Assembly: GCA_013178285.1 (NCBI GenBank)
Contig: JABLXD010000016.1
Location: forward strand, 1 to 41,634
Source: Methanofastidiosum sp.
GTDB lineage: Archaea > Methanobacteriota_B > Thermococci > Methanofastidiosales > Methanofastidiosaceae
Length of the DNA stretch: 41,634 nt
Reading direction: 5' to 3'
The position numbers were made by a program, and so were the translations under genes. Of the stretch, positions 1 to 41,634 are shown piece after piece. How positions within the stretch are numbered: position 1 is the stretch's first letter; each line of letters starts with the position of its first letter. The notes beneath the pieces were generated by a model that was not told the DNA's origin, ran no database searches, and saw only the letters and a list, made by a program, of their open reading frames with translations.

Positions 1-1
1 A

Positions 2-1309
2 GAAAGGATTGGCTGCAAGACTTATCTTTTTGATTTTACAAAATCCTTTAATCTTATAGGCGTTAATATTTCAAAATTTAAAGAGATTATAATTACAACT
101 TCCGATCATAAAGTGAATATTGAAGCTTTGAAAATATCAAGAGAATTAAATAAAGAAGCTTTAATAATAATTAACGCTCCGAGTTCAGAACATATTTCAG
201 GACTTAAAAAAATGGGGGCTGATTTTGTTGTTACCCCTGATAGGTCAATGGCCCAAATAATAGTAAATCAACTTGAAGTTGCAACATATTGGAGAAATAA
301 AGATCAGTTAAAAAAAATTCTTGAAAAATCTAAATCTCTAGCAATAGTAATGCATGACAATCCTGATCCAGATGCTATGTCAAGTGCTTATGCTCTCAAA
401 ACAATTGCAGAAAGCTTTAAGGTAAACGCGGATATTTATTATGGCGGAGAAATTGGCCATGAAGGAAATAAAATGATGGTTGAACTTTTAAAATGGGATT
501 TTAAAAAGATAGCAGAACACAAAAAATATCTATTAAGAGAGTATGAAAAAGTTGCACTTATTGACATGCCAAATCTTTCTAATACAACAATATTTCCCTC
601 AGAAATAAAGCCCGACATTATTATTGACCATCATTATACTGAAGAGGAAAAGATAGATGCAGAATTTGTAGACATAAGACCAAAAGTTGGTGCCACCGCT
701 ACAATTATGACTTCATATTTGAGAGATTTTGGGGTTGAAGTGAATGAATTTCTGGCAACAGGACTAATGTATGGAATCCTTGTCGATACCAATAATTTCA
801 AAAGAAATTTCGAAAAAGAAGATACAGACGCAATTTATTTTTTAAAACCTAAAGTTAATAAAGAAATTTTAAACATCATTGAAAATCCAAATATGTCTTC
901 ATCCACCCTTGATGTATTGTCTAAGGCAATAAATAATAAAAAAATATATGATAAATACGTTATTTCTAATGTCGGATACGTAGAAAACCGTGAATCCTTA
1001 TCACAATCTGCAGACTTGCTATTAAAACTTGAAGGGATTACCATATCCTTAGTTATTGGGATAATTGAAGATCACGCATATGTTTCTGCCAGATCAAGAG
1101 ATCAAGTTATTGATATTAGTAAGGTAATTACTAAAGCTTTTTCTAAATTAGGTTCTGCTGGTGGACATATGAATTTTGCTGCTGCCAAGATATCATTGGG
1201 GGCTTTTTCTTATACCGAAGATAAAGAGATAATGGTGCGTATAGTAGGAGACACCATAACAGAATATTTCTTTAAGACTTTGAAACTGAACAATAAAGAT
1301 TCAATATGA
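2..1309 (+). CDS. TrkA-N/DHH-DHHA1 phosphoesterase, 5' end outside window
   Basis: The frame is open without a stop from base 2, so the gene begins before the window; the GTG at 113 is not its start. 435 residues are visible. The first ~90 resemble the C-terminal half of a TrkA-N (RCK-type Rossmann) domain. A DHH domain follows, with the HDNPDPDAM motif near residue 118, an LIDMP motif near 187 and DHH near 209-211. The C-terminal DHHA1 part contains GGHMNFAAA, the GGH motif that contacts substrate. DHH proteins with this layout are metal-dependent phosphoesterases of the RecJ/NrnA group, acting on short oligonucleotides or cyclic-nucleotide products. A TrkA-N fusion is a known archaeal arrangement. 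The exact substrate cannot be read from the sequence. Confidence 0.85.
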   Translation, partial: ERIGCKTYLFDFTKSFNLIGVNISKFKEIIITTSDHKVNIEALKISRELNKEALIIINAPSSEHISGLKKMGADFVVTPDRSMAQIIVNQLEVATYWRNKDQLKKILEKSKSLAIVMHDNPDPDAMSSAYALKTIAESFKVNADIYYGGEIGHEGNKMMVELLKWDFKKIAEHKKYLLREYEKVALIDMPNLSNTTIFPSEIKPDIIIDHHYTEEEKIDAEFVDIRPKVGATATIMTSYLRDFGVEVNEFLATGLMYGILVDTNNFKRNFEKEDTDAIYFLKPKVNKEILNIIENPNMSSSTLDVLSKAINNKKIYDKYVISNVGYVENRESLSQSADLLLKLEGITISLVIGIIEDHAYVSARSRDQVIDISKVITKAFSKLGSAGGHMNFAAAKISLGAFSYTEDKEIMVRIVGDTITEYFFKTLKLNNKDSI

Positions 1310-1368
1310 ATTGAACCATATCGAAATGTATAAATATAAACCATTATTATGTTCTATTGGTGATAGAA

Positions 1369-2241
1369 TTGAAAAAATCATATATTCTATTCGGTGTAAT
1401 AGGTATAATTGCAATCCTAATGGCAGGATTTTTTGTGGGAACTTTATTTTTTGGGTCAAACATATACTCAAAAAGAGTAGTGTATGAAGAGGGAGTTTCT
1501 TCATCCCCTGGATATGGAGGAACGCCTCAAGCTGATGCGTACTCAAAGACTGGCACTCAAATTTATACTGAATCAAGTGAATTGAACTCTAATGATCGAA
1601 AAGTTGTTAAAAATGGTAATGCCAACATTGAGGTTGAAAGTTTTGATTCTTCAATATCTAAAATAAAAGAATTATCCTCTAATTTTGGAGGTTATGTAAC
1701 TAACTCAAATATGTGGACTTCAGATTCAGGAACTAAAAGTGGCAATATTACAGTTAGAATACCTGAGAATAGATTTGAGGAGTTTGGAGATTCTCTTATT
1801 CAGGTTGGAAAGATAAAATCAAAAGAAACTTCCTCATACGATGTTACTGAGCAATATATGGACTTACAAGCTAGATTGAAAAACTTAAGAAATCAGGAAA
1901 AACGATATACAGAACTACTTAGTATGGCAGAAGATGTAGAGGATGTCTTGGCAATTGAAGTTCAACTAGGAAGGATCCGAGGCGAAATAGAAAGTTATGA
2001 GGGGAGAATCAAATACCTTGATAATACGACCTCATTTGGCACATTTTACATAAATCTATATGAACCACAAGAAGTAATTCATGAGTGGGGCATAAAGAAC
2101 GCCTTTGACAGAGCTATAGACGCATTTATAACTTCTGTTGCGGGCATTATTATATTGGGTGGATTCTTTATACCAATTATAATACTAATTGGTATAATCT
2201 ACTTAATAGTAAAATATACTAAGAAAAGAGTAAAAAAATAA
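1369..2241 (+). CDS. DUF4349-family membrane-anchored protein
   Basis: The 290-residue protein starts MKKSYILFGV with an N-terminal membrane segment (about residues 5-25) and ends with a second hydrophobic helix (about 250-282) followed by KKRVKK. The central region fits DUF4349: a beta-rich part, then a coiled coil with DLQARLKNLRNQE and LGRIRGEIESYEGRIKYL, then TTSFGTFYINLYEP. The family is found in bacteria and archaea and its role is unknown. The TTG at 1369 is preferred over upstream TTG 1357 and GTG 1360 because GGTGAT at 1359-1364 sits four bases ahead of it. A TATA-like AAATGTATAAATATA at 1324-1338 lies upstream. The extracellular coiled coil suggests an envelope or sensing role, which is inference only. 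Confidence 0.8.
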   Translation: MKKSYILFGVIGIIAILMAGFFVGTLFFGSNIYSKRVVYEEGVSSSPGYGGTPQADAYSKTGTQIYTESSELNSNDRKVVKNGNANIEVESFDSSISKIKELSSNFGGYVTNSNMWTSDSGTKSGNITVRIPENRFEEFGDSLIQVGKIKSKETSSYDVTEQYMDLQARLKNLRNQEKRYTELLSMAEDVEDVLAIEVQLGRIRGEIESYEGRIKYLDNTTSFGTFYINLYEPQEVIHEWGIKNAFDRAIDAFITSVAGIIILGGFFIPIIILIGIIYLIVKYTKKRVKK

Positions 2242-2254
2242 TTTTTTATATTAT

Positions 2255-2413
2255 TTATTTTTTTGGAATTGATTGAGGCACATATTGAGTATTTCTTTCA
2301 TTGCCTTTTAATGGAGGTTTGTTCAAAGTATCTCTTTTTCTACTTAAACCTTCAATTATAGAAAATAATACTAACAATCCTATTACAATCGCTATGAATA
2401 CATAGAATTCCAT
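2255..2413 (-). CDS. small single-helix membrane protein, 52 aa
   Basis: A short minus-strand frame encodes MEFYVFIAIVIGLLVLFSII followed by a polar tail with SRKRDT and a Pro/Gln-rich end, closed by TAA. It has one transmembrane helix (about residues 4-20) with positive charge right after it, predicting the tail in the cytoplasm. Support for a real gene is the GGTGA four bases before the ATG and a clear TATA box (about 2444-2455) some 30 bases upstream. It therefore has its own transcription and translation signals, in the gap between the DUF4349 gene and the secreted-protein gene. I recognise no family. Confidence 0.65.
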   Translation of the reverse strand: MEFYVFIAIVIGLLVLFSIIEGLSRKRDTLNKPPLKGNERNTQYVPQSIPKK

Positions 2414-2443
2414 AATTTCACCTTGTCATAGGTTTAAAAAAAA

Positions 2444-2461
2444 GATATATAAAAGTATTGG
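2444..2461 (-). promoter_or_regulatory. TATA/BRE promoter of the 52-aa membrane protein
   Basis: On the minus strand the sequence reads CCAATACTTTTATATATC, an archaeal TATA box about 30-40 bases before the ATG at 2413. It leaves room for a short leader containing the GGTGA site. Confidence 0.55.
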
Positions 2462-2467
2462 TTCCTT

Positions 2468-2965
2468 TTATTTGCCACAGCCACAGCCGCTTCCAGAGCC
2501 ACCAGAGGACCCCCCGCCGGCAGAGTTACTTGTAGTAAGTCCCATTGATTCAGTATCCAATACAAATAGTTTTGAAGCTTTAGTGATTACAGGACCTTTC
2601 CCATCATTTGTTCTAAACCAGTACTCTATCTGCCATTCCTTAGCTTTTGGAGCTAATTCAAAAAGTTCATCTTCGTACATGGGTAAGATATACAATATTC
2701 CGTCCTTTGCGTTATTATCTGTTTCATCAGCTTTTATCATTTCTCTTCTTGAGCCATTTATGAATACAAACATATATCTGGGCATATTTCCATCTGCATC
2801 TTTGTACTCTACTTGAAATTTATACGAAAAAGTATTATTCTTGAAAGTGTACAATAAAACTCCATTTTCAAGTTCAGGGGGCGTATTTTCTGCTGCCAAC
2901 ATAGGAGATACAAACACAGAAATCGCCAATATCAATGTTAATATGACAATAAATATTTTCTTCAT
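2468..2965 (-). CDS. secreted protein with Gly/Ser/Cys-rich C-terminal tail
   Basis: The 165-residue product starts MKKIFIVILTLILAISVFV, a signal peptide with likely cleavage after SPMLAA. The mature part is about 120 residues of predicted beta structure (KFQVEYKDADGNMPRYMFVFING, given here as KFQVEYKDADG then MFVFING), like an Ig-like or fibronectin-like domain. It ends in a low-complexity tail with GGGSSGGSGSG and CGCGK, the only mature-region cysteines. The ATG at 2965 is chosen because GGAGGTAATAAAA precedes it; the TTG 15 bases upstream overlaps that site. Its promoter is at 3009-3024. I do not recognise the family. The tail could be a metal or thioether site or an attachment signal, all unproven. 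Confidence 0.75.
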   Translation of the reverse strand: MKKIFIVILTLILAISVFVSPMLAAENTPPELENGVLLYTFKNNTFSYKFQVEYKDADGNMPRYMFVFINGSRREMIKADETDNNAKDGILYILPMYEDELFELAPKAKEWQIEYWFRTNDGKGPVITKASKLFVLDTESMGLTTSNSAGGGSSGGSGSGCGCGK

Positions 2966-3008
2966 TTTTATTACCTCCAATACTGCTTAAGATAATTTTT
3001 TAAAGATT

Positions 3009-3024
3009 ATTTATATAAGCTTTT
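3009..3024 (-). promoter_or_regulatory. TATA/BRE promoter of the secreted protein gene
   Basis: The minus strand reads AAAAGCTTATATAAATA: a BRE-like AAAAGC directly before a TATA box, about 45-58 bases ahead of the ATG at 2965. The same layout recurs before thrS, the thermosome gene and the tRNA pair. Confidence 0.6.
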
Positions 3025-3036
3025 GTATTATTTTGA

Positions 3037-3411
3037 TTAAAGAAGTTTTAAATTGCCCACTATCTTATCTATTTCATCTTCAGGTGCCGGCCCTATACCA
3101 AGTACGGTGATAGTTCCAGGGGGGATCTCTGTTAATCCTGCATCTTTAATAAGTTCTGTTGTCAATCCGACACTTTTAGCCTCATTAAAAACTTTAAGAA
3201 GGGAATCTAAATCCTCAATCTTCAAGACAACTTTTTTCTGTCCTTCTGAAAACCATTCAGAAAAATATTTACTTTTGTTTTTTTCAGATTTAATAGCACA
3301 ACTTACTGCAGCATGAGCTACTTGAGCAGAAAGTTTTCCTTTAGATAGTTTTAGATCGTCTCTAACAACAATGGCCATTTTATATTTGAATTTATTAAAA
3401 AGCCCAAACAA
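3037..3411 (-). CDS. pth2: peptidyl-tRNA hydrolase, archaeal/eukaryal type
   Basis: Pth2 releases tRNA from peptidyl-tRNAs that drop off the ribosome. The 124 residues match the family throughout: MAIVVRDDLKLSKGKLSAQ, the AHAAV helix, GQKKVVLKIED, LTTELIKDAGLTEIPPGT and VLGIGPAPEDEID. The core starts at an internal ATG (3378), giving the usual ~113-residue protein. However, the only good ribosome site is GGAG in the end of purA, five bases before TTG 3411, so the longer form with an 11-residue N-terminal extension is chosen. The TTG follows the purA stop directly (TAATTG), so the two are probably translationally coupled. It is the last gene of the thrS operon. Confidence 0.93.
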   Translation of the reverse strand: MFGLFNKFKYKMAIVVRDDLKLSKGKLSAQVAHAAVSCAIKSEKNKSKYFSEWFSEGQKKVVLKIEDLDSLLKVFNEAKSVGLTTELIKDAGLTEIPPGTITVLGIGPAPEDEIDKIVGNLKLL

Positions 3412-4698
<1,287 letters not shown>

Positions 4699-6282
4699 TT
4701 ATCTCCCCTCGTATTCTATTTCTAATCCTTTTTTTATTATGATTGCCTTTTTCCAATTCTTATCTTCTTTTGGATAATCACTTCTATAATGTGCCCCTCT
4801 TGACTCCTTTCTTTCAAGAGCGGATAGTGCTACGGCCTGAGCTACAAAAATAATATTTCTTAATTTAAAGTATTCTAAGTAATTTTGTGTAGAATTTATT
4901 TTTTCGAATTTATTTTTTATTTCAGAAAACTGTTTGATTGCGGCCTTTATTCCTTTTTCATCTCTAATAATTCCAAGATATACCCACATAATTTCTCTTA
5001 TCTCTTTAATCAAGTCTTTTTCGGAAGAATTTTCACCTAGTTGAGGTAAGGAATCGGTAAAACATTTTATTTCGACATGATCAAAGCTATTGGATAATGC
5101 AAAATCTGCAGCACTCTTTCCTGCAATCTCTCCAAATACCAATGTTTCGGCTAGAGCGTTACCTGCAAGTCTGTTGGCACCATGTACGCCACCTGCAGTT
5201 TCTCCACAAGCAAATAATCCCTTGACATTTGTTTCACAGTTATGATTTATCTTTATGCCTCCCATGAAGAAGTGGCATGAAGGCTTAACTAAAAGATTTT
5301 CCTTGGTTAGATCTATACCTTTTGATAAGAAAAAGTCTAATTCTTTTGAATATTTTGTTTTAAGAATATTATCTGGAACTTCTTTATAAGAGATATAAAC
5401 TCCCCCATCAACACCTCTGCCTTCAAGCGCTTCGGTAAATATGGCTCTTGACATTACATCTCTAGTTGTTTTTTCTAAAAGATTTGAATCATATTTACCA
5501 ATAAATCTTTCACCCTTACTATTTAGGAGTGTAGCCCCATCGGTAAAAATAAAGGGTAGTACTAAATAAGATTTTAGGGCAACTGTAGGGAAAAATTGTA
5601 CATATTCCATGTCAATCAAAGATGCTCCAACATCAAAACTTAGAAAGTATCCATCTCCTTCGACATCAGATGTATTTGTGGAGTTCCTGTAGGTATTTCC
5701 TGCACCTCCTGTAGAGAGAATAATAGACTTAAATGAGATTTCTAAGAAATTGTTTCCATCGTATACTACACTAGATAAAACCCTGCCGTTCTTTTCAAAG
5801 AGTTTTACCATATGTGTCTTTTCAAGGAATTTTATGCCATCATTTTTTGCGTATTCCATTAGTTTCAAGGGAATTATTCTTCCACATCCTGGGCCGGGTG
5901 GTTCTACTCTTACAGTTCTTGCAACTGAATTGCCACCCGATAGATTAAGAATAAGATTTCCATTTTCTCTTTTAAATTCAATTCCATAATCTTGAAGAGA
6001 AAGAATGGAATTTTTTGCATTTTCAGATAGTATTCTTGCTAATTTGGGATCGGACACATTAGCCGAGCCCTTCACTATGTCTTCATAGTACAGTTCAGAA
6101 GAATCATTTTCTGAAATAGGCGCATTTAAAATTCCTTCAGAGATTGAACTACAGCCGCCTTTTCCAACATATCCTTTTGTTAGTATTATTACATCCTTAA
6201 CATATTTTTTTGCTTCTATGGCGGCCCTTAAACCTGCAAGTCCGCCGCCAACGACTAATACATCACATTTTATTTTTTCCAT
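4699..6282 (-). CDS. FAD flavoprotein of the fumarate reductase/SdhA/NadB family
   Basis: The 527-residue protein begins with an FAD Rossmann motif (VVGGGLAGLRAA). It has the second FAD motif ILSTGGAG, the GETAGGVHGANRLAGNAL block, SCHFFMGGI with a substrate-binding His, and TTRDVMSRAI with the Arg that donates the proton in fumarate reductases. Differences: the histidine that links FAD covalently in SdhA/FrdA is absent (GKGGCSSISEG), QFHPT is QFFPT, and the TEAxRGEG relay is replaced by LPFIFTDGA. The length fits L-aspartate oxidase or a TfrA-type subunit. No NadA, NadC or iron-sulfur subunit lies next to it. It sits between thrS and purA. Fumarate from the purine pathway is a possible link, but the reaction is unproven. 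Confidence 0.8.
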   Translation of the reverse strand: MEKIKCDVLVVGGGLAGLRAAIEAKKYVKDVIILTKGYVGKGGCSSISEGILNAPISENDSSELYYEDIVKGSANVSDPKLARILSENAKNSILSLQDYGIEFKRENGNLILNLSGGNSVARTVRVEPPGPGCGRIIPLKLMEYAKNDGIKFLEKTHMVKLFEKNGRVLSSVVYDGNNFLEISFKSIILSTGGAGNTYRNSTNTSDVEGDGYFLSFDVGASLIDMEYVQFFPTVALKSYLVLPFIFTDGATLLNSKGERFIGKYDSNLLEKTTRDVMSRAIFTEALEGRGVDGGVYISYKEVPDNILKTKYSKELDFFLSKGIDLTKENLLVKPSCHFFMGGIKINHNCETNVKGLFACGETAGGVHGANRLAGNALAETLVFGEIAGKSAADFALSNSFDHVEIKCFTDSLPQLGENSSEKDLIKEIREIMWVYLGIIRDEKGIKAAIKQFSEIKNKFEKINSTQNYLEYFKLRNIIFVAQAVALSALERKESRGAHYRSDYPKEDKNWKKAIIIKKGLEIEYEGR

Positions 6283-6291
6283 TCTATACGC

Positions 6292-8136
6292 CTACCTAAA
6301 ACTGGCCCTTAAAGAAAGCTTTCTTGGTAGCGGTAATGGTCTTGTTGGTTTTCCTTTGATAATCTCTAATATGGTATTCTTAAAGTCTTCAACTGTTAGA
6401 TTCTTTTGAGAAGAATCCTCCCTAGATCTTATATTTAAGTTAGAGTTCTTAATTTCGTCTTCTCCGATAACAATAATGTACGGAACCCAATCTTTTTCAG
6501 CTTCCCTTATCTTTTTACCAAGTCTTAGATCTCTGTCATCTATATCTACTCTTATGCCTGCTTTCTCAAGTTCTTCCAAGACTTTCAAAGAGTATTGAAG
6601 TTGCTCTTCCCCTACTGGAAGGACTCTTGCCTGGGTAGGAGATAACCATAATGGAAGCATTGGTTTTTTACCTTTTTTAGATTCCATATATGCTGTTTCA
6701 AGAAGTGCATATAGATTTCTTTCAATTGCGCCAGAAATTGAAGCATGCAACATTAGAGGATATTTTTCTTTTCCATCTTCGTCAAAATATTTGATTTCAA
6801 ATCTCTCAGTATTTTCTATATCTATTTGGACAGTTGAAAGGGCCGAAGCTTTATTTAATGAATCAACAAAATTAAACTCAAATTTCATGACAAAGTAAAA
6901 TGGCCTTTCGTCCCACATTTCAACTAAAACAGGTCTCTTGATTAATGACATTAAAGTATCGACAAAATCCCTGTTTTCATCATAAAATGATTTGACAAAC
7001 CTTATGGCAACTTCATACTTAAGTTCTAGTTCATCCATCCACTTCATTGATAATTTGAATTGTTCGATGAATTCTTTCTTTGCATCGTCCATTGAAGGGG
7101 CAAGGGTATGCATATCTGGCATTGTAAATGCCCTTAATCTTCTTAATCCAACTAACTCCCCTCTTTGCTCCCTCCTAAAACTATATCTTGTTAATTCATA
7201 AAGCCTTAGAGGAAGGTCTTTGTAAGATATGATCATGTCGTGTTTCATAAGATATTGGCCAAAACATGCTGCAAATCTTAGGAAGTAATCATCATTACCA
7301 GATTTAACAATATATTGTCTTGCCGGGAATCGATTTAGGTACTTTGAAAGCATTGGATGAGTAATACTATACATAATTGGTGTTTCTACTTCCATTCCAC
7401 CATATTCTAGGATGCTATCCGTAACTTGTGTTTCAAGTAATCTCTTTATGAGAACGCCTTTTGGGTACCACCTTAAATTTCCCGGGTCCGATCCTTTTTC
7501 ATAGTCGACAAGTTCTAAATTTTTCATGTACTCTACATGTGGAGGAACCATATCGACTTTTCTAGAATGGGTTACCTCATATTCCGCCAATTTTTTAAGG
7601 CCTTCATAATTCTTAAAATCAAATTGATTTTGAGGTATAAGATTTAATGAAGGGTCAAGTATAAACCAATTTGATTTGATCCTTTCTTCAGCTTTTAATG
7701 CTTCAGAAACAACTTCCCCCTTACCCTGTGATTTTATACTTCTAGAAAGTTCAGACAATGGGTGCCCCTTACATGAAACCTTAAAGGCTTTATAATATCC
7801 AAAAGGAGCTCTTTTTACTTCAAAGTTAGGTTTTAGTTTTGCTTCAAGATCTTTTAGAATTTTGACTGCAACGTCAGGGGAGGCAAGTTCATTGCTCAAA
7901 TGAGCGTAAGGGTAAAGGAAAATTTTTTGCGATTTAACAGATTTCGAAACTTCTGTTATCTCATTTATTGTATTTTCAATTACGGAGTCGTCATCCCCTT
8001 CTTCAACAGCCGCAAAAACAGAAAGACAATCTTCCATTCTGCCCTGTTTCAAAGAATCTTCAATTACTTCAGCTATTTTTGTCTTTGAAGTTATTTCATA
8101 CTCTAAATAGTCGCTATGTATTAGAAGAATCCTCAT
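6292..8136 (-). CDS. thrS: threonyl-tRNA synthetase, archaeal type
   Basis: The 614-residue enzyme charges tRNA-Thr. Residues 1 to ~140 (MRILLIHSDYLEYE) are the archaeal D-aminoacyl-tRNA-deacylase-like editing domain, not the bacterial N1/N2 domain. The class II core holds motif 2 (YSFRREQRGELVGLRRLRAF, 20 residues) and the three zinc ligands: Cys in FAACFGQYL, His in MPDMHTL and His in LHASISG. The C-terminal anticodon-binding domain contains WLSPTQARVLPVGEE and DDRDLRLGKKIREAEKDWVPY. The ATG at 8136 is preceded by GGTGA and a strong promoter (8185-8201). It is the first gene of a four-gene operon; only nine bases separate it from the flavoprotein gene. Confidence 0.96.
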   Translation of the reverse strand: MRILLIHSDYLEYEITSKTKIAEVIEDSLKQGRMEDCLSVFAAVEEGDDDSVIENTINEITEVSKSVKSQKIFLYPYAHLSNELASPDVAVKILKDLEAKLKPNFEVKRAPFGYYKAFKVSCKGHPLSELSRSIKSQGKGEVVSEALKAEERIKSNWFILDPSLNLIPQNQFDFKNYEGLKKLAEYEVTHSRKVDMVPPHVEYMKNLELVDYEKGSDPGNLRWYPKGVLIKRLLETQVTDSILEYGGMEVETPIMYSITHPMLSKYLNRFPARQYIVKSGNDDYFLRFAACFGQYLMKHDMIISYKDLPLRLYELTRYSFRREQRGELVGLRRLRAFTMPDMHTLAPSMDDAKKEFIEQFKLSMKWMDELELKYEVAIRFVKSFYDENRDFVDTLMSLIKRPVLVEMWDERPFYFVMKFEFNFVDSLNKASALSTVQIDIENTERFEIKYFDEDGKEKYPLMLHASISGAIERNLYALLETAYMESKKGKKPMLPLWLSPTQARVLPVGEEQLQYSLKVLEELEKAGIRVDIDDRDLRLGKKIREAEKDWVPYIIVIGEDEIKNSNLNIRSREDSSQKNLTVEDFKNTILEIIKGKPTRPLPLPRKLSLRASFR

Positions 8137-8184
8137 AGATTCACCATTAAAAGGATTATATTATAGAAGGAATCTTAAAGAGTA

Positions 8185-8201
8185 ACTTATATAACTTTCG
8201 G
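8185..8201 (-). promoter_or_regulatory. TATA/BRE promoter of the thrS operon
   Basis: The minus strand reads CCGAAAGTTATATAAGT, a BRE-like GAAAG followed by TTATATAAG, about 50-65 bases before the thrS ATG. It has the same layout as the tRNA and thermosome promoters of this window. Confidence 0.65.
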
Positions 8202-8260
8202 AATATTTTTAATTATTTTAGAAAGGTAAATCTTTAATAGTTACAATTACCATATAATGT

Positions 8261-8806
8261 ATGGAAGGAATTCTTGCAATAACAGGTGCCAGCGGGGTTA
8301 TTTACGGCATCAGATTATTAGAAAATCTCAAAGGAAAGATAAATTTAGTAGTTAGTGAAGGTGCAAAAAAAATAATTGAAGACGAAACTGAATATAAAGT
8401 AGAAAATTTAAACAAATACGCGTACAAAGTCTACAAAAACATTGAAATAGATGCGCCAATTGCTTCTGGAAGTCATCCTTTTAATTTCATGGTGATTTGT
8501 CCTGCTTCAATTTCTACTATCTCAAAAATAGCAGTAGGCATACAAGACAATCTAATCACAAGGGCGGCTGCTGTTGCCTTAAAAGAAAAAAGGAAATTAG
8601 TAATTGTTCCGCGAGAAACTCCATTGACTTCAATTAATCTAAGGAGTATGGCAATTTTATCTGAAGAAGGTGCAATTATCCTCCCTGCTATGCCCGCATT
8701 TTATCACAAGCCAAAAAATATGGAGGAAATGATTAACTTTGTTGTTGGAAGAATCTTGGATCAAATAAGCGTTGAAAATAATTTATTTAAAAGATGGGGA
8801 ACTTAA
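8261..8806 (+). CDS. ubiX: flavin prenyltransferase UbiX
   Basis: UbiX joins dimethylallyl phosphate to FMN to make prenyl-FMN, the cofactor of UbiD-type decarboxylases. The 181 residues match: ITGASGVIYGIRLLE at the N-terminus, SGSHPFNFMVICPAS, the IQDNLITRAAAVALKEKR helix and VPRETPLTSINL, which includes the PREXPL motif. MPAFYHKPKNMEEMI closes the core. No UbiD is in the window. In archaea a UbiD homologue acting in the modified mevalonate pathway needs prenyl-FMN, so a housekeeping role is likely. The ATG has no ribosome site, and a TATA-like TTTAATAG (8233-8240) lies ~25 bases upstream, so the transcript is probably leaderless. thrS diverges from the same gap. Confidence 0.93.
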   Translation: MEGILAITGASGVIYGIRLLENLKGKINLVVSEGAKKIIEDETEYKVENLNKYAYKVYKNIEIDAPIASGSHPFNFMVICPASISTISKIAVGIQDNLITRAAAVALKEKRKLVIVPRETPLTSINLRSMAILSEEGAIILPAMPAFYHKPKNMEEMINFVVGRILDQISVENNLFKRWGT

Positions 8807-8824
8807 ATAAAATGTTATTTTATT
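8806..8824. terminator. AT-only hairpin at the convergent ubiX/oxidoreductase ends
   Basis: An 8-bp inverted repeat (AATAAAAT, loop GTT, ATTTTATT) overlaps both stop codons of the convergent genes, whose ends are eight bases apart. On the plus strand it is followed by CTTTTT. It could terminate in both directions, but an all-AT stem is weak evidence in an AT-rich genome. Confidence 0.35.
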
Positions 8825-10170
8825 CTTTTTAGTACAAGTTCCGCGCAAATTTGAACTGGATCTATTGTAGAGGATATGGGAGGGCTATAACAGTTTTCGA
8901 TTTTTGCTAATTCTTTAATCTTAATACCTTTCTGAACTGCAAATCCTACTGCAAGTGTTCGGGCAAATATCCCCTCTTCGCCAATAGCTTGAAATCCTAA
9001 TATGTCTCCTTCTTTAGAAGCCAAAATTTTGATAATAACATCCTTATGCCCTGGATAGTATTCTGCCCTTGATTTACCTTTGTATTTCGCTTTCACATAT
9101 TCTACCCCCATTTTGGATAGATCATCTTCTGTTAATCCAAATGCACCTATTTTTAAATCAAAGAAATCCATTATTGCGATATTAATTACGGGTTCCAGTT
9201 CTTGGGTTCCCCCGACTGAATTAATGCCTGCTATTTTCCCCCCTCTAACTGCATTTGTCCCCAGGCTAGAAGAAAAAGATTCTTTAGTGAAATGGTATTT
9301 AACACTTGCACAATCACCACATGCATAAATCTTATCAATCGATGTCTCAAGCTTTGAATTAGTTTTAATCCCCTTCTGTATTTCAAGTCCACAATCTTTG
9401 GCTAGAGAAGTATTTGTGCGGGTCCCAGAAGCCATTATAATAATATCAGATTCAATTAACTCATCATCTACTTTTAATCCCTCTAATTTATCTTCACCAA
9501 CTATATCTATACTAGCTTTGTCACTTATCAGATTTATTTCTTTAGATTTTAAATATTCAACAATTAATTCGCTCATGTCGCTATCGATTTGTTGTCTTAA
9601 TGGCCTAGCCTCTTTAGAAACAATTGTTACATCAAGCCCCCTCTTCTTCAGAGCATAAGCCATTTCTAAGGATATTCTACCAGAAATACAGCCTTTACAA
9701 CCTGCTTTACAGCCCCACCCATATGCATATATAATTGCTTTTTTTGAATTATCAATTTTATTAGATAGTTCTATGGAGTCAGCCATAGTCCTTATGAAAT
9801 AAATCCCTTTAGGGTATTGATAGCCCATCTTATAATTGCAGGGAACTGCTCCGGTTGCAATAATTAAAGAATCATATTCTATTTCAGAGTCATCACTAAA
9901 TATAACTTTTTTAGATTGGGCATCAATTTTTTTGATTTCCTTTTTGAGAAGAAGTTTAATATTTTGTTTTTCATAGAATTCTTTCGGGAAAATTATAAGC
10001 TTATCAAAGTTATCAATATCCCTGGATACTGCATAAGGGAGCCCGCATAAAGAATATTGGGGAAATTTTTGTTTTTCAATTATTGTAATCTCGGCACTTC
10101 TGTCAAATTTTCTTGCTTCAAGAGCTGCTTCTGAACCTGATGCACCCCCTCCAATAATTACAAGTTTCAT
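8815..10170 (-). CDS. CoA-disulfide reductase/NADH oxidase-like flavoprotein with cysteine insertion
   Basis: The 451-residue protein has the pyridine nucleotide-disulfide oxidoreductase fold. It shows an FAD motif (IIGGGASGSEAALEA), a single active-site Cys in SLCGLPY (C42), ATGAVP, the second FAD motif YACGDCASV and a C-terminal dimer domain with NCYSPPISSTIDPVQ. One redox Cys near residue 42 is typical of CoA-disulfide reductase, NADH oxidase or NAD(P)H-elemental-sulfur reductase, which cannot be told apart here. Unusually, the NAD-binding Rossmann turn near residues 150-166 is expanded and holds C154, C158 and C161 (GWGCKAGCKGCISGR). The gene is 67 bases downstream of the NifX-like gene on the same strand and converges on ubiX. 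Confidence 0.85.
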   Translation of the reverse strand: MKLVIIGGGASGSEAALEARKFDRSAEITIIEKQKFPQYSLCGLPYAVSRDIDNFDKLIIFPKEFYEKQNIKLLLKKEIKKIDAQSKKVIFSDDSEIEYDSLIIATGAVPCNYKMGYQYPKGIYFIRTMADSIELSNKIDNSKKAIIYAYGWGCKAGCKGCISGRISLEMAYALKKRGLDVTIVSKEARPLRQQIDSDMSELIVEYLKSKEINLISDKASIDIVGEDKLEGLKVDDELIESDIIIMASGTRTNTSLAKDCGLEIQKGIKTNSKLETSIDKIYACGDCASVKYHFTKESFSSSLGTNAVRGGKIAGINSVGGTQELEPVINIAIMDFFDLKIGAFGLTEDDLSKMGVEYVKAKYKGKSRAEYYPGHKDVIIKILASKEGDILGFQAIGEEGIFARTLAVGFAVQKGIKIKELAKIENCYSPPISSTIDPVQICAELVLKRIK

Positions 10171-10237
10171 TTAATCTCCTATTAATGATAAAATATGCCA
10201 ACTTATTAAATTATCTTTCGATTTAAAAAAATTAAAT

Positions 10238-10585
10238 TTAATGTAATTTATCCAGCCTATTTATGAGATCAGCTTCAATAAGTTTATTTATTGCTCCATC
10301 AACAGTTACTTCTTCTGTAATAACAGCCCTAATGTTGTTTCTAACAAGATCGTTATATATCCCCATTCCCATTCCGTAACAAATGACTAAATCACAGTCT
10401 TTAATGTTATTAATCATGCTTGAATGGTCACAGCTTCCACATTGTCCGTTGCTTTTTCCAATATTTTGTCGGTATTCTTCATTCAATATTTTTTTACTGT
10501 CAATATCAAATACTCTAAATCCTAAGGTTCTTCCAAAGTGATGAGATATGTTGATCTTATCATCTGTTGCCACAGCTACTTTCAT
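10238..10585 (-). CDS. NifX/NafY-type dinitrogenase iron-molybdenum cofactor family protein
   Basis: The 115-residue protein fits the small stand-alone family (COG1433-like) related to NifX and the C-terminus of NifB: MKVAVATDDKINISHHFGR, FRVFDID, then DCDLVICYGMGMGIYNDL and RAVITEEVTVDGAI. It has an internal cysteine pair in GQCGSCDHS. Members bind iron-sulfur or metal clusters. In archaea without nitrogenase they occur widely and their role is unclear. No nif gene is nearby. GGTGAT sits three bases before the ATG. A TATA box at about 10613-10630 and a 14-bp palindrome at 10599-10612 lie upstream. Confidence 0.88.
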   Translation of the reverse strand: MKVAVATDDKINISHHFGRTLGFRVFDIDSKKILNEEYRQNIGKSNGQCGSCDHSSMINNIKDCDLVICYGMGMGIYNDLVRNNIRAVITEEVTVDGAINKLIEADLINRLDKLH

Positions 10586-10598
10586 GACATCACCTTTA

Positions 10599-10612
10599 TG
10601 AATAAATATTCA
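10599..10612. promoter_or_regulatory. palindrome between TATA box and ribosome site of the NifX-like gene
   Basis: TGAATA-AA-TATTCA is a perfect 6+6 inverted repeat. It lies between the minus-strand TATA box (CTTATAAATATTG, within 10613-10630) and the GGTGAT site, about where transcription would start. A repressor bound there would block initiation. No regulator is known. Confidence 0.4.
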
Positions 10613-10630
10613 CAATATTTATAAGGCTTG
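10613..10630 (-). promoter_or_regulatory. TATA/BRE promoter of the NifX-like gene
   Basis: The minus strand reads CAAGCCTTATAAATATTG, a BRE-like CAAGC then a TATA box, 28-45 bases ahead of the ATG at 10585. The spacing leaves a short leader with GGTGAT. Confidence 0.5.
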
Positions 10631-10695
10631 CCGTTATAAAATATTTAATTAGTTAAAGTTTTAAATATACTGAAAAAGAAATATTTGGTGTTTTA

Positions 10696-11100
10696 ATGGA
10701 AATAGGAACATATTCGTTTAAGGATGATTTATTATATTCAAAAACACATGAGTGGATTAAGATTGATGGGGATACATGTATTGTGGGTATAGATGATTAT
10801 TCGCAAAGAGAAATAGGAGAAATAGCATTTATCGAACTTCCAGCAATTGGTACTAATGTGAAGCAATTCGAATTATTATGCCAAATAGAATCTGTCAAAA
10901 CTGTTTTAGACATTTTTTCCCCAATCTCTGGAAACATAATAGAAACTAACAAAGAAATTGAAAATTCTCCAGACCTACTGAATACAAAACCTTATGATTC
11001 CTGGATATGCAAAATAAAGTCTACAGATCTTGAAGAAAAAATCAATTTAATGGATATAAAAGAATATTCAGAGTATCTAAAAAGTCTAATAGATAAATAA
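10696..11100 (+). CDS. gcvH: GcvH-like lipoyl carrier protein
   Basis: The 134-residue protein matches glycine cleavage H protein: LYSKTHEWIKIDGDTCIVGI, GEIAFIELPAIGTNV, the lipoylation block IESVKTVLDIFSPISGN with Lys68, and LNTKPYDSWICKIK. GcvH swings a lipoyl arm between the P, T and L proteins. No P, T or L gene is present here, so it may serve another purpose. GcvH-like proteins also act as lipoate-assembly carriers and, in sulfur oxidisers, as lipoate-binding proteins alongside TusA and DsrE. A DsrE/TusA pair lies 7 kb away, but a link is speculative. GGTG lies six bases before the ATG, and a TATA-like TTTTAAATATAC at 10660-10671 lies ~30 bases upstream. Confidence 0.88.
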   Translation: MEIGTYSFKDDLLYSKTHEWIKIDGDTCIVGIDDYSQREIGEIAFIELPAIGTNVKQFELLCQIESVKTVLDIFSPISGNIIETNKEIENSPDLLNTKPYDSWICKIKSTDLEEKINLMDIKEYSEYLKSLIDK

Positions 11101-11281
11101 TCGATTGCCTCCATACTGGATCTCTTCTTAAGATAACAGCTAGATATCCTTTGAATCTAACTAATGCATAGAAGGGGCTATAAAATAGTATAATTATGGG
11201 AGATATTAAGAAGTAGTAAAGATCTTTTCGCTCTTTTACAACAAATAACGAATATATTGAGATAGCACTTCTTAAAAATGA
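11045..11281 (-). pseudogene. possible remnant of a glycosyltransferase C-terminus
   Basis: Between gcvH and nrdJ the minus strand has an uninterrupted frame of 78 codons with no start codon of its own (it contains no Met). It reads in part LFVVKERKDLYYFLISPI and FYALVRFKGYLAVILRRDPVW. The hydrophobic stretch ending in RRDPVW looks like the C-terminal membrane part of family 2 (BcsA/hyaluronan-synthase-like) glycosyltransferases. The last ~19 codons overlap the gcvH 3' end and are probably not meaningful. With no catalytic region and no start, it is best seen as a decayed gene end. The family assignment is by eye and moderately uncertain; chance is the alternative. Confidence 0.4.
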
Positions 11282-11295
11282 TTAAAAAAATTAAT

Positions 11296-13584
11296 TTAAC
11301 ATTTTGTATAACCACAGCATTTACAGCTAACGCATCCTTCAGAAAAAACTAATACTTCACCACATTCCGGGCACTGCGCAGGCATTCCTGTATGATTAGA
11401 TCCGCCATTTGAGGTTACTACAACATCGAGTCTTTCTTGTTTTGTATTAAGTTCTTTCTTAATGTATCTATCCAAAACTATAGCTATTGCATCGGCACAT
11501 GAATGAACTGGCATACCTTCATCCCATGTTGGCATTGGGCACCTTATATGTCTTAACTGCTCTAGAATAGATTCAATTCTTATTCCTGATCTCAAAGCCA
11601 ATGAGATTAATCTTGCTATTGCTTCATTTTGACTTGCTGGACAGCCTCCGGATTTACCCATTTGCATAAAGATTTCACAAAGCCCATATTCGTCCTCATT
11701 TATTGTAACATAAAGATTGCCACATCCAGTTCTTATTTTTTCTGTGAATCCTTTGGTAACTTTTGGTCTTGGTCTTGGAGCTTTTTGAATAGCAGTTTCT
11801 TTTTTATTCACTTTTCCAATGTTCAAAACTTGTTCATCTCTAGACCCATCTCGGTATATAGTGATTCCTTTGAGCCCACTTCTATATGCTAAAAGGTACG
11901 CTTGCATAACATCGTTCTCAGTTGCACTCTTTGGAAAATTAATAGTTTTAGAAACAGCATTATCAGTATATTCTTGAAATGCTGCTTGGATTCTGATGTG
12001 CCATTCTGGAGTAATATCGTGGGCAGTTACAAATATTTTCTTAATGTCATTAGGAACTTCATCCATATCTTTTAGAGTTCCCTCTTTTGCAATTTTCTTC
12101 ATTAAGTCTTGATTATAAATTCCCCTTTCCTTGGATATCTCGGCAAACACAGGATTTATTTCCAAAAGCTCATCTTTATCCATAACATTCCTGATATAGG
12201 ATATTGCAAATATTGGCTCAATTCCACTTGAACTGCCCGCTATGAGACTTATAGTGCCTGTTGGTGCAATTGTGGTAACTGTAGCATTTCTAATTGGAGC
12301 TTCTCCTCTCTCATAAAATACACTCTTTTCAAAATTTGGGAATGGCCCCCTCTTTGAAGCAAGGTCTCTCGAAGTTTCTGTGGCTTCTTCTTTTACAAAA
12401 TTCATTACATTTTTTGCAAGGTCAACTGCGCCTTCTGAATTGTAAGGTATCTCCATTTTAAGTAGCATATCGGCGAATCCCATAACCCCTAATCCTATTT
12501 TCCTATTACCTTTTGTCATGTCTTCGATTTGAGCTAAAGGATACCTATTGACATCAATAACATTGTCTAAGAAATGAACAGATTTCTTTATTACTTCCCT
12601 TAGATGATCAAAGTCTATTTCATATCCTTTAGAAGATTTCTTTAAGAACTTTGAAAGATTAATGGAGCCAAGATTACATGATTCATATGGGAGAAGTGGT
12701 TGTTCCCCACAAGGATTAGTGCTTTCAATCTCACCTATGGCAGGGGTTGGATTCCCTCTATTTAACCTATCAATGAAAACTATGCCGGGTTCTCCATTTT
12801 TCCACGCCATATTAACTATAAGATTAAATACCTCTTTTGCATTTAATTTTCCTTCTATTTTTCCATTTCTTGGATTAAATAGTTCGTAGTCTTTTCCACT
12901 CTCAAATGCTTCTATAAACTTATCTGTAATTGCGACAGATATATTAAAATTATTAAGTTTAGTATTTTCTTCTTTGCATTTAATAAAGTCTAAGATATCA
13001 GGATGATCAACTCTTAAAATGGCCATATTGGCTCCTCTTCTCGTTCCACCCTGTTTTATCGTCTCCGTGGCTGTATCAAATACAGTCATGAAGGAAACTG
13101 GGCCACTAGATATTCCTTTAGTTGTTAGGACTACGTCATTTTTTGGTCTGAGTCTTGAGAAAGAAAAGCCTGTTCCTCCCCCACTTTTATGTATTAAAGC
13201 AGTATATTTTATTGCATCAAAAATACTATCAATAGAATCATCAACGGGTAAAACAAAACATGCAGATAACTGTCCGAGTTCCCTTCCAGCGTTCATAAGT
13301 GTTGGTGAATTTGGAAGAAATTCAAACTTTGTCATCATCTCATAAAAATCTCTAGTTAATCCTTCAACATCAGCATTGCCATCATAAATTAAATCTGCAA
13401 TTGCAATGCTTTTAGCAACTCTCAAAAAAAGATCATTTGGATTTTCTACAACATTTCCTTCTTGATCTTTTTTTAGGTACCTCCTTTCTAACACTTTTAT
13501 CGCATTATCTGATAAATTTAATGGCTCTTCTGCATAATCAGTGTTACCTATCTTATCATAATTATAACCTTCAGAAACTGCCAT
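11296..13584 (-). CDS. nrdJ: adenosylcobalamin-dependent (class II) ribonucleotide reductase
   Basis: The enzyme reduces ribonucleotides to deoxyribonucleotides using a B12 radical and needs no oxygen. It contains SACFVLPVDDSIDSIFD (first redox Cys), SGGGTGFSFSRLRPKND, the radical-site block NPCGEQPLLPYESCNLGSI with its Asn-Cys-Glu triad, and APTGTISLIAG. The C-terminal region ends in CPECGEVLVF and CVSCKCCGYTKC, a zinc-ribbon-like, redox-Cys tail typical of the long class II form. The ATG at 13584 (762 aa) is taken as start. A longer frame from TTG 13620 would include the GGAGGG site that lies 12-13 bases before this ATG. A TATA-like TTTATAATTAA lies at 13644-13654. I saw no cobalamin riboswitch in the leader. 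Confidence 0.94.
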   Translation of the reverse strand: MAVSEGYNYDKIGNTDYAEEPLNLSDNAIKVLERRYLKKDQEGNVVENPNDLFLRVAKSIAIADLIYDGNADVEGLTRDFYEMMTKFEFLPNSPTLMNAGRELGQLSACFVLPVDDSIDSIFDAIKYTALIHKSGGGTGFSFSRLRPKNDVVLTTKGISSGPVSFMTVFDTATETIKQGGTRRGANMAILRVDHPDILDFIKCKEENTKLNNFNISVAITDKFIEAFESGKDYELFNPRNGKIEGKLNAKEVFNLIVNMAWKNGEPGIVFIDRLNRGNPTPAIGEIESTNPCGEQPLLPYESCNLGSINLSKFLKKSSKGYEIDFDHLREVIKKSVHFLDNVIDVNRYPLAQIEDMTKGNRKIGLGVMGFADMLLKMEIPYNSEGAVDLAKNVMNFVKEEATETSRDLASKRGPFPNFEKSVFYERGEAPIRNATVTTIAPTGTISLIAGSSSGIEPIFAISYIRNVMDKDELLEINPVFAEISKERGIYNQDLMKKIAKEGTLKDMDEVPNDIKKIFVTAHDITPEWHIRIQAAFQEYTDNAVSKTINFPKSATENDVMQAYLLAYRSGLKGITIYRDGSRDEQVLNIGKVNKKETAIQKAPRPRPKVTKGFTEKIRTGCGNLYVTINEDEYGLCEIFMQMGKSGGCPASQNEAIARLISLALRSGIRIESILEQLRHIRCPMPTWDEGMPVHSCADAIAIVLDRYIKKELNTKQERLDVVVTSNGGSNHTGMPAQCPECGEVLVFSEGCVSCKCCGYTKC

Positions 13585-13713
13585 GCTAATATAAATCCCT
13601 CCGGAACATACGTTGTCCAAACTATTTTATTGATTAATTTGTTAATTATAAATCTTTTGGTAAACGATTTTTAAAATTTGATATTGCAAAAATTATTCTA
13701 TTTTGACATGGAC

Positions 13714-13728
13714 ACTTTTTATATGATT
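13714..13728 (+). promoter_or_regulatory. candidate TATA box of hypB
   Basis: The sequence CTTTTTATATGATTA lies about 33-47 bases before the hypB ATG at 13761. A second AT-rich candidate (ATTATTTAAATAAAT, from about 13730) lies ~25 bases before the ATG and would give a leaderless transcript. No ribosome site is visible, which favours the second. Confidence 0.4.
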
Positions 13729-13760
13729 AATTATTTAAATAAATTTTATTTTTTAATATT

Positions 13761-14420
13761 ATGCATAAAACTGCAGACATAGAGATTGAGAAAGATATAA
13801 TAAAAGAAAACTCAATGATAGCTAGCGAAAATAAAGCACTTCTAAAAAAGTATGGGATCAAATCTTATAATGTAATGGGGGCCATAGGCTCAGGGAAAAC
13901 TTCTCTAATTGAAATTGCAATCGATGAATTAGTTAAAAAAGGAAAAAGGGTTGGAATTGTAGCAGGGGACGTAGTTGCCGAATATGATTCTAACAGATTT
14001 AGAAAACATGATTGCCTAGTAATCCCCCTAAATACCGGAAAGGAATGCCATTTAGATGCTCATTTGATTTCTCATGAACTAGAATATCTTGAGGAACGAG
14101 GAATCCTACAAGATCTTGATTTCCTTATAATGGAAAATGTTGGGAATTTGATATGCCCTTCAGATTTTACTCTTGGTGAGGATAAAAGAATTGTTATAGT
14201 TAGTGTAAGTGAAGGGGACGATATTGTACTGAAACATCCCACAATATTCAGATTTTCGGATATATGCGTAATAAACAAAATTGACATTGCTGAAGCTGTC
14301 GATTCAAGCCCAGAAAAAATGAAAAAGGATTGTCTGTCTCTAAATCCAAAAATAAAAATTATCAAATCATCTGTCAAGAAAAATATAGGGATAAATGAAT
14401 GGCTAGAGATATTTGAATAA
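13761..14420 (+). CDS. hypB: hydrogenase/urease nickel incorporation GTPase HypB
   Basis: HypB is a SIMIBI-class GTPase that, with HypA, delivers nickel to [NiFe]-hydrogenase. The 219 residues contain the P-loop GAIGSGKTSLIE (about residues 40-51), the metal-site NTGKECHLDAHLI with Cys and His, ENVGNLICPSDF, SVSEGDD and the guanine-specificity motif INKID. There is no His-rich N-terminus. Neither hypA nor a hydrogenase gene is adjacent, so it is a detached maturation gene, common in archaea. It diverges from nrdJ and converges on a PAS sensor gene 19 bases away. Confidence 0.95.
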   Translation: MHKTADIEIEKDIIKENSMIASENKALLKKYGIKSYNVMGAIGSGKTSLIEIAIDELVKKGKRVGIVAGDVVAEYDSNRFRKHDCLVIPLNTGKECHLDAHLISHELEYLEERGILQDLDFLIMENVGNLICPSDFTLGEDKRIVIVSVSEGDDIVLKHPTIFRFSDICVINKIDIAEAVDSSPEKMKKDCLSLNPKIKIIKSSVKKNIGINEWLEIFE

Positions 14421-14439
14421 ATAAATTATTTTATTATAG

Positions 14440-15279
14440 TTACTTGTAATTTTTCAAAAACTTCCTAGTATCTTCTGTGTCCATCCAGCCTTCATCTAAT
14501 TGCTTTATAATTTCATCGATTCTTTCGATCTGCGTGGTTAGGCTTTCTTTTATTTCAGGATCAGTGATTCTGACTTGGGTGAAAGTATTGAGTATTGCCA
14601 AGGGATTTCTAATATGGTCAATAAGATGTGCAAAATGTTCTATATTATTTTCTATTTGGACTAGGGCTTTCTTTCTTTCTGTAATGTCTCTAAATGCTGT
14701 AACAGAACCTACAACTTCATCATTTTGTATAATAAATTTATTGTTAGCTTCAACTGCAATGAGAGTTCCATTTTTGTGTTTCAATTCAAGTTCTATTTTA
14801 TCTCCAGAATGATTGCCTATGCCTTGTCTAAACATTTTAGCCAAATTAGGAACGTACTTAACATCAAGAATACCCACATCCATAAAACTTTTTCCCAATA
14901 ATTCTTCTTTTTTATATCCTAGTTTAATTTCAACTCTTTTATTGATGTCAAGTATTTTTCCATACTTATCCACATAGAGTATAATGTCCCCAACCGTGTC
15001 CAATATAATATTATGTTTTCTTTCGGCATCAGATATTATTTCTTGTGAAGATTTGATTTTGTTAAATCCGCGATTAATAAGGTAAAATACCAAAATTGAA
15101 GTTAAGATAATAAATAAAATGCCTTTGAAAGTTTGAAAAAAAACTAAACTGGGAACATCTGTTACTAATGTTACTAAAAAAACATCAGAGAATAAAACCC
15201 AAAGTATGCCCATAACTAAATAGACAGTTACGATGATGATTGGATTGCCAAAGGAAATTTTTTCATCAGATTGACTCAT
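14440..15279 (-). CDS. membrane PAS sensor with HisKA-like end but no ATPase domain
   Basis: The 279-residue protein has two membrane helices (about 13-33 and 45-68), a PAS domain (about 85-203, with YVDKYGKILDINKR and FRDITERKK) and a C-terminal helical module (about 205-279). The module resembles the dimerisation/phosphoacceptor helices of histidine kinases: NNIEHFAHLIDHIRNPLAIL, then IDEIIKQLDEGWMDTED and RKFL. The position equal to the usual phospho-His (three before Arg in H-E-L-R) is Asp221, and a His sits one residue later. No HATPase domain follows. A close relative is encoded at 22569-23645. I recall this IRNPL...LDEGW arrangement in methanogen PAS proteins. Its output is unknown and autophosphorylation is not expected. 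Confidence 0.8.
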   Translation of the reverse strand: MSQSDEKISFGNPIIIVTVYLVMGILWVLFSDVFLVTLVTDVPSLVFFQTFKGILFIILTSILVFYLINRGFNKIKSSQEIISDAERKHNIILDTVGDIILYVDKYGKILDINKRVEIKLGYKKEELLGKSFMDVGILDVKYVPNLAKMFRQGIGNHSGDKIELELKHKNGTLIAVEANNKFIIQNDEVVGSVTAFRDITERKKALVQIENNIEHFAHLIDHIRNPLAILNTFTQVRITDPEIKESLTTQIERIDEIIKQLDEGWMDTEDTRKFLKNYK

Positions 15280-15357
15280 AATAATACCTTTTAATTGATG
15301 AGATTACTTTAATTAATCTTAGATTAATTGTTATATTAACTTATTGGTAAAATTTAT

Positions 15358-15918
15358 CTAGTAAAACAAATGATCAAGAAGTATTCTAAAGCCTATGAGG
15401 ATTAGGATTAATCCTCCCAGTATCTTAACTTTATTTTCAAAAAAATGGCCAAATTTATCGCCTATAAAAAATCCAATGAAACAGATAATAAAAGTCACGA
15501 GTCCAATTATTAAAATTGGTAAAATAATATTGACTTTAAGAAATGCAAAACTTAGGCCTATGGCTAATGCATCAATGCTAGTTGCTATAGAAAGAACCAG
15601 CAATACTTTATTGTCAAGAGGATTGAATTGTTCTTTTTTGGATTCTTTTTTCATAGTCTCATATATAATTTTTATTCCAAGAAAAATCAAAATAAAAAAG
15701 GCTATCCAGTGATCGAATGATGAAATAAAATCTGAAATTTTTAACCCAGAACCCCACCCTATCAAGGGCATAAAAGCTTGAAATAATCCAAAAGCTCCTG
15801 CAATTTTTATAGCGTCTTTTATTTTTGGCGAGTTTATAATTAATCCACTTGTAACAGAAACAGCTAACGCATCCATTGAAAGCCCGATAGCAATTAGTAA
15901 GATAGTTATTATTTCCAT
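15358..15918 (-). CDS. mntP: manganese efflux pump MntP
   Basis: MntP (DUF204) is a small membrane exporter of Mn(II). The 186-residue protein has six predicted helices in two related halves. The first carries IGLSMDALAVSVTSGL and the second TSIDALAIGLSFAFL, with the conserved Asp of each repeat (SMDA and SIDA) intact. GWGSGLKISDFISSFDHWIAF and IFLGIKIIYETMK separate them. The ATG at 15918 is chosen over TTG 15930 because GAGTGAT lies just before it and the protein then has the usual N-terminus. I saw no yybP-ykoY-type element in the short upstream gap. Confidence 0.92.
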   Translation of the reverse strand: MEIITILLIAIGLSMDALAVSVTSGLIINSPKIKDAIKIAGAFGLFQAFMPLIGWGSGLKISDFISSFDHWIAFFILIFLGIKIIYETMKKESKKEQFNPLDNKVLLVLSIATSIDALAIGLSFAFLKVNIILPILIIGLVTFIICFIGFFIGDKFGHFFENKVKILGGLILILIGFRILLDHLFY

Positions 15919-15989
15919 CCAATCACTCAATAAAGTTGATAACTCTATAGAAATGAAAATGGATTCTATTTTTAAGAATAACTAAAAAA

Positions 15990-16625
15990 TTATTCTATAA
16001 AATCGACGATTACTTCTTTGACATCCCAAAGAGTTTCTATTTTTTCTTTAATCTCCTCTTTTATTGAGGCTGCGAATTGATGATTAAGAGGTAAATCAAT
16101 GGTAAGAAGTACTTTCCCATTATCAATTTCAATCTTTTTAATTAAATTTGTTCTAACTACGTCAAGCCCCGTTAATGGATTCATAACTTTCTTCAATCTG
16201 TTATTAACAATTTCTATTGTTGTCGGAACTTTTTCAGCTATAATTCCGTGTTTTTCTTCATAGTTTTGGATAGCTGCCCTCAATCCTTCAACTGCCAATA
16301 CAGAGCAGTGTGCTTTAATTGGAGGTAATCCTCCCAAGGCTTCTGTTGCTTGTTGCCATGTAATTTTCTTTGCTTCTTCAAGTGTCTTACCTTTGGCCAT
16401 GTCTGTAATAATTGACCCTGTCGCTATATTAGATGCACAGCCGTAAGACTCAAACTTAATATCTTCAATAATATTGGATTTTGGATTTACTTTTATATAA
16501 ACTGAAACCATATCGCCGCAAGCTGGACTTCCCTCGGTCGCCTTTCCATCTGGATTTTCTATTTTGCCCACGTTGTGTGGATGGCGAAAATGCTCCAATA
16601 CCTTTTCATTATATGGAAATTTCAT
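15990..16625 (-). CDS. iscU: IscU-type Fe-S scaffold fused to a MIP18-like domain
   Basis: Residues 1-~130 are an IscU/NifU-N scaffold that builds [2Fe-2S] clusters: YNEKVLEHFRHPHNVG, C36 with Asp38 (SPACGDMV), C63 (YGCASN), and H106/C107 in PPIKAHCSVLA. All three cluster cysteines are present. Residues ~135-211 form an extra domain like MIP18/DUF59 (IEIVNNRLKKVMNPLTGLD, then VLLTIDLPLNHQF and VKEVIVDFIE), a fold used in Fe-S targeting by SufT and Cia2. IscU alone is ~130 residues, so this is a fusion joining assembly with delivery. The gene starts directly after the IscS-like gene's stop. The scaffold call is firm; the tail assignment is by pattern. Confidence 0.9.
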   Translation of the reverse strand: MKFPYNEKVLEHFRHPHNVGKIENPDGKATEGSPACGDMVSVYIKVNPKSNIIEDIKFESYGCASNIATGSIITDMAKGKTLEEAKKITWQQATEALGGLPPIKAHCSVLAVEGLRAAIQNYEEKHGIIAEKVPTTIEIVNNRLKKVMNPLTGLDVVRTNLIKKIEIDNGKVLLTIDLPLNHQFAASIKEEIKEKIETLWDVKEVIVDFIE

Positions 16626-17804
16626 TTATTTCTCCTCCTCATTTATTTTACCCAAGGGGCTAATTTTTCTAAGCTCATTCACGACTTCTGAGATATTTTC
16701 AACGATTGAATTAACATCTTCCATGGTATTATATCTTCCAAATGTGAATCGGACCGAACCGTGTGCTCTCTCATGATCACCGCCAATGCCCATTATAACA
16801 TGACTTGCTTCAAGAGATTTACTGAAACATGCAGACCCAGTGCTAACTGAAAATCCTCTCATGTCCAAGTGAAGTGTAATGGATTCACCTTCAACATAAT
16901 GAAATGTAACATTCACATTTTGAGGTATCCTCTTTTCTTTATGTCCATTGAGAGTTGTATCTGGTATTTCTGACAAAACTCTCTTAATAAGATGATTTCG
17001 CATCTCCCCTATTTTTTTATTTTCTTCAGGAGTTACTAACTCTATGGACTTAGCAAATCCAACTGCTCCCGGGATGTTTTCAAGTCCCGCACGTTTATTG
17101 AACTCTTGGAACCCTCCATCCATCCACTTTGATATTTGAGTATTCTTACGAATAAATAGGGCCCCTGTCTCTTTTGGCCCATGTATAGTATGGGCAGACA
17201 AAGTGACCAAATCAATAGGAATTTTTTTTAAATCAATTGGGACTCTTGTGAATGTATGGGTTGCATCGGTGTGGAAAAGCACGCCTTTATTCTTGCATAT
17301 CTCTGATATTTTAGAGATATCTTGCATAGTTCCAATCTCTTGATTTGCATGTTGAATTGAAACAAGTATTGTATCTTTCCTTATCGAGCTCTCAAGTTGG
17401 TCAAGATTTATTAATCCATACTGGTCAACATCAAGATAAGTTACTTCAAATCCTTGCCTTTCAAGACTTTTTGCACTGTTTAGAACGGGGAAATCTTCAA
17501 TTTTGGATACGATTATATGTTTCCCTTTTTTTTCTTTGAGTGACATTGCAACTCCTTTAAGTGCCATATTACTTGATTCAGTGCTGCCTGAAGTAAAGAC
17601 GATTTCTTCAAAATCTGCACCAATGTAATTAGCTATATATCCCCGAGCTTCGTCTAGAGCTTCTCTTGCTTCAATCCCTAAAGAATAACCAAATTCTGAA
17701 GTTGCGACTGCATATACATCAAAATAATATTTTTTCATAGCTTCAAGAACTCTTTCATCAAGTCTTGTGGAGGCAGCGTTGTCCAAATAAACATTTTTTT
17801 CCAT
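16626..17804 (-). CDS. IscS/NifS-like protein lacking the PLP lysine
   Basis: The 392 residues follow cysteine desulfurase end to end: YLDNAASTRLDERVLEAMKK, FTSGSTESSN, FHTDA (Asp180), GESITLHLDMRGFSVSTGSAC and FTFGRYNT. The mobile-loop cysteine is kept (C326). PLP contacts are lost: the Schiff-base Lys206 is Thr (SAHTIHGPK), His104 is Asp (IEDFPVL), Asn155 is Gln (HANQEIG) and Gln183 is His (DATHTF), in E. coli IscS numbering. Bases 17161-17220 confirm ACT for the Thr. An Archaeoglobus IscS lacking this Lys is known and still complexes with IscU. I infer a structural partner or persulfide carrier for the adjacent IscU, using sulfide as source. Calling it an active desulfurase would be wrong. 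Confidence 0.88.
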   Translation of the reverse strand: MEKNVYLDNAASTRLDERVLEAMKKYYFDVYAVATSEFGYSLGIEAREALDEARGYIANYIGADFEEIVFTSGSTESSNMALKGVAMSLKEKKGKHIIVSKIEDFPVLNSAKSLERQGFEVTYLDVDQYGLINLDQLESSIRKDTILVSIQHANQEIGTMQDISKISEICKNKGVLFHTDATHTFTRVPIDLKKIPIDLVTLSAHTIHGPKETGALFIRKNTQISKWMDGGFQEFNKRAGLENIPGAVGFAKSIELVTPEENKKIGEMRNHLIKRVLSEIPDTTLNGHKEKRIPQNVNVTFHYVEGESITLHLDMRGFSVSTGSACFSKSLEASHVIMGIGGDHERAHGSVRFTFGRYNTMEDVNSIVENISEVVNELRKISPLGKINEEEK

Positions 17805-17816
17805 TATAACACCACA

Positions 17817-18272
17817 CTAAATGAATAGTGTCATTCTTGACTCCATTGCTTCTTTGATGTAAGTTCCGACTGAACAATAATCACTAATTAGGTCTTGCCT
17901 TAAGTCTTCAGGGTTTACTCCCATTACTTCCATAGTCATGTCGCATGCCAAGATTTTGCCCCCAAGTTCTTTGAAATCTGTAATCATTTTTTCAAGAGAA
18001 GCAACATTTGCTTTTTCCATTCTTTTTTTAATAATCATTTTTCCTAGACCTAGCATGTTCATCTTTGAGAGTGGGCCCTTGTCAAGTGCACCTTTTTTCA
18101 ATCTCTGAAGTCCAAAAAAAGTGAAATATAACGATACTTCCATGCCCATTGATAAAGCTCCGTTTCCAATTATTAAAGCACTATAAATTTTGTCCATGTC
18201 TCCGCTATGAACAATTATTGTGGCTTTATTAAGATGTGAGTGATTTACTCCTTGCATATCTTTATTTTCCAA
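17817..18272 (-). CDS. DsrE-family sulfurtransferase-like protein
   Basis: The 151-residue protein belongs to the DsrE/DsrF/TusD group (COG2210-like): TIIVHSGDMDKIYSALIIGNG (as TIIVHSGDMD and YSALIIGNG), GMEVSLYFTFFGLQRLKKG, a loop with LGLGKMIIKKRMEKANV and LACDMTMEVMGV, whose Cys is the likely persulfide site. A second Cys lies in SDYCSVG. It overlaps tusA by 28 bases. The TTG at 18272 is supported by GGAGG seven bases upstream; ATG 18257 is the alternative. Together with TusA it would relay persulfide sulfur. The next gene downstream is the IscS-like gene, 12 bases away, so the block is likely one transcript. Confidence 0.88.
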   Translation of the reverse strand: MENKDMQGVNHSHLNKATIIVHSGDMDKIYSALIIGNGALSMGMEVSLYFTFFGLQRLKKGALDKGPLSKMNMLGLGKMIIKKRMEKANVASLEKMITDFKELGGKILACDMTMEVMGVNPEDLRQDLISDYCSVGTYIKEAMESRMTLFI

Positions 18273-18469
18273 GTATTGCCCTCCTCTTCAATTGATACAA
18301 TCTTATACCCCAAAGCCTTTACTGCCATAGGTATCTCTTTCTTAGAAGCGGTATGTGTTCCCTCGATCTCAACAATATCCCCAATGGCTGCTTTACGCAA
18401 AGCTTTTCTGCACTCAACTAAGGGTACAGGACAAGTTTGACCTTTTACATCAACTTTTATTTCAGACAT
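18245..18469 (-). CDS. tusA: TusA/SirA sulfur carrier protein
   Basis: The 74 residues are a complete TusA: VDVKGQTCPVPLVECRKAL has the family CPxP motif with the persulfide-carrying Cys, followed by GDIVEIEGTH and AVKALGYKIVSIEEEG. TusA carries sulfur as a persulfide between donors and acceptors. GGAGGTAATTC precedes the ATG, and a TATA-like AATATAAT is about 45 bases upstream. Its 3' end overlaps the dsrE-like gene. It appears to be the first gene of the tusA-dsrE-iscS-iscU run. Confidence 0.94.
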   Translation of the reverse strand: MSEIKVDVKGQTCPVPLVECRKALRKAAIGDIVEIEGTHTASKKEIPMAVKALGYKIVSIEEEGNTWKIKICKE

Positions 18470-18659
18470 GAATTACCTCCAAAGTATAAGTAATCTCTAA
18501 TAGTACTATTCATTATATTGAACTTTTTAATAATAAAAAAGTAACGGCATTAAATAATATACATAAAAATTTTTATTACTTTTAAAAAAATATAGAATAT
18601 AACTATAAAGGATATTCAATATGAGGTAATGATAGAAGGCATATTATTATAGTAAGAAA

Positions 18660-20438
18660 TTACCTAATAATTGCTTCTACAGGACAAATATATGCACATA
18701 GTCCGCATCCAGTACATACTGAGGGATTAATGCTTGAGTGGCCATCTTTAAATTCTAATGCAGGGCATCCTGATAGTTTTATACATGCTTTGCATGCACG
18801 ACACATAGAGACTTCAACCCTATAAATCGGCCTCTTTTCAATCCCTTTTAGAAGAACACATGGCCCACGAGACACAATCACATATACCTGTTCACTTTGA
18901 AGCCCTCTTTTTAGAGCTTCTTCAATACTTTTAACGTCGGTTGCATCAACAACCTCAACTGGAATGTCCATGCCTGCTATCAACTTTTCTATAGATACAG
19001 ATCCTGCAGGTTCACCCATGGCAGTTAACTGTGTTCCGGGATGGGGCTGGTGGCCAGTCATGGCAGTAGTTAAGTTATCAAGAATTACAGCCACTATCTT
19101 TGAATTATTATATTTAGCATTGATTAAGGGAGGTATACCTGCGTGGAAAAATGTTGAATCCCCTAGAGTTGCAACTATTGGTTCTTTAGTTGATTTTGCA
19201 AATCCACATGCGACCCCAAAACTTGCGCCCATTGAAATACACGTGTCAACTGTTTGGAGAGGTCTTGAGAATCCTAGCGTATAACAGCCGATATCGGAAG
19301 GGAATATAGCTTTGCCTCTAGTTACTTTCTTTATTGCATAAAATGTCGATCTATGTGGACAGCCTGCACATAACAGCGGAGCCCTATTTGGAACAATAAT
19401 ATTTTTAGATTGTTCTTTTGGAAAGTCAATCCTAAAGAATTTGGATAATATTTCAGTTACAAGATCGGTTGAAAACTCACCAGTTCTTGGAAATATAGTT
19501 TTACCGTATAGCTTCAAATTTAATTGATTTTCAGAGATTAAAATTTTTACATCATTTTCAATTACTGGTTCAAGTTCTTCGATAATTACTACTTTCTCTA
19601 AATCTTTAATGAATGACAAAACTTTATTTCTTGCTAGGGGGTGGGAAATCCCAACTTTTAATATAGGTAGTTTAATACCCAATATCTGAAGTGACTCCAT
19701 CAAATAATTGAAAGATGCCCCTATAACAATGACTCCGACCTTTCCTTCTCCTGGAATGGTATAGTTTAGGTTAGAATCTTCAACGAATTCTCTTATTTTT
19801 TCTATTTTATCTAGAAGTTTTTTGTGTTGTATTCTTGCATGTGACGGGACAGCTACATACCTTGTGATATCTTTTGTGAATTTTCCTTCTCGCTTTTGGA
19901 TATTAATTTCCCCTAACTCGACGTCACCCCTACCATGGCATACTCTAGTAGTCGGCCTTAAAATTACAGGTGTAGAAAATAATTCGGATAAATCATATGC
20001 GAAGAGTATCATGTCCCTTGACTCTTGAGGAGAAGATGGATCCAAACAAGGCACATTTGCAAATCTTGCAAATATTCTGTTATCTTGTTCATTTTGAGAA
20101 GAATGACAATCGGGTTCGTCAGCAGAAACAATAACTAATCCTCCATCAACTCCCGTATAAGCTAAAGTCATCAATGAATCAGAAGCAACATTTACTCCAA
20201 CATGCTTCATTGTAACAAGGGCTCTTTTTCCTGCCCATGATGCACCTATGCCCACTTCAAGGGCAACTTTTTCATTAGTAGAAAATTCAACGTAAGCACC
20301 ATACTGCTTGGCAAATCGTGCAGCAGTTTCTGGAATTTCTGTAGAAGGAGTACCAGGATAAGCTGCAATAATTTCAACACCGGCTTCAAAAGCACCTAAG
20401 GCAATAGCTTCATTGCCCATTAAAAGTTCTCTTTTCAT
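18660..20438 (-). CDS. iorA: indolepyruvate:ferredoxin oxidoreductase alpha subunit
   Basis: IorA, with IorB, oxidatively decarboxylates aryl pyruvates to aryl-acetyl-CoA using TPP and ferredoxin. The 592-residue chain has the pyrimidine-binding domain (MGNEAIALGAFEAGVEIIAA, then YPGTPSTE), a C-terminal TPP domain (CAGCPHRSTFYAI, GDSTFFHAG with LDNLTTAMTGHQ) and a ferredoxin tail. The tail holds CRACKACIKLSGCPA and CTGCGLCAYICPVEAI, two cluster sites with the first unusually spaced, as in the family. The gene lies alone, with no iorB on either side, unlike the common iorAB pair. It follows osmC-like and precedes tusA on the same strand, but gaps of 96 and 190 bases suggest separate transcription. 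Confidence 0.93.
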   Translation of the reverse strand: MKRELLMGNEAIALGAFEAGVEIIAAYPGTPSTEIPETAARFAKQYGAYVEFSTNEKVALEVGIGASWAGKRALVTMKHVGVNVASDSLMTLAYTGVDGGLVIVSADEPDCHSSQNEQDNRIFARFANVPCLDPSSPQESRDMILFAYDLSELFSTPVILRPTTRVCHGRGDVELGEINIQKREGKFTKDITRYVAVPSHARIQHKKLLDKIEKIREFVEDSNLNYTIPGEGKVGVIVIGASFNYLMESLQILGIKLPILKVGISHPLARNKVLSFIKDLEKVVIIEELEPVIENDVKILISENQLNLKLYGKTIFPRTGEFSTDLVTEILSKFFRIDFPKEQSKNIIVPNRAPLLCAGCPHRSTFYAIKKVTRGKAIFPSDIGCYTLGFSRPLQTVDTCISMGASFGVACGFAKSTKEPIVATLGDSTFFHAGIPPLINAKYNNSKIVAVILDNLTTAMTGHQPHPGTQLTAMGEPAGSVSIEKLIAGMDIPVEVVDATDVKSIEEALKRGLQSEQVYVIVSRGPCVLLKGIEKRPIYRVEVSMCRACKACIKLSGCPALEFKDGHSSINPSVCTGCGLCAYICPVEAIIR

Positions 20439-20534
20439 GATTTATCAAAGATAGAGTCTTTTAAAAAACTTATTATTACCATTGAATACCCTAATACAAG
20501 AATAATTAATCAAAATAAAGGAAATATGGGAAAA

Positions 20535-20957
20535 TTACTCCATCTTAATGTCCCAAGTCAATTCTGCTGTTAATCCTAGAATAACAGTTATAGGGCAAAA
20601 TTTTGTCATTACTTCTTTTATTATTTCTTCAACTAACTCTTTTTCAAGTTTTCCTTTTATTTTTATATTTGCATGAATTTTTTCAAATATTCGGGGATAG
20701 ATATCTTTTCTAGTTCCTTCAACTACTACATTAAAATACGTATAATCCTTTTGCATTTGTCTCAATAAAATTTGAGTATTGACAGCTATACATGCACCAG
20801 CTGTAGCGAGTAATCCTTCTAAAGGAATGGGATGATTTCCACTGCCCCCAAAAGCTTTTGAAGCTGCAAAAGGGATTTCATGCCCGACGCTATCTACCCC
20901 TAAATATTCCATATCTTTTTGCCAACTTACAGTTGCCCTTAATATATCTTTAGCCAT
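20535..20957 (-). CDS. OsmC-family peroxiredoxin-like protein
   Basis: The 140-residue protein fits the OsmC/Ohr superfamily of thiol-dependent peroxide reductases: RATVSWQKDMEYLG, PLEGLLATAGACIAVNT with the first Cys at the start of a central helix, and MTKFCPITVILGLTAE with the second. Both redox cysteines are therefore present. The strand RIFEKIHANIKIKGKLEKE is typical. ATG 20957 is chosen because GGGTGA lies directly before it; GTG 20966 overlaps that site. The gene has its own TATA-like TTTAAATATAATTA about 30 bases upstream. Its position beside sulfur-relay genes fits a thiol-redox role. Confidence 0.87.
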   Translation of the reverse strand: MAKDILRATVSWQKDMEYLGVDSVGHEIPFAASKAFGGSGNHPIPLEGLLATAGACIAVNTQILLRQMQKDYTYFNVVVEGTRKDIYPRIFEKIHANIKIKGKLEKELVEEIIKEVMTKFCPITVILGLTAELTWDIKME

Positions 20958-21073
20958 ATTATTCACCCAATAATAATTACTTTAATTATATTTAAACATA
21001 TTGAAAGGTAGGATCTAAAGAGTAGCTTATACATTACTCTATCCCACATTTACATATTTTATTAATAAATGAA

Positions 21074-21433
21074 TTACAATATTTCTCTGTCTTTAGGCCA
21101 AAATATTATCTTATTTTCTTCAATGCGTTCTTCTATTTCATAATCGCAAAGCTTTCTAATATATTCTAAATCATTTACTTTTATTCTATTTTGAGATGTT
21201 ATCATTATAGAGATATTATCCTTTAATGAGTTGGATATATCTTCCCATGTAACGTTCTCCATTTTGGCTTTAATTTTTAACTCTTCTGAAACTTCAAAGT
21301 TTTCATTTGAGAGGCTTTGTGGAAATTCTATTTTTTCGAGTTTTACACCTTTAACGGGTAAGGATAAAATGTATTTCAATGTATCGACAAAATATTTAGG
21401 TTCAATTTCATTAATAATGATTTTTGTTTTCAT
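21074..21433 (-). CDS. hypothetical protein, 119 aa
   Basis: I do not recognise this protein. It starts MKTKIIINEIEPKYFVDTLKYI, is rich in Lys, Glu and Ile, and has no signal peptide, membrane segment or cysteine cluster. It alternates predicted helices and strands and ends WPKDREIL. ATG 21433 is preferred over TTG 21442. No ribosome site is visible, while a TATA-like ATAAAATATATAAATGG (about 21455-21475) lies ~30 bases upstream, so a nearly leaderless transcript is likely. It is bordered by osmC-like (116-base gap, same strand) and a divergent ubiA gene, with no shared operon. Confidence 0.6.
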   Translation of the reverse strand: MKTKIIINEIEPKYFVDTLKYILSLPVKGVKLEKIEFPQSLSNENFEVSEELKIKAKMENVTWEDISNSLKDNISIMITSQNRIKVNDLEYIRKLCDYEIEERIEENKIIFWPKDREIL

Positions 21434-21613
21434 ATGTATCAAATAATAGAATTCCTTCCCATTTATATATTTTATATTCGTCTTATGAATATTATCTACT
21501 TAGGCGGCTAAATTAGAAAAAAATTATTTATGTCGATCTTTTTTCTTCCCCACATGTAAATTTTATAATTAATTTGTTTTAATTAAAGTTTATTATTTTT
21601 AATTTCCGTAAAA

Positions 21614-21623
21614 ATTAAATATA
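21614..21623 (+). promoter_or_regulatory. TATA box of the first UbiA gene (leaderless)
   Basis: ATTAAATATA is centred ~25 bases before the ATG at 21643, with A/T-rich BRE-like GTAAAA just upstream. No ribosome site precedes the ATG, so transcription probably starts at or near the start codon. Confidence 0.45.
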
Positions 21624-21642
21624 TCAAGTTTTTATTTTATAC

Positions 21643-22572
21643 ATGAAGTCATTTTCTATCCAAAATAAAATAATTAATATCCTAAAACTTGGCAGATTCT
21701 TTTTTGTGTTTGGGGGGTTGTTCCTTTTCTTGGTAGGGGCATTATTTGCAGTCTTAATGGGGGCAGAATTAAATTTTGGGAAGTTAATTTTTGGTTATTT
21801 CATACTATTCTTGGGCCATTTATCGGTATCGTACAGTAATGACTATTTTGATTTTGAAGCTGATAAATTTGGTGAAAAAACAAGTGTAAGTGGAGGTAGC
21901 GGAATATTACAGAGCGACCCGTCACTTAGAAAAGTTTCCAAATGGATGGCGATATCATTGATCATGATTTCAATTATTCTTGGGTTTATCTTTACACTTT
22001 ATTACAAGTATTCATTGGTCTTTTTGGGATACGTAATTTTTGGAAATCTTCTAGGCTGGTTTTACACAGCGCCCCCATTAAGATTGTCATATCGAGGGCT
22101 TGGGGAAATATCAACTATGTTTGCAATAGGTTTTGTGGTTCCTGGTATGGGTTACTTCGTAATGAGAGGTTTCATAGATACTTCTTACTTGCTGTTCACT
22201 ATCCCCCTTCTAATGTACGGCATTTATTTTATTTTAAGCGTAGAGATACCTGATATGGAAACAGACACTTTAAGTGGAAAGCGGAGTTTTGTAACAAAAA
22301 ATGGAAGGAATTTAAGCCTAAAAATTATATTTTTGGCAGCGTTATTTTCATCAATAACTTACTCAATATTTCATATAATTAATCTGTTTGAGTTAAATAT
22401 AAACTTCCTAATAATATTTGTGCTATCTTGGATACCACTCTTATTTAGTTTAATGGGATTGAACAATGATTCAAAAATAAAATCTGTAAAAATCGCCTTC
22501 AAAAACTTAAACGGATTAATACTTTTTGCATTTTTAACAAATATTTATTTTTTAATTAAAATAATATTTTAA
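21643..22572 (+). CDS. UbiA-family prenyltransferase
   Basis: The 309-residue membrane protein has 8-9 predicted helices and both Asp-rich metal motifs of intramembrane prenyltransferases: NDYFDFEAD (about residues 66-74) and PDMETDTLSGKRSFV (about 205-219). YTAPPLRLSYRGLGE is a typical MenA-like signature between them. Such enzymes transfer isoprenoid chains to lipid or aromatic acceptors (menaquinone precursors, digeranylgeranyl-glyceryl phosphate, tocopherol-like rings). The acceptor cannot be read here. A second member with the same YT-PPL-LSYRGLGE signature lies at 40460. Its stop overlaps that of the convergent PAS sensor gene by four bases. Confidence 0.9.
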   Translation: MKSFSIQNKIINILKLGRFFFVFGGLFLFLVGALFAVLMGAELNFGKLIFGYFILFLGHLSVSYSNDYFDFEADKFGEKTSVSGGSGILQSDPSLRKVSKWMAISLIMISIILGFIFTLYYKYSLVFLGYVIFGNLLGWFYTAPPLRLSYRGLGEISTMFAIGFVVPGMGYFVMRGFIDTSYLLFTIPLLMYGIYFILSVEIPDMETDTLSGKRSFVTKNGRNLSLKIIFLAALFSSITYSIFHIINLFELNINFLIIFVLSWIPLLFSLMGLNNDSKIKSVKIAFKNLNGLILFAFLTNIYFLIKIIF

Positions 22573-23645
22573 TGGGAAGAACTATCCTTTTCACTTGTAT
22601 AGAGATAACTTATCATTTCACGACTTTGAATAAATTTCTTAAACTCTTCAGACTCGTGCCACCCTTCATCAAGTCTACAATTTATCTCATTTATACAATC
22701 TATTTGTTTTAATAGTTTCTTAGAAATATTTGGATCCTTGATTTTTAATTCGGCTATACCAGTTATTACTGCTAATGGATTTCGTATTTGATCTATCCCT
22801 GTTGCGAAGTACTGAATGTTTTTCTCAATTTGATTTAGAGCCATTTTTAATTCAGTTATATCGCTACCAATGGATAAAACAGACTCAACTTTTCCATCTA
22901 AATTTTTGACAGTTGTATCCGTCCAATAAATCCAAACTCTTTCACCATTTTTTTTAATGTTTTCGTTCAAGGAAGATATAAACTTTTTTTTAGTGGTAAA
23001 TATTTCAGAAATAATATTCCCCATTGATCTGCCCTGGGTATCAAATTCTGGTACAATATTGCCAATTATATTCTTCCCAATGATATCTTTCTCGCTATAT
23101 CCAAAATATTCCAATCCATATTTGTTCATTGAAGAGACATTCCCTTTTTTATCAAATGTCAATATTATTGAATTTGCATTGTCTATAAGGTCTTTATAGT
23201 TCTCTTGACTTATCTTTAAAGCTGCCTCTGCTTTCAGTAAGTTTGGGATTGCCCAATGCATTATTTCAGAAACTATTAACACTATAATCGTTAAAACTAC
23301 TAAAGTCTGGACAGAATTTAGAATAAATGTTTGCTTAGTAAAAATACTGATTCTTGAAGAATCATATATTATAAAAAAACATAAAATATCAGCAAATACT
23401 ATCATAGAATAATAAATACGCCGGGAGTAAAAAGGAGATATAAACAATATAAAAACAACAACAAGAAACATAAATTGAATTGGCAGCCCATAAAGAATTA
23501 TTAAAAATCCGAATAACATTAACAATAGAATAAAGGTTGTATAAAGATAAACAGGATCAAGATTTATATTTGAATAATAAATTTTTTTAAAATATGTTAT
23601 TATTTTACCAAAATAATTAGAAGTATTATTTTTTTCTATATCCAT
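22569..23645 (-). CDS. multi-helix PAS sensor with HisKA-like end but no ATPase domain
   Basis: The 358-residue protein has four or five membrane helices (about residues 34-135), a PAS domain (about 145-268, with ILTFDKKGNVSSMNKYG and SIGSDITELK) and the C-terminal module seen at 14440: NIQYFATGIDQIRNPLAVI, then INEINCRLDEGWHESEE and FKKFI. Here the residue beside Asp in the helix is Gln286 instead of His, so no phosphoacceptor is available at all, and no HATPase domain is present. Both paralogues keep D-x-IRNPLA and LDEGW, so the module must have some other conserved role. ATG 23645 is chosen over TTG 23651. No response regulator gene is near. A PAS ligand is not evident. Confidence 0.78.
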   Translation of the reverse strand: MDIEKNNTSNYFGKIITYFKKIYYSNINLDPVYLYTTFILLLMLFGFLIILYGLPIQFMFLVVVFILFISPFYSRRIYYSMIVFADILCFFIIYDSSRISIFTKQTFILNSVQTLVVLTIIVLIVSEIMHWAIPNLLKAEAALKISQENYKDLIDNANSIILTFDKKGNVSSMNKYGLEYFGYSEKDIIGKNIIGNIVPEFDTQGRSMGNIISEIFTTKKKFISSLNENIKKNGERVWIYWTDTTVKNLDGKVESVLSIGSDITELKMALNQIEKNIQYFATGIDQIRNPLAVITGIAELKIKDPNISKKLLKQIDCINEINCRLDEGWHESEEFKKFIQSREMISYLYTSEKDSSSH

Positions 23646-23708
23646 GGTCAATTAAAATTGTGAAAAGTATTATTTAAGATTTTTGGTGATATGAATAAAA
23701 AAATAAAA

Positions 23709-24113
23709 TTAATTAACTTTAACTTCTTTTGAGAATTCCCATAGCCCGTGGATATTACATAGAGAAACTGCAAATAATGTTCCAGACTTTGCTATTTTTA
23801 GAGATGTTTTTACTTCGTGATTTGTATATACCGGTCCTGTGTTTGGTCCCTGTGTACTTTCTCCGTGTGCATTAAACTCATAGTTTCCAACTTGATATAG
23901 TGCTTTTTCGCCTTCAGGCTGATAGTAAAGCATTATCCACCTGATATGATGTTCAGTGGTATTTGGGTGTGCAATGTCCTTCCCAATAGCAACTTTGACT
24001 TCGAATACCTCATTTGCCTTTACTGAATCTGGGCAATCAATTACAGGCACGTGTTTTTCCTTTTTCCAATCAGCTTCTTGAATTTTATCTCCAATCTTAA
24101 CCATTTTTACCAT
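23709..24113 (-). CDS. sor: superoxide reductase (neelaredoxin type)
   Basis: The 134-residue protein reduces superoxide to peroxide at a non-haem Fe(His)4(Cys) centre. Ligands visible are H21 in KEKHVPVI (with the Glu-Lys pair before it), H49 in AHPNTTEHHI with H55/H56, and C119/H122 in SLCNIHGLWEFSK. The desulforedoxin Fe centre that precedes this fold in class I enzymes is missing. It is instead a separate gene directly upstream, whose TAG stop is followed at once by this ATG, with GGAG in the end of that gene as ribosome site. The two were probably one protein or are translated as a pair. Confidence 0.93.
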   Translation of the reverse strand: MVKMVKIGDKIQEADWKKEKHVPVIDCPDSVKANEVFEVKVAIGKDIAHPNTTEHHIRWIMLYYQPEGEKALYQVGNYEFNAHGESTQGPNTGPVYTNHEVKTSLKIAKSGTLFAVSLCNIHGLWEFSKEVKVN

Positions 24114-24239
24114 CTACTCCTGTAAAACCATTGGTTCGCCACAGCAGATTAATTCTCCCCCGCCTGCTTCCAATACTTCTACAATATTTCCACAAATTTC
24201 ACATTTGTAGATTTCACCAACTTCTTTTACCTGTACCAT
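24114..24239 (-). CDS. desulforedoxin-like protein, 41 aa
   Basis: This short gene starts at ATG 24239, with GGAGGAGATTAAA before it. It encodes [18 protein letters not shown], then [20 protein letters not shown]. Cys ligands are CxxC near residues 13-16 and adjacent CC at 32-33, the pattern of desulforedoxin, a rubredoxin-like FeCys4 domain of ~36 residues. In many superoxide reductases this domain is fused to the N-terminus; here it stands alone and abuts the sor gene. It is likely the electron donor to Sor or a stabilising partner. It is too short for routine gene calling at 60 residues. Confidence 0.9.
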
Positions 24240-24259
24240 TTTTAATCTCCTCCTATTAT

Positions 24260-26656
24260 TTAATGATTATTTTTTTTATTTTCTGAAGATTCTTCCATTT
24301 TTTCGGCCATTTCTTTGAGACGTTTGTCAACCATTCCATATATTGTATTTTCAGGATATTTGCCATCTTTTCCTTTTGCTCCAGCTTTAACTCCTGTTAG
24401 TATCTCGATTCCTTCTTTGATGTTATCCACTGAGTATATGTGGAACTTACCATTTCTTACTGATTCAACAATTTCTTCTTTTAGCATTAAATTTTGTACA
24501 TTGCTTCTTGGAATTAAAACGCCTTGTTTTCCATTGAGTCCTTTAGCCTTGCATATCTCATAGAATCCTTCAATCTTATAGTTTACTCCTCCAATTGCCT
24601 GGACTTCTCCTTTTTGATTTACAGACCCTGTAACTGAAAAATATTGTTTGATTGGAACTTCTGAAAGTGCAGATAATATTGCGTAAAGCTCTGTGCTTGA
24701 TGCGCTATCTCCGTCAACTCCTTCATAGTTCTGTTCGAACACGAGTCGAGCAGTAAGATTTAGTGGTTTATCTTGTGCAAAGTTTTCTGCCAAATATCCC
24801 CCTAAAATCATTACACCTTTTGAGTGAATATTTCCTCCCATCTTAGCTTCTCTTTCAATATCGATAATTCCCCCTCTACCAATATTTACTGTGGCTGTGA
24901 CTCTAGAAGGCCTACCAAAGGCAAAATCTCCAAGGCTAAGAACTGCAAGACCATTTATTTGGCCAACTGCTTCCCCTTCAGTATCAATTAAGTAAAAGCC
25001 TCTTGTTATCATCTCATTTACTCTTTCTTGAATGAGATTTGATCGGTAGTTCTTTTCCTCAACGGCTTTTACAATGTGAATATCTTTTATCATATTATTT
25101 TTATCTTCTTTTGCATAGAAGTTAGCTTCACGGATTATATCTGCTATATCCGCAAATCTTGTAGATAATTTCTCCTGATCATCGGCCAGTCTTGCGCCAT
25201 ATTCTATTACCTTCCCTATGGCAGATGAATCTAAATGTAACAGATTTTCTTTTGAACAAAGAGAGCATATAAATGAGACATAATTTTTTATATTGCCATC
25301 GTTGAAATCCATATTAATATCGAATTCCGCCTTTACCTTGAATAGCTCTTTAAATTCAGGATCAAGAGAAAATAGAGTCTGGTATATCATTGGATTTCCC
25401 ACAATGACAACTTTAATGTCCAAAGGTATTGGGGCAGGTCTTAATCCTTTTGTAGTAATAAATCCAAGCCTCTCCCCAGCTTCTTCAACCACTGCTTCTT
25501 CACTATTCAAGGCTCTTTTCAATCCATCATATGAAAAGAGGTTTTTAACCAACTCTTCAGCAGGGATTACGAGATAACCTCCATTTGCTTTGTGTATAGA
25601 TCCTCCGCGTATCATAGTAAAATCTGTAGTCAGCATTCCAAATTGTGCTTCTTTTTCTATTCTTCCAAAAAGATTCTGATATGTAGGATTTAATTCAACT
25701 ACGACTGGCCTACCCTTAAGTTCAAAATTATCGATAAATAAATTAACCATATATTTCCTAAATGGTAACTCTTCTGCCCATGGGGCTTGAACTGGAGCTT
25801 GCGGAATATTTGGTTTATAGAACAAGGGTATATTTTCCAATATATCCTCTTGCATATCCTTTAAATAGTTAATAATCTCAGGATAGTCAGAATACTTTTT
25901 ATTCAAATCTTCTAACAAATGCCCTATTGTAAAAAGAGCCACTTCTTTATTTAGTTCTTTTATTTCTTCAAATGTCTTAGTATCAAGTTCTTTTAGCTGC
26001 CTAAATACTAACCTTAGTTCAGAGTTTAATTTATCTCTACTTTTTTGTATATCGTCTTTCTTTTCAGGGCTCAAAGCGATAAATTCTTCTTCGGTCATTG
26101 GTCTACCACCCACAACAGGAACAAAAACAAATCCCATTGGTGTGCTTTGAACTATTAAACCTTCTTTCTCTGCTTTTTTATTTAGTTCAGAAAAGATTTT
26201 ATTACGCTCGGCTTCAATTTTTTGGATAGTTCCTTCTCTCTTTATGGCAAAATCTTCACTTTCAAAGGCTTTTGGAAGGTTAATTTTAGCCTCATTTAAG
26301 AAATTAGACATATCTTTGTGGAATACTCTACCCTGCCCAGTTTTTAATTTAATGACTTTAGGTTCGTATGGTTCCTGAAAATTATTGACATAACACCAGT
26401 CAGAAGGAGAAGTTTGATCTTCAGCAAGCTTGTCCAGAAAGCTCTTTACTGCAGTCATTTTTCCAGTTCCAGGAAAACCTGCAACAAAAATATTAAATCC
26501 TTTCTCTTTTATCTGGAGTCCAAATTTTAGAGCCTTTAATGCTCTATCTTGACCGACAATGTCCTCTAGTGGAGCTACTTCTTGACTGCTTTTACATTTT
26601 ATTTTATCCTTACCAAATGTCCTTCTTATCATATCTGCAGAAAGTTCTTTTGTCAT
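24260..26656 (-). CDS. Lon-type ATP-dependent protease, AAA_32/LonB-like
   Basis: The 798-residue protein has a degenerate Lon ATPase with Walker [10 protein letters not shown] (residues 60-68). A long helical insertion follows (about 130-290). The C-terminal Lon protease domain has catalytic Ser651 in GDSASSTE and Lys694 in [10 protein letters not shown]. Ser and Lys are 43 residues apart, exactly as in E. coli Lon (679 and 722), so proteolysis should work. The overall form matches the COG1067/AAA_32 type common in bacteria. The archaeal membrane LonB has transmembrane helices between its Walker motifs; I see none here. GTGAT precedes the ATG. It is likely cytosolic. Adjacency to the superoxide reductase pair is 20 bases, so one transcript is possible. 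Confidence 0.92.
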
Positions 26657-26885
26657 AAAATCACTTTAATAATTTATTACTCATTATTATTTTTAGTTCT
26701 AAAAAGGTTTTCTATTTAAAAAAAAGATTTTTATCAAATAACCTAATTTATTAAAAGATTTAAAATGAATAATATGTAGAAAGAGGGAAATAAGAGTTAT
26801 ATCTAATTAATTTAAAGCTGAAATTTATTGCACTATTAACCATATAATTTTTATATTAAGAATCCAAATAATAGACAGGGATACT

Positions 26886-27392
26886 ATGGATTTTTTGGAT
26901 GTTATTATGTCGAGAAGAAGTATTAGAAAATACAGGCATAATAAGGTGCCTGAAGACCATGTAAAAAAAATCTTAGAAGCAGCTATGAATGCACCTTCAA
27001 GAAAAAATGAAAGGCCGTGGCATTTTGTAATAATAGATAAAAGGGAAATACTAGATAAAATACCTTCTTTTCATCCAAATTCAAAAATGCTCTTTGAAGC
27101 CCCAATGGCAATTCTAGTTGCGGGTGACTTAAATATCTCAAGAGACATATTTATTACAATTAATTGTTCGGCGGCAACTGAGAATATACTTTTAGCAGCA
27201 CATTCTCTTGGGCTTGGTGCATGTTGGCTAGGAGTATACCCAGATGAAGAAAGGGTGAACGGTATCAAAGAAATACTTCATTTACCAGAAAATATATTTC
27301 CAGTTTCACTTATTTCAATAGGGTACCCGGATGAAGGAAAGCCTCGAATAAATAGATTTGAAGAAAATAGAATCCATTATAATAAATGGTAA
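26886..27392 (+). CDS. nitroreductase-family FMN protein
   Basis: The 168-residue protein is of the nitroreductase fold: MDFLDVIMSRRSIRKYRHNK (FMN phosphate-binding Arg-rich start), APSRKNERPWHFVII, APMAILVAGD, AATENILLAAHSLGLGACWLG and PVSLISIGYPDE. Members use FMN and NAD(P)H to reduce quinones, nitro compounds or flavins, or do specialised chemistry. The substrate is not indicated by its neighbours, which are on the opposite strand. The length is at the short end of the family. A TATA-like AATTTTTATATTA lies about 30-40 bases before the ATG, with AGGGAT near it as a weak ribosome site. Confidence 0.88.
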   Translation: MDFLDVIMSRRSIRKYRHNKVPEDHVKKILEAAMNAPSRKNERPWHFVIIDKREILDKIPSFHPNSKMLFEAPMAILVAGDLNISRDIFITINCSAATENILLAAHSLGLGACWLGVYPDEERVNGIKEILHLPENIFPVSLISIGYPDEGKPRINRFEENRIHYNKW

Positions 27393-27408
27393 AGAAAATT
27401 CAAAAATA

Positions 27409-27426
27409 AAAGGAAATAATTCCTTT
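27409..27426. terminator. short hairpin at the convergent nitroreductase/secreted-protein ends
   Basis: AAAGGAA, loop ATAA, TTCCTTT forms a 7-bp stem between the stop of the nitroreductase gene and the stop of the minus-strand gene, overlapping the latter. No clear T-run follows, so termination is only suggested. Confidence 0.3.
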
Positions 27427-27826
27427 ACTCTTCATCAGAAGTGTTTTCGGTGTAGATTTTTGGTACCATTGGTTCGTATTGTTTTTGTGTCTTTGTTAAT
27501 GACTGAATATCATATGAGTACCATCCTGGGGTATCTCTTTCAGTTGTAAATTCGTATGTTCCAAAGTTCTTCTTTAGTAGTGGAGAGTTCAATTTTAAAT
27601 CTCCCATTGGTGTTAATATTGAGTGGACTAACTTGTTACCATTAAAGTCCATTGTACCATTTCTTACGTTGTTAAGAAAACTCTTAGCAACAATTTTTGA
27701 TACTGCTGATGTTGTGTTACTTGGACATGTTGTATTCTGTTCGTCCGTTGAACACGTTTCTCCTAACATTGGGGCGATTGAGGCCATTAATAGTCCCATC
27801 ACCAATATAGCAGTTATTTTTTTCAT
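27425..27826 (-). CDS. secreted protein of unknown function, 133 aa
   Basis: The product starts MKKITAILVMGLLMASIAP, a signal peptide with cleavage around MLGE. The mature ~110 residues include two early cysteines (ETCSTDEQNTTCPSN), which could form a disulfide, Thr/Asn-rich stretches and KIVAKSFLNNVRNGTMDFNGNK. The end is acidic (NTSDEE). The annotated upstream extension to TTG 27904 is not used, because GGTGATAG lies directly before the ATG 27826 and the TATA/BRE promoter is at 27866-27880. Three TTGATAA boxes lie upstream of that promoter. I do not recognise the family. Confidence 0.72.
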   Translation of the reverse strand: MKKITAILVMGLLMASIAPMLGETCSTDEQNTTCPSNTTSAVSKIVAKSFLNNVRNGTMDFNGNKLVHSILTPMGDLKLNSPLLKKNFGTYEFTTERDTPGWYSYDIQSLTKTQKQYEPMVPKIYTENTSDEE

Positions 27827-27865
27827 ATCTATCACCTCTAGTGCATATCTATTAATACAGCAACA

Positions 27866-27880
27866 GTATATAAAGCTTTC
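27866..27880 (-). promoter_or_regulatory. TATA/BRE promoter of the 133-aa secreted protein
   Basis: The minus strand reads GAAAGCTTTATATAC, a GAAAGC BRE followed by TTTATATA, ~40-54 bases ahead of the ATG at 27826. It is nearly the same core as at the tRNA and thermosome promoters. Confidence 0.65.
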
Positions 27881-27881
27881 G

Positions 27882-27937
27882 ATATTGATAAATAAATTTA
27901 ACAATATTGATAAACAATAATTACATAAATTTGATAA
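27882..27937. repeat. three spaced TTGATAA boxes upstream of a promoter
   Basis: ATATTGATAAA occurs at 27882-27892 and 27904-27914, exactly 22 bases apart. A third TTGATAA lies at 27931-27937, 24 bases further. All point the same way and the first is next to the BRE of the 27866 promoter. Two-turn helical spacing fits an activator or multimeric binding site; the AT bias of the DNA leaves chance possible. Confidence 0.4.
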
Positions 27938-28031
27938 TCAATGATTAATGATGCGAAATTAGGCTAAGAAGTAAAATTATTAAAAGACATTATAACTAAA
28001 AATATGATTGGGGTCTAGTAGTAATTAGAAA

Positions 28032-28733
28032 TTAATAAAAAATTAAAGGCCATATGATGTGCCAGATTAGGTAAAATGAAAGTCTAGTTGAAATTGCGGA
28101 TAAAAAACCATATTTTCTCAAAATATATAAAACTGTTAATTCAGTAATAAATATCAAAAATCCAATAGAATATATCACATATACTGAACTTGCGTGGATT
28201 GGAACTCCCGGAATACTGAATGCCATAACCATGCCAAATGCGGAGGTTAATCCCAATAGTACTGAAAAAATCCAGTAGACTTCCTTGTTATATCGACCTT
28301 TTAGTAATTTGCTAGAAAAAAGAAAAACAAGTAAGGTAACAGGAAATAAATGCAAAACTGCCTCTGAATATATTCCTCCCCACAAATAAAATAATATCGA
28401 TAGGGGAAATCCCACACTCATGTTTCCAATCTTTGCATAATAATCAAATGTAATGAAGATAACTCCAATTAATATTCCAACTACAATTGGCAGAAGAAAT
28501 CTATTTTTATTTGAAACTTTAGGATCCCACATACTAGGTATCCCAACTTTATCTGAAATCCTAATTCCTATATAACCTAAAATAAATGCCAATGCAATTT
28601 CAATCCAGGAAAATGAAGCTATCCTGCCAGGGTAGATATGATTAGGTGAGAAAATAATATCGAATAATTTAATAACTAACATTATTCCGATTAGTATTAA
28701 GAATGTTTTATCCCGAACTGAAATTTTTTTCAT
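28032..28733 (-). CDS. polytopic membrane protein, possibly CPBP/CAAX-like
   Basis: The 233-residue protein has seven or eight predicted membrane helices and a basic N-terminus (MKKISVRDK). It resembles the CPBP/CAAX-protease superfamily in helix layout and in residues such as GGIYSEAVLHLFP, FITELTVLYILRKYG and LIWHIIWP. It lacks a clear EExxxR motif, so protease activity is doubtful and the assignment is tentative. It may be a membrane protein of unknown role. The gene stands alone on the minus strand, 92 bases downstream of the uvrA 3' end, with a ~205-base gap before the next gene. Confidence 0.6.
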   Translation of the reverse strand: MKKISVRDKTFLILIGIMLVIKLFDIIFSPNHIYPGRIASFSWIEIALAFILGYIGIRISDKVGIPSMWDPKVSNKNRFLLPIVVGILIGVIFITFDYYAKIGNMSVGFPLSILFYLWGGIYSEAVLHLFPVTLLVFLFSSKLLKGRYNKEVYWIFSVLLGLTSAFGMVMAFSIPGVPIHASSVYVIYSIGFLIFITELTVLYILRKYGFLSAISTRLSFYLIWHIIWPLIFY

Positions 28734-28825
28734 AAAAACGGATAAAAAGAAGATTTATAAGTGTTCCCCCACTCTAATTGAATTATTTATTAGACTACAG
28801 ACCTAATCTTAGTGCTATCATTAGT

Positions 28826-31663
28826 CTATATTAAAGCACCATCTCGCTTTAATACTTCTTCTAAGAATCTTCCAGTATGACTTTTAGTAGATTTAATAAT
28901 TTCTTCAGGCGGGCCTTCTACTAGGATTTCTCCACCTTTTTGGCCACCTTCTGGACCAAGGTCAATTATGTAATCTGCAGTTTTAATTACATCCATATTA
29001 TGTTCAATGACTAAGACAGTATTGCCATTTTCTCTTAAACGCAAAAGTACGTCAAGCAACTTTTTAACATCGTGAAAGTGAAGTCCCGTTGTAGGCTCGT
29101 CTAGTATATAAAGAGTCTTGCCGGTGGCTTTTTTTGAGAGCTCTTTTGATAATTTTACTCTTTGCGCCTCTCCTCCAGAAAGTGTTGTTGCAGGTTGTCC
29201 AACTTTAATATAAGATAATCCTACATCATATAAAGTTTGAAGTTTATTTCTTATGGAGGGAATATTTTCAAAAAAGTGTAGGGCTTCTTCAACTGTCATA
29301 TCAAGAACTTCAGAGATAGATTTTCCCTTGTACTTGACTGTTAGGGTCTCTCTGTTGTATCTCTCTCCTTTACACTCCTCACATTTAACATAAACATCAG
29401 GCAAGAAATGCATTTCAATTTTAATTAATCCATCTCCTCTACAGTTTTCGCACCTTCCACCTTTAACGTTGAAAGAAAATCTACCTTTCTTAAATCCTCT
29501 TCTTTTTGATTCTGGAAGTTCAGAGAAAAGCTCCCTTATTGGAGTAAATAGTCCGGTGTATGTTGCAGGATTAGATCTTGGACTCCTTCCAATGGGACTT
29601 TGGTCAATAATAATCACTTTGTCAATGTTTTCTATTCCCAAAATTTCATCGTGGTCACCTGGATTATCTACTGCCCTATAAAATTTCTTAGCAAGATCTT
29701 TATACAATATTTCATTAATCAAAGTGCTTTTCCCACTGCCAGAAACCCCAGTTACACAAACAAACAAACCTAAAGGGATCTTTACATCAATATTTTTTAG
29801 ATTGAATTGCCTTGCGCCTTTGATTGTGATATAAGAATTACTTTGTTTTCTTATTTTAGGAACTTCAATTCTAAGTTTTCTTGATAGATATTTTCCGGTA
29901 AGTGAATCCAGATTTTCCATTACTTCTTCAGGCGAACCGACTGCAACAACTTCTCCGCCGTGCACTCCAGCTCCAGGCCCTATATCTACAAGATAATCTG
30001 AAGATAACATCATCTCTTCATCATGCTCAATGACAATCACAGTATTTCCTATATCTCTCAATCTTTTGAGCATGACGATAAGTTTGGCATTATCCCTTTG
30101 ATGTAATCCGATGCTCGGTTCATCCAATATATAAAGAACCCCTACAAGTTGAGACCCAATTTGAGTTGCAAGTCTAATTCTTTGAGACTCCCCTCCAGAG
30201 AGAGTTCCTGCCCTTCTATCCAAAGTCAAGTAGTCAAGGCCTACGCTCAAAAGGAATCCTAATCTAGCTTTGATTTCTTTTAGTATCTGTTTGGAAATAA
30301 TTTTTTCTTTTTCAGTAAGTTTTTCTTCTAGTTCAATGAAGAATCTATAACAATTACTAATTTGAAGTTCAGTAACATCAATTATGGAGTTATCTTGGAT
30401 TTTTACAGATAAAGCCTCAGGTTTCAATCTTTTACCTTTACATACTTCACAAGGTTTTAATCTGATATATTTCTCAAATTGTTCCTTCCTATATTCGGAA
30501 TCAGTTTCTTTATATACTCTTTCAAGCCATGGTATTATCCCTTCATATGTACCTTCATATGTCCAATAGGAAGGTGTACTCCTAGAGCGATAATTGTATC
30601 TTACTTTATCAGTAGTACCATAAAGTAAAATATCAAGATGTTTTTGTGACAAATCTTTAACTGGTACATCGAGCCTAAAATTAAATTTTTTAGAAAGAGC
30701 TTCCAAGGTCTGTCTTCGGAACCCTTCTAGTTTCATGTTCCATACATCGACTGCGCCACCAATTAAAGAGCGATCTTTATTTGGAATAATAAGATCGGGA
30801 TCGAATTCTTGCTTAAATCCAAGCCCATGACAAGAAGGGCATGCGCCGTAAGGACTATTAAATGAAAACATTCTAGGGGTTATCTCCTCTAAACTTATCC
30901 CACATTCTGTACATGCAAAGTGTTCAGAGAAAGTCTTTCTTTCATCATTTATGTCTACAAAAACTATACCTTCTCCTTTTTTCAATGCTAGCTCAATGTC
31001 TTCGTAAAGTCTTGGGGAAATTCCATCTTTTAGGACAAGTCTATCTATTATGATATTGATGTCATGTTTCTTATATCTCTCAAGCCTTATTTCAACATTT
31101 AGTTCTTTTATTTCACCATCAACTTCTGCTCTAACAAAACCTTCTTGATTAATTTCTTTGAGAAGTGTTGAATACTCCCCCTTTCTACCACGCACTACGG
31201 GGGATAGGATAGTAACTTTTGTACCCTCGGGATAAGAAAGAATCTGATCGGTTATCTCTGTTACCGTCTGTTGTTTAATTTCTTTTCCACAATTTGCACA
31301 GTAAGGTATTCCAATTCTTGCATAAAGAAGCCTTAGATAATCATAAATTTCTGTAACAGTACCAACTGTAGATCTTGGATTTTTAGAAGTTGTTTTTTGT
31401 TCTATGGAGATTGCAGGAGATAATCCTTCGATGTATTCAACGTCAGGTTTTTCCATTAGGCCTAAAAATTGTCTTGCATATGCAGAAAGAGATTCTACAT
31501 AGCGTCTTTGACCTTCCGCATAAATAGTATCAAATGCAAGAGAGGATTTCCCTGAACCAGAAACACCTGTTACAACAATAAGTTTATCTCTTGGAAATTG
31601 AACATCTATATTTTTAAGATTGTGCTCTGAAGCTCCTTTTACAGTGATATAGTCGGTACCCAT
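28826..31663 (-). CDS. uvrA: excinuclease ABC subunit A
   Basis: UvrA finds bulky DNA lesions and loads UvrB in nucleotide excision repair. The 945-residue chain has two ABC modules. The first has Walker [14 protein letters not shown] (about 32-44) and the signature [16 protein letters not shown]; the second has [13 protein letters not shown] and [15 protein letters not shown]. Zinc motifs are CTECG with CPSCHG, and CENCRG with [19 protein letters not shown] and [12 protein letters not shown] are the Walker B regions. Length matches the bacterial protein, and archaea with UvrABC acquired them from bacteria. uvrB and uvrC are not in the window. A 7-bp inverted repeat overlaps its likely promoter (31691-31709). 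Confidence 0.97.
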
Positions 31664-31690
31664 AAAAAAGATGAATGAATTTCACTTAAA

Positions 31691-31709
31691 AACTTCTTTG
31701 TTAGAAGTT
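31691..31709. promoter_or_regulatory. inverted repeat at the uvrA promoter
   Basis: AACTTCT, loop TTGTT, AGAAGTT is a perfect 7-bp inverted repeat. It lies ~28-46 bases before the uvrA ATG, directly upstream of and touching the minus-strand TATA-like TTTTTAAG. It could be an operator (for example for damage control) or a terminator for the DUF212 gene, since T-runs flank both sides. Confidence 0.4.
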
Positions 31710-31818
31710 ATTTTTTAATTATTAAAAAAAGCGATAAAGTAAAGGTTTTTCAGCTTAAGTAGTTTAGATTAGTTTAAAGTTATTTTTATGAAAATATAAT
31801 TAGTTTAAATCTAAAAAA

Positions 31819-32280
31819 CTATCCAAAAAAGGTCATGTATCCTAAATAGGAAAATAAAACTCCAAAAATAAATCCCCCTAATACCTGGGCTTCAGTATGC
31901 CCTAACAATTCCTTTAATTCTTCGTCAACTACCTTTCCCATACGTAGTTTTTTCATCATCTGATTTATTACCTTAGCCTGTTGACCTGTTTCCCATCTTA
32001 TGCCTGTTGCATCCTTCATAACTACAAATGCAAAGACTAAAGAAACCCAAAATACAGTTGACATTCCTTCATGCAATAATATTGCGGTAGATAATCCAAT
32101 AACTGTTGCTGTGTGAGAACTTGGCATCCCACCGTCTTGTAGGGCTACTTGGATTGCCAAACTTTTCTTTTTGGTAGATTCGTAAATTATTTTTCCAACA
32201 ACAGATGATATATAAGCAATCAACGTTGGGAGAATAATTGGATTGTAAAAAAAACTAATTATGGTTGTTGTTAGAGTCAC
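31819..32280 (-). CDS. DUF212 (acid phosphatase/vanadium-haloperoxidase-like) membrane protein
   Basis: The 153-residue protein matches DUF212 (YuiD-like): DGGMPSSHTATVIGLSTA, DATGIRWETGQQAKVINQM and LLGHTEAQVLGGFIFG, each carrying one of the conserved phosphatase-like sites, with four predicted membrane helices. The GMPSSH and LGHT residues equal the phosphatase core of PAP2 enzymes, so phosphatase activity on lipid or prenyl phosphates is possible but untested. The frame opens with GTG 32280; no strong ribosome site is visible. A prenyl-phosphate link to the UbiA enzymes here is conceivable but not supported by position. Confidence 0.85.
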   Translation of the reverse strand: MTLTTTIISFFYNPIILPTLIAYISSVVGKIIYESTKKKSLAIQVALQDGGMPSSHTATVIGLSTAILLHEGMSTVFWVSLVFAFVVMKDATGIRWETGQQAKVINQMMKKLRMGKVVDEELKELLGHTEAQVLGGFIFGVLFSYLGYMTFFG

Positions 32281-32358
32281 AATGAACTAATTTAATTAAA
32301 CATTTAAATAGTTTTTGAAAATAAATCTTTTTAGTCTAGTTCGATAAAGACTACAACA

Positions 32359-33318
32359 TTATTTTCTTTTTTTGAACTTAAGAATAAATACAGTTCCGCT
32401 TGGTTTATTATCTTCTACAGTTATGGTGCCGCCATACCTTTCAATAACTTTTCTGACGATATATAATCCAAGCCCGCTGCTCCTAGCATCTCCATGACTA
32501 AATCCTTCTTCGAATATTTTATCTTTTATATCATCCAGGATTCCTACTCCATAATCGACAATTCTAACGACGTTATATTTCCCAGATTCTTTACACTCTA
32601 TGTCAATCCTTTCTGTTTTACCATGGACAATTGCATTCTTAATAATGTTATCAATTACAGGATATATGGCCTCATCGCATAAAACAATGCAGTCACCAGT
32701 AATTTGAAATTTTATATCCGGATAATTTTTTACAACACTTTCAATTACACTTCTGATTAATTTATTTGACAAATCTTCCTCAGATAAAAGGGCATTTTCA
32801 AGCTCCCCCATATTTTCTATTAGGGCAACACTCTTAAAGAGGGCATTTGTCGCTTTTATTTTCATTTTTTCATTACTTGTTTGAATGAAATCACAGGCAG
32901 TTAGTACAACAGTAAGATCATTAAGAACGTCATGCCTTAGAATCTTATTTATTACCCTTAATGCTTCATTTAGATTTTTTATTTTCTCATCAGATTCATT
33001 TTTCATTTCTGTTGCACTACTAAGTATTAGAGTTACTATAATATATGTTAAAAGTCTTGAAATAAATCCAATTTCAAAGAATTCATATGGACTCAATAGA
33101 TTGGCAATTATCATATTCAATAAAATAAAAAAAGCAACATAAAAACCCCTATATCCAAACCATATACATGAAAGTACAAGAGGTACAAAGAAAACATTTG
33201 CAAAGAGGAAACCTTCATTTAAAACAAAGAAGGAATGATAAAAAATAGCTAATGTCATAGTCATTAAAATTGCTAGCGAAATTAGCTTGTATTTTTTATT
33301 AATGTCAAATATATTCAT
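32359..33318 (-). CDS. membrane sensor histidine kinase
   Basis: The 319-residue protein has an N-terminal membrane domain of about four helices (residues 11-100), no PAS domain, then a full kinase core. The phosphoacceptor is H129 in INKILRHDVLNDL. The ATP-binding domain has the N-box IDNIIKNAIVHGKTE, G1 DYGVGILDD and G2 SSGLGLYIVRKVIE. Unlike the two PAS proteins here, it should autophosphorylate. The RHDVLNDL H-box is typical of archaeal HtrB-like kinases. The stimulus is unknown, and no response regulator gene is adjacent. Confidence 0.9.
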   Translation of the reverse strand: MNIFDINKKYKLISLAILMTMTLAIFYHSFFVLNEGFLFANVFFVPLVLSCIWFGYRGFYVAFFILLNMIIANLLSPYEFFEIGFISRLLTYIIVTLILSSATEMKNESDEKIKNLNEALRVINKILRHDVLNDLTVVLTACDFIQTSNEKMKIKATNALFKSVALIENMGELENALLSEEDLSNKLIRSVIESVVKNYPDIKFQITGDCIVLCDEAIYPVIDNIIKNAIVHGKTERIDIECKESGKYNVVRIVDYGVGILDDIKDKIFEEGFSHGDARSSGLGLYIVRKVIERYGGTITVEDNKPSGTVFILKFKKRK

Positions 33319-33410
33319 TATAAGGCCCTACCAAGTTACTTATAAAAAAATGCCAAATATGAATTTAAATAATTTAGCTTAAAAGTATCAATCAGGTAAA
33401 AAAAAGTAAA

Positions 33411-33767
33411 TTATTTTGCCTCTTTACTAATAAGGCACAAAATTCCACCTATGAGCATTATTAGATCAAGTGGAGGTAGTAAGCTAGATATTATGGCGTA
33501 CATCCCTGCTTTGTTGAAATTTTTGATATTTGTTGAAGATAATGCCATGAAACCTACTATAAGGCCTAGAATTTTAATAACTGCCGCAATAACAATGAAG
33601 AATCCGGCAAATATGGGAATGCCTCTAGTGTATCTGAGCGGGAATAAAGCTACGGAACTAAATCCAGCGAGCATCCCCAATACCCCAACTATCCCAAGTA
33701 TAAGCGAAACCAATATCAATATTTTTCCAATCTTAGCTTCAGTACTAAGTCCTTGTAATTCTAACAT
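33411..33767 (-). CDS. small membrane protein, about four helices, unknown role
   Basis: The 118-residue protein has hydrophobic segments at about residues 15-38, 48-75 and 88-112, with a conserved-looking FPLRYTRGIPIFAG loop. Its overall look resembles DUF4064-like small membrane proteins, but I am not sure of the family. No signal peptide or cofactor motif is seen. It lies between a histidine kinase gene and the AlkD-like gene on the same strand, with gaps of 92 and 51 bases, so co-transcription is unclear. Confidence 0.6.
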   Translation of the reverse strand: MLELQGLSTEAKIGKILILVSLILGIVGVLGMLAGFSSVALFPLRYTRGIPIFAGFFIVIAAVIKILGLIVGFMALSSTNIKNFNKAGMYAIISSLLPPLDLIMLIGGILCLISKEAK

Positions 33768-33818
33768 ATTTACACCGAATGAAAATATATTTAAACTCTT
33801 TAAATTATTTTTGGAGTT

Positions 33819-34496
33819 TCATTTTTTAATTCGCTCAACTATTTTAGGATTTTTCAGTTCTCTCAGCGCATCTGTGGCAATCCATCTTGCATATTTAGAA
33901 TCTATTTTCTGTATATCATTTGCACATTCAATTGCTTTTTTATTTAAAAAGAGACTTCTCTTTCCAATTTGTCTTAAAGCCCAATTAACTGCTTTCTTGA
34001 CGTATATCCTATCATCTATTGAGCCATTATAAATTTCTGGAAAGAAATTCAGAAAATCTTCATCTTTTCTATTTTTATCGTGAACTGCTAAGTTTGCCAT
34101 TAAAACGTATCCTGCTCTTTTAACAAATTCTTCGTTCTTTTTACACCACTCGAATGATTTATCAAAAGCTAAGGAACTTTTTCTAAATAGATTGTTGCAT
34201 GTTTGATCACATACGTCCCAAGAGTCAAAATCTTTGGCCCATTCTTCCATCTGCTCAGACGTGAGCATTTGTGGATCGTCTATCATACTAGCAAGAAACT
34301 TAGTTTCATGAAAATCTATACTCCATAGTTCTAAAGCCAACTCATGATCTTTCCCCATCTCTTTTGCCAGGAATCTTATCTTAGGAATTGTAACTCCTAG
34401 CGCCTTAGAAGTATTAATTCCATATCTTGACATTCCATCCAATACACTAGGATCTGCAAGTTCCTTTAATCTTTTTAGAATTGATTGAGAGTCCAT
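33819..34496 (-). CDS. DNA alkylation repair protein, AlkD-like HEAT repeats
   Basis: The 225-residue, all-helical protein fits the AlkD/AlkC family of DNA glycosylases that excise alkylated bases using HEAT-like repeats. Typical stretches are LAKEMGKDHELALELWSIDFHETKFLAS (as KDHELALELW and HETKFLAS), DSWDVCDQTCNNLF, RAGYVLMANLAVHDK and VKKAVNWALRQIGKRS. The Trp and Asp of DSWDVCDQ correspond to the DNA-contact region of AlkD. ATG 34496 is used; the TTG at 34511 would add five residues without a ribosome site. It is 90 bases from the thermosome gene. Confidence 0.9.
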   Translation of the reverse strand: MDSQSILKRLKELADPSVLDGMSRYGINTSKALGVTIPKIRFLAKEMGKDHELALELWSIDFHETKFLASMIDDPQMLTSEQMEEWAKDFDSWDVCDQTCNNLFRKSSLAFDKSFEWCKKNEEFVKRAGYVLMANLAVHDKNRKDEDFLNFFPEIYNGSIDDRIYVKKAVNWALRQIGKRSLFLNKKAIECANDIQKIDSKYARWIATDALRELKNPKIVERIKK

Positions 34497-34585
34497 GTAA
34501 TAAAAAGTCAAGAGAAATTAATAAAGATTGTCTTAAGAAAAAAGTTGTATAAAAATATTAAAATAAAGAAAAATTATATTTTATT

Positions 34586-36253
<1,668 letters not shown>

Positions 36254-36301
36254 AATTTACACCTCATTAAAAATATAGCTATTTTTTGATGTATTAGAAG
36301 T

Positions 36302-36317
36302 GATATAAAAAGCTTTC
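36302..36317 (-). promoter_or_regulatory. TATA/BRE promoter of the thermosome gene
   Basis: The minus strand reads GAAAGCTTTTTATATC, a BRE-like GAAAGC followed by TTTTTATATC, ~50-64 bases before the ATG. A leader of about 25 bases holds GAGGTG. The strength of the elements fits a highly expressed gene. Confidence 0.65.
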
Positions 36318-36387
36318 TATCTAAAAAATAAACAGAATAGTTTTTAATAGCTATAATTGATAAAAATAATAATTTAATTTTTAAGAA

Positions 36388-37101
36388 TTATAGATTAAAC
36401 ATCAATATTGAACCCACATCTTTTTCTAGCTCTACTTGAATCTCTGTACTCTCTGTTATAGAATTTTTTATTTCATAAAAGAGAGGTTCAAATGTTTTAG
36501 ATCCATATACATTTAAGAAAATTATATTGTGTTCAACTGTATTTTTATCAATTTCAATTTTAGATGTAACTTTAGATACTTCAAGCCCTGAATCATAAAG
36601 GAATCTCAATAGTTTCCTATTAACGGCGACAATCTTTTCATTGAAAACTAGAGAAAGGGATAATATTTTGGAACATATGATCGCAGTTTGATCGGGCATT
36701 GTTTCAGAGAATTTGTTATACAGATTTCTCCAACTTTTATTATAGACTTCCATTTCATCTTTTTCCATACCTTCTCTTAACTTTGTGTAACCAAGTTCAA
36801 CTTCTTTCTTTAGAACGTATTCTTTTATAGTCCTAATTTTGATTCCTTTTTCAATAAGAGTTTCATAAAAAGTTCTTATCTCTTCATCTTTTGGAACTGG
36901 CCCCTTTGCCCAGTAAGATAATACTCTTACCTGTTCACCCAGTAGCTCTTCACCACGGTGAACTTTCATAAGGATATCCACTAGTTCTTCTGGCATGATA
37001 ACCTCTTCGATATGAAGAGATTTCATCAATGATTCAGCTTGAGAATACTTACTTTTTGAAACAAAAAGAGAAACATCACAAATAGCCGTACTTTTATTCA
37101 A
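36388..37101 (-). CDS. unknown protein, 237 aa
   Basis: I do not recognise this protein. It is soluble (no membrane segment or signal peptide) and mostly helical. The N-terminus, ICDVSLFVSKSKYSQAESLM then VIMPEELVDIL, looks faintly like a PIN nuclease domain (an early Asp and a later Glu in PEEL). I see no complete set of PIN acidic residues, so this stays a hint. The second half reads FLNVYGSKTFEPLFYEI and is not familiar. The TTG at 37101 has GGTGG six bases upstream, and the gene follows the RAM-domain gene by 27 bases on the same strand, suggesting one transcript. Confidence 0.6.
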   Translation of the reverse strand: MNKSTAICDVSLFVSKSKYSQAESLMKSLHIEEVIMPEELVDILMKVHRGEELLGEQVRVLSYWAKGPVPKDEEIRTFYETLIEKGIKIRTIKEYVLKKEVELGYTKLREGMEKDEMEVYNKSWRNLYNKFSETMPDQTAIICSKILSLSLVFNEKIVAVNRKLLRFLYDSGLEVSKVTSKIEIDKNTVEHNIIFLNVYGSKTFEPLFYEIKNSITESTEIQVELEKDVGSILMFNL

Positions 37102-37128
37102 GAGACCACCAAAAAAAATAAATTATAT

Positions 37129-37362
37129 TTATACTGATATTACTATAGCAGTTGTTGTATCAATTACACCTTCTATGTAATGAATCTGTTGGATTACAGT
37201 TTTTGTTAACTCCCCAAGGTCATTTGCTTTTATTTTTGCAATTGCATCGTATGGTCCAGTTATAACATCAGCTTCTATTACTCCTTCGATCTTCTTCACA
37301 GACTCAATAACTTCTTTTATTTTTCCAATTGATACAGTTATTAACACATATGCATATACCAT
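37129..37362 (-). CDS. stand-alone Lrp/AsnC RAM (ligand-binding) domain
   Basis: The 77-residue protein is only the C-terminal effector half of an Lrp/AsnC regulator: MVYAYVLITVSIGKIKEVIE, then IEGVIEADVITGPYDAIAKIKA and IEGVIDTTTAIVI. The VITGPYDAIAKI stretch is the RAM core. There is no helix-turn-helix, so it cannot bind DNA alone. Such stand-alone RAM proteins usually form rings that bind amino acids and may modulate full-length regulators. GGTG lies before the ATG. The unknown 237-aa gene follows 27 bases downstream. Confidence 0.87.
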   Translation of the reverse strand: MVYAYVLITVSIGKIKEVIESVKKIEGVIEADVITGPYDAIAKIKANDLGELTKTVIQQIHYIEGVIDTTTAIVISV

Positions 37363-37463
37363 TAGAGCACCTATATTATGTTAGTATACAAAGTATTTAA
37401 ACATTTCTTTTTATCACGTCAAAATAGAAAAAATTAAAAATTAATTTGGAGATATAATGCTTT

Positions 37464-39029
37464 TCAATGAATTCCGAGTGATGGATTAAAAACTCCACTT
37501 TCAATTACTTGATCCTTGAGTTTGGCAAGTTCCATTATTTCTTTTTCAAAATCTATGGCATTGATAGAGGTCCAATGGATCGAATCAGGAATAAAAAATT
37601 CATAGATGGGGTAGTTTCCATCCCATGCTTCCCCCAATCGCGGCAAGGCTACAGTTCCAGCAATTCTGATGTTTGAAAATCCAGTTTTTCCCATTAACTC
37701 GGATATTTTTTGAAGCCTATTATTCCCTATTGCAACTCCTGCAGTCTGGAGATATTCTCTCCATGGTTTCATTTTATCTATTACTTCTTCAAGACTTTTA
37801 ACACCGAAAACTCTGATTAGTCTGTTTTGCCCTATAGGATTTAGATTAAATTTAGATTCATAGATCACTGCAAAGTTTTGTTCTGAAGATGAAAAAATCC
37901 TCTGACCTCCGTCAAACTCTGGCCTCGAAATAATTTCTCCAATTTTAACTTCCCTTAATTTTCTGAAAAAGTTTGTCTGGGGAATTGACTTTGATAGTTT
38001 TTCCATTTCATCGGCTAATGCCTCAGCGAATTCTATTGGACTAAGCTCCCCGCCTTCTTCAACAAAAAATCCAAAAGCAGGAGACCCGCACATATAACCT
38101 TCATATCCAATTCCATCAATTGCAGCAAGCCCAGCAACGTCCCTATTTGCCATCTCTTTCGCAATTAGCTCTACCCCAAATTTTCCACCGTGGTAGCAAC
38201 CTTTGATGGAGATGCCTTCTTTATTTAGCTCATCTATTCTGCCCTTAACGGACATTGCTGTTTGAGTACTCGAAACAACACTGACCACATTTGAATTTCT
38301 GAAAATCACGTCCTCAATTGATTGGTCCCCTCCCGCCCATGGAACAACAGCGATTGTTTCACCAATCTCTTTGCTTTTTTCTGCAACAGATTCAGCATAT
38401 AACGGTGCAAATAGAGGTTGGACTGAAGGTGTTTTAATTAGGCCCGAAGCCTTTACAATACTTGCAATAAAGATGCCCAGACTTTCAATAAAACCTGGAA
38501 CATTAGAAGGCGTTATGTAAGTCACTAACTCTATTTCTTTACCATATTGGGATATTTTTTTTAGGGCAATTTTATCTCTAAATCCTGCATAGGCCCTAAC
38601 AAAAGTATTTGCCCCTTCAATTGGGGCGAAACTTTTGAAGACTTCAGGAGGTAAGCTCAAAGTTGACAAGAAATTAATAGTTTTTTCATCGATTTTATAT
38701 ATAGACCTAAATTGAAAAAATTCTATTAACTCTGGAGAAAGATTTGTAAGTACGGGTAACAACTCAAGAGCAATCTTCTTTTTTTCATATTTATTATCTG
38801 ACCAAGTTCTTGATACTTCTCCATACGCCCTGGCAATCTCAGAAAATGGCATATCTGTGAGGTATTTTTTCCTATTTTCCTTTAGACCTCTTACTATTTC
38901 CTTTATGTTATCCTGATTAATACTTGGTATCAGTAAAGTATAGTCATTAACTTTTTTCTCACTAAATTCCATTTCTTTTTCAATTGACTTTAGAGAGTTA
39001 GGTAAGTAGTAGCCTTTTAACTCTGACAT
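37464..39029 (-). CDS. LuxC-like acyl-CoA/acyl-protein reductase
   Basis: The 521-residue protein fits the LuxC family, an aldehyde dehydrogenase-fold enzyme that reduces an acyl group, handed over from LuxE, to an aldehyde with NADPH. Motifs are YITPSNVPGFIESLGIFIAS (about 171-190), VVPWAGGDQSIEDVI and IDGIGYEGYMCGSPAFGFFV, where C314 is the likely acyl-accepting cysteine. The protein is somewhat longer than the ~480-residue bacterial LuxC. It directly follows the LuxE-like gene (TAAATG junction), so the two work together. No luxAB or luxD is present, and archaeal membranes lack fatty acids, so the substrate is unknown. Confidence 0.85.
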   Translation of the reverse strand: MSELKGYYLPNSLKSIEKEMEFSEKKVNDYTLLIPSINQDNIKEIVRGLKENRKKYLTDMPFSEIARAYGEVSRTWSDNKYEKKKIALELLPVLTNLSPELIEFFQFRSIYKIDEKTINFLSTLSLPPEVFKSFAPIEGANTFVRAYAGFRDKIALKKISQYGKEIELVTYITPSNVPGFIESLGIFIASIVKASGLIKTPSVQPLFAPLYAESVAEKSKEIGETIAVVPWAGGDQSIEDVIFRNSNVVSVVSSTQTAMSVKGRIDELNKEGISIKGCYHGGKFGVELIAKEMANRDVAGLAAIDGIGYEGYMCGSPAFGFFVEEGGELSPIEFAEALADEMEKLSKSIPQTNFFRKLREVKIGEIISRPEFDGGQRIFSSSEQNFAVIYESKFNLNPIGQNRLIRVFGVKSLEEVIDKMKPWREYLQTAGVAIGNNRLQKISELMGKTGFSNIRIAGTVALPRLGEAWDGNYPIYEFFIPDSIHWTSINAIDFEKEIMELAKLKDQVIESGVFNPSLGIH

Positions 39030-40316
39030 TTAACCAGCCACCGTTTTTGCAAGTACTCCAGAACACCCTCTACTTTCAATTCTTGGGAGTCTCTCAATGC
39101 TAAGAAGAATTGGAGTAGTTTTGTTGCATCCTGGACATCCATCATAGTCTACCTTTAATTTATCTCCTGTAGTAATAAATCCAGGGAAGGATCTTGAAGA
39201 TGGTTCGAGGAACGCATAGTTTCCAGTAACCTTACCTTCTTGGGGTATGGGTTCCATATGCTCATCAAACAATATTACTTCCATCCAAGGAGGAACATGC
39301 TTGTTGTTTTCTTCCGTACAATCAATCATAATTGAGTTTGCCTCTGTCATTCCATAAAGATCGATATATCTCTTTGGATCTAATCCAAAAGCCTCTTCAA
39401 TCAACTCATTCATTTTATCTCTGCTGACAATTGATCTTCCTTTAAATCCACCTGTTGAAGCCAAAAAGCTATCTTCGCCAATCTTTGCATTAATTCCATG
39501 TTCCAAAACATATTTTGCAGTGTCAATTATTAAAAATGGTGGCCCCATAAAGACTACTTTTTTCCCCTGATTTTTTTCAAGCTCATTTACTATGTTTCGT
39601 ATTGCATTCTTCTCAATCCTGGGGAGCATCTTCTTGATAAAATAATTCATTGCCTTCTCTTTAGAAGATCTTGGACCCCTCATTCTAAGCCTTATTATAT
39701 CAGCTTTTAATTCCTCGAATGCATGGAAGACATTGCCCGGAGATATGTAGTCAGCAACAACTTTTCCATTGAATCCTACTTGGAGAAAAGTTTTTTTTGG
39801 AATTCCAAGAATGAATTTCTCCTTACCTTTGTCAAGTTTTAGAGTTGCATCAATTGCTTCAGTGTAAGATCTAATAAGTATTGACCTAGTAAATTCGTCT
39901 CTTGGCAAAAATGTAAGTTTCCCAGAAGTACCGCTACTAAAACCAAGTAACATTCCATTTGAATAAAATTCTTGAAGAAAACTTTCCAGTGAACCCATGC
40001 CCTTAGGGGTGAAGTCTATAGGAACTGAAGATATTCTATCAATCCATTTTTTAAATTCCTGTGGGCTCTTTTCTGGCGATTCCATTTGATACGACTTAAA
40101 TACGCCATCAGGTATTACGATCTTATGAAAATCTTCAGGCTTAATCTCTCCATTAATTCCCTTTAACTTACAATAATCGTGATAAAATTTATTGTTTTCA
40201 AAATGATACTTGTGAGACATCCTAATTGCTTTATGTCTTAGTTTTTGTACATCTTCCCTTTTTTTGAAATAGTTTTCAGAAGAAACGAGTTTTTCAATTA
40301 AATCGGTATCAAACAT
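39030..40316 (-). CDS. LuxE-like acyl-protein synthetase
   Basis: The 428-residue protein fits the LuxE family, an adenylate-forming enzyme that activates a carboxylic acid with ATP and passes it, via a Cys near its C-terminus, to LuxC. The P-loop-like motif FSSGTSGKLTFLPRDEF (about 126-142) is present, as are DLYGMTEANSIM (about 330) and FITTGDKLKVD. The C-terminal region has CPGC and ends with C418 in SRGCSGVLAKTVAG, ten residues from the end, like the acyl-carrying Cys of LuxE. GGTGATTAA lies before the ATG. The luxC-like gene follows with no gap. A second UbiA gene diverges 143 bases away. Confidence 0.85.
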   Translation of the reverse strand: MFDTDLIEKLVSSENYFKKREDVQKLRHKAIRMSHKYHFENNKFYHDYCKLKGINGEIKPEDFHKIVIPDGVFKSYQMESPEKSPQEFKKWIDRISSVPIDFTPKGMGSLESFLQEFYSNGMLLGFSSGTSGKLTFLPRDEFTRSILIRSYTEAIDATLKLDKGKEKFILGIPKKTFLQVGFNGKVVADYISPGNVFHAFEELKADIIRLRMRGPRSSKEKAMNYFIKKMLPRIEKNAIRNIVNELEKNQGKKVVFMGPPFLIIDTAKYVLEHGINAKIGEDSFLASTGGFKGRSIVSRDKMNELIEEAFGLDPKRYIDLYGMTEANSIMIDCTEENNKHVPPWMEVILFDEHMEPIPQEGKVTGNYAFLEPSSRSFPGFITTGDKLKVDYDGCPGCNKTTPILLSIERLPRIESRGCSGVLAKTVAG

Positions 40317-40459
40317 TTAATCACCATATGCAATATCCTCAATGAGAATTTGTTTAATTTCAATTAACTATATATAAAAAATTTTCGGTGAAGCTAAATT
40401 TAATTTTCTAAATAAATCGAAACATTTATAATTTTTATATATTTTAAAAATTAGATAAA

Positions 40460-41383
40460 ATGGGATTAAAAAAAGGAAACTTGACTTCTTGGATTAAGAT
40501 AACTAGGCTACAATTTTATCCCATGACTTGGCTTGCGTATACAGTAGGTGCTTTATGTTCTTTTAAGATTCTGGATAACTTCAATTTTATGGCATATATT
40601 CTTGGATACGTCACTATGTTTTTGATAGAATTTGCAACTGTAGTTTCAAATGAATATTATGACTATGAAACAGATAAAATCAACAAAAACTATAGTCAAT
40701 TTACTGGTGGATCTAGAATGATTGTTGAAGGAAAGATTACCTTCAAGCAAGCAAGAAATGCCATAGTTATCTCCCTTGTCTTAGCCCTAATTTTGGGGAT
40801 TTTTCTAACATTTATCTATAATAGATATTCAATCTATATAGTGTCAATTGGGGCGTTACTAGGTTTGGCTTATACTGTGCCCCCTCTTAAATTATCCTAC
40901 CGAGGATTGGGAGAAATGGATGTAGGAATAACACATAGCTTTTACATTGTATTGGCTGGATTTTTGTTGCAGGCACCTACACCAGGTATTCTTCTTCCTT
41001 GGTTAGTATCAATACCTCTTTTTTTTGCAATTTTTGGGGCAATAATTCTTGCTGGCTTTCCAGATTATGAAGCAGATGAAAAAATAGGAAAAAGAACGAT
41101 TACCGTTGTTTTAGGAAAAAGAAATGCTTCAATAGTATCTTTTTTATCCATATCTCTTTCTATTATTTCTAGTATTTTAATAGCATATTTTGGCATACTT
41201 GGGTTTGCAAGCGTGATTTTCCTAATCGTTATAATTCACGGAATTGCACTATTATACTTATTATATTCTAAAGTCATGCAAAATTTAATAGAAACAAGAA
41301 TAGACAAACTACTTCAAATTTCTTTATCATATATACTATGGTTCACTTTGATTCCTATTTTGTATTTATTAAATATTTTTTAG
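40460..41383 (+). CDS. UbiA-family prenyltransferase, second copy
   Basis: The 307-residue membrane protein has 8-9 helices and the two metal motifs NEYYDYETD (residues 64-72) and FPDYEADEKIGKRTI (about 205-219). The YTVPPLKLSYRGLGE signature is shared with the copy at 21643, so the two are paralogues of the MenA-like branch. The first motif has NE where the other copy has ND. The acceptor is unknown; a quinone-like ring or lipid is possible. It diverges from the luxE-like gene. A TATA-like ATTTATAATTTTTATAT lies 15-35 bases before the ATG, with no ribosome site, so it is probably leaderless. Confidence 0.9.
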   Translation: MGLKKGNLTSWIKITRLQFYPMTWLAYTVGALCSFKILDNFNFMAYILGYVTMFLIEFATVVSNEYYDYETDKINKNYSQFTGGSRMIVEGKITFKQARNAIVISLVLALILGIFLTFIYNRYSIYIVSIGALLGLAYTVPPLKLSYRGLGEMDVGITHSFYIVLAGFLLQAPTPGILLPWLVSIPLFFAIFGAIILAGFPDYEADEKIGKRTITVVLGKRNASIVSFLSISLSIISSILIAYFGILGFASVIFLIVIIHGIALLYLLYSKVMQNLIETRIDKLLQISLSYILWFTLIPILYLLNIF

Positions 41384-41414
41384 GATAATTGTTGGAGATA
41401 ATTTTCAAGGATAG

Positions 41415-41429
41415 AAAGTTTTATATATG
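41415..41429 (+). promoter_or_regulatory. TATA/BRE promoter of the tRNA pair
   Basis: GAAAGTTTTATATAT (starting at 41414) is a strong archaeal promoter: BRE GAAAG followed by TTTATATAT, ~24-30 bases before the first tRNA. No second promoter is seen between the two tRNA genes, which are only five bases apart, so they are cotranscribed. Confidence 0.7.
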
Positions 41430-41451
41430 ATTCTGAAATCGGAATCTTCAT

Positions 41452-41524
41452 GCCGCCATAGCTCAGTAGGTAGAGCGCTCGACTGTTAATCGAATGGTCG
41501 CAGGTTCGAGTCCTGCTGGCGGCG
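41452..41524 (+). tRNA. tRNA-Asn (GUU)
   Basis: The 73-base sequence folds as a normal cloverleaf. Acceptor GCCGCCA pairs with TGGCGGC, D stem GCTC/GAGC, anticodon loop CTGTTAA with anticodon GTT, and T stem GCAGG/CCTGC with loop TTCGAGT. One end pair of the anticodon stem is C-A. No intron is seen, and CCA is not encoded. Confidence 0.95.
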
Positions 41525-41529
41525 CTCCT

Positions 41530-41603
<74 letters not shown>

Positions 41604-41634
41604 CACATTTCTTAAATTCTTCCAACCATTGCAA

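Follow-up and report, generated by a model that had tools for sequence, protein, structure and literature searches.

The window analysed here, a 41,634-nucleotide stretch from a Methanofastidiosum archaeon, carries on its minus strand the gene order TusA-DsrE-IscS*-IscU-MIP18, where IscS* stands for an IscS-like protein without the catalytic lysine (Table 1). The TusA and DsrE genes overlap by 28 nt, a gap of 12 nt separates DsrE from IscS*, and IscS* and IscU abut, an arrangement that bears out the original prediction of TusA and DsrE preceding the IscS-like gene. The IscU with three cluster cysteines and a MIP18-like tail that had been proposed next to it is also present. This fusion contains C36, D38, C63, K104, H106 and C107 together with an LPPIK motif, so that the three cluster cysteines, the aspartate and the LPPxK motif of an IscU scaffold can be recognised and the protein qualifies as one. 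Its AF2 model (pLDDT 90) matched IscU over the first ~125 residues, with A. fulgidus IscU (4eb5_C) as the best PDB match. The tail shows an invariant HQFA where MIP18/SufT proteins carry a conserved cysteine. The DsrE/DsrE2-like protein scored 58 bits against a DsrE2 equivalog cut-off of 210. In the nearest named relative, Candidatus Methanofastidiosum methylothiophilum, IscS* is 93% identical and has the same neighbours. Elsewhere in the window, an OsmC-like gene (20535-20966) lies upstream of the module behind an indolepyruvate oxidoreductase, and a pyridine nucleotide-disulfide oxidoreductase with a dimerisation domain (8815-10170), possibly a CoA-disulfide or persulfide reductase, lies about 6 kb from the module.

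Table 1. Genes, domains and key codons of the IscS* module (positions in the window).
Feature	Position	Strand	Evidence or remark
TusA sulfur carrier, CPxP motif C13	18245..18469	-	Pfam TusA E 2e-20
DsrE/DsrE2-like sulfur carrier, C110	17817..18272	-	Pfam DrsE_2 E 3.7e-32
IscS*, 392 aa	16626..17804	-	Pfam Aminotran_5, pocket residues, AF2 model
Codon of T206, PLP Schiff-base lysine position	17187..17189	-	alignment with E. coli IscS
Codon of K226 (E. coli A228), family-specific invariant lysine	17127..17129	-	84/84 in IscS* family
Codon of the persulfide cysteine in the mobile loop, C326 (C328 in E. coli)	16827..16829	-	invariant 81/81
IscU-MIP18 fusion, 211 aa	15990..16625	-	NifU_N E 5.2e-42 and FeS_assembly_P/MIP18 E 2.3e-13
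IscU (NifU_N) domain of fusion	16248..16613	-	Pfam PF01592
MIP18/DUF59-like tail of fusion	16011..16208	-	Pfam PF01883 E 2.3e-13

The IscS* reading frame gave a strong Pfam Aminotran_5/NifS-IscS match (E 5.5e-74), and its AF2 model (pLDDT 78, with the loop and residues 229-241 weak) matched the IscS structures 1p3w, 3lvj and 4eb5 (Foldseek E 1.7e-37). Sequence and model place the protein in the IscS family of the class V aminotransferase fold. In IscS, the PLP-K206 centre makes a persulfide on the loop cysteine, which is then passed to IscU or TusA. Alignment with E. coli IscS from MG1655, whose numbering is used below, confirmed the predicted replacements K206T, H104D, N155Q and Q183H and the retention of D180; T76, H205 and the mobile-loop cysteine are also kept. 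The number C326, originally given as the E. coli one, turned out to be the protein's own, the E. coli equivalent being C328. With 442 bits against the 531-bit equivalog cut-off of NifS (TIGR03402), and scores below the IscS cut-offs too, IscS* lacks K206, the H104/N155/Q183 set and the equivalog-level score of an active IscS/NifS cysteine desulfurase, and shares with such enzymes C328 and D180.

IscS* loci were sought in 84,980 species genomes and 80 were recovered, in archaea (Methanosarcinaceae, Methanobacteriaceae and Altiarchaeales genomes) as well as in Chloroflexota, Syntrophales, other deltaproteobacterial MAGs, Atribacteria, Actinobacteria and others. Alignment of these homologues extended the predicted substitutions to the whole family: D104, Q155 and H183, like D180 and C328, were invariant in 81/81 sequences, and position 206 was threonine in 69 and leucine in 12 of the 81. 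Eleven fixed positions, including those of N35 (GNP motif), H104, N155 and Q183, separate the family from 88 lysine-bearing IscS. The partners are equally constrained. TusA C13 was invariant in the family (70/70; 71/71 gaps aside), as were DsrE C110 (67/67; 66/66 gaps aside) and IscU C36, D38, C63 and C107 (77/77), and nearly all IscU proteins of the family carry the MIP18 tail, judged by length and alignment. The order TusA-DsrE-IscS*-IscU was found in most loci, and in Anaerolineae the genes are rearranged and still linked. No fifth gene was generally conserved at the family loci, neither one that would load TusA or DsrE nor a particular target gene. The loss of catalytic residues might by itself suggest a decaying, functionless paralogue, but the replacements are invariant across 81 sequences from several phyla, the operon is conserved and the partners are intact, which leaves this explanation a negligible probability.

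Several other genes were observed close to the family loci. In Dehalococcoidales and one Altiarchaeales genome (L023, L027 and L026) a canonical lysine-bearing IscSU pair is found 1-3 kb away from the IscS* module. Nine loci (L090:2758-3060 and eight other Chloroflexota) have a small 4Fe-4S ferredoxin-like gene nearby, whose product might supply electrons for reducing persulfide. Additionally, six loci (L079:1663-2463, L023, L027, L067, L074 and L075) contain a gene that we read as a Thi4-like thiazole synthase; archaeal Thi4 can use sulfide.

The original prediction had named a lysine shifted into the active site as evidence against a PLP-free protein. K211 was rejected as a replacement of K206 because its position varies (K 42, R 36, H 2, A 1). 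K226 is invariant in the family (84/84) and absent from other IscS, the lysine-bearing proteins having P, S, N or A there; it could in principle take the place of K206 and is the chief point of doubt. If K226 or another residue held PLP, IscS* would still be a PLP enzyme, with changed chemistry. T76, H205 and, in most sequences, S203 are kept, and these we take to be contacts on the phosphate side; moreover, PLP still appears in the published drawing of the lysine-less A. fulgidus IscS structure (PMC9769115 Fig. 1). Nevertheless, the ring-stacking H104 is gone along with N155 and Q183, each of them exchanged for another invariant residue, T243 is mostly lost, and the A. fulgidus family has the same gene linkage with proline in place of K226, so a relocated lysine seems very improbable to us. 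A different use of the pocket is conceivable, as D104, D180, H183 and H205, all invariant or nearly so, would stand beside the loop cysteine and might form a new site, for instance for Fe2+ or a sulfane-sulfur donor. We consider this rather doubtful; were it true, IscS* would bring iron or persulfide to IscU by a chemistry new among IscS.

The host genome (97% complete) contains ten Pfam Aminotran_5 matches including IscS*, and no other cysteine desulfurase was found among them. The remaining nine, examined as candidates for a second intact IscS, which would have spoken against the prediction, are SepCysS, SHMT and aminotransferases. SepCysS makes cysteine in this genome, by a route that uses sulfide. 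Likewise, a NifU_N search of the host genome returned one protein, IscU-MIP18, and no second IscU; the genome also encodes one SufB/D-core protein (SufB-type scaffold). No lysine-bearing IscS was detected in ten sampled Methanofastidiosum genomes, where any IscS present is of the IscS* type; lysine-bearing IscS does occur in other families of the same order. One Methanofastidiosum genome contains a more distant IscS/SufS-like gene (G009:C62:8672-9829; L119), which scored 176 bits and is interrupted by a single internal TAA. In the genus survey IscS*, DsrE and IscU occurred together in five genomes, IscS* and DsrE without IscU in two, and all three were absent from the same three genomes (87%, 93% and 68% complete). 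The genes thus act as one unit that can be dispensed with, the presence of the SMS system being the presumed reason. With three genomes living without the module and a SufB-type scaffold in the host, SMS may be what cluster assembly in general depends on, and this favours an alternative in which sulfur flows in reverse or the product is not general, the module being a sulfur hub for one target (thiolation or a special cofactor) with IscU and its MIP18 tail as the delivery arm. However, IscU retains all cluster residues, no target gene is conserved beside the module and IscS* has no evident means to mobilise sulfur, which makes such a hub improbable.

A pattern emerged from the gene neighbourhoods of lysine-less IscS in general. 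When a link was defined as TusA and/or DsrE at most 1.4 kb away and on the same strand as iscS, it was present for 109/119 lysine-less genes versus 0/89 lysine-bearing ones (T/L type 76/85, D or A. fulgidus type 31/32, A type 2/2), and the feeding by sulfur carriers suggested in the original prediction is strengthened by this family-wide linkage. Three genes with Q206 were counted apart from the 119: one is linked by the rule, one lies at the end of its stretch, and one has a TusA match that falls outside the rule because its reading frame overlaps. The ten unlinked genes comprise three at contig ends, one with TusA 2 kb away, five from Methanococcoides and one of the D type; one Methanococcoides genome that was checked has a 71% identical DsrE elsewhere, unlinked. 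Kinship is disregarded in the nominal Fisher p of 6e-48, which is not to be taken as significance, since the tree offers only three independent contrasts. About 2.6 of these three phylogenetically independent contrasts agree in the direction of the linkage and none opposes it, three pairs being too few for significance to be within reach.

The A. fulgidus type, for which 32 examples were collected, is marked by D206, A183 and N205, and its carrier cysteines are also invariant (TusA 28/28, DsrE 16/16, gaps aside). A. fulgidus itself has TusA and DsrE ahead of one iscS copy and DsrE ahead of the copy known from the crystal structures; a further DsrE-like gene was seen downstream of an iscSU copy on the same strand (L292:3187-3585). 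In Chloroflexota there is a third lysine-less type, carrying A206 or Q206, which also has TusA/DsrE (L224, L247 and L248), in the order IscS(A206)-IscU-DsrE-TusA at L224. An OsmC-like gene similar in appearance to the one in the window lies near this A206-type module (L224:25-390). In trees calculated after removal of the trait columns, T-type and A. fulgidus-type sequences each formed one clade. Forcing these two together was not rejected (AU p 0.288; 0.381 with IscU concatenated). The A/Q type was nested among lysine-bearing IscS. Grouping it with the A. fulgidus type was rejected (AU p 0.0355), and with that a single origin of all lysine-less types. The lysine was therefore lost at least twice, perhaps three times, with the same carriers each time.

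TusA/DsrE linkage of lysine-less IscS is a new result, the loss of the lysine being already known from A. fulgidus IscS and M. acetivorans IscS1. Our literature search, which lay mostly outside subscription journals, found no report of the linkage, of the invariant replacement residues or of the MIP18 fusion; the founding paper of MIS, the minimal archaeal ISC system, may mention the linkage. The sulfur supply of lysine-less IscS has been an open question since the A. fulgidus structures, and the source of Fe-S sulfur is unsettled in many anaerobes. In this regard, the linkage suggests that lysine-less IscS obtains sulfur from TusA/DsrE carriers instead of cysteine, a testable answer in which assembly would be fed by carrier-bound persulfide. 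The rule spans archaea and several bacterial phyla, and Methanofastidiosum provides organisms with the IscS* module as their only IscSU.

We propose, with a probability of roughly 0.6, that the module is dedicated to Fe-S assembly and that IscS* acts in it as a persulfide relay and docking platform which does not desulfurate cysteine. TusA and/or DsrE would be loaded with sulfane sulfur that arises elsewhere, sulfide or some other inorganic compound being its source, and would pass it to the mobile-loop C326 of IscS*, from which it would reach the active-site cysteines of IscU, where the cluster would form. A relay is the likely remaining role because K206 and three pocket residues are gone and the loop cysteine and the IscU site are kept. 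The direct basis of the proposal is the linkage, the pattern of residue loss and retention, the conservation, the lack of another desulfurase in the genome and the joint presence or absence of the genes; E. coli IscS, for which complexes with TusA and IscU have been solved (3lvj, 3lvl), also counts in its favour. The absence of PLP catalysis, the direction of sulfur flow, a direct transfer from TusA/DsrE to IscS* and a role of the MIP18 tail in handing the cluster on are what we infer from these data. Sulfide is a plausible first sulfur source, since Methanofastidiosum reportedly reduces methylated thiols with release of sulfide and since SepCysS uses it. Against a relay, the E. coli direction of flow is conceivable, with IscS* passing sulfur on to TusA, provided that IscS* had another sulfur input.

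The lineages with the IscS* module are known as anaerobes, and this counts for another alternative, put forward earlier for A. fulgidus IscS, in which the loop cysteine would be a temporary cluster ligand on IscU, free sulfide the sulfur source, and TusA/DsrE would do something else. The A. fulgidus precedent points the same way: its IscS is inactive as a desulfurase and, in complex with IscU, provides Cys321 as a ligand of the [2Fe-2S] cluster (PMC7585200, PMC9769115); in M. maripaludis, moreover, the sulfur source is sulfide (PMC7585200). Such a ligand-only role is a real if minor possibility, but it does not account for the linkage of TusA/DsrE, with their invariant cysteines, to lysine-less IscS as opposed to the lysine-bearing kind. 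What is known of the ligand role in A. fulgidus is also compatible with the persulfide relay that we favour.

Among known systems, the closest solved structure to IscS* by sequence is A. fulgidus IscS (PDB 4eb5, 4eb7 and 4hvk; E 7e-104), for which lysine loss and inactivity have been published (PMC7585200). The two share the lost Schiff-base lysine, the kept loop cysteine, the IscU partner and TusA/DsrE upstream. However, the A. fulgidus type combines its D206, A183 and N205 with H104 and often N155, whereas IscS* has T206, D104, Q155, H183 and H205, and A. fulgidus IscU (156 aa) has no MIP18 tail. By signature and separate clade, IscS* falls outside the A. fulgidus IscS2-type, with joint origin not rejected. 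M. acetivorans IscS1-IscU1 (MA0808-MA0807) belongs by signature to the same family as IscS*, with an STGSACFS loop and a 24 kDa IscU with LPPIK; its IscS1 lacks PLP-binding residues, a function like that of A. fulgidus IscS was suggested for it, and its neighbours were described only as four genes of unknown function (PMC7585200). Produced without IscU1, IscS1 ends up in inclusion bodies (PMC7585200). In our data, Methanosarcina loci carry the TusA-DsrE-IscS*-IscU module. M. acetivorans has two more IscSU sets with conserved PLP residues (PMC7585200), whereas the Methanofastidiosum host has none.

MIS (MisS-MisU) resembles the IscS* module in having IscS and IscU homologues without other ISC parts, but it is described with a cysteine desulfurase (PMC12192291), whereas the IscS* module has no catalytic lysine and adds TusA, DsrE and the MIP18 fusion; the residues of IscS* argue against a MisS-like working desulfurase. 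The SMS system (SmsB-SmsC) runs on sulfide without a desulfurase (PMC12192291), and a SufB/D-core protein is encoded in the host genome. Its scaffold is unrelated to the IscS* module and SMS has neither IscS nor TusA. Lastly, E. coli ISC with TusA has the IscS fold in common with the module, and both its IscS-TusA and IscS-IscU complexes are structurally known. There IscS is a PLP enzyme and sulfur goes from IscS to TusA, a direction that would be reversed in the IscS* module.
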